Source of the DNA: Candidatus Poribacteria bacterium
GTDB taxonomy: Bacteria > Poribacteria > WGA-4E > WGA-3G
Length of the DNA stretch: 33,531 nt
Direction: 5' to 3'
Assembly: GCA_009839745.1 (NCBI GenBank)
Contig: VXPE01000064.1
Coordinates: 1-33,531 of the forward strand
Shown: positions 1 to 33,531 of the stretch, one piece after another
How positions within the stretch are numbered: the stretch's first letter is position 1
How the letters are laid out: every line of letters begins with the position of its first letter
Notes under the pieces: model-generated
What the model was told of the DNA's origin: nothing
Databases searched by the model: none
What the model saw: the letters and a program-made list of their open reading frames with translations, nothing else
Position numbers and translations under genes: made by a program

Positions 1-375
1 CTGTATCGCTGGCACGGCTGCTCCACAACCGCAGTGACACTGGCAGCACCAGACGTAGTAGCACAGCAGGTGGCTCTAAAGAAAGAGCCGCACCCTACAC
101 AGGAGACGAGCAACTCAGCGGAACTGGAGGTATCCAAAACAGCGCAAACACACCTATCTAAGCAGGAGGCGCAAACGCTGTCTGAAGCAGCAAAGGCGTT
201 CCCTTATCGTGAGATTTCCAAGGATATTGAGACAATGGAAGCGTTTTTAGACAACAAAAGCAGCATCTGCCGAAAATGTCTATGTGTCATCAGACCAGTT
301 GGGTCGGTACCCTCGCAAAAGAGCTCGCGGGGATCCAAATCCGAATCTTTAGGCTTACAGAGTGGCAGGCTATGA
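1..375 (+). CDS. Unrecognised reading frame, 5' end outside the window
   Basis: Frame 1 is open from the first base to the stop at 373-375, so it may be the end of a gene that starts upstream. An internal GTG at 34 would give 113 residues. The composition is polar and rich in Q, E, S and K with no motif I know. The last 30 codons look less protein-like than the rest. The other two forward frames are also open over parts of this stretch (frame 3 to 161 and again 232-378; frame 2 near 270-352), so a frameshift or a noncoding stretch is equally possible. It lies just upstream of the STAS gene on the same strand. I do not assign a function. Confidence 0.3.
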   Translation: MYRWHGCSTTAVTLAAPDVVAQQVALKKEPHPTQETSNSAELEVSKTAQTHLSKQEAQTLSEAAKAFPYREISKDIETMEAFLDNKSSICRKCLCVIRPVGSVPSQKSSRGSKSESLGLQSGRL

Positions 376-401
376 GATGATTTCGATTAAAGGAGAAACT
401 C

Positions 402-755
402 ATGACAACTTTACTACAGATGAAAGGCGGAATTCCGATCGTGGAACCCCCTGGAAATATTTTAGGAACCGCAGCATCAGATTTACAAGCGGAACTCATT
501 TCGCGAGTGAATGCGACGGATGCGGCGTGTGTTCTGATTAATTTCGCGCACGTTCACAAGATCGACAGCTCCGGTCTCGGGGCGTTAGTCAGTGCGTATA
601 TTGAGGCGAGGCGGAATCACGGACGTATCGGTATCATTAACGTTGGAAGGAACATCAGAAATCTGGTCGTCCGGAGTCGGCTGATTTATCTCTTCGAGCA
701 TTTTGAGGATGAAGATGCGGCAGTTGCCTCGCTTTCAGCGTATACATGGCATTGA
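402..755 (+). CDS. STAS-domain anti-sigma-factor antagonist
   Basis: This 117-residue protein is a single STAS domain like SpoIIAA/RsbV. Such proteins bind anti-sigma kinases when unphosphorylated and so free a sigma factor or other output. The diagnostic stretch KIDSSGLGALV, at residues 51-61, carries the conserved serine that is normally phosphorylated. The following helix and the final RNLVVRSRL region fit the fold. An AGGAG site at 391-395 sets the ATG at 402. No partner anti-sigma kinase is visible here, but a PP2C phosphatase of the family that dephosphorylates STAS proteins is encoded at 13698-14897. A link between them is only inference. Confidence 0.88.
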   Translation: MTTLLQMKGGIPIVEPPGNILGTAASDLQAELISRVNATDAACVLINFAHVHKIDSSGLGALVSAYIEARRNHGRIGIINVGRNIRNLVVRSRLIYLFEHFEDEDAAVASLSAYTWH

Positions 756-782
756 GTTGAGTGTTATTTTCCTAATCAGACG

Positions 783-846
783 GAGCCATTCAATTTGAGG
801 ATTCGGGAATCGGAGTTCCCTCCTCCCAGAGAATTGAATGGCTCTG
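783..846. repeat. Composite hairpin repeat, copy 1
   Basis: A 13-nt arm at 783-795 (GAGCCATTCAATT) pairs perfectly with 832-844, enclosing a second small hairpin, GGGAA (805-809) with TTCCC (816-820). The stretch 803-846 matches 23540-23583 at about 40 of 44 positions, so this is a dispersed element and not only a terminator. It lies about 28 nt after the STAS gene stop and could also end that transcript, though no T-tract follows. Confidence 0.75.
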
Positions 847-868
847 CCCGCTCCCACCTTTTTACTTC

Positions 869-987
869 AGGCCTTACGCAAGTTGCATAAAAAAGCGGTA
901 ACTGTCACCGAAAAAGGCGTTATTTCCGTGATTTAACCCCCTCAATCCCCCTTATCAGGGGACTTTAAGAGAAAATGCGTAAGTCCT
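869..987. mobile_element. MITE-like repeat with terminal inverted repeats, copy 1
   Basis: A 119-bp noncoding unit begins AGGCCTTACGCA (869-880) and ends TGCGTAAGTCCT (976-987), an 11-of-12 terminal inverted repeat. The interior has the run TTAACCCCCTCAATCCCCCTT and a CTTATCAGGGGACTTTAAGAG block. A second copy of the same length and termini lies at 13573-13692. No transposase is in the window, so it would have to be moved in trans, as MITEs are. Copy 1 abuts the promoter region of the restriction-modification genes. Confidence 0.7.
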
Positions 988-991
988 ATAC

Positions 992-1021
992 TTGATTTTT
1001 TTCTTGTAAGTATGGTATCAT
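992..1021 (+). promoter_or_regulatory. Possible sigma-70 promoter of the methyltransferase gene
   Basis: TTGATT at 992-997 and TATCAT at 1016-1021 are 18 nt apart, 35 nt before the methyltransferase start. The fit is fair, and it lies immediately downstream of the MITE-like repeat end. Confidence 0.35.
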
Positions 1022-1056
1022 CTTGGTAACTCTTCTATATAAAGGCAGATGATTGA

Positions 1057-1926
1057 ATGACAGAAATAAAAACAGATCTTTATCTTGGAGATTGCTTAGA
1101 GGTACTCGCCGATTTTGAGACCGACTCATTCGACCTAATTATGACTTCCCCACCGTATGCGGATCGGCGATCCAAAACATACGGCGGAATTAGCCCCGAT
1201 GAATATGTTCATTGGTTTATGCCGCGTGCGGAAGAATTCCTGAGAGTCCTCAAGCCCTCTGGCACGTTCATCCTGAACATCAAAGAAAACGCAATCGGCG
1301 GAGAACGGCATACGTATGTCATTGAGTTGATACTTGAGATGAGAAAGCAGGGCTGGTTGTGGACAGAGGAGTTCGTCTGGCACAAGAAGAACTGCTATCC
1401 GGGCAAATGGCCGAACCGATTTCGGGATGCCTGGGAAAGATGTTTGCAGTTTAATAAAAGCAAAAAGTTCAATATGTACCAAGAGGAAGTTATGGTGCCG
1501 ATGGGAGATTGGGCGGAAAAAAGGTTAAAAAATCTCAGCGAGGCGGATCAGAGTCGAGATACATCAAAAGTAGGGAGCGGGTTTGGTAAGAATGTTTCCA
1601 ATTGGTTAGATCGAAAAATGGCGTATCCGACGAATGTCTTGCACTTAGCCACAGAAACGGGAAATCGGAAGCACAGTGCCGTTTTTCCCAAGGCACTGCC
1701 TGAATGGTTTATCAAACTGTTTACGAAAGAACATGATCGGGTGCTGGATCCGTTTGCTGGTGCTGGCACGACGTGTCAAGTCGCTCAAACGTTGTTGAGA
1801 AATTCCGCTGGCATTGAAATCTTGCCGCAGTATTATCAATTAGCGAAAGAGAATATCAACTCACCACAACGTCTTTTATTTGAAGAGACTCAATATGAAA
1901 CCCATTACACAACAAGAGATCACTGA
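1057..1926 (+). CDS. DNA methyltransferase, beta class (N4-cytosine or N6-adenine)
   Basis: This 289-residue protein is a modification methylase that transfers a methyl group from S-adenosylmethionine to an exocyclic amino group. Catalytic motif IV, TSPPY, is at residues 30-34. The S-adenosylmethionine-binding motif I, LDPFAGAGTT, comes late at 230-239. This IV-before-I order defines the beta class, and SPPY is common in N4-cytosine enzymes but does not exclude adenine. The length is normal. The restriction gene overlaps its 3' end by 32 nt, so the two are translated as one unit. Its recognition sequence cannot be told from the sequence. The upstream site AAGGCAGA is a weak ribosome site. Confidence 0.92.
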   Translation: MTEIKTDLYLGDCLEVLADFETDSFDLIMTSPPYADRRSKTYGGISPDEYVHWFMPRAEEFLRVLKPSGTFILNIKENAIGGERHTYVIELILEMRKQGWLWTEEFVWHKKNCYPGKWPNRFRDAWERCLQFNKSKKFNMYQEEVMVPMGDWAEKRLKNLSEADQSRDTSKVGSGFGKNVSNWLDRKMAYPTNVLHLATETGNRKHSAVFPKALPEWFIKLFTKEHDRVLDPFAGAGTTCQVAQTLLRNSAGIEILPQYYQLAKENINSPQRLLFEETQYETHYTTRDH

Positions 1927-2635
1927 TTATGTTGAGGCGAACATTCAAATTTTTCACCAAAAAAGGTTAGATAGCCTTCAAAAATTGAAGATGCTGAATG
2001 TCGTCAAGCGTAAAAATCCCTATCTATTCAAAGCGAAAAACATTAACACAGCACCAGAATTTATAAGGACTATTTTAGACGCTTTTTTGTCTTCACAAGA
2101 AGAAGGTATCTTTGGCGGGTTTCTGGAGGAGCTTGCGATTTTTATCTGTGCCCAGGTCTATGGTGGCCAAAAGTCTTCAGCTGAAGGAATTGATTTGGAA
2201 TTTGAAAAAGATAATATAAGATATATTGTATCAATCAAATCTGGACCCAATTGGGGCAATAGCAGTCAAGTCGCAAAACTGCGGGACAACTTCAGGAAAG
2301 CGAAACGAATCCTTAAAACGAATACATCATCAACGAATGTTGTGGCTGTCAATGGATGCTGTTATGGAAGGGATGGAACACCGGATAAGGGTGACTATTT
2401 GAAGTTGTGCGGACAAAAATTTTGGGAATTTATTTCAGGCGATGATAACCTCTACACTGACATAATTGAACCGTTAGGACATCAAGCGAAAGTGAAAAAT
2501 GAACAGTTTAGTGAAGAGTATGATAAAGTCATCAACAGGTTCACCGCTGAATTCATGGGAAAATTTTGCGATGCTGAGGGGAACATGCTTTGGGAAGAAA
2601 TCGTCAAATTTAATTCAGCAGAGACCACATCTTGA
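1895..2635 (+). CDS. Probable type II restriction endonuclease (PmeII-like)
   Basis: The protein is about 246 residues long and overlaps the end of the methyltransferase gene, as is usual for the endonuclease of an R-M pair. I prefer the ATG at 1895 to a TTG at 1880. A PD-(D/E)XK-like core is visible: acidic helix GGFLEEL (74-80), D100 in EGIDLEF, then VSIKSGPNWGNSSQ with K115. The usual acidic residue two before the lysine is a serine (S113). The SIKSGPNWGNS stretch is what I recall from the PmeII family, so that name is a memory-based assignment. Cutting specificity is unknown. Codon and base use is AT-richer than the neighbours, which fits a transferred pair. Confidence 0.72.
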   Translation: MKPITQQEITDYVEANIQIFHQKRLDSLQKLKMLNVVKRKNPYLFKAKNINTAPEFIRTILDAFLSSQEEGIFGGFLEELAIFICAQVYGGQKSSAEGIDLEFEKDNIRYIVSIKSGPNWGNSSQVAKLRDNFRKAKRILKTNTSSTNVVAVNGCCYGRDGTPDKGDYLKLCGQKFWEFISGDDNLYTDIIEPLGHQAKVKNEQFSEEYDKVINRFTAEFMGKFCDAEGNMLWEEIVKFNSAETTS

Positions 2636-2643
2636 AAACTAAA

Positions 2644-5418
2644 TCAACGTGCCCGTCTTTTTGCGGCTAATAATCGCGTCATCGAAGTTTCTGTTGGCTG
2701 TAGAGGGGCTGTGTTTTCTGTATCACGTTCGGTTGAAGGCATCGCCGCTGCTGGTGGGTGGGGTAACCCCGCCCCTACGAGATCATCTGGCTTTCTGTGG
2801 AACCGAGTGAGAAACGCTGTGAGATACCGATTTGTTATGCTGAAACGGCGGAGGATCATCTCTAACACGAACAGAATGGCGGCGATAACCAGCAGTGCTT
2901 GGGCAAGTGAAGCCTGACTTTCGATTGGTGTTCCAGCGGGTGCTGTTATCTGTGTAGGTGTCGGTTCATAAATACCAGCGGTGCCAGCGGCGAGCATTCT
3001 TAGCGAGGCGGTATCGACCTGAAACTCGGCGTATTCTGCCGGATAAGGGAGCGACAAGGTTTCGACACTTCTACGCGCATCGCCCTCACGTTTCGCAGTG
3101 ACAATATAAGCACCACGGTCCTGCGTCTGAAATGTGCCGCTATAACGTGTCGGTGTAATCTGTTGGATGTCAACACGCTGATTTGTGCGATCTGGACCCA
3201 CGACATGGACCTTGTAAGACGCTTCTGATGGGCTTCGGGTATTAATGTTAACCTCCGCCACGCCTTGGTGCATGGATACTCTGAGATCGAAATCAGTGCC
3301 TGTGTCTGCTGCGGGTAGCGTCCAATTGATAACCTGTCCCCAAAATTTCCCGAAGTTATGCCACGGAATCCACTCCTTTGCCCATGCGGGTTTCGCGTCC
3401 GATGTCCACGCGATCGCCTTCCCTAAACCAACATGCCAACCTGCAAGGATCGGTTCGTCCTTATGCGACTGGATGAACACCTGTGCAGTCTCCTTTTCAC
3501 TCGTCGCAACATACCCATGAAGCCGTGGTGGCATGCCGATACCTGCTACAATTGATTCATTTGTCGCCTTAATAACGGGTTGAAAGGGTTCTTGGACGAT
3601 GTAACGCTGCGTCTCTCGGACGGCTTCCGTTAAAATCGCTGGCAATTGCTGAATATTTTCCACAAAGACAGCACGCCCACCCCCCTTCTCCGCGAACTGC
3701 GTGAGGAGTTCTTTGTTCGCATCACCTACGGCAATCGTTGTGATACCGATCTGTGCTTCAGCAATCTGTTCGGCTAAGTCAAGAAAAGCAGACGTATCAC
3801 CATCAGATTTACCGTCCGATAAGAGAACGATGTGCTTCCGTTTCGCGTCATTTGCTTTGAGCATCTCATAAGCGTGTTTCGTGGCATCTTTCATCTTCGT
3901 GGTGCCGCCTGTGGGTTTCAAGCGACTCACGGTTTGGCGGAGCATATCGTGATCAGATGTAAGATCGGAGATGGTATGAACAGCCACGTTGAAACCGAGA
4001 ATACCCGCCTCATCTTCCGCATCGAGATTACGGATACCGGCGCGAATCCCTTCAATGGCGAGTCCAATTTTCTGTCGCGCTTCGACGTAGTTCGCCATAC
4101 TTCCGGATGTATCGAGCACAAAGACAATTGCGACAGCGTCCTTACGTTCACGCGGTGTCATCTCCACAGGGAGTATACGCTCTAACGCCGTATCGGTATA
4201 ACCCCCGGGCCCGTATGCGCGTTCACCCCCGATAACGATGAAGCCGTGTCCGAGGTCTCTGACGTAATTTTCGATACTCTGTAACTGCTCACTTGAAAAC
4301 CTTTCTACAGAAACGTTGCTCAGAATCAGGACATGGCTGCGCTGGAGTTCCACCAATTCTACTGGTAGCTCCGTAGGGGATATTGTCTCGACGATGAGGC
4401 CGTTCTCTTCAAGGACGGTTTCCAGGTTAGCACTATGTCCAGTGCGGTTAGAAACCGCAGCGTGTGCCGGATCCCCCTCTACGTATAAGGCGTGTGGTTT
4501 ATCCTGGATTGTTACAACGCCATGCCCTTGATTATTTTCGAGGACTTCATCGGCTACGTTCAACTTCAGTGTGTACCGATGATTTCCCTCTTCTAAAAAC
4601 TTTTCAGGTTCAGAGGTTAAGGAAACGGAATGTATACCACTGGACAATGTCCATTCAAAGGCATCCATCGGCCTGCCATTGTGATGAAGCGTGGCAGTTA
4701 ATGTGGGAAGACTTCCATCGGTTTCGATCACTGCCCCAATCTCAAAACTTTGCCCTTTGCGAACCTGAGACGGCACCTGCAGCTGCACGACTCGGACTGC
4801 ATCGTTGACAGTATCGAGCGGAACTGTTAATAGCTCAACGTGGCTTGCCGAGAACAACGGCAGATAATCTTTGAGAGATGTTCCCCCAACGTTGTGGATT
4901 CCATCACTAAATAGGACTATCCGTCGATGGTAGCCGTCCGGTAATAAAGCAATTGCCCGCTTGAGTGCGGTAAGCACATCCGTGCCATCTCGTCGGATCG
5001 TCTGTTCTGTGAGGGTTTCCAAAGACGCTATAGCCGCGATTTCCGTTGGTTGATTTTGCTTCTGACGCATCTCTAACAGAACCCGGGCTTCCCTTGCGAA
5101 ACTGATAATGCCGAATGTATCGGTAGGTTTCAATTTCGCGACAGTGGCATCTATCTGTTTGGATACCGCCTCGGACTGTGTGGCCTGGATGCTTTCGGAA
5201 GTGTCGATTAGGAAAACGACAGCGAGACGTTGCTCCTTGTGGGTCCGGTGCAGATTGGCTAAGGCGAGGATTGCACATAGCAGGGCGCCCCCCCTAAGAA
5301 AGAAGGTTACACGCTTTCGCCACTTTACTGTGCTGAGGTGTGCGCGTCGCTGCACAAAGATTAGCACAGGCATCGCAACGAGTAGAATTAGGAAGAGGGG
5401 TGCTCGGACATCAAACAT
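2644..5418 (-). CDS. Membrane protein with two von Willebrand A domains
   Basis: The protein has 924 residues. Two N-terminal membrane segments (about 6-22 and 39-56) are followed by a first VWA domain with MIDAS motif D72-T-S-E-S76. A middle domain (about 305-415) resembles the glutamine-amidotransferase-like fold often found in such proteins. A second VWA domain starts with D436-T-S-G-S-M, then come beta-rich segments and a C-terminal membrane helix (about 845-862). The layout resembles BatA/BatB-like proteins with large extracytoplasmic metal-dependent adhesion domains; the function is unknown. Both MIDAS DxSxS motifs are intact. The last 60 residues contain an in-frame palindrome. The start has no Shine-Dalgarno site: the start codon is preceded by A6 and belongs to a 35-bp sequence shared with the GNAT gene. 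Confidence 0.85.
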   Translation of the reverse strand: MFDVRAPLFLILLVAMPVLIFVQRRAHLSTVKWRKRVTFFLRGGALLCAILALANLHRTHKEQRLAVVFLIDTSESIQATQSEAVSKQIDATVAKLKPTDTFGIISFAREARVLLEMRQKQNQPTEIAAIASLETLTEQTIRRDGTDVLTALKRAIALLPDGYHRRIVLFSDGIHNVGGTSLKDYLPLFSASHVELLTVPLDTVNDAVRVVQLQVPSQVRKGQSFEIGAVIETDGSLPTLTATLHHNGRPMDAFEWTLSSGIHSVSLTSEPEKFLEEGNHRYTLKLNVADEVLENNQGHGVVTIQDKPHALYVEGDPAHAAVSNRTGHSANLETVLEENGLIVETISPTELPVELVELQRSHVLILSNVSVERFSSEQLQSIENYVRDLGHGFIVIGGERAYGPGGYTDTALERILPVEMTPRERKDAVAIVFVLDTSGSMANYVEARQKIGLAIEGIRAGIRNLDAEDEAGILGFNVAVHTISDLTSDHDMLRQTVSRLKPTGGTTKMKDATKHAYEMLKANDAKRKHIVLLSDGKSDGDTSAFLDLAEQIAEAQIGITTIAVGDANKELLTQFAEKGGGRAVFVENIQQLPAILTEAVRETQRYIVQEPFQPVIKATNESIVAGIGMPPRLHGYVATSEKETAQVFIQSHKDEPILAGWHVGLGKAIAWTSDAKPAWAKEWIPWHNFGKFWGQVINWTLPAADTGTDFDLRVSMHQGVAEVNINTRSPSEASYKVHVVGPDRTNQRVDIQQITPTRYSGTFQTQDRGAYIVTAKREGDARRSVETLSLPYPAEYAEFQVDTASLRMLAAGTAGIYEPTPTQITAPAGTPIESQASLAQALLVIAAILFVLEMILRRFSITNRYLTAFLTRFHRKPDDLVGAGLPHPPAAAMPSTERDTENTAPLQPTETSMTRLLAAKRRAR
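2756..2774. repeat. GC-rich palindrome inside the VWA gene
   Basis: GGGTGGGG (2756-2763) pairs with CCCCGCCC (2767-2774) around TAA, with one G-T pair. It is read in frame as part of a Gly/Pro/Ala-rich stretch at about residues 882-888 of the VWA protein, in the tail after the last membrane helix. It looks like a short intergenic-type palindrome lodged in a gene. Confidence 0.5.
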
Positions 5419-5468
5419 TTTTTTAACTATGGGAATCTGGTCACTGCTCCACTACGTTTCGCAGTGGT
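5416..5468. repeat. Shared 35-bp leader plus constant-loop hairpin (copy A)
   Basis: 5416-5450 is identical to 25855-25889. In both, the minus-strand start codon lies at one end, preceded by A6. It runs into a hairpin, CACTGC (5442-5447) with GCAGTG (5461-5466), around the 13-nt loop TCCACTACGTTTC. The rest of the gap, 5469-5587, holds only an inverted fragment AACCATCGTGGAA near 5524 (complement of part of the hairpin at 24970-24994) and a TGATAACCGA-type motif. Confidence 0.75.
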
Positions 5469-5587
5469 TTCCACCTAAGTAGAGAACCTACATTAGGTTA
5501 TGAAGGGTCACTAACTTTACCAGAAACCATCGTGGAATATAAAATCTTTGCAGCTGCCACATACTGATAACCGAAATCCGAGAACCA

Positions 5588-6850
5588 TTATGTGCCCGCA
5601 GGGTCTTGTTCGATTGCATCTGCATCCGACTGATATTTCTGTTCGTTGAATAACAGGATGAAAACGATTGCAGCGAGAACTGTTACAACAATTGGCACCA
5701 TAAAGATTTTCGCCCACGCGTGTCCACCTTCTGCATAAGCGAAGAAGTCATGTACACGTCCGCTGACAATGTGCCCTACTAACATTCCGAATCCGTTCGT
5801 GACAAAGAGGAGCAGGGATTGAGAACTCGCACGGATATCTTGTGGACTTAGCCGTTCGACAGCGATCATTCCCCCCACAAAGAAGAACGAGTAACAGATA
5901 CCGTGTAATGCTTGCGCCCCCACGACCAACCATACGGGTTGACCGATAGCGAAGATGGCGTATCGAACGGGCCACGCGAGGATACCGAGAAAGATAGTAA
6001 ACCGCATACCAAACCGGCGCAGACACGGAAATAGGAGGAGCATCAGCAGGACCTCAGCGACTTGACCGAGACTCATCGCTAAATTGGCAGTACTATTTGC
6101 TAACCCGATCCCGTGTTCTGCCTCGGTTAGAAACAGATACGTCAGGTTGTAATAGAAGGGGAGTTCAATCGCAACGACGAAGGAGATAATCAGTAGCACG
6201 GCGAAGTTTCGGTTTGACACAAGGGAGAACGCTTCAAGGAAGGCGTAAGGATTTTTTGCCTCCTTGCTGGGTGGCGTATTCGGCAGCGTCAGGCAGTAGG
6301 CACCCATAATAAACGACAGGACGGCTCCAAAGAGAAGGCAATCCCCAACGTGCGGCAGGGTTGTCTCTTGTCCTTCCCAGAATCGGAGATATAGACTCAA
6401 TATCCAATTAATCGCGATCCAGCCGAGGGTACCGAAGACGCGTATGTTTCCGAACTTATCCGACTGTCCCATGTGGTGGAAAGCGATGGCGTTTGTCAGC
6501 GCGATCGTTGGCATATAGAGAACGGCGTGCAGGAAAATTGCGCCCCACATCATCGGGAAACTCGTCTGTTTCCATGCGAAAAGCAAGCAGACACCGCCAA
6601 GGAGGTGCGAAATTGCGGCAAAGACTTGCGCCGGCATGAGTCGATCGGCGACCCACCCTGCGATGATTGGAGAAATTATCGAACCGATAGCAGTCGTTCC
6701 GAAGACGTAGCTAATCTGTTTACCGGAGAACCCAAGATTTTGCATGTGCCCAGCAATGAGCACAGCCCATGCGCCCCATATCGCGAACTGCAGAAACATC
6801 ATCCCTGACAATCGCGCGAAGGTTCCCAATTGTGTCTGTCCATTCCCCAT
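5588..6850 (-). CDS. MFS transporter of the nucleoside:H+ symporter (NupG/XapB-like) type
   Basis: I place the start at the ATG at 6850, giving 420 residues, because GGAGGAGAT lies 5 nt before it. A longer frame upstream to 6961 overlaps the previous gene and looks noncoding. About twelve hydrophobic segments span the length. The stretch FGNIRVFGTLGWIAIN after the sixth segment is typical of the NUP branch of the major facilitator superfamily, which imports nucleosides with protons. The gene follows the nicotinamidase-like gene after 58 nt on the same strand and is probably cotranscribed. The substrate cannot be read from the sequence. Confidence 0.82.
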   Translation of the reverse strand: MGNGQTQLGTFARLSGMMFLQFAIWGAWAVLIAGHMQNLGFSGKQISYVFGTTAIGSIISPIIAGWVADRLMPAQVFAAISHLLGGVCLLFAWKQTSFPMMWGAIFLHAVLYMPTIALTNAIAFHHMGQSDKFGNIRVFGTLGWIAINWILSLYLRFWEGQETTLPHVGDCLLFGAVLSFIMGAYCLTLPNTPPSKEAKNPYAFLEAFSLVSNRNFAVLLIISFVVAIELPFYYNLTYLFLTEAEHGIGLANSTANLAMSLGQVAEVLLMLLLFPCLRRFGMRFTIFLGILAWPVRYAIFAIGQPVWLVVGAQALHGICYSFFFVGGMIAVERLSPQDIRASSQSLLLFVTNGFGMLVGHIVSGRVHDFFAYAEGGHAWAKIFMVPIVVTVLAAIVFILLFNEQKYQSDADAIEQDPAGT

Positions 6851-6908
6851 AGCGGATCTCCTCCATATTTTGTTTTGGCGTCGCGCGCGGTGCCTCGCGA
6901 CTGTTTGT

Positions 6909-7958
6909 CTAAGTCCAACGCTCGACCGGTTCAGTTGACTGCACCACGTGCATTCCGGCATCTGAAACCTTGGCGAAAACTTCGTCTGCAGGTTCTGTGT
7001 AGTCCACTATCCCAGGCACAACAACGGGTGAAGTCAGGTCATCTACCAGATAGATTTTCTTGGCTAATTCCGTATCCGTTTGCTGAATTTCTGTCAGCAG
7101 ATCGCTAACGGTCCAAGCGACACAGTGGCTTTTTGCCTGTCCAGCGATAATTACGCGGTCGTATCCGAGAAGTGTTTGAAGAAAGGCACTATTTTTTCGG
7201 TCAATCGGTATTCCATCAGGATCGTCTAGGACTTCCGGACGCAAGACGGAATAGTTTTCAGTCAATGGATTCTGCCCTTTGATCTCATAATGTATCTGCG
7301 TCTTGCGAGCGATGGCGTGGAAAAAGCAGGCTTCGTCAACTGCAGAGACAACCGCGTGCCCAATCCCTCCGAGCATTGCATGGTAGGGCCATATCGCGAG
7401 TGGATATTTCCCATCAGCGGTAAGGGTTTTGACATAGTGTTCACCATACGCCTTGAGCCATGCGTATGGATTGGATTCTGGGACGTTGGATGGGAGACGG
7501 ACGCTACCGACAACAGCGGGGTTGACACGCCATTTGCCTGCTTCAATATCAGCCTGTGTAATTAGCGTCTGTAGGGGTGCTGGATGCTCCCCAGCGTCGT
7601 TGATCCAGAAGATTTCGTGGAATATCTGCATCGCCGTATGCGTGTCCAGCGTGCAAGCGATGTTGGTAATATGTGAGAGATTACGGTAGATAAACTGACA
7701 CAAACGGATATTGTCCGCTACCGCGCCGTTTCCGGATCTACCGCCGACGAAGAGTTCAAAATCGGGGATACAGAACGTGTTTTGGACATCAACGAGCAGC
7801 AAACACGTCCGAAGCGTATCCTCGAAGGCAGGCTGGATTGTATGTTCCTGGGCCCATGCCTGCGCCTCGTGTTGGCGTTCTTGATACGGAATCCGCCAGA
7901 CTTGGCTCACCTGACCGACATCGAAATGTGAAGGAACGGGCAGTTGTGGTGTAGACAC
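6909..7958 (-). CDS. Nicotinamidase/isochorismatase-family cysteine hydrolase
   Basis: The 349-residue protein is longer than classical nicotinamidases (about 200). All expected active-site residues are present: D57 in LLLVDVQNTF, K228 in the KG(x)nP..YS motif, and nucleophile C279 in AGQAKSHCVAW. A metal site like that of PncA is visible as D105, H107 and H114, with H193 in WPYHAM. This favours amide hydrolysis of nicotinamide or a relative over isochorismatase activity. The extra length lies in the first 50 residues and in insertions around 120-180. The start is a GTG with AAGGAA 10 nt upstream. It sits directly upstream of a nucleoside-type permease, suggesting uptake and salvage of a pyridine compound (inference). 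Confidence 0.82.
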   Translation of the reverse strand: MSTPQLPVPSHFDVGQVSQVWRIPYQERQHEAQAWAQEHTIQPAFEDTLRTCLLLVDVQNTFCIPDFELFVGGRSGNGAVADNIRLCQFIYRNLSHITNIACTLDTHTAMQIFHEIFWINDAGEHPAPLQTLITQADIEAGKWRVNPAVVGSVRLPSNVPESNPYAWLKAYGEHYVKTLTADGKYPLAIWPYHAMLGGIGHAVVSAVDEACFFHAIARKTQIHYEIKGQNPLTENYSVLRPEVLDDPDGIPIDRKNSAFLQTLLGYDRVIIAGQAKSHCVAWTVSDLLTEIQQTDTELAKKIYLVDDLTSPVVVPGIVDYTEPADEVFAKVSDAGMHVVQSTEPVERWT

Positions 7959-8022
7959 TTTTTAATTTTCCTTGCGGTTTAATGAGGTCGGTTTGCACAT
8001 TGATCGTTATTTCCATAGCGTC

Positions 8023-8043
8023 GCCTTCCACTACGTTTCAGGC
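8023..8043. repeat. Constant-loop hairpin (copy B)
   Basis: GCCT (8023-8026) pairs with AGGC (8040-8043) around the same 13-nt loop TCCACTACGTTTC seen at 5448-5460. The stem is different but paired. Nearby, 8078-8093 holds CGATAACTGACAACTG, whose complement recurs in part at 21631-21645. Confidence 0.6.
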
Positions 8044-8140
8044 TTGTGATCTTTGGTGAAGAAGAAAGACTGCCTGCCGATAACTGACAACTGTTATTGA
8101 GATTTTAGAGGATCCCGCAGTTTTTATCAACAAAAATTCC

Positions 8141-8169
8141 TTGATATATGGCATAAAGTGCGCTAAAAT
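8141..8169 (+). promoter_or_regulatory. Sigma-70 promoter predicting a leaderless mRNA
   Basis: TTGATA (8141-8146) and TAAAAT (8164-8169) are exactly 17 nt apart. Transcription would start at about 8175-8177, next to the ATG at 8178, and no Shine-Dalgarno site precedes that start. Confidence 0.65.
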
Positions 8170-8177
8170 TAAAAGTG

Positions 8178-8777
8178 ATGAGAAAATTTTTTAAGCCACT
8201 CCCAGACTTAGATGAAAGAATTGATCGCGTAGAGGGTCGAATGCGGCGAGCGCGGCGAAGCCTCGACCGACAGGTGGACGAGGCACTCATTCCGCTTGAC
8301 ATTCAGGAGGACTTCAGCATCTCTGAATTGGAAGGCGATGTGATGCTCGTTTCACGCGATGGCGATTTACACGATAAGGTGAGAAACCTGCTCCATTCCG
8401 AAGGCTACGGGTGCGATCTTCCAGAACGGACCTCGGAAGCCATCGGTTTGCTGAAATTACATAAATATCGTATGATAATTGCCGATTGTACCCGTCGTTC
8501 GCGGTCGCGATTGTTTGAATATGTTAAGAGATATCAGCCCTACGTCAAGATCATTACGATTGTTCCGCATAACGGTAGAGGCAGAGAAGCCATGCGGTGG
8601 GGGAGTTACAGTTTCTTGGTAGGGCGCGATTTTGACCCGGAGCAGTTGCGTACCTGTCTCATCAGCTCGCTTAAATTGAAGCATCGCGTCTGCTGGTTGT
8701 TAGCACACGGAGAGCGTTGCAATCGATCGTGTGTCGATAGTTTCCAATCCGATGAAGATTTCGGAGAAATTGAATGA
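8178..8777 (+). CDS. Degenerate response-regulator receiver protein
   Basis: The protein has 199 residues. The first 50 are basic and acidic, probably helical. A receiver-like (CheY) domain follows at about 54-165: VMLVSRDGDL supplies beta-1, and IIADC supplies the position of the phosphorylated aspartate. IITIVPHN matches the beta-4 region, but its usual Ser/Thr is not clear, and the conserved lysine near GSYSFLVGRDF seems to be missing. It may be a pseudo-receiver that binds a partner without phosphorelay. The C-terminus is Cys-rich (CWLLAHGERCNRSC). The ATG at 8178 (or GTG at 8175) has no ribosome site. One nucleotide separates its stop from the CYTH gene start, so the two are tightly coupled. 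Confidence 0.6.
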   Translation: MRKFFKPLPDLDERIDRVEGRMRRARRSLDRQVDEALIPLDIQEDFSISELEGDVMLVSRDGDLHDKVRNLLHSEGYGCDLPERTSEAIGLLKLHKYRMIIADCTRRSRSRLFEYVKRYQPYVKIITIVPHNGRGREAMRWGSYSFLVGRDFDPEQLRTCLISSLKLKHRVCWLLAHGERCNRSCVDSFQSDEDFGEIE

Positions 8778-8778
8778 C

Positions 8779-9324
8779 ATGGCAAAAAATTTAGAATTTA
8801 AAGGGCAGTTTCAGTCGCTTGACGGACTCTATCCAAAACTATCTGACTTAAATGCGATACATCATGAAACCGTCCACCAAATTGATACGTATTTTCATAT
8901 AAAGCACGTAAAAGACGCTTCAACATCAGAAACCTGTGAACCGCGGCTTAAATTGCGCGAAGCGAAGGGGTTGTCTGAGGGGTGGCTCATTTATTATGAA
9001 CGTCCAAACCAAGACGGCTCCCGCTACAGTCAATACCAACTCAGCGAAATTGCGGATCCGGGGTCCCTCAAAAGCCTGCTAACTGTTGCACTTGGCGTTA
9101 AAACAATTGTAAAAAAACAACGGGACATCTGGATGTTCAACCATACCCGCATCCATCTCGATACAGTTGCTGATTTGGGGCGATTTGTCGAATTGGAGAC
9201 AGTGTTTCGGGGGCAGACCGAAGCCGAGGCGATACGGGAGCATCAACACATTAAAACTGTTCTTCATTTGGATGCTGTGGATCCGATTGCGGTTTCTTAC
9301 AGCGATCTCGTTATAGAAAAATAA
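8779..9324 (+). CDS. CYTH-domain protein, class IV adenylate cyclase (CyaB)-like
   Basis: From the ATG at 8779 the protein has 181 residues, the usual length for single-domain CYTH enzymes. It starts MAKNLEFKGQF, the first strand with the conserved E and K that bind triphosphate. RLKLRE, the KTIVKKQRDIW stretch and IHLDTVADLGRFVELE are the other landmark strands of the tunnel fold. Members act on ATP (class IV cyclase), thiamine triphosphate or polyphosphate; this subgroup is usually annotated CyaB, but the activity cannot be settled from sequence. The start lies 1 nt after the receiver gene stop, with GGAGAA upstream inside that gene. A cyclic-nucleotide-binding phosphatase gene lies 5 kb away. 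Confidence 0.82.
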   Translation: MAKNLEFKGQFQSLDGLYPKLSDLNAIHHETVHQIDTYFHIKHVKDASTSETCEPRLKLREAKGLSEGWLIYYERPNQDGSRYSQYQLSEIADPGSLKSLLTVALGVKTIVKKQRDIWMFNHTRIHLDTVADLGRFVELETVFRGQTEAEAIREHQHIKTVLHLDAVDPIAVSYSDLVIEK

Positions 9325-9342
9325 AGATTAGGGGAATTGAAG

Positions 9343-9540
9343 ATGCATCATTCGATATATCAGGAGATCTTGGAAGATTGTGAGCACATAGATAGCATCA
9401 GGCGGGGTAAACTCTTGCGGATCTATTTGCACATCCCGTCCCTGCCGAAATTGCGGGCTCTACAGGCATCGTTGGTGGAGATGAAAAGAACATCAAGACT
9501 CAGAAATGGTTCCCTGATGCGTTTTTCAAATGGGGAATAG
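9343..9540 (+). CDS. Small protein of unknown function, 65 residues
   Basis: The ATG at 9343 follows AGGGGA (9330-9335) at good spacing, 18 nt after the CYTH gene. The product is basic, with HHSIYQEILEDCEHIDSIRRGKLLRIY at the start split by no known motif. A terminator follows at 9591, so this is the last gene of the three-gene unit. Confidence 0.55.
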   Translation: MHHSIYQEILEDCEHIDSIRRGKLLRIYLHIPSLPKLRALQASLVEMKRTSRLRNGSLMRFSNGE

Positions 9541-9590
9541 TCCATCGCCGTTTCTGTAGCATAACGCCAATTTTATGCGTATCCTGAGGC

Positions 9591-9620
9591 GCGTGCTTCA
9601 ATAGCACGCTTTTTCTTTTT
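9591..9620 (+). terminator. Intrinsic terminator of the receiver-CYTH operon
   Basis: GCGTGCT (9591-9597) pairs perfectly with AGCACGC (9603-9609) around TCAAT, followed by TTTTTCTTTTT. It is 50 nt after the stop of the small gene. Confidence 0.88.
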
Positions 9621-9655
9621 AATAGAACTTCAGGAATACAAACACACCACACCAT

Positions 9656-10600
9656 CTACAAGCGAGACAAAACTGCTTGCGTCAAAAGCGGAATCATCAG
9701 CTCATGATGTCCTGTGAATGTATACCCTTTACCTCCCATCTCTGTTGGACGTTTGACGACATTCTCTACCGGACGGTATTGTTGATTCATGTCGAAATTG
9801 GCAGCGGTAAACTCGGACACGGTATGTCCTAAATTCCGAGCGATCGTCAATGCCTTCAGAAACACCTCAGGCAATATGACCGCCGACCCCAAATTCAGCA
9901 CAACGCCACCCCCTTCCAGATCCGTCACTAACGTCGTTAGGAGTCGGAAATCGGTGAAACTCGCTGCGCCGATAGCGGCACCGTTCGCAGACGGATGCTG
10001 ATGGATAATATCCGTGCCGATAGCGACATGCACCGTGATTGGAACATCGTATTGGATGCCGGCAGCAAGCAGGCTATATGCGTTATAGGGCGCGTCCCGC
10101 TCAACGAGTTGCCCACCGAGTGCTTCACCCATCCCGATCCCTGTATCTGCGGCGTGCTGCGTCGCTGTGTTCATCAAGCGTCCAGTTTCCTCCCACATCC
10201 CGAACCGCCCATCTTGGAGATAGGCGGCGACATCCTCTGAGGTCTCTCCGATAAGCGCTATCTCGAAATCGTGAATGCTACTTGCGCCGTTAAATGCGAA
10301 CCCAGTAACCACACCACGTTTTGCTAAGTCAATTAAGAATGGACTCAATCCGCATTTGATGACATGCCCGCCCATCATCACGAGGATCGGTTTCTTGTTC
10401 CGATGGGCAGCAACAATATCGTCAACGAGCGCCAAGAATTCCTGCCCCTTGAGGATGTTCGGCAGACTCGATAGAAATTGGGACAGGTCTATCTCTACTT
10501 CCGGTGGTGTCGCGAAATCACGGACAGAGACCTTGTTGATACGGTTCTGCAGCGGATAGGTCGTTACAGATGATATATTAATCGGGTTCCGAGGTTTCAT
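9656..10600 (-). CDS. Conserved protein of unknown function, possibly deoxyhypusine-synthase-like
   Basis: This 314-residue protein has well-conserved-looking glycine-rich loops: VMMGGHVIKCGLSPFLIDL (about 74-92), GFAFNGASSIHDFEIALIG, and VAIGTDIIHQHPSANGAA. These would suit a Rossmann-like nucleotide-binding fold. The overall pattern, ending with GKGYTFTGHHELMIPLL, reminds me of bacterial proteins with a deoxyhypusine-synthase-like fold, but the classical active-site lysine region is not convincing. I give no reaction. No membrane segment or signal peptide is seen. The ATG at 10600 overlaps the end of the upstream O-antigen-ligase-type gene by 23 nt, so the two are probably translationally coupled. 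Confidence 0.5.
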   Translation of the reverse strand: MKPRNPINISSVTTYPLQNRINKVSVRDFATPPEVEIDLSQFLSSLPNILKGQEFLALVDDIVAAHRNKKPILVMMGGHVIKCGLSPFLIDLAKRGVVTGFAFNGASSIHDFEIALIGETSEDVAAYLQDGRFGMWEETGRLMNTATQHAADTGIGMGEALGGQLVERDAPYNAYSLLAAGIQYDVPITVHVAIGTDIIHQHPSANGAAIGAASFTDFRLLTTLVTDLEGGGVVLNLGSAVILPEVFLKALTIARNLGHTVSEFTAANFDMNQQYRPVENVVKRPTEMGGKGYTFTGHHELMIPLLTQAVLSRL

Positions 10601-12200
10601 GTTTTTTGTCCTGAGAGAGTTGTGTGTAAAAAATTATGCCAAGTATAAAATAGAAAAGCAACACTGTGCGTTGATGTAGAATATTATCTGCAAGTCCGTA
10701 AACAAGCGCAGAGATTAGGAAACCCCTTGCCCCGATGAAGGTTCCAAGCTGCCAAAAATCGTTGGTCTTTCGCATAAGAAAAACCTGCTGACACATAATT
10801 GTCAGCATCCACAAGAACAGAAAAAGCGATGGGATGCCTTGCTCTGTGGCGATATGTAGGTAGATATTGTGGGCGTGATAGGGTATATAGTACTGCTCCT
10901 CCGGTCCGTTGTGTTGATACTCATAGCGAAACCTACCCAGCCCGATGCCAGTAAGCGGGTATTTTTGAATCAGTTCAAGCGAGGTGCGCCACCATTGTGG
11001 ACGTTCACCCATGAAACCCGCGGGGTGTACGATCATCGTTTCGATGCGTTCCTTGATATGTCGAGGAACGACACCTATTATTTTCCCATTCACGATCAAC
11101 ACACAAAACACAACACTTATAAACGTCACCCCCAGCAGGCTTCTCTTCCACGAAACACGCTTAAATAAAGTCTTTACACCACAATAGCCTCCGATACAAA
11201 CGACTGCAACGGCGACGCTCACCCATGCTGCGCGCGTCAGCGTCAACGCCAAATTTGCTCCCATCAGTGCTAAAACCACACCGACTCCCACGATCACGCC
11301 AATCGAGAAACGTTGTGATTTTCCATGTGCTTCCGTCCGTCCTGCGTGGAAAATGAGACAGCTGCAGCCGGCTACAAAGTAGCCCATAACATAAGGGAGT
11401 GTGAGGGCGAGATATGCCCCCAAGTCATTCGGCATCTTGAAGGTTCCGGTGAGCCGTTGCTCGATCATATACACCATCAGATGCGTTTCACCCTTACGGA
11501 CGGTATAGCGTCTGTTTCGCGCGGGGTCATCGATACGCCATTCGTCGGGTTGCTTTGGCGTTACAAACGTTGCGGTTTGAGAGAGCGGTACATTGCAATT
11601 TCGCAATTCGGCGCGTAATTCATCCGACATTTGTAAATTTGTGCCTTCACCCGCAGCGAGTTCCTCCTGAAATTGTAACCCAATTCTCCCCATGAAATCC
11701 ATTGCCAAGCGCGTATCGTTTGCGTAATAATAGAGTCCGAGGGCGGAGGAGAGCCCCGCAGCGACGATGAAAGCGATGACAATATGTCGCCATCGAGTGC
11801 CCAATCGACTGTGAATAACCGCATAAAAGAGCAGGATTGCCCGGAGATGTTTCCAAAAATAGCCGAGGCTACTGGTAGCCGGATGTGGCGCAAGCAGTGA
11901 GGCTATCACCCCCAATCCGAGAAACAGCAAGATGGGAATGTCAAGCGGCGTGCGCTGCCAATTGTAGGAACGAGGTGACCGCGTCCCTACAATGATGCGT
12001 CCTACCCATCCAAACAGTACAAACGAAAGTCCGATGTTGAGGAATGCTGTCGAATAACCGAACGGTAGGGCAAGAACAAAGATCAGAAATCCGATGTAAG
12101 TAGCGGCATCACAGATTTGTGCTGATGTGAATCGTGTGTCTTTTAACTGAAAGTTTTGGCGCGCGCGCTGCACGAAAAGAGAGCGTTTCAATCCTGGCAT
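10578..12200 (-). CDS. O-antigen ligase / polymerase family membrane protein (Wzy_C domain)
   Basis: The protein has 540 residues and about eleven or twelve hydrophobic segments. The family signature is visible as LTLTRAAWVSV in one segment and PLTGIGLGRFRYEY...HAHNIYLHIATEQGI in the large outer loop near residues 415-460. Such proteins join or polymerise polysaccharide units at the outer face of the inner membrane. A second sizeable outer loop (about 170-240) has no known motif. No glycosyltransferases are nearby, so ligase and polymerase cannot be separated. A 33-nt palindrome is read in frame at residues 70-80, between membrane segments 2 and 3. Confidence 0.8.
   Translation of the reverse strand: MPGLKRSLFVQRARQNFQLKDTRFTSAQICDAATYIGFLIFVLALPFGYSTAFLNIGLSFVLFGWVGRIIVGTRSPRSYNWQRTPLDIPILLFLGLGVIASLLAPHPATSSLGYFWKHLRAILLFYAVIHSRLGTRWRHIVIAFIVAAGLSSALGLYYYANDTRLAMDFMGRIGLQFQEELAAGEGTNLQMSDELRAELRNCNVPLSQTATFVTPKQPDEWRIDDPARNRRYTVRKGETHLMVYMIEQRLTGTFKMPNDLGAYLALTLPYVMGYFVAGCSCLIFHAGRTEAHGKSQRFSIGVIVGVGVVLALMGANLALTLTRAAWVSVAVAVVCIGGYCGVKTLFKRVSWKRSLLGVTFISVVFCVLIVNGKIIGVVPRHIKERIETMIVHPAGFMGERPQWWRTSLELIQKYPLTGIGLGRFRYEYQHNGPEEQYYIPYHAHNIYLHIATEQGIPSLFLFLWMLTIMCQQVFLMRKTNDFWQLGTFIGARGFLISALVYGLADNILHQRTVLLFYFILGIIFYTQLSQDKKHETSEPD
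11961..11993. repeat. 33-nt palindrome inside the O-antigen ligase gene
   Basis: The two arms, ATTGTAGG.ACG and CGT.CCTACAAT, fold with 14 of 16 positions paired around a GGTGACC centre. It is in frame and encodes part of a loop (VGTRSPRSYN). The composition and symmetry look like an intergenic repeat that has become coding sequence. Confidence 0.7.
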
Positions 12201-12225
12201 AACTTGTGAACGAGGCAGAAAATGG

Positions 12226-12254
12226 TTGAAAATTCAATAGAGATGTAATACAAT
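12226..12254 (+). promoter_or_regulatory. Sigma-70 promoter of the secreted-protein gene
   Basis: TTGAAA (12226-12231) and TACAAT (12249-12254) are 17 nt apart, 45 nt before the ATG at 12300. Confidence 0.65.
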
Positions 12255-12299
12255 ACTTGTTACTTAGAAAATCTGGCAGATATAGAAGGGGATTCCATT

Positions 12300-13496
12300 A
12301 TGCGCTTTACATATAACCTCATTGCTTTAGGGTTAGGGTTCTGTTTTATCGGATTACTTTTCGCGCCAACGGCACCGGCTTTTATTGAGCGCGAGTATAC
12401 CATTCGTGAAGTCCTTGATGCTTGTACGAACATCGTCTTTGGCGAAGTAAAGAGTGTTGACCAGAAACGTTTACGAGGCGTTGTTACTGTGAAAAAAGAC
12501 GTCAAAGGGAAAAGCGAACTCAAGGAAATCAAGATGAACTTCGCCACGGGACATTACAAACGAGGCACCTCGCCGGAGAAGATGGTAAGACTCCTCAAAG
12601 CGGGCATGCCTATCATTGTTTTCTATCGTGAACATTATGGCATAGACAGTATGTGCTTCATTGACAATACGTGGTTTCAGATGCGTGCCTATCGCGGTGG
12701 ATACAGTGGCGCTTGGTGGACCTTTACGCACATCGACCCGATGATGTCACGGACTTTTGATGGCAAGACAAAAGCATTCCAAGCGATTGTTCTCGACATG
12801 TTAGCCGGTAAAATGTGGGTTGCCGCCCCGAAAGATGCCATCAAAGTTCTGGTACTCACAGGAAATAGCACAGATACAACATGGAGTCAAAGCCCCGTCT
12901 ATACGAATACAGCAACGTATGAATATATGGCACTGCGTGCCGTCAAAAAAGTCGGCAAACGTGCCTTGGTGCATGAATCCACCAGAGCACATGCGTTACC
13001 GCAATTAGAAAAAGCCGACATTCTGTGGATCGGATACGAGGAGATTTCGAGTTACGGACACTACCTCCTTTCGAGTGAAGTAGAAAAGAAGATTAAAGCC
13101 TTTGTGAAAAAGGGTGGTATTGTCGTCGTTACGGGACAGGATAGCAGTGCTGAGAAACCGTGCGGTATCGGGTGGCTGCAAGGTAAGTTGAAAGGCGTTG
13201 AAAGCCCACCCACCCAACATTTCGCTGTTACTGAAAAAGGCACCTCCCTTTTCTCCACTCCCAACAAAATTGAGTCCGGCAAAATCCTTGTTGATGACGC
13301 ATGGGTAGACTGGCACCGACGCGATGAAATTTTTGCGACGACCGAGGACACTCAGGAACTCGTTGTTGGAGCGAGACGGTATGGCAAGGGATTATACATT
13401 ATCACCAGCCTTCGTAACGATAGCCAATATACCACTTCCTTGAACAAAGCACTCATGGAAAATATCATACATTATGCCGTCAGCCAACTCAAGTAG
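12300..13496 (+). CDS. Secreted protein with glutamine-amidotransferase-like C-terminal fold
   Basis: The protein has 398 residues. A signal peptide is clear: MRFTYNLIALGLGFC then a hydrophobic run and cleavage after APTAPA, near residue 27. The N-terminal part (30-170) is of unknown type. From about 180 the pattern IKVLVLTGN..., a mid segment ADILWIGYEEIS, and IKAFVKKGGIVVVTGQD, followed by YGKGLYIITSL, resembles the Rossmann-like class I glutamine-amidotransferase / ThuA / DUF4159 group, which in many outer-surface proteins lacks catalysis. No catalytic Cys is obvious. AAGGGG lies 8 nt before the start. It is transcribed alone. Confidence 0.6.
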   Translation: MRFTYNLIALGLGFCFIGLLFAPTAPAFIEREYTIREVLDACTNIVFGEVKSVDQKRLRGVVTVKKDVKGKSELKEIKMNFATGHYKRGTSPEKMVRLLKAGMPIIVFYREHYGIDSMCFIDNTWFQMRAYRGGYSGAWWTFTHIDPMMSRTFDGKTKAFQAIVLDMLAGKMWVAAPKDAIKVLVLTGNSTDTTWSQSPVYTNTATYEYMALRAVKKVGKRALVHESTRAHALPQLEKADILWIGYEEISSYGHYLLSSEVEKKIKAFVKKGGIVVVTGQDSSAEKPCGIGWLQGKLKGVESPPTQHFAVTEKGTSLFSTPNKIESGKILVDDAWVDWHRRDEIFATTEDTQELVVGARRYGKGLYIITSLRNDSQYTTSLNKALMENIIHYAVSQLK

Positions 13497-13523
13497 AATA
13501 GTTGTCAGCAGTCAGTTCGGTTT

Positions 13524-13566
13524 TCAGTGAAGAGGTGGTCGCTTAACAAAAGCCTCTTTTAACTGA
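13524..13566. repeat. Hairpin downstream of the secreted-protein gene
   Basis: TCAGT.AAGAGG (13524-13535) pairs with CCTCTT...ACTGA (13553-13566). It could end the plus-strand transcript; the T-run is only TTTT and falls within the arm. Just before it, GTCAGCAGTCAG belongs to the same TCAGTT-rich style as 21631-21645. Confidence 0.5.
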
Positions 13567-13572
13567 TCCCTC

Positions 13573-13692
13573 AGGACTTACGCAAATTGAGCAAAAAAGC
13601 GAGATATTTTACGAAAAAAGGTGTTATCTCAGGGATTTAACCCCCTAAATCCCCCTTATCAGGGGGACTTTAAGAGGAACTGCGTAAATCCT
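13573..13692. mobile_element. MITE-like repeat with terminal inverted repeats, copy 2
   Basis: The element runs from AGGACTTACGCA (13573-13584) to TGCGTAAATCCT (13681-13692), 120 bp, with an 11-of-12 terminal match. It aligns along its length with 869-987, including the C-rich block and CTTATCAGGGGGACTTTAAGAG. It sits between two convergent genes and ends 5 nt from the stop of the phosphatase gene. Confidence 0.75.
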
Positions 13693-13697
13693 GACTC

Positions 13698-14897
13698 TTA
13701 CAAAAACTTCACGACGACCAACGTAATGTCATCATTGGCACTTTCGTCCTGTTGATGTGCCTGCAGGTCGGACAGAATCTCTGTCTTTATCTCTTCAGGG
13801 GACAGATGTCGTTTTTGCGAAATGAGTTCTGTGAACCTGTCGAATCCATACATTTCGGCGTTAGGATTGAATGCTTCTGTGATCCCATCTGAATAAAGGA
13901 CCAACAGATCCCCCGGATACCACTCTACTTCAGAACTGTAGTATTGCGTCGGGGTGTCGGACATTGAAATACCGACCGGGAGAAAAGAGGATTCTAACTC
14001 AATGAGATCCGTATCGTCACGCTTGATGCCGTTCTGTTCAGCACGATAGAGGAGCATCTGCGGGTGCCCGGCATTGGCGAACTCCAACCGATTATCGGGG
14101 TGAATGATAAGATAACAGCAGGTCATGTAGATAAAAGCCTGGGCATCTTCTTCTGTGACACGGGTAATGGCTTTCATGACTTCCGGCACAGAAGCATCGA
14201 AACGGAGCTGTGTTTGCAAGCAGCTTTTTGTCATTGCAGCAACCATCGCCGAATGATAGCCGTGCCCCATGACATCACCGAGAAAAATGGCGACGCTATT
14301 GTCCCGGAGTTCCATATAGTCGTAATAATCACCGCCGACGCTATTCGCGGGTCGGCAATATCCGGAGGAACTGACGTGGCGTTGCGCTATTTCTTTATTT
14401 GGGAGGAGAGATTTTTGAACTTCAGCGGCAAGCCGCATTGATTCTTCCTGCGCCACCTCCTTACGGATAGCACTCATCTGGATCTCAAGGTCGCGTCGGA
14501 TTTTCTCATTCAAGACCCGGAACATCCCACTCCCAATTCGCGGTTCTCGTGCCATAGCGTTGTAAAAATCGCTTCTCGTGATCCGCAGAAATTGTGTGGG
14601 TTTTACTGTTTTAACTGTAGCACTCCGCGGTTTATTGTCAATCAGGGCGATTTCTCCGAGGCAGTACCCCTTTTCATTGAAGAACAAGACTTCTGTTCCT
14701 GCCTTGATGATACTGACTTCACCCTCCACCAATAAGTAAAGCGAATCGCCTTCATCTCCCTCCTCAAAGAGCGTTGAATAGGCTGGATACGCGACTTCGT
14801 TGGCAATATGACAGATCGCTTTTAATTCGGTTTGTGGGAGTTCTGCAAAAAGTTCCGTCTTTTGTAAAAACTGTAACTTCTCTGCTTCTGGTAGCAT
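13698..14897 (-). CDS. Cyclic-nucleotide-binding domain fused to a PP2C (SpoIIE/RsbU-type) phosphatase
   Basis: The protein has 399 residues. An N-terminal cNMP-binding domain (about 12-130) has the phosphate-binding cassette GEIALIDNKPRSATV, with G81, E82 and R91 all in place. A helical linker (130-165) leads to a PPM/SpoIIE phosphatase domain. Metal-binding aspartates are present: D190 in GGDYYDY, D208 in LGDVMGHG, D337 in SDGITEA, and D389-D390 in NDDITLV. Relatives dephosphorylate STAS antagonists, so cyclic nucleotide may control partner switching here. A STAS protein is encoded at 402-755 and a CYTH protein at 8779-9324; the connection is inference. No clear ribosome site precedes the ATG at 14897. 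Confidence 0.9.
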   Translation of the reverse strand: MLPEAEKLQFLQKTELFAELPQTELKAICHIANEVAYPAYSTLFEEGDEGDSLYLLVEGEVSIIKAGTEVLFFNEKGYCLGEIALIDNKPRSATVKTVKPTQFLRITRSDFYNAMAREPRIGSGMFRVLNEKIRRDLEIQMSAIRKEVAQEESMRLAAEVQKSLLPNKEIAQRHVSSSGYCRPANSVGGDYYDYMELRDNSVAIFLGDVMGHGYHSAMVAAMTKSCLQTQLRFDASVPEVMKAITRVTEEDAQAFIYMTCCYLIIHPDNRLEFANAGHPQMLLYRAEQNGIKRDDTDLIELESSFLPVGISMSDTPTQYYSSEVEWYPGDLLVLYSDGITEAFNPNAEMYGFDRFTELISQKRHLSPEEIKTEILSDLQAHQQDESANDDITLVVVKFL

Positions 14898-15295
14898 TAT
14901 CTATTCAGCCTTTGACTTTTTATAGAAAATGTGTTATTTTTAATAAGATGTTGGAAACCTGTAAACTGCGTTTTGGGTGATTTACCGAAAGATTAGACGA
15001 AATTCACAAATATAAGTTGAGAACAATGCAAGGCTTTTAATTTATGTGCCTCTGGACCGCTCTCCATGCCATTACAAGCGGGCTCTTGGTGGAAAATGAA
15101 CATTAAACCAAAACCGTAGCCCGCAACAATACGCAGAAACACCCCGCTGAATGCCACACGCGCATTCAGCGTTGATTCGCAAAAACACGCGGGCGGCTCG
15201 TGAGAATGGCACGTCAAAGTCGAAACCAGCGTTATTCATCCGCAAGGCACAATTAAAAACGTTCACATATCTATCATGACACAGAAAAGAGAATT
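14898..15295. other. Gene-free, structured intergenic region
   Basis: I see no gene in these 398 bases. A long-range pair GCGGGCT (15078-15084) / AGCCCGC (15118-15124) encloses TTGGT/ACCAA. A perfect 10-bp hairpin, CGCTGAATGC (15145-15154) with GCATTCAGCG (15162-15171), follows. Short minus-strand frames across it are low-quality shadows. Near the phosphatase gene, TTATTA...TATAAA at about 14916-14943 on the minus strand could be its promoter (weak). Confidence 0.5.
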
Positions 15296-18200
15296 ATGTC
15301 AATCACTGATTTTTTTCGGGGAAAAGTTCTGCTTATTACTGGTGGCACCGCATTTTTGGGGCAACCGATGGTCGCAAAAATTTTAACTGCCCTTCCCGAT
15401 ATTCAAAAGATTTATCTTCTCATTCGAAGTCGCACGGATACAACTGGAAAACACACTTCCGCTCAAGAACGTTTAGAAAATGAGCTTCTCACTTCCGACG
15501 TTTTTGCTTCCCTTCGTCGGCTACACGGCGACAATTTTGATGCATGGGCGCAGCAGAAATTGACAGCTGTTGAGGGTGATCTCACGCACGAGCGTCTTGG
15601 ATTCAGCGATGCGGAATACCAAAGACTCCAGAACGAAGTCCAGGTTTTTATCAATATCGCGGGCCTTGTAGATTTTGATCCACCTTTCGATGATTCTTTG
15701 TGGGGGAATGCCCTCGCTGCCAAACATGTCGTCAACTTTGCCAAGGGTTGCCCGGATGCTGTGTTTCTCCACATCTCAACAGCCTACGTTTGCGGCGACA
15801 AACCGGGACGCGTGCCTGAAGAACTTCCATTGGCATACGCACACTACGCAAGACAACACCGCGAAAAAACTGGCATGCCTATCCCTGAAACGCTCTCCGA
15901 GGAGATCGAAGGGTTGCTTTCCCTGAGTGCTGCTATCCGTGCTGAAGCCGAATCGCCTGAAACTCTCGTTAACCTTCAGCAAGAAGCGGAGGCACAAATA
16001 AAAGGAACGCGTAAGGGACTTGCGGCACAGATCGAGGAGTTGAAGGCAGAATGGCTTGAGGAACGCTTGGTTGAGGAAGGGTTGAAGCACGCTCGTTCGC
16101 GCGGATGGAACGATACTTACACCTATATGAAATTCCTCGCTGAGCAGATGGTTATGGAATTGCGCGGCGAACTGCCCACTGCTATCGTGCGTCCCTCAAT
16201 TATTGAGAGTAGTTTTGATGAGCCTGAACCCGGATGGCTCGGCGGATTTCGGATGTGCGAACCTCTGATCGTGGGTTTTGGGAAAGGACGACTCCCGGAT
16301 TTCCCGGCAGATCCAGACATAATCCTCGATATTATCCCTGTCGATTTTGTAGTGAATGCTATCTTGGCAGCTGCTGAGGCGACTGCAAAGCGCCGCGGTC
16401 TTGAAGTGTATCATGTCGCGACAGGGACGCAGAATCCGCTCTATTTTCGAGGTATCTTTGAAGCAACCTACGAATATTTTATGAAATATCCAATGGTAGA
16501 GGACGGAAAACCGGTTGCGGTCCCAATTTGGAAATATCCGAGCTTAGCGGAATTTCAGCGAAAATTGGATAGTCGTATGCGTCTGGTCGATCTTGCCGTT
16601 CAGACCCTTGGCAAACTTCCGATACGTGCGGCTAAGCGGAAACGCCGTCACCTTGTCCTGAAGCAGAGCGGTATCAAAGCACTCCTGCATTACATCAGAA
16701 TCTATGCCCCTTACACGCGGACTAACTTTGAATTTGAGACCGAGAAAACCCAAGGGCTTTACGAGGCGCTTTCACCGACAGAACAGCAGCGTTTTAACTT
16801 CGATGTTTCAAGGATCCATTGGAAGCGATATTTCCAAGAGATCCATATCCCTGGCATAAAGAGACATGTGTTGAAGATTGAAAATAACACAGCGAACGAT
16901 ACAGAAGCATCTTCCTCTGCCAAACAGGAGAAAGCGAATTCGCAAGACGAGTCCGAGGAGTCCGCGACTGCCCTCAAACGGATTGCCCCCAAAACGATCG
17001 TAGACCTGATTAAAATGCAAGCCGCGCGAATCCCAGATAGAATCGCGCTGCAGATGGCAAACGAAAGCGGATGGGAAGTGTATACATACGCGGAGACGTA
17101 TACCTTGTCGCGCCAAGTCGCGTGGCAGCTCTGGAAAAGCGGTTTGCGAAAAGACGATCGCGTGATATTAGTTTCTGAAAACCAGCCCGAATGGTGTATC
17201 GCTTACCTTGCAGCTATCCAAATAGGTATCGCTGTTGTTCCGCTTGACGCGCAAACACCCGCCCATGAAATTTTGGCAATCGCCAAGTTCACTACTGCGA
17301 AATCGATTTTAGCCTCCGAAAGCGTATTAGAAAAATCGGATGCGGAAATCCTATCAACGCCAGAGACGATGTTACAAAACATCAATAAGAACTGTGAAAT
17401 TGTGGGAGTTTCCGATGCCAGGGTGCACGAAGCCCCAACCACCGAGATTCCTGCCGATTTTCCGAATGTAGACGTCTCTCCAGACACCGTTGCTTCGATT
17501 ATCTTTACAATGGGAACTACTGTTGAAGCGAAAGGTGCGATGCTCACGCACGGCGGCTTTATTTCCAATGTCCAAGCAGTGGCAAAAGCCCTCCCACCGA
17601 CAGACACCGAGCGGATCCTGTCAGCACTTCCATTGTATCATGCCTTGAGTTTCTCCTGTAGTTTACTGATGGCACTTTACAGCGGCACGACGGCGACTTA
17701 CGTCAATGCCCTTCGTCCTACAACACTTCTGAAGACAATGCGTGAGGCAAAGACGACGGCTTTTATTGGCGTTCCACGCCTTTTTCAGATGCTTCAAAGC
17801 ACAATTGAACGACAAGCATCGCGAGCAGATACACCGGGTGAGACATTGGCAAAAAAAGCACAAGCGGTCATGGGGGGTGAAATACGCGTCCTCGTTAGTG
17901 GTGGTGCCTCGCTTTCCGATGCGATCTACGACGGATTTCAAAAATTCGGTATGACCCTTTACCAAGGCTACGGAATGACTGAAACAGCACCCGTTCTCAG
18001 TGTCAATCCATATCTAAAAAGTAAGCGGGGTTCGGTAGGACCAGCGGTAGAAGGCGTGGAACTTCAAATCAAGAATCCGGGCAGTGATGGTATCGGGGAG
18101 ATCATCGCTAAGGGACCGAGTACGATGAAGGGCTACTATCAGAACGCGGATGCTACAGAAAAGGCTATTCGCAACGGATGGCTCTACACAGGCGATTTGG

Positions 18201-19591
18201 GCTACATGGACGCGGATGGCTACCTCTATCTCACTGGACATTGCAAGGACATTATCGTTCCCGCATCTGGAAAGAATGTCTATCCCGTTGAATTGGAGGC
18301 ACTCTATCGAGACAGTTCGGAAACCATTTCTGAAATGTGTGTCCTCGGCATTCCGCATGAAGACGGGTCGGATATGGGTATACATGCCGTGATTGTGCCG
18401 ACAACTCCCGACGAGGAAACGCAAACGGAAATTCAGCACTACCTTCAGGCGCGAGCAAAGCAGCTACCGAGTTACCAACAATTCCACAAATCTCACTTCT
18501 GGAACGATCCCCTACCAAAGACTGCGGATGGGGAGATAGATCGACAACGTCTAAGGTGTAGCTTGGAGGCGCATATTAAAAGTATGGCAGACCTTCAGGA
18601 GAATCCCAGCGCGGATGTAGATAGTGCTGCACCCAGATCGGACATACCAGAAGAAATCCTCTCTACCCTCGCACGATTGGCACGCATGCCGGCACACCAA
18701 ATTCAGCGGGAGAGCCGTTTAGATACCGACTTAGGGCTTGATTCACTCACGCGCCTCGATCTTCTACTGGTCCTTGAATCCAGACTGGGTGAAACAATTC
18801 CTGATGCGTTACTCGCCAATTTAGAGACGGTCGGTGATGTTGTCACATTAATCGAGACGTTTCCCACGGACATCGCAAGAGAGAAAGAGAAGCCTCGCGA
18901 GGTCGGAAAGCCTGAGTTCAGGCAGGTGCCTCGGTGGTATGCCCGTGCGTTTCGCACCGTGATTACCGGCATCTATCGGAACTATTTTTCATTGAAATGC
19001 TACGGGCTTGAGCATATTCCACAGGATAAACCCTATATTATTATGCCGAATCACACAAGTCACCTTGATACTTTAACGGTGATTACTGCGCTCGGAACGA
19101 AGGCGTACCGACTCTGGACGCTCGCTGCCCGAGATTACTGGTTCGCGACCCGTTTTCAAGGTTGGTTTGCTGGGACGTGCCTTAACGCGCTGCCGATAGA
19201 ACGGGAGGGGAATTTTACTGAGTTTCTACAGGATCTCAGGGCAGCGAACGAGGTGATGTCAGAAAATAACGGCTTGCTCATCTTTCCTGAAGGGACACGT
19301 TCCCTTGATGGTAAACTTCAACCTTTCAAACCGGGTGTGCTTAGTTTGCTCATCTATACGCCTAACGTCCCGGTTATACCGGCTTATATTGACGGAACCT
19401 ACCACGCGTTACCGAAGGGACAGAACTTACCTAAGAAACATCCTGTGCGTATCGTTTTTGGTGAACCGTTTACCTTCCCGCCGGAGGATTGGGGACCGCA
19501 GGACAAAACGCCGATCAATCCCGACAGATACCAGGAATTTTTGGAATTGGCACAAAATCGAGTTGCTAAACTTGGAGCCATGCTGAGATAA
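15296..19591 (+). CDS. Multidomain acyl-reductase / acyl-ligase / ACP / PlsC acyltransferase, ElbD-like
   Basis: The protein has 1431 residues and four enzymatic parts. (1) Residues 1-370 form a fatty-acyl-CoA-reductase-type NAD(P) domain: TGGTAFLG at 15-22, where the usual middle glycine is A19; Y275-x3-K279; and a charged helical insert at 195-260. (2) Residues 567-1090 form an AMP-forming acyl ligase with YGMTETAP and GWLYTGD, but a changed P-loop (TMGTTVEAKG) and E1080 where the A10 lysine normally sits. (3) An acyl carrier domain has LGLDSL with S1150 for phosphopantetheine. (4) PlsC spans about 1215-1431, with H1253-x4-D1258 and FPEGTRS (1330-1336). This order matches my memory of the myxobacterial ether-lipid enzyme ElbD. 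The likely outcome is reduction of carrier-bound acyl groups and esterification of a glycerol lipid. Downstream HAD phosphatase supports lipid work. Confidence 0.85.
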   Translation: MSITDFFRGKVLLITGGTAFLGQPMVAKILTALPDIQKIYLLIRSRTDTTGKHTSAQERLENELLTSDVFASLRRLHGDNFDAWAQQKLTAVEGDLTHERLGFSDAEYQRLQNEVQVFINIAGLVDFDPPFDDSLWGNALAAKHVVNFAKGCPDAVFLHISTAYVCGDKPGRVPEELPLAYAHYARQHREKTGMPIPETLSEEIEGLLSLSAAIRAEAESPETLVNLQQEAEAQIKGTRKGLAAQIEELKAEWLEERLVEEGLKHARSRGWNDTYTYMKFLAEQMVMELRGELPTAIVRPSIIESSFDEPEPGWLGGFRMCEPLIVGFGKGRLPDFPADPDIILDIIPVDFVVNAILAAAEATAKRRGLEVYHVATGTQNPLYFRGIFEATYEYFMKYPMVEDGKPVAVPIWKYPSLAEFQRKLDSRMRLVDLAVQTLGKLPIRAAKRKRRHLVLKQSGIKALLHYIRIYAPYTRTNFEFETEKTQGLYEALSPTEQQRFNFDVSRIHWKRYFQEIHIPGIKRHVLKIENNTANDTEASSSAKQEKANSQDESEESATALKRIAPKTIVDLIKMQAARIPDRIALQMANESGWEVYTYAETYTLSRQVAWQLWKSGLRKDDRVILVSENQPEWCIAYLAAIQIGIAVVPLDAQTPAHEILAIAKFTTAKSILASESVLEKSDAEILSTPETMLQNINKNCEIVGVSDARVHEAPTTEIPADFPNVDVSPDTVASIIFTMGTTVEAKGAMLTHGGFISNVQAVAKALPPTDTERILSALPLYHALSFSCSLLMALYSGTTATYVNALRPTTLLKTMREAKTTAFIGVPRLFQMLQSTIERQASRADTPGETLAKKAQAVMGGEIRVLVSGGASLSDAIYDGFQKFGMTLYQGYGMTETAPVLSVNPYLKSKRGSVGPAVEGVELQIKNPGSDGIGEIIAKGPSTMKGYYQNADATEKAIRNGWLYTGDLGYMDADGYLYLTGHCKDIIVPASGKNVYPVELEALYRDSSETISEMCVLGIPHEDGSDMGIHAVIVPTTPDEETQTEIQHYLQARAKQLPSYQQFHKSHFWNDPLPKTADGEIDRQRLRCSLEAHIKSMADLQENPSADVDSAAPRSDIPEEILSTLARLARMPAHQIQRESRLDTDLGLDSLTRLDLLLVLESRLGETIPDALLANLETVGDVVTLIETFPTDIAREKEKPREVGKPEFRQVPRWYARAFRTVITGIYRNYFSLKCYGLEHIPQDKPYIIMPNHTSHLDTLTVITALGTKAYRLWTLAARDYWFATRFQGWFAGTCLNALPIEREGNFTEFLQDLRAANEVMSENNGLLIFPEGTRSLDGKLQPFKPGVLSLLIYTPNVPVIPAYIDGTYHALPKGQNLPKKHPVRIVFGEPFTFPPEDWGPQDKTPINPDRYQEFLELAQNRVAKLGAMLR

Positions 19592-19615
19592 CAGGAAGGT
19601 TCTTAGGACGTTACT

Positions 19616-20302
19616 ATGTCAGATCCGAACCCGAAACTTTTAAAAACAGTGGCATTTTTTGATGTGGATGGCACTTTGTTGAAGTCCACGATTGTCCATT
19701 ACTATATCTGGATGCGGTTCAAAGAAACGCCATTCCTTTTAAAGTATCTGTGGCTCGTTGGATTTCTACCCAAAATTGTCTACTACTTAATTTTGGATAG
19801 GATCAGTCGTCCCCGCTTCAATGAGACATTTTATCGTAACTATCGCGGGATGAATGTCGACGAGATCAAGGAATTGTCTATCGAAATGTTCGAGGCTTAC
19901 CTGCGTCCGAAGATCTTCCCTGCCGCGATAGCCCAAATTCAGGAACACAAGGAGCAAGGCACTCCCGTCGTTTTCGTAACGGGTTCGCTTGATTTCATTG
20001 TCCAGCCGATAGCGGACTTCCTCAATGTTGATTCTGTATTGGCACCACAACTTCACGAACAGAACGAACAGTTCACGGGTGAATTGACAACCGTGCCCCT
20101 CATTGGGGAAGAGAAAGCAAAGGCAATGCAAGCCTACTCTGAACGACACGGCATTTCATTGAAAGACAGCTACGCTTACGGCGACAGTCAATCCGATCTG
20201 CCTATGTTGGAATGTGTTGGGAATCCGGTCGTTGTGAATCCGGGAAAAGCACTCCGTGAGAAAGCACTCGCATCTGGTTGGGAAATGCATGAATGGTTAT
20301 AA
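19616..20302 (+). CDS. HAD-superfamily phosphatase, subfamily IB (SerB/CicA-like)
   Basis: The protein has 228 residues. Motif I is FFDVDGT with nucleophile D16 and D18, motif II is the VTGS stretch near 117-120, motif III is the GEEKAKAM lysine region, and motif IV is GDSQSDLPML. A hydrophobic helical cap (about 30-60, WMRFKETPFLLKYLWLVGF) suggests membrane contact and lipid substrates. Subfamily IB members often sit next to, or are fused to, PlsC acyltransferases and dephosphorylate phospholipid precursors. It follows the ElbD-like gene after 24 nt with AGGA 7 nt before the ATG, so the two are one operon. Confidence 0.85.
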   Translation: MSDPNPKLLKTVAFFDVDGTLLKSTIVHYYIWMRFKETPFLLKYLWLVGFLPKIVYYLILDRISRPRFNETFYRNYRGMNVDEIKELSIEMFEAYLRPKIFPAAIAQIQEHKEQGTPVVFVTGSLDFIVQPIADFLNVDSVLAPQLHEQNEQFTGELTTVPLIGEEKAKAMQAYSERHGISLKDSYAYGDSQSDLPMLECVGNPVVVNPGKALREKALASGWEMHEWL

Positions 20303-20325
20303 TAAAAAACAAAAGGAGAGTAATT

Positions 20326-20538
20326 ATGAACATTAGACGTTATTTTGAGTCCCTGTCTGAACCAAACGACACGATGTTTGTTGAAATTGGGGATAGGCAC
20401 CGGTTTACCCGTCGCGGTGACGATTGGGTTAAATTCCGTGAGGATCTGATTGAGCTCTTGGAGCAGACAATTTCTGAGGAGTTATCCAAAGAATTCGCCG
20501 AAGCGACAGAGGAATGGGTTTCGGAACCCAATGCATAA
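20326..20538 (+). CDS. Small acidic protein of unknown function, 70 residues
   Basis: The ATG at 20326 has the best ribosome site in this region, AAGGAGAG (20313-20320). The product begins MNIRRYFESLSEP, has FVEIGDRHRFTRRGDDWVKFREDL in the middle, and ends with an acidic helix. No family is recognised. It follows the phosphatase gene by 23 nt and probably belongs to the same transcript. Confidence 0.65.
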   Translation: MNIRRYFESLSEPNDTMFVEIGDRHRFTRRGDDWVKFREDLIELLEQTISEELSKEFAEATEEWVSEPNA

Positions 20539-20633
20539 AGGGTGTCTTCCTCACCATACCAATCATAGCTACTACGATGAAATTTAAAGCGTTCGATAAA
20601 AATTCAAGCAACGCTTAAGGAACAGCCCTCCTT

Positions 20634-21581
20634 ATGTCAGACACAATCACCGATGCGCAAGCGTTGGAAAGCGAAGGTAAGCTTGCCGAAGCCATCCAAG
20701 CCTACGATAGCATCCTCAACACAACAGATGATACGTCAACGCTCGCACTCGCTAATTTTCGACTCGGAACAATTTATCGGACGTGGAGAGAACTCTTCAC
20801 GGCGCAACGGTTTTTAGCGAAAGCACATCAACTCGCGCCAAGCGACACTGAGATTCGCGATGCGATTGAGGAACTCAACCAGCATTTTTCAGAGAATCGG
20901 GAGGTGATCGCTGAGGAGATGTCCCGTAAAAATAGCGATCAGATTGTATCGCTCTTCCGTATTGCGACGGGGATTAAGCTCATCACGATGGACAAAGCGG
21001 TTCAGGCGTATCCGTTACTGAAGAGCCGCACCAAGATATTTCCGAACGCTGCTGTCGCAAAGCATCTCCTCACCGATATCCAAATCACAGAGGAGGAGCG
21101 GAACTCAGCGATTGATTTCCTTTTGGAGAGAGATTGGCTCGTCAGCACTGGCGTCTCACTTTACACAATAGCAGAGAGCGGACTCTTTGTTTTTTATACG
21201 GAGCTTGCGCAGCTGCACGTCGCCAATGCAGCTTACCCGGAAGCGGGGACGTGTTATGAGCAGGCGTATTGGTTAAATCCGTCACAAGACCATCTACGCT
21301 ACCAACAGGTTATCTGTTACGCCGAAGCAGAGGCATGGGACGCGGCAGTTGGGATGCTTGCACAACTTCCGACCGAAGTTCCTCAAGGCATAGACCTCGT
21401 GGCGTACCATTCCGCTGTCGCACAAAGTTACCACCACGCCTATCAGGCTACCCAAGATGAGAATATTAAACAGAAAGTGATCGAAGCGTGCGAGACGGTA
21501 TTGCGTTTGGACAAAAAGGCGAGGGAGATTTCAAAACTGCTTGCGAGGTATCAAGATAAAAAGAGGTGGTGGCGTAGGTAG
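20634..21581 (+). CDS. TPR-repeat protein
   Basis: The protein has 315 residues. TPR-like helical pairs are visible at about 5-75 (AQALESEGKLAEAIQAYDSIL; ALANFRLGTIYRTWRELFTAQRFLAKAHQLAPSD split across two repeats) and again at 190-290 (ELAQLHVANAAYPEAGTCYEQAYWLNPS). There is no signal peptide or membrane segment, and the end is basic (KKRWWRR). It probably mediates protein contacts. It follows the small acidic gene by 95 nt; AAGGAA is 10 nt before the start. Whether it belongs with the lipid genes is unclear. Confidence 0.75.
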   Translation: MSDTITDAQALESEGKLAEAIQAYDSILNTTDDTSTLALANFRLGTIYRTWRELFTAQRFLAKAHQLAPSDTEIRDAIEELNQHFSENREVIAEEMSRKNSDQIVSLFRIATGIKLITMDKAVQAYPLLKSRTKIFPNAAVAKHLLTDIQITEEERNSAIDFLLERDWLVSTGVSLYTIAESGLFVFYTELAQLHVANAAYPEAGTCYEQAYWLNPSQDHLRYQQVICYAEAEAWDAAVGMLAQLPTEVPQGIDLVAYHSAVAQSYHHAYQATQDENIKQKVIEACETVLRLDKKAREISKLLARYQDKKRWWRR

Positions 21582-21681
21582 GATGCTTTATGGTAGTCCT
21601 CTAATTACGTATACATTCAAATAGTCGCGGGTTATCAGTTGTCAGAGGATGTGGTGGAGGAAGGCGTTGGGTACGAAGGCG

Positions 21682-21716
21682 GGGGGAGGATGCCGGGCAA
21701 TTTGGGAGCCTCCCCC
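21682..21716. terminator. Strong GC hairpin after the TPR gene
   Basis: GGGGGAGG (21682-21689) pairs perfectly with CCTCCCCC (21709-21716). No T-tract follows, so it may be a structured repeat or a Rho-independent-like stop of low efficiency. The rest of 21582-21790 holds only GTTATCAGTTGTCAG at 21631-21645, a motif recurring in part at 8078-8093. Confidence 0.5.
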
Positions 21717-21790
21717 ATAAGTCGGTGTGTTTATGAAGAACACACAAATTGTCCAAACTTTAGTAAATATGGTATCTACACACGCTACCT

Positions 21791-21852
21791 TTTATAATTA
21801 AAGACACGTTTTCTGTCCGAAAGGGTGCATAATGGGGAAAAATTTGAAATCG
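21791..21852. repeat. Flanking repeat, left copy
   Basis: It shares TATAA.TTAAAGACAC, AAAGGGTGCAT, GGGGA and AAATTT, in the same order and spacing, with 23431-23490. The right copy is the leader of the sigma-54 activator remnant; this left copy leads no gene. Confidence 0.55.
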
Positions 21853-21856
21853 GTTA

Positions 21857-22546
21857 TCAGAACGAGTTGGCTATATCCATTTGCTTCTCAAGCGAGATGT
21901 GGAACATGCCGCGATCGTAGGTTCCGGCGTAAAGTCGACCATTACTGATAACGAGAGAGGCAATAGGACTCTTGGGAACGTCTGAAGAAAGCAGTTCCCA
22001 CCTGCTGTGCGGGTCTAAGCGATATGCCCCGCTATCACCGACACCGTAGAGTGTCGTGCCGTCTACGGCGAATTTGTCTATGACGGTATGAGTTCGGTTT
22101 TTATCGGTGATGACCCGCCAGTGTTCTCCAGTATGTGAGATGAGGACACCTGTGTCGGTTGCGATACAAATCGCTGAACCTGCGAAGGTCATGTCCTTGA
22201 AATGCGCAAAGGGGATCGGCAGCGTTGAGGTGATGTCTTTCCAGGAGTCTCCGCTGTCAAGGGATTGGAACAATTTTCCATTTGAACTACCGAAATAGAC
22301 GATTTTGTCGGAAACAGCCACTGCAGATAGAATATCGATATCAACAAGTCCTGTGTCTGTCCATTCGGGATCGCCGGGTTTCCATTTAAAAAGCCTCCAC
22401 TTGTATTCAGCATAAAATGTCCGACCACTGACAGCGAAGGCTCCAATGTGCGTGTATTTTTTCCTTTCTATATACCAATACCTTCGCCAAAAAAGTTGAT
22501 TAAATAGGGTAAATATCCTAAAGTTATAAGTGAAACAAACTCTAAC
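21857..22546 (-). pseudogene. 5'-truncated BNR/YCF48-type beta-propeller gene fragment
   Basis: The frame is open from just after a stop at 22547-22549 to the stop at 21857. Propeller-like repeats are evident from about 22450: HIGAFAVSGRTFYAEY, LFQSLDSGDSWKDIT, VLISHTGEHWRVIT and GRLYAGTYDRGMFHIS. Upstream of that the frame is not propeller-like and has no convincing start with a ribosome site; a GTG at 22321 would cut a repeat. The remaining 200 or so codons are too few for a closed propeller. It is best read as the 3' end of a larger gene that lost its front, perhaps originally a protein with a different N-terminal domain. Confidence 0.65.
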
Positions 22547-22662
22547 TTAAAAAGACAGGGGCTGGCGTTTTTTGCGGTGTCGCTGATCAGTGTCAAGCAC
22601 CGACGTGCGTATCCGAAAAAAACGCTGAACATCTTGCGGCTATCGGTGCTATTCACTACACT

Positions 22663-23404
22663 TCACATCAAAAATGATGCCGCAGTTTCTGTCCGGTTTC
22701 CGTCAAACCGTGCTAACACTTGACAGACGAACATTTCTGTCGCCACTTTAAGTGTCACGCCGAGTGGAATGTCAAGGCTCTGACCATTTTCAGAGAGATA
22801 CGGTCTTTCAGGGATATCCACAAGACGGTTTTGATACGTCCGAAGTTTTTCGGGTAGATGTTCCAGTAAAAGCGTCTGCCCATCAATGAGGTAAGCGGCA
22901 CGTTCAATCACATTTTCCAACTCCCGCACATTTCCGGGCCACGGATAGCTTTTGAGGAGAACCCATGCACTTGGAGCAATTTGTGGAACTTCCGATTCAT
23001 AGGACCCGCGATGTTTTTTCAGAAAGTGTGCTACTAACGGTTCAATATCCGCCTGTCGTCCTGCCAGCGGCGGCAGGGAAATAGAGGCAACCTCCAACCG
23101 ATAGTAGATATCCTCACGAAAGAATCCATCTCTAACGGCTTGCAGGATATCTCTATTGGTAGCGGTTAAAATTCGGACATCCACTGGAATGGATTTTTCG
23201 CCACCGATGCGTTCAATCTCCTTTGCCTCAATCGCATGTAACAACTTCGGTTGCAGTGAAAGCGGCATCTCCGAGATTTCATCAAGGAACAGCGTTCCGT
23301 TATGCGCCCTTTCAAACTTACCGAATTTGTTGTAGAACTTCAAACATCTGTGGACTGTCGCCGATGATTTCACCGTAATCGCCACGTAATGTATTTCTTG
23401 CCAT
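22663..23404 (-). pseudogene. Sigma-54-dependent activator remnant with internal deletion
   Basis: From an ATG at 23404 with AAGGAGG upstream, one frame gives MARNTLRGDYGEIIGDSP, then QMFEVLQQIR and a stop: the normal start of a sigma-54 AAA+ domain. A second frame resumes with GKFERAHNGTLFLDEISEMP (Walker B), then the sensor region and GNVRELENVIERA. About 65-70 codons are missing at a junction near 23315-23325. These include Walker A and the GAFTGA loop that touches sigma-54, and the frame is shifted. The 3' end stops in the Fis-type helix-turn-helix (NRTETAASFLM), so DNA binding is cut too. It cannot act as an activator. Nothing is seen in 22547-22662. Confidence 0.85.
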
Positions 23405-23430
23405 TTTAACGTGAGAGCCTCCTTACCCCT

Positions 23431-23490
23431 CTTTATAAGTTAAAGACACCGGTTTGATGGCAAAGGGTGCATCGGGGATACAAATTTCAT
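23431..23490. repeat. Flanking repeat, right copy
   Basis: It aligns with 21791-21852 in the same orientation. It lies just upstream of the start and ribosome site of the sigma-54 activator remnant, so it may have been its promoter/leader. Confidence 0.55.
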
Positions 23491-23510
23491 ATCCGCGCTG
23501 AGTTAGTATC

Positions 23511-23583
23511 GCGAGCACAGCTCGCTCCTACAGAAGAGGTCGGGAATCAGAGTTCCCTCCTACGGGAGAATTGAATGGCTCTG
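23511..23583. repeat. Composite hairpin repeat, copy 2
   Basis: GCGAGC-ACA-GCTCGC (23511-23525) is a perfect 6-bp hairpin. It is followed by GGGAA (23542-23546) / TTCCC (23553-23557) and the AATTGAATGGCTCTG tail. 23540-23583 matches 803-846. Confidence 0.72.
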
Positions 23584-23602
23584 GCATGTTGTAAAAGAAT
23601 AA

Positions 23603-23631
23603 TTGACAAAAACAGATGCTTCTGATAAAGT
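23603..23631 (+). promoter_or_regulatory. Sigma-70 promoter of the DegT aminotransferase gene
   Basis: A consensus TTGACA (23603-23608) and TAAAGT (23626-23631) are 17 nt apart, 68 nt before the ATG at 23700. Confidence 0.65.
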
Positions 23632-23699
23632 ATCACCATATATCGCATTTTCCTTTGTGAGTTTGCAAACTACGTCCTAAGATTTGTGGAGGATAAAAG

Positions 23700-24962
23700 A
23701 TGCCAGCACGTTTAGCAATAGATGGCGGAACCCCCGTTATTGCCGATTCTGTACCCGGCGGAATGCACGGGCCCAGTGTGATAGATGCGCGTGAGATCAA
23801 TGCTGTGACAGAGGTCTTGCGCAGTGGAAAACTTTTTCGATTCGTTGAGGATTCCAATGTAGCCAGTTTTGAGAAGGAGGCAGCGGCGTACCTTGGGACG
23901 AAACACGCGTTGATGGTGAACTCCGGGACCTCCGCAATCATCTGCGCACTGACTGGGCTCGGTGTCGGCCCGGGAGACGAGGTGATTGTTCCGGGCTACA
24001 CTTTTATCGCCACTGCCGCTGCGATTGTCGGTGTGGGTGCGATTCCAGTCATAGCGGAAATCGACGATTCGCTCGGTTTAGATATTGCCGATGTGGAACG
24101 AAAAATTACACCCCATACGAAAGCTATCTTACCGGTCCACATGCAAGGTGTCCCGGGCCGACTTGAGGCGATTGTCGAACTCGCGCAGAAGCACAACCTC
24201 TTTGTTGTTGAGGATTGCTGTCAGTGTGTCGGCGGACAGTATAAAGGGAAATACGCTGGAACGTGGGGACACGCAGGTGCGTGGAGTCTTAACTACTACA
24301 AAGTCATCTCTTGCGGTGAAGGTGGGCTCGTCTTTAGCGATGACTACGACACCTATGAGCGCGCAGCCTTCGCAGCGGAACCGGGTTTACCGATGTGGAT
24401 GAGTGATTCTGAATGGAAGAACAAACCTTTTTCTCGGCAGTGTTACCGAACGAGTGAAATTTTGGGGGCGATCGCACGCGTGCAGCTTTCAAAATTAGAG
24501 GACATCTTAGGACACACGCGCAGACTGAAAAAAGCGTTTACCGCGGAACTCGCTGAGACACCGAAAGGTTATATCCGTCAACATGTAGATGATCCGACCG
24601 GTGAGTGTGGTATTAGTGCCGCGATTATTGTGCGTGATGTGGAACTCGCGAAAAAATACGCCGAAGCGCTCAAAGGTGAGGGGCTGAACGCCGGCACGGC
24701 TTACAACGAAGGTTTCCCCGATCGGCATATCTATACCTATTGGGATTCTATTCTCTTCAAGCATTCGCCCGACGCTTCTGGATATCCGTGGAAAGATCCA
24801 CGCTACACAGGAGATGTTGAGTACTCGCGGGATATGTGTCCACAGACGTTATCCATCCTCGGTCGTGCGTTGCGATTTGGGTTTAACGTGAATATGCAAG
24901 AGGAGCATGCGCGGTTGATGGCAGCCGCAATTAACAAAGTGGACGATTTTTTTAACGATTAA
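23700..24962 (+). CDS. DegT/DnrJ/EryC1/StrS-family PLP aminotransferase
   Basis: The protein has 420 residues, normal for the family. PLP-binding lysine K201 lies in SLNYYKVISCGEGG, the family hallmark. The aspartate that holds the pyridine nitrogen is D172 in VVEDCCQ. MVNSGTSAI (72-80) binds the cofactor phosphate. Members aminate keto-sugars or cyclitols, and some are regulators or dehydratases without amination. No sugar-nucleotide genes are adjacent, so the substrate is unknown. GGAGGA at 23688-23693 sets the start. The hairpin at 24970-24994 follows 8 nt after the stop and may end the transcript. Confidence 0.9.
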   Translation: MPARLAIDGGTPVIADSVPGGMHGPSVIDAREINAVTEVLRSGKLFRFVEDSNVASFEKEAAAYLGTKHALMVNSGTSAIICALTGLGVGPGDEVIVPGYTFIATAAAIVGVGAIPVIAEIDDSLGLDIADVERKITPHTKAILPVHMQGVPGRLEAIVELAQKHNLFVVEDCCQCVGGQYKGKYAGTWGHAGAWSLNYYKVISCGEGGLVFSDDYDTYERAAFAAEPGLPMWMSDSEWKNKPFSRQCYRTSEILGAIARVQLSKLEDILGHTRRLKKAFTAELAETPKGYIRQHVDDPTGECGISAAIIVRDVELAKKYAEALKGEGLNAGTAYNEGFPDRHIYTYWDSILFKHSPDASGYPWKDPRYTGDVEYSRDMCPQTLSILGRALRFGFNVNMQEEHARLMAAAINKVDDFFND

Positions 24963-24969
24963 ATCTGGG

Positions 24970-24994
24970 CATCGTTCCACTTCGTTCCACGATG
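24970..24994. repeat. Constant-loop hairpin (copy C)
   Basis: CATCGT (24970-24975) pairs with ACGATG (24989-24994) around a 13-nt loop TCCACTTCGTTCC, two changes from the loop of copies A and B. GTTTTC follows, so on the plus strand it could also terminate the DegT transcript. 25003-25013 TTAATTCCAACC recurs near 25941. Confidence 0.7.
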
Positions 24995-25101
24995 GTTTTC
25001 GGTTAATTCCAACCGCTCCGGGGTCATCAAAGGTCTCTTAACGATTGGAATACTTCCGTAATAACAGAAGATCAACTCAGAAGCAAAGGGTTAAAGAGTC
25101 G

Positions 25102-25857
25102 TTAGAAAATAGGGATGACATAGGTGCGGCGCCCGACTTCAGTGAAACCGAGTTTCTGTGCCACGCGAAGTGAAGCGGCGTTGTCTTCACCACAACTCCA
25201 AGCCGGTACTTTCCCTTTTGCCTGAATCTCTCGAGCGACGAGGAATGCCGCAGCGGTCGCAAACCCTTTTCCACGCCACTGCTCGACTGTCGAAACACCG
25301 ATGTCGGCATGTAGGTCAGTCTCCGCATAGGTATGCGCGATGGCGACGATATTACCATCCACAACGGCTCCCGCGGCGATCCCGTTTGTTAGCAGTGCTT
25401 CGTGCGTTTTGTAACCGTTTCCCTGGACTTCCGACGGAGCCTTTGCCAGACGCACAGTATCTTCTAATGTTAGAAGACGAACTGCCTCGTTTGAATAGCA
25501 ATGGACAGGCTCCAAAAGGGCATGACAGACATCACCATAATAACGGATGGATGTGCCCCTGTCGGCTTCAATAAGTGCCCCGAGAGATGCAGCGCAGGTG
25601 CTCTCGACGTTGACACACCCCCATCCGTGGGTCTCTTTTAAAAGTTGCCATAACGCCTCGGCATCAGTGCCGAACCCACAGGGTTCGTCTGCACAAAACG
25701 CGTCGAAGACGAGCGCTGCGTTGACATCCGGCAGGCTGCCAGCAATGTAAGCATCGCACATCCCCTGCTTCAAGCGGGACGCGGAAATAACCGTCATGGG
25801 GGTGTCCCCGAGGCGATCCGCCAGCACAAAACATTCTTGGAACGTAAGTTTAATCAT
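25102..25857 (-). CDS. GNAT-family N-acetyltransferase
   Basis: The protein has 251 residues; the C-terminal half (about 125-251) is the acetyltransferase fold. The acetyl-CoA pyrophosphate-binding loop is EQWRGKGFATA (about 192-202), and the late ASLRVAQKLGFTEVGRRTYV stretch is typical. The N-terminal 120 residues are a separate, Cys-rich domain I do not recognise. The acceptor is unknown. The start codon and the 32 bases before it belong to a 35-bp sequence identical to that at the VWA gene, with A6 but no Shine-Dalgarno site. Confidence 0.85.
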   Translation of the reverse strand: MIKLTFQECFVLADRLGDTPMTVISASRLKQGMCDAYIAGSLPDVNAALVFDAFCADEPCGFGTDAEALWQLLKETHGWGCVNVESTCAASLGALIEADRGTSIRYYGDVCHALLEPVHCYSNEAVRLLTLEDTVRLAKAPSEVQGNGYKTHEALLTNGIAAGAVVDGNIVAIAHTYAETDLHADIGVSTVEQWRGKGFATAAAFLVAREIQAKGKVPAWSCGEDNAASLRVAQKLGFTEVGRRTYVIPIF

Positions 25858-25935
25858 TTTTTTAACTATGGGAATCTGGTCACTGCTCCCTGTGCAAGCT
25901 TATAGAGGTTTACAGGACAATGTTTCGCAGTGGTT
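25855..25935. repeat. Shared 35-bp leader plus interrupted hairpin (copy D)
   Basis: 25855-25889 is identical to 5416-5450. The hairpin CACTGC (25881-25886) with GCAGTG (25927-25932) is the same as copy A, but the middle of its loop (ACTAC) is replaced by 32 nt (25890-25921). That insert helps form its own small stem, CCTGT (25889-25893) with ACAGG (25912-25916). Confidence 0.72.
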
Positions 25936-26081
25936 CTTAGTTAATTCCAACCGGGTCTAGGGGTTCAAAGGTTTCTGACTTCACCGGAGATCGTTGCGTA
26001 ATGAAATTAGGTTCTCCTTAAATGGCATAATTTGTCTTTGCTTTACATTTGGAGCAACGCCCAGGAGTAATAAATTAAAAG

Positions 26082-26882
26082 ATGAAAGTTACGATTTTAG
26101 GTTCAGGCACCTCAACAGGCGTTCCTGAGTATCAATGCAACTGCGAAACCTGCCAAGACGCGCGGGATGTCAACTCAAAAAACTACCGGACTCGTTCATC
26201 AATCCATATCGAAAAAGAGGGGAAGCACCTCCAATTCGACCTCGGTCCCAATTTCATGGATCAGATCGTTCGGAACCGGATTGAGCGGATAGATGCCGTT
26301 ATCTTCACACACTCGCATGCCGATCATGTCAGTGGAACGAACGACATTGTGATGCCGTGCCGAAAACAGCAAATGGATATGCCCATCTACGGTCCTGAGC
26401 AGACGATTGGTATCCTACAACGCAACTTCGATTATATGTTTACAAAGGAGACGTTCCAAGGTGGTGGTGTCGGACATCTACTACCGAATGTGATTGAAGA
26501 AAAGGAACGACTGGCGTTGCATGGATTCGATATTATGCCAATTCCAGTTGAACACGGGAACGTTCCGACTTATGGCTATCGAATCGACGACTTCGGATAC
26601 CTACCAGATGTGAAGCGATTGCCGAAGGCGTCGCAAGACCTACTGAATGGGGTTGACGTGCTGGTGATTGACGCGCTCAGTTTCAATCCGAGACATCCAA
26701 CGCATCTTTCAGTCGGTGAAGCATTGGAAATCAGTGCGGCTTTAAAACCGAGGAAGACCTACTTCACGCATATTATGCACCGACTGGATCATCGGTATTT
26801 TCCGGAGCAGTGTAAAGAGATGGACATTGAACTCCCAGACGATGCCTATCTCGCGTATGATGGACAGGTAATTCAGCTATAG
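26082..26882 (+). CDS. Metallo-beta-lactamase-fold hydrolase, PhnP-like
   Basis: The protein has 266 residues. It begins MKVTILGSGTSTGVP and carries C19, C21 and C24 (the CxCxxC of PhnP-like proteins, a structural zinc site). The metal motif T-H77-S-H79-A-D81-H82, a later PVEHGNVP histidine and a FTHIMHRLDH end complete the active site. PhnP is a cyclic-phosphate phosphodiesterase; related proteins cut other phosphodiesters. No phn genes are nearby, so I give only the fold and class. AGGAG at 26063-26067 is 14 nt from the ATG. Confidence 0.85.
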   Translation: MKVTILGSGTSTGVPEYQCNCETCQDARDVNSKNYRTRSSIHIEKEGKHLQFDLGPNFMDQIVRNRIERIDAVIFTHSHADHVSGTNDIVMPCRKQQMDMPIYGPEQTIGILQRNFDYMFTKETFQGGGVGHLLPNVIEEKERLALHGFDIMPIPVEHGNVPTYGYRIDDFGYLPDVKRLPKASQDLLNGVDVLVIDALSFNPRHPTHLSVGEALEISAALKPRKTYFTHIMHRLDHRYFPEQCKEMDIELPDDAYLAYDGQVIQL

Positions 26883-26886
26883 TATG

Positions 26887-26910
26887 TGCCTCGATCCGAA
26901 GACCGAGGCA
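26887..26910. terminator. Hairpin between convergent genes
   Basis: TGCCTCG (26887-26893) pairs with CGAGGCA (26904-26910). It lies 5 nt after the stop of the PhnP-like gene and 15 nt from the stop of the adaptor gene on the other strand. Both sides lack a T-tract, so termination is uncertain. Confidence 0.45.
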
Positions 26911-26924
26911 ACAGCCAGTGTTCT

Positions 26925-28808
26925 CTATCTACCGAACCCACCTTGTGGCGGTTTCCGTTGCTGCAGAATAACGCGGTCGTTTGCCTTGAGTCCGCTTTTG
27001 ACGATCACGTGTGTTTCGTTCTGCATACCGGTTTCAACCTCTGTGCGTGTGCCTTTGCTGCTACCATCATCGAGCATAACGGCTTTTCCCTTCGACATAT
27101 TAATCGTGGCGCGTATACCGTCTGCTTGCTTTTTACCTTTCACCAAAAGAGATAGCGTTGTTGGTCCCGGACGAATACCGCGTTGGGAACTATCAAGACT
27201 AATGGTAACATCGTTGGAACCCACATTTGCCACAGTGCCCCTGAAAATCTTTTCACTGACAGTCTGGACTTCAATCGGCTGATTTACCTTGTAGGGTTTG
27301 GTATTATCAACTTGCGCGGTGACAGTCGCCGAAGGCTCATTTATAAGGGCATCAATCGGTAGTAGGAGCACCCCTTTTTCTTCATAGGTAATGATATCGA
27401 CATCTGCGCTCATGCCCGGACGCAGTTCCTCTGGGGACCCACTAACTTCTATCATCACCTCAAATGAAATGATGTTATCCTGTTCCGCCCCGCTGGGCGA
27501 AATTTCATAGACTGTTCCGTCGTATGTTTTTGTTTGGTAGGCATCTACCTTGATTTCTGCGCGGTGGTCGAGACGGAGACGCTCCATATCGACTTCGTTG
27601 ATGAAGGTTTTGACGACCATTTTGGAAGGATCCACAATCGTCATAATGGGCGGACTCTGCGAGAAGGCAGAACGTCCAGACGTCACGATTTCCCCCTCTT
27701 CGAGTTCAAGGAGCGTAACAATTCCCGCCATAGGTGCCCTGATTGTGGTCCAATCAAGCCGTTCTTCTTCATTTTTTAGATTACTTTCCCTACGCAGTTT
27801 ATTTGCTTCAGCACTGACCCTGGATTGCTGGGTTAGCAATTTTTCATTGTCGAAAGTCGATATGAGTTCTTGTAACCGAGTTTCGGAATTGTCGACACGG
27901 AGTTGTGCTTCCTCCTCTGACTTCTGCCGCATTTTTTTCAGGTTTTCGAGGTTTCGTTCCTCGTTCGCCAATATTGCCTCACGTGTTACGATGGCAGTCT
28001 CGCGTGTATTGATCGTTCGCTCTTGCGATGTGATCGATTGTTTCTGTGAGTCTACCCGTGTTATGGCATTTTCGTGTTGGACTTCAGCGTTGGCGTGCTG
28101 GGCTTGGGCGTCCTCTAATGCCTTTTTGGAAACCAGTCCCTTATCAAAGAGTTCCGTGTTACGATCGAGTTCTGATTTGGCGTTATCTAAGGAAACCTTT
28201 GCAGATCTGAGGGAGGCTTCATTTTCAGACAACGTAATTTTTGCCTGTGCAAGCGCGATGTCGGCTTGATCTAAGGCGATTGTATCCTGTGCAAGCGAGT
28301 TCTTAGTGGTCTGAACATTTGTTTCTGCCTGACTGACTTGTGTTATCGTTGTGGCTTTAGTGGTCTCAAGGTTGGCTTGAGCGATTTTCAGATCTGCATC
28401 CGCCTGCGTGAGTTCGCTGTCAAGCCGCTCGTTTTTGAGTTCTATGTTTAGTTCTGCTTGTCTGACCTGTGCTTTGGCAGCTGCGACATCCGCTTGTGCC
28501 TGTTTTTTCCCTTCTTGATAGAGTTCGGGATCCAGTTCCAGCAATATTTGGCCCTTTTCAACCCTATCGCTGTTTTGAACATGGAGTTTAATGATTTCGC
28601 CTTCCACGTTGGATTTTATTTCTACGTCGATGAGCGGTTCCAAGTTGCCTGTTGCGCTAATACGCATTTGGAAATCGCCACGTTCAACGACTTCAATTTT
28701 TTTATCCAGAGATGGATCTGTCCCGTTTTTCCCGCGGCCCAGGACGACCCAACCGATGGCAACGACGAGGACCAAAACAACGGCAGCAGCAATAATCACT
28801 TTCTTCAA
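26925..28808 (-). CDS. Periplasmic adaptor (HlyD/MacA family)
   Basis: The protein has 627 residues, much longer than MacA (about 370). An N-terminal membrane anchor (4-24) is followed by the first half of a lipoyl-type domain (VEGEIIKLHVQNSDRVEKGQ). A very long alpha-helical hairpin follows, about 100-370, rich in Q, N, A, E and T. The second lipoyl half has IRAPMAGIVTLLELEEGE, then come beta-barrel and membrane-proximal domains. The start is a TTG at 28808 with AGGAGGA 8 nt upstream. It is the last gene of the permease cluster and would bridge the inner-membrane pump to an outer-membrane channel. The channel gene is not in view. Confidence 0.88.
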   Translation of the reverse strand: MKKVIIAAAVVLVLVVAIGWVVLGRGKNGTDPSLDKKIEVVERGDFQMRISATGNLEPLIDVEIKSNVEGEIIKLHVQNSDRVEKGQILLELDPELYQEGKKQAQADVAAAKAQVRQAELNIELKNERLDSELTQADADLKIAQANLETTKATTITQVSQAETNVQTTKNSLAQDTIALDQADIALAQAKITLSENEASLRSAKVSLDNAKSELDRNTELFDKGLVSKKALEDAQAQHANAEVQHENAITRVDSQKQSITSQERTINTRETAIVTREAILANEERNLENLKKMRQKSEEEAQLRVDNSETRLQELISTFDNEKLLTQQSRVSAEANKLRRESNLKNEEERLDWTTIRAPMAGIVTLLELEEGEIVTSGRSAFSQSPPIMTIVDPSKMVVKTFINEVDMERLRLDHRAEIKVDAYQTKTYDGTVYEISPSGAEQDNIISFEVMIEVSGSPEELRPGMSADVDIITYEEKGVLLLPIDALINEPSATVTAQVDNTKPYKVNQPIEVQTVSEKIFRGTVANVGSNDVTISLDSSQRGIRPGPTTLSLLVKGKKQADGIRATINMSKGKAVMLDDGSSKGTRTEVETGMQNETHVIVKSGLKANDRVILQQRKPPQGGFGR

Positions 28809-28863
28809 GGGTAATTCCTCCTAGAGTAGTTGTTGGTCATCGGTGCGGTGAATCAGAATCAAC

Positions 28864-28941
28864 GGTATGAATGCCTTATGGCATTCCCCGGGTATGAAGC
28901 CCTTATGGGCTTCCCCATCTGCGAAAGCAGACGAAGTCTGC
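28864..28941. repeat. Array of small hairpins between adaptor and permease genes
   Basis: Two tandem units share GGTATGAA, then a TTAT loop, then TTCCCC. Their stems differ but pair: GAATGCC/GGCATTC (28869-28886) and GAAGCCC/GGGCTTC (28896-28913). A third hairpin TCTGC-GAAA-GCAGA (28918-28931) overlaps a fourth, GCAGAC-GAA-GTCTGC (28927-28941), so only one of those two can form. In the RNA of the minus-strand operon the complements would fold. Confidence 0.7.
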
Positions 28942-28966
28942 GAACCGAGAACCATCCTCCAATAGA

Positions 28967-30286
28967 CTAATCGGAACGGAGTGCTTCAACGGGTGTAAGT
29001 TTCGCCGCTTTGTTAGCCGGATAAAGCCCGAAGAAAACACCAATAGCCACAGAAACGAGTAATGCGATAATCATCGTTCCGAATGAAATCACTGAGGGCC
29101 AATTGCTTCCTTCCCAGACGAACCTGGAAATAAGAGCAGCTGTTCCTTGCCCCATGAATATACCAGCAATTGCGCCGATAATACCCCCGCCAAGGGTCAG
29201 CACGGCAGCTTCAACCAGAAACTGTGCCAGGATGTCGTTACGGGTTGCGCCGAGTGCTTTACGCAGCCCGATTTCCTTCGTCCTGTCGGTTACAGAGACA
29301 AGCATAATGTTCATTACGCCGATCCCCGCGACCATCAGCGCGATGCCAGCAATACCACCCATCAGGGCTTTCATCACTAACCCCACTTTTCTGGCAGTTG
29401 CCAACTCCTCTGTAGCTGTCCAATAGTTATATTCTTCACCTGTATTGTTATGTTGTCTTCCCAAGATCCGTTTGGCGTCGGCTATAGCGATTGGAATCGT
29501 ATCCACGTCAACTGCTTCTACGCGAAGGCGTTCAATGTCATCTCTGCCCTTAAAACGTTGTTGAAGCGTTGTTATGGGAATAATAAAACGGTCATCCCAG
29601 CCAGAAGTGTCCATCGCATCGCCTTTCTCTTCCATGACACCGATGACCTTCAGACGCACCTCATAAAGCCCACTTCTACCTCTCCACCGGAAGGATTGAC
29701 GCGAGGCTTTAATCTCTTTTCCAACGGGATCTTCGCCGAGAAAAACCTCTTCGGCGACCTTGGAACCGATAACAGCGACACTACTCGCCTCTTCCACTTC
29801 TTCGGCTGTAAAGAATCTACCCTCCGATGGGTACCAGTTGTGCGAACGATCGTATCCTGCGGTTGAAGCGACGATACGAGATTCTTTTGTGCGTCCTTTA
29901 TAATTCACGGTCCAACCGGGCATATCATCTTCGGCGACGACATTGACGATTCCTCTGGCTCTATCAAGGATTGCAAACGCATCTTCGGTTTCCAGATCTT
30001 CAGCGCGGTTTCTTTGCCATCGGCTTCTTCCACGCACAGCTGATCCAGCGGCGCGGCTCAAGGTTCCCGACTGTTTGTCCCAGTCATCTTTATAGATTTC
30101 GATCATTTTCGTGCCGCCCGTCCGTTCAATTTCTCGTAAGACCATGGCACTCGAGCCATCGCCGACGGATACCATACTGACAACAGACCCTACACCGACG
30201 ATAATCCCTAAAATTGTCAGTGCGGAGCGGAGCGGGTTCCGCCGTAGACTGGAAATGCCTAAAATAACACACTCCATCAAATTCAT
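28967..30286 (-). CDS. MacB/FtsX-type ABC transporter permease
   Basis: The protein has 439 residues. It has one N-terminal membrane helix (SALTILGIIVGVGSVVSMVSVG), a periplasmic MacB-type domain (about 45-300), then three C-terminal helices of the FtsX domain with VTDRTKEIGLRKALGATRNDI. There is no ATPase domain, unlike MacB itself. It is less similar to the two upstream permeases than they are to each other. AGGAGG lies 8 nt before the ATG at 30286, overlapping the stop of the preceding gene (12 nt away), so translation is coupled. Confidence 0.92.
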   Translation of the reverse strand: MNLMECVILGISSLRRNPLRSALTILGIIVGVGSVVSMVSVGDGSSAMVLREIERTGGTKMIEIYKDDWDKQSGTLSRAAGSAVRGRSRWQRNRAEDLETEDAFAILDRARGIVNVVAEDDMPGWTVNYKGRTKESRIVASTAGYDRSHNWYPSEGRFFTAEEVEEASSVAVIGSKVAEEVFLGEDPVGKEIKASRQSFRWRGRSGLYEVRLKVIGVMEEKGDAMDTSGWDDRFIIPITTLQQRFKGRDDIERLRVEAVDVDTIPIAIADAKRILGRQHNNTGEEYNYWTATEELATARKVGLVMKALMGGIAGIALMVAGIGVMNIMLVSVTDRTKEIGLRKALGATRNDILAQFLVEAAVLTLGGGIIGAIAGIFMGQGTAALISRFVWEGSNWPSVISFGTMIIALLVSVAIGVFFGLYPANKAAKLTPVEALRSD

Positions 30287-30298
30287 GTGGATTGCCTC

Positions 30299-31603
30299 CT
30301 AATCAGCCCTAAGTGCCTCAATTGGTGAGAGTCCAGAAGCTTTTATTGCTGGATACAGCCCAAAAGAGATGCCAATTATCGCTGAAAATGATACTGAAAT
30401 CAATATCCATTCCGTGGAGATAACCGAGGGCCATTCGGGAACGATCTGGACGATGTTGACGGCGAGCATCGCCATCCCTTCGCCGGCAAACAAACCCAAT
30501 ACAACCCCCAGGGCACCGCCTACACTACACATCGCAATGGCTTCTATTAAAAACTGCAACAGAATGTCTAATCGCTTCGCCCCGATGGCTTTTCGTAAAC
30601 CGATCTCGCGGGTGCGTTCTGTGACAGCCACGAGCATCATGTTCATAATCCCAATACCACCGACAAGTAACGAAAATCCTGCGATACTCCCCAATGCGAT
30701 TTTTATGACTTTGCTGATTTTGTCCAACTGTGCCATGCCTTCCCGCATATCCCAGATTGAGAAGAAATCGTCTTGCCCGTGATGCATCTTTCTAAGGACG
30801 GTTTTCACCTCTTCAATTGCTTGCGGGACTTCTTCAACAGTATTCGCGTGGACGGAAAGCATTACAATCCTATCGTTACCGGTGAAACGTTCCTGTGCTG
30901 TGGTAAGGGGGATGAATATCATGTCATCCAAGTTCCAGCCAAATCTGAGGCTGCGTCCGCGGGTTTCCATTGTGCCGACAACGGTGAAACGTTCGGTTAT
31001 TCGTTTTTGGTCTTTTCTGCCATACCGATCGAACCGCCCCCCGGGACCTTTACCGATTTTAATCTCTTTTCCTACAGGAGAATCGTTTCCAAATAGGGCG
31101 GCGGTTACTTCAGCCCCAAGCACACAAATTTTCGCTTCATTATCAATATCTTCGTTTGTAATAAAGCGGCCTTGCTGGATGCCCCAATCCATCGCTTCCG
31201 AGAATGATGCATTTACGCCGTTATAACCTGTGCGGTGCTCTGCCCCGCCGGCGGCTTGGACAAGCACCCCTCGCCATTCTGGGATCCGCGGCACGACTAA
31301 CTTTACAGATGGACATTCCGCTTCAATGGCTAATACATCTTCGTATTCAAAATACTCGTTGCTCCGATTCGGTACCCAGCGATTGTTTACCCGCTTATGG
31401 CTGCTTCGGTACATCGTAAACTGGTTCACGCCACCGAGTTTCTGTGCGTCTTGCAGGACAATCATCTTGGCACCATCACCGATGGCTATCATTGCGAGCA
31501 CTGAGGCAACCCCGATAATAATGCCGAGCATCGTCAACAAAGAACGCAACTTATTGCTACGAATTGCGGAAATACCAACAGATATCCCCTCAACTATGCG
31601 CAT
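30299..31603 (-). CDS. MacB/FtsX-type ABC transporter permease (paralogue 2)
   Basis: The protein has 434 residues with the same topology: one N-terminal helix (LLTMLGIIIGVASVLAMIAIG), a periplasmic domain, and the FtsX part with VTERTREIGLRKAIGAKRLDI. It is closely similar along its length to the protein at 31910-33211 (for example NEYFEYEDVLAIEAECPSV against NEYMEYEDVLAIEAECPSV), so one is a recent duplicate. GGAGG is 7 nt before the ATG at 31603. Confidence 0.92.
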   Translation of the reverse strand: MRIVEGISVGISAIRSNKLRSLLTMLGIIIGVASVLAMIAIGDGAKMIVLQDAQKLGGVNQFTMYRSSHKRVNNRWVPNRSNEYFEYEDVLAIEAECPSVKLVVPRIPEWRGVLVQAAGGAEHRTGYNGVNASFSEAMDWGIQQGRFITNEDIDNEAKICVLGAEVTAALFGNDSPVGKEIKIGKGPGGRFDRYGRKDQKRITERFTVVGTMETRGRSLRFGWNLDDMIFIPLTTAQERFTGNDRIVMLSVHANTVEEVPQAIEEVKTVLRKMHHGQDDFFSIWDMREGMAQLDKISKVIKIALGSIAGFSLLVGGIGIMNMMLVAVTERTREIGLRKAIGAKRLDILLQFLIEAIAMCSVGGALGVVLGLFAGEGMAMLAVNIVQIVPEWPSVISTEWILISVSFSAIIGISFGLYPAIKASGLSPIEALRAD

Positions 31604-31909
31604 TTCATGCCTCCAATTTATAAAGTATTCCTATTCTTAATGTGTTAGACAAAAAAAGGGGAATAAAGTTCGATTTTTTTCGTAGCAATTTCTTTTTTTA
31701 GGAACGATTTCCAAATCGCAGCACCTAACCAAAATAGAACCTATTCTTATTTTATTAGACGCAATTAAATGAAATAGGTTTATTGTTTATTGGTTATGTG
31801 TTTTGGGGTAACAGATAAGATTTCAGGATGGTGATAGAGAATTTAATGAGGAAAGGCGCGCTTGAAAAAGCGCGCATATAGGGACAGATGTTGGTTGGAT
31901 ACCGAGTTT
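31604..31909. other. Intergenic region between the two duplicated permeases
   Basis: The 306 bases hold no gene. A 21-nt near-repeat occurs twice, at 31630-31650 and 31740-31760, matching at 18 positions (both start CCTATTCTTA and end TTAGAC). A perfect hairpin GCGCGCTT-GAAA-AAGCGCGC (31856-31875) lies 34 nt after the stop of the upstream gene and may be a terminator, though no U-run follows. Confidence 0.5.
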
Positions 31910-33211
31910 TTAGTCTTTGCGTAATGCTTCGACGGGTGGGAGGCTGGACGCTTTGATTGCAGGATACATCCCAAAGAAGATACCAACCGCTGCAGAGAAT
32001 GATACCGAAATCATGACCCACTGCATAGAAACAACCGAGGGCCATTCCGGAACAATTTTAGCAATTTTAACAGCAAGCATCGCCATACCTTCGCCAGCAA
32101 AAATCCCCAACCCGATACCGATTGCCCCGGCTACGGCACACATTATCACCGCCTCTATGAGAAACTGAGCCAAGATATCTAAAGATTTGGCACCCAGTGC
32201 CTTCCGGAGTCCGATTTCTCGGGTCCGCTCCGTGACAGCGACTAACATCATATTCATAATGCCTATACCGCCGACGAGGAGCGAGAACCCGGCAATACTC
32301 CCTAATGCGATCTTGATCATCTTGCTAATTTTTTGTAACTGTTCCATGCCTGCACGCATCTCCCGAATTCTGATGAAGTCGTCCTGGTTTTTGTGCCGCT
32401 TTCTGATAACGGTTCTCACCTCTTCAATCGCCTTCGGGATTACGTCAACACTATTCGCGAAGACCATAATATTCCAAACTCGATCATCACCCGTCAAACG
32501 TTCTTGGACAGTTGATACAGGGATAAAGGCAAGATTATCGTAACTCCACCCAAACTGGAAACTTGTCCCTCTCGGAGTGAGGGTACCAACAACGGTGAGG
32601 CGTTCAGTGGATCGCCGTCTCATTCTTCTTCCCCATTGATCGCGGTAACTAATCTTTCTGGCAATTTTAATCTCTTGTCCTATGGGAGATTCATTGCCAA
32701 ATAACTCAGTTGCGAGTTCGTCTCCGAGCACACAAATTTTTGTTGCGTTTTGGACATCGTCATCCGTAATGAAGCGTCCCTCTTTAAGGTCCCAATCCAT
32801 TGCGGTTGTATAGTTAGCGTCCACGCCATTGTAGCCAGCACGGGTTTCAGTGCCGCCTGGTCCCTGAAACAGGACACCTCGCCAATCCGCGATTCTCGAT
32901 GTGACAGCACTCACGGATGGGCACTCTGCCTCAATCGCCAATACATCTTCATATTCCATATATTCATTGCTACGGATACGGACCCATCTGTTATTTTCTC
33001 GTTTGTAGGATGTTTGGTAAAGTGTGATTCGGGTTGCCCCACCCATCTTTTGTGCATCTTCTATCACAATTTGCTTAGCCCCATCACCGATAGCAATCAT
33101 TGCGAGAACGGCTGCGATACCGATGATAATCCCAAGCATTGTCAGCAGCGAGCGCATCTTATTTGAACGAATCGCGGAGATTCCAATGGATACCCCTTCA
33201 ATGAAGCGCAT
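31910..33211 (-). CDS. MacB/FtsX-type ABC transporter permease (paralogue 1)
   Basis: I place the start at the ATG at 33211, giving about 433 residues, because GGGGGAAAC leads into it; a longer frame upstream adds 12 non-conserved residues. The layout is the same: N-terminal helix LLTMLGIIIGIAAVLAMIAIG, periplasmic domain, FtsX helices with VTERTREIGLRKALGAKSLDI. It is the first gene of the cluster on this strand. Upstream lies only a divergent tRNA with its promoters, so no ATPase gene precedes it within the window. The cluster direction is right to left: three permeases, then the adaptor. Confidence 0.92.
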   Translation of the reverse strand: MRFIEGVSIGISAIRSNKMRSLLTMLGIIIGIAAVLAMIAIGDGAKQIVIEDAQKMGGATRITLYQTSYKRENNRWVRIRSNEYMEYEDVLAIEAECPSVSAVTSRIADWRGVLFQGPGGTETRAGYNGVDANYTTAMDWDLKEGRFITDDDVQNATKICVLGDELATELFGNESPIGQEIKIARKISYRDQWGRRMRRRSTERLTVVGTLTPRGTSFQFGWSYDNLAFIPVSTVQERLTGDDRVWNIMVFANSVDVIPKAIEEVRTVIRKRHKNQDDFIRIREMRAGMEQLQKISKMIKIALGSIAGFSLLVGGIGIMNMMLVAVTERTREIGLRKALGAKSLDILAQFLIEAVIMCAVAGAIGIGLGIFAGEGMAMLAVKIAKIVPEWPSVVSMQWVMISVSFSAAVGIFFGMYPAIKASSLPPVEALRKD

Positions 33212-33269
33212 GTTTCCCCCTGAACCTTTTTGTGTGTTTGTTGTCAAAGCAAGTGTTTATTGGGAATGT

Positions 33270-33298
33270 TTGACATAATTATCGTAAATAGGTTTATA
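33270..33298 (+). promoter_or_regulatory. Possible sigma-70 promoter (upstream)
   Basis: TTGACA (33270-33275) and TTTATA (33293-33298) are 17 nt apart on the plus strand, ahead of the tRNA. Confidence 0.5.
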
Positions 33299-33368
33299 CA
33301 AGTTTCATAAAAAAGATTTTAAAAGGCAAAAAAGGTTAGCAAAAAAGACAAGAATTTTTCATTATAAT

Positions 33369-33397
33369 TTGACAAATGCAAGCGGATGATGTATAAT
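33369..33397 (+). promoter_or_regulatory. Consensus sigma-70 promoter of the tRNA gene
   Basis: TTGACA (33369-33374) and TATAAT (33392-33397) are exactly 17 nt apart, a perfect consensus promoter. The tRNA starts 84 nt after the -10 box. The leader has a stem TTGCTAACA (33433-33441) with TGTTGGCAA (33452-33460), with one G-T pair. Confidence 0.85.
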
Positions 33398-33480
33398 TTA
33401 AACAACACTGAAAGTATATAGTGTACTCGTAGTTGCTAACAGCATTTTTGTTGTTGGCAAGTTTGTATTATAGGGACTTT

Positions 33481-33531
33481 CGGGGCGTAGCGCAGCCCGG
33501 CTAGCGCGTCTGCTTTGGGAGCAGAAGGTCG
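33481..33531 (+). tRNA. tRNA-Pro(UGG), cut off by the window end
   Basis: The acceptor strand CGGGGCG starts at 33481, followed by TA and a D-arm. The anticodon stem TCTGC/GCAGA closes a 7-nt loop TTTGGGA with anticodon TGG at 33516-33518, read as proline. The gene continues beyond the window; the variable loop, T-arm and 3' acceptor strand are not visible. Confidence 0.9.

Follow-up and report, generated by a model that had tools for sequence, protein, structure and literature searches.

A poribacterial relative of the myxobacterial ElbD megasynthase and its ElbB-like phosphatase: a probable ether-lipid locus

The closest described system is the elb operon of Myxococcus xanthus (Lorenzen et al. 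2014, reviewed in PMC9131029). M. xanthus elbD mutants lose their ether lipids, while a mutant in alkyl-DHAP synthase (AGPS) is little affected; AGPS plays a minor part there (PMC9131029). The ligase activity of M. xanthus ElbD is confirmed in vitro, and its fatty-acyl-reductase (FAR) and acyltransferase activities were not demonstrable in vitro (PMC9131029). The animal-type ether-lipid pathway is covered in the same review. Homologues of elbD occur in many phyla (PMC11868695). Gene cluster families with an elbD homologue ('VEPE-like') are confined to the Acidobacteriota and Poribacteria of sponges, and a poribacterial homologue had already been noted by Lorenzen et al. 2014, according to PMC9426513. 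Ether lipids are found in sponges, and their biosynthetic origin is undescribed (PMC9426513). As a kind of gene, poribacterial elbD homologues are thus already known from this literature.

The window, by which we mean the whole 33,531-nt stretch analysed here, is contig C64 of a 5.04-Mb genome from a Candidatus Poribacteria bacterium. About 82 residues of the window protein match Candidatus Poribacteria MAGs at up to 99% identity; the same search, anchored with M. xanthus protein S, also retrieved Myxococcus xanthus AM003. The locus comprises the following features.

15296–19591, + strand: ElbD homologue, 1431 aa, with FAR at aa 14–527, AMP-ligase at 574–1095, acyl carrier at 1120–1186 and PlsC at 1233–1365 (Pfam, alignment with M. 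xanthus ElbD, ligase-domain tree)
15335–16876, + strand: FAR-type reductase part, NAD_binding_4 plus Sterile domain, with GGTAFLG cofactor loop and YTYMK catalytic motif (Pfam, motifs, PDB sequence match)
17015–18580, + strand: AMP-forming ligase domain with diverged P-loop TMGTTVEAKG and Glu at the canonical A10 Lys position (Pfam, motifs)
18653–18853, + strand: acyl carrier domain with phosphopantetheine site LGLDSL (Pfam, motif)
18992–19390, + strand: PlsC acyltransferase domain with intact NHTSHLD and EGTR motifs (Pfam, motifs)
19616–20302, + strand: HAD-IB phosphatase, ElbB-like (TIGR01490; 35% identity to M. xanthus ElbB)
20326–20538, + strand: small conserved protein, 70 aa, without known family (homologue starts, AlphaFold2)
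20634–21581, + strand: TPR protein, 315 aa, encoded by the conserved final gene of the cluster (Pfam, gene-order comparison)

The ElbD homologue is a single unbroken open reading frame, and every domain in it exceeds the Pfam gathering score. The N-terminal part contains NAD_binding_4 (residues 14–356, E 5e-60) and the FAR-specific C-terminal Sterile domain (461–527, 1e-14). The ligase part contains AMP-binding (574–948, 2e-73) and AMP-binding_C_3, and the C-terminal part contains PP-binding (1120–1186, 1e-8) and Acyltransferase/PlsC (1233–1365, 9e-22). The best PDB sequence match of the N-terminal part is fatty acyl-CoA reductase 7eoz (E 4e-80), and the middle of the protein matches acyl-CoA ligases. 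A plain acyl-CoA ligase or an NRPS-type thioester reductase is ruled out by the Sterile domain, by a sub-threshold score for TIGR01746 (79.5 of 213 bits) and by the ligase-domain tree described below. The phosphatase belongs to the HAD-IB family of NCBIfam TIGR01490 (151 bits, cut-off 98). The gaps between the ElbD, HAD, small-protein and TPR genes are 24, 23 and 95 nt. The initial annotation had read four domains in one chain followed by a HAD-IB phosphatase; this arrangement is confirmed by Pfam, TIGR01490, conserved gene order and purifying selection, and the pattern is far beyond chance. For the small protein, 20326 is a more probable start than 20293, the one given by the ORF caller, because all homologues begin at the methionine at 20326. 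Its AlphaFold2 model has a pLDDT of 82, and a fold search with it gave no significant match. The small and TPR genes are order-specific, and their place in the operon is conserved throughout the order; to describe the two proteins as possibly accessory was fair. Promoter and terminator scans of the locus gave barely more than shuffled sequence.

Other genes of the window lie on the minus strand around the locus. The divergent upstream gene (13698–14897) encodes a cyclic-nucleotide-binding domain and a SpoIIE-type phosphatase. It adjoins ElbD in the loci of the genus that were read and in G049 (family f4), and it could be a regulator. A protein of the GSU2086 family, of unknown function (436 bits), is encoded at 9656–10600, and it is conserved in this neighbourhood within the genus. 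Positions 22663–23385 hold a fragment that resembles a sigma-54 activator. It has counterparts of similar sequence close to the elb loci of G058 (L046) and G042 (L051), and none was found when the loci of other members of the genus were compared.

The homology between the window protein and M. xanthus ElbD is colinear over the full length, with 34% identity over residues 2–1389 (E 5e-186). The remaining matches in the M. xanthus genome cover the ligase domain only, apart from one that covers the FAR domain only. M. xanthus ElbD has the same Pfam domain order of FAR, AMP-ligase, ACP and PlsC. The maximum-likelihood tree of ligase domains places M. xanthus ElbD in one clade (99/96) with every poribacterial homologue, with 14 paralogous ligases from both Poribacteria and Myxococcus as contrast; its Myxococcus ElbD sample consists of two near-identical sequences, and the program warns of long outgroup branches. 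The protein is therefore placed with ElbD and not with plain fatty-acid-activating enzymes; a placement among the latter would have spoken against the initial annotation. The neighbouring HAD protein aligns with M. xanthus ElbB at 35% identity (E 1e-44). Full-length homology, tree and ElbB-like neighbour all uphold the label 'ElbD-like', and at the level of sequence it is well supported that the gene is a genuine ElbD relative with an ElbD-like role in lipid synthesis. By Pfam, none of the genes of the window operon belongs to the ElbE epimerase family.

Poribacteria are uncultured, mostly sponge-derived bacteria. Of the 60 genomes in the search for relatives, 54 have an ElbD homologue. Every one of the 36 genus genomes, among them that of the window, carries it, as do 13 of 14 genomes from the rest of the order (46–55% identity) and five of six genomes of the class family f5; none was found in the four f6–f8 genomes or in G047. 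The order ElbD-HAD-small-TPR is kept across the order with about 50–65% identity, family f3 excepted, and flanking gene order is kept within the genus. Family f5 has two adjacent genes, FAR and ligase-ACP-PlsC, and keeps the FAR/ligase-HAD order. Separate FAR and ligase-ACP-PlsC reading frames are also seen in several species of the window genus, for example G005 and G020 (L057, L053), so the fusion is not strictly required. All domains of the window ElbD are under purifying selection inside the genus, with dN/dS of about 0.03–0.16 overall and 0.06–0.16 for the ligase domain. Plasmid records gave no match to the window ElbD protein at E 1e-60. An accessory cluster or recent acquisition is rejected on universal presence in the genus, conserved flanks and this plasmid result. 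Judged from gene distribution, the elb locus is ancestral and core in these bacteria.

A HAD homologue with at least 40% identity is present in most relatives with ElbD, and it adjoins ElbD in those loci outside f3 that were read. It is missing only in G047 and f6–f8, where no ElbD was found, and in the three f3 genomes that bear AGPS. These three have only a distant HAD (28–30%) instead of the ElbB-type HAD. True AGPS, 46–47% identical to the M. xanthus AGPS query, is found only in these f3 genomes (G037, G040 and G042), and the search of the phylum found it in 3 of 85 Poribacteria genomes, all f3. M. xanthus has both ElbB and AGPS. In G042 (L051:6874–13937), ElbD, AGPS and an SDR follow one another in tandem, at intergenic distances of 67 and −5 nt; the AGPS is 46% identical to that of M. 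xanthus and matches guinea-pig AGPS (4bby) with E 2e-147. The SDR follows AGPS directly in all three f3 genomes. The pair lies on other contigs than ElbD in G037 (L118) and G040 (L119), and the ElbD-AGPS-SDR adjacency is seen in G042 alone. This tandem looks like a complete ether-lipid operon of the animal-type scheme and is a candidate for one. From its gene position we infer that the f3 SDR, a member of a generic family, is the keto-reductase. The exchange of HAD for AGPS is confined to one clade and may be a single evolutionary event.

The initial annotation had suggested a look for other ether-lipid genes elsewhere in the genome. The window genome has no AGPS and no DUF2229 protein, which we take to be the PlsA/Ger-type protein. 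AGPS was found nowhere in the window genus. A hidden AGPS in the window genome is excluded, as its four FAD-oxidase_C proteins are all GlcD-, GlcE- or YdiJ-like. DUF2229 gave no match in 13 genus genomes, the window genome among them; four control genomes and f2 give matches. The CarF/PEDS1 desaturase of the plasmalogen pathway (PF10520) and the WS/DGAT acyltransferase of wax ester synthesis (PF03007) had no match either, and no positive control matched for the former and no control genome for the latter, so neither result counts as an absence. G036 of family f2 (L134:4932–9048; also G039:C66) has a second ElbB-type HAD just upstream of a gene whose 1179-aa product combines two BadF/BadG domains with DUF2229. 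This second HAD copy is apparently broken in G036. The 1179-aa protein is possibly PlsA/Ger-like, and the pairing hints at a link between ElbB-type HAD and ether lipids.

ElbC of M. xanthus (L107:7082–8692) matches NCBIfam NF052592 with 849 bits (cut-off 740). By this profile it is one of the nickel-pincer-nucleotide hydroxyacid isomerases LarAH14/15/16 (LarA-like); PMC9131029 calls it a protein of unknown function. Besides the M. xanthus gene, the ElbC loci considered are L050:13314–14918 and L132:99–1649. ElbC is absent next to the window ElbD, and the nearest homologue is unlinked (G000:C11), with 36% identity and 510 bits against the NF052592 cut-off of 740. Close homologues are linked to ElbD only in some f5 genomes and G038. 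The f5 orthologue, 46% identical to M. xanthus ElbC in G057, shares a contig with ElbD in G056, G057 and G058. In some cases it is beside a zinc-type alcohol dehydrogenase next to the elb locus. We know of no requirement for ElbC in ether-lipid formation.

We consider it likely that the window carries the poribacterial counterpart of the elb ether-lipid locus, working as follows. The ligase domain would activate a fatty acid and load it onto the acyl carrier domain. Reduction of one acyl chain by the FAR domain would give a fatty alcohol or aldehyde, and the PlsC domain would pass a second acyl chain to glycerol phosphate or DHAP as acceptor. Removal of phosphate from the alkyl/acyl product would fall to the HAD protein. 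In f3, AGPS would swap acyl for alkyl and the SDR would reduce the keto group, as in animal peroxisomes. Since the window genus has no AGPS, the ether bond there would be made by ElbD itself or by another partner, as in M. xanthus. An ether product is probable in the window organism, and an alkyl(-acyl) glycerolipid is the most likely product of the locus. A further and more tentative proposal, which we hold to be possible though doubtful, is that ElbD and the ElbB-type HAD form a self-sufficient glycerol-ether route without AGPS or PlsA/Ger, and that one poribacterial family swapped HAD for AGPS and SDR, the two being alternative finishes of the same pathway.

Two other products of the same chain are to be weighed. 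The protein might be an Aas-like acyl-ACP synthetase/acyltransferase with a fused reductase, serving ordinary phospholipid synthesis, acyl recycling or a signalling or secondary lipid that is neither ether nor wax, such as a reduced acyl head-group conjugate. AMP-ligase plus PlsC is indeed the make-up of acyl-ACP–phospholipid O-acyltransferase (the PRK08633 score is 204 bits, far under its cut-off of 1221), and Pontiella has elbD homologues while ether lipids were not detected in it (PMC11868695). However, the ElbD clade stands apart from all 14 paralogous ligases, and the FAR domain is under purifying selection and is kept as an adjacent gene in f5, which argues that the reductase is integral; we regard this function as rather unlikely. 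Alternatively, the PlsC domain might esterify the FAR-made fatty alcohol with ACP-bound acyl, to yield fatty alcohols or wax-like esters and not glycerol ethers. FAR, acyl-ACP and acyltransferase in one chain are chemically sufficient for this, and the lack of AGPS and PlsA/Ger in the genome would agree with it. On the other hand, the HAD phosphatase, which has no role in wax synthesis, co-occurs tightly with ElbD, the PlsC domain retains its glycerophosphate-acyltransferase motifs, f3 relatives carry AGPS, once adjoining ElbD, and no WS/DGAT family match was obtained, though none was obtained in the control genomes either. Wax-like esters are unlikely on this balance. The ether or wax-type lipids of the initial annotation fare differently: the ether part is plausible, in particular from the ElbD-AGPS-SDR locus of G042, though the window genome has neither AGPS nor PlsA/Ger, and the wax part has no positive support.

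The probable ether-lipid function also has to accommodate an unusual ligase domain. The FAR, carrier and PlsC motifs of the window ElbD are intact, and members of its genus carry Ala in place of the central glycine in the FAR cofactor loop (GGTAFLG). The A3 P-loop of the ligase domain reads TMGTTVEAKG against the canonical TSGTTGxPKG. Most poribacterial ElbD homologues have an altered P-loop, while f3, with AGPS, keeps TSGT. The A10 lysine is catalytic in the ANL family. Nearly all of the ElbD homologues read are without it. It is kept in a standard motif in 11 of the 14 paralogous ligases, the other three being without that motif, and in two f5 proteins. At this position the window protein has Glu, the genus has E, G, S, N or T, and M. 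xanthus ElbD has Ser. We read the absent lysine as an ElbD family trait and not as decay, because the M. xanthus ligase is active in vitro (PMC9131029) and the domain is under purifying selection. For the same two reasons it is very unlikely that the altered P-loop and A10 position mark a degenerate megasynthase that has lost adenylation by its ligase domain and takes its acyl chain from another enzyme; a degenerate enzyme as a whole is ruled out by dN/dS.

The available parts of PMC9131029, PMC9426513 and PMC11868695 hold no description of the core status in the genus, of the HAD/AGPS exchange with its ElbD-AGPS-SDR locus, of the missing A10 lysine or of the assignment of ElbC to LarA-like isomerases. 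A genus with universal ElbD and without AGPS or PlsA/Ger, next to a family with AGPS in place of HAD, is a natural experiment. It bears on how ElbD makes ethers without AGPS, a question that M. xanthus raises as well. The smallest gene sets can be named, ElbD-HAD-small-TPR and ElbD-AGPS-SDR, and the roles of HAD and AGPS are directly testable. The locus is also a genetic candidate for the ether lipids found in sponges (PMC9426513).

Among known systems, the anaerobic PlsA/Ger glycerol-ester reductase route shares the end-product class with the proposed pathway, but its DUF2229/BadF-type protein is absent in the window genus; f2 has one beside the second HAD. As for the animal-type pathway (FAR1, GNPAT, AGPS, PexRAP), the window protein is predicted to combine its FAR and acyltransferase activities in a single chain, and f3 adds AGPS and SDR; the window genome has no AGPS, and the window domains are fused with ligase and ACP. 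The elbD-homologue clusters of PMC9426513 share core gene architecture, phylum and habitat with the locus, and the window gene is probably of the same family; those clusters are treated as biosynthetic gene clusters, whereas here the gene is a core gene of its genus and a change of its partner among relatives, HAD versus AGPS, is described. The M. xanthus elb operon (MIBiG BGC0000871) differs in several respects. Identity is 34%, the window HAD lies downstream of ElbD while ElbB lies upstream, the window has no ElbC neighbour and has extra 70-aa and TPR genes, and M. xanthus has the AGPS that the window genome does not. Yet the two agree in the kind and order of the four domains and are homologous over their full length, and they share a ligase clade and a HAD-IB phosphatase (ElbB) in the operon.
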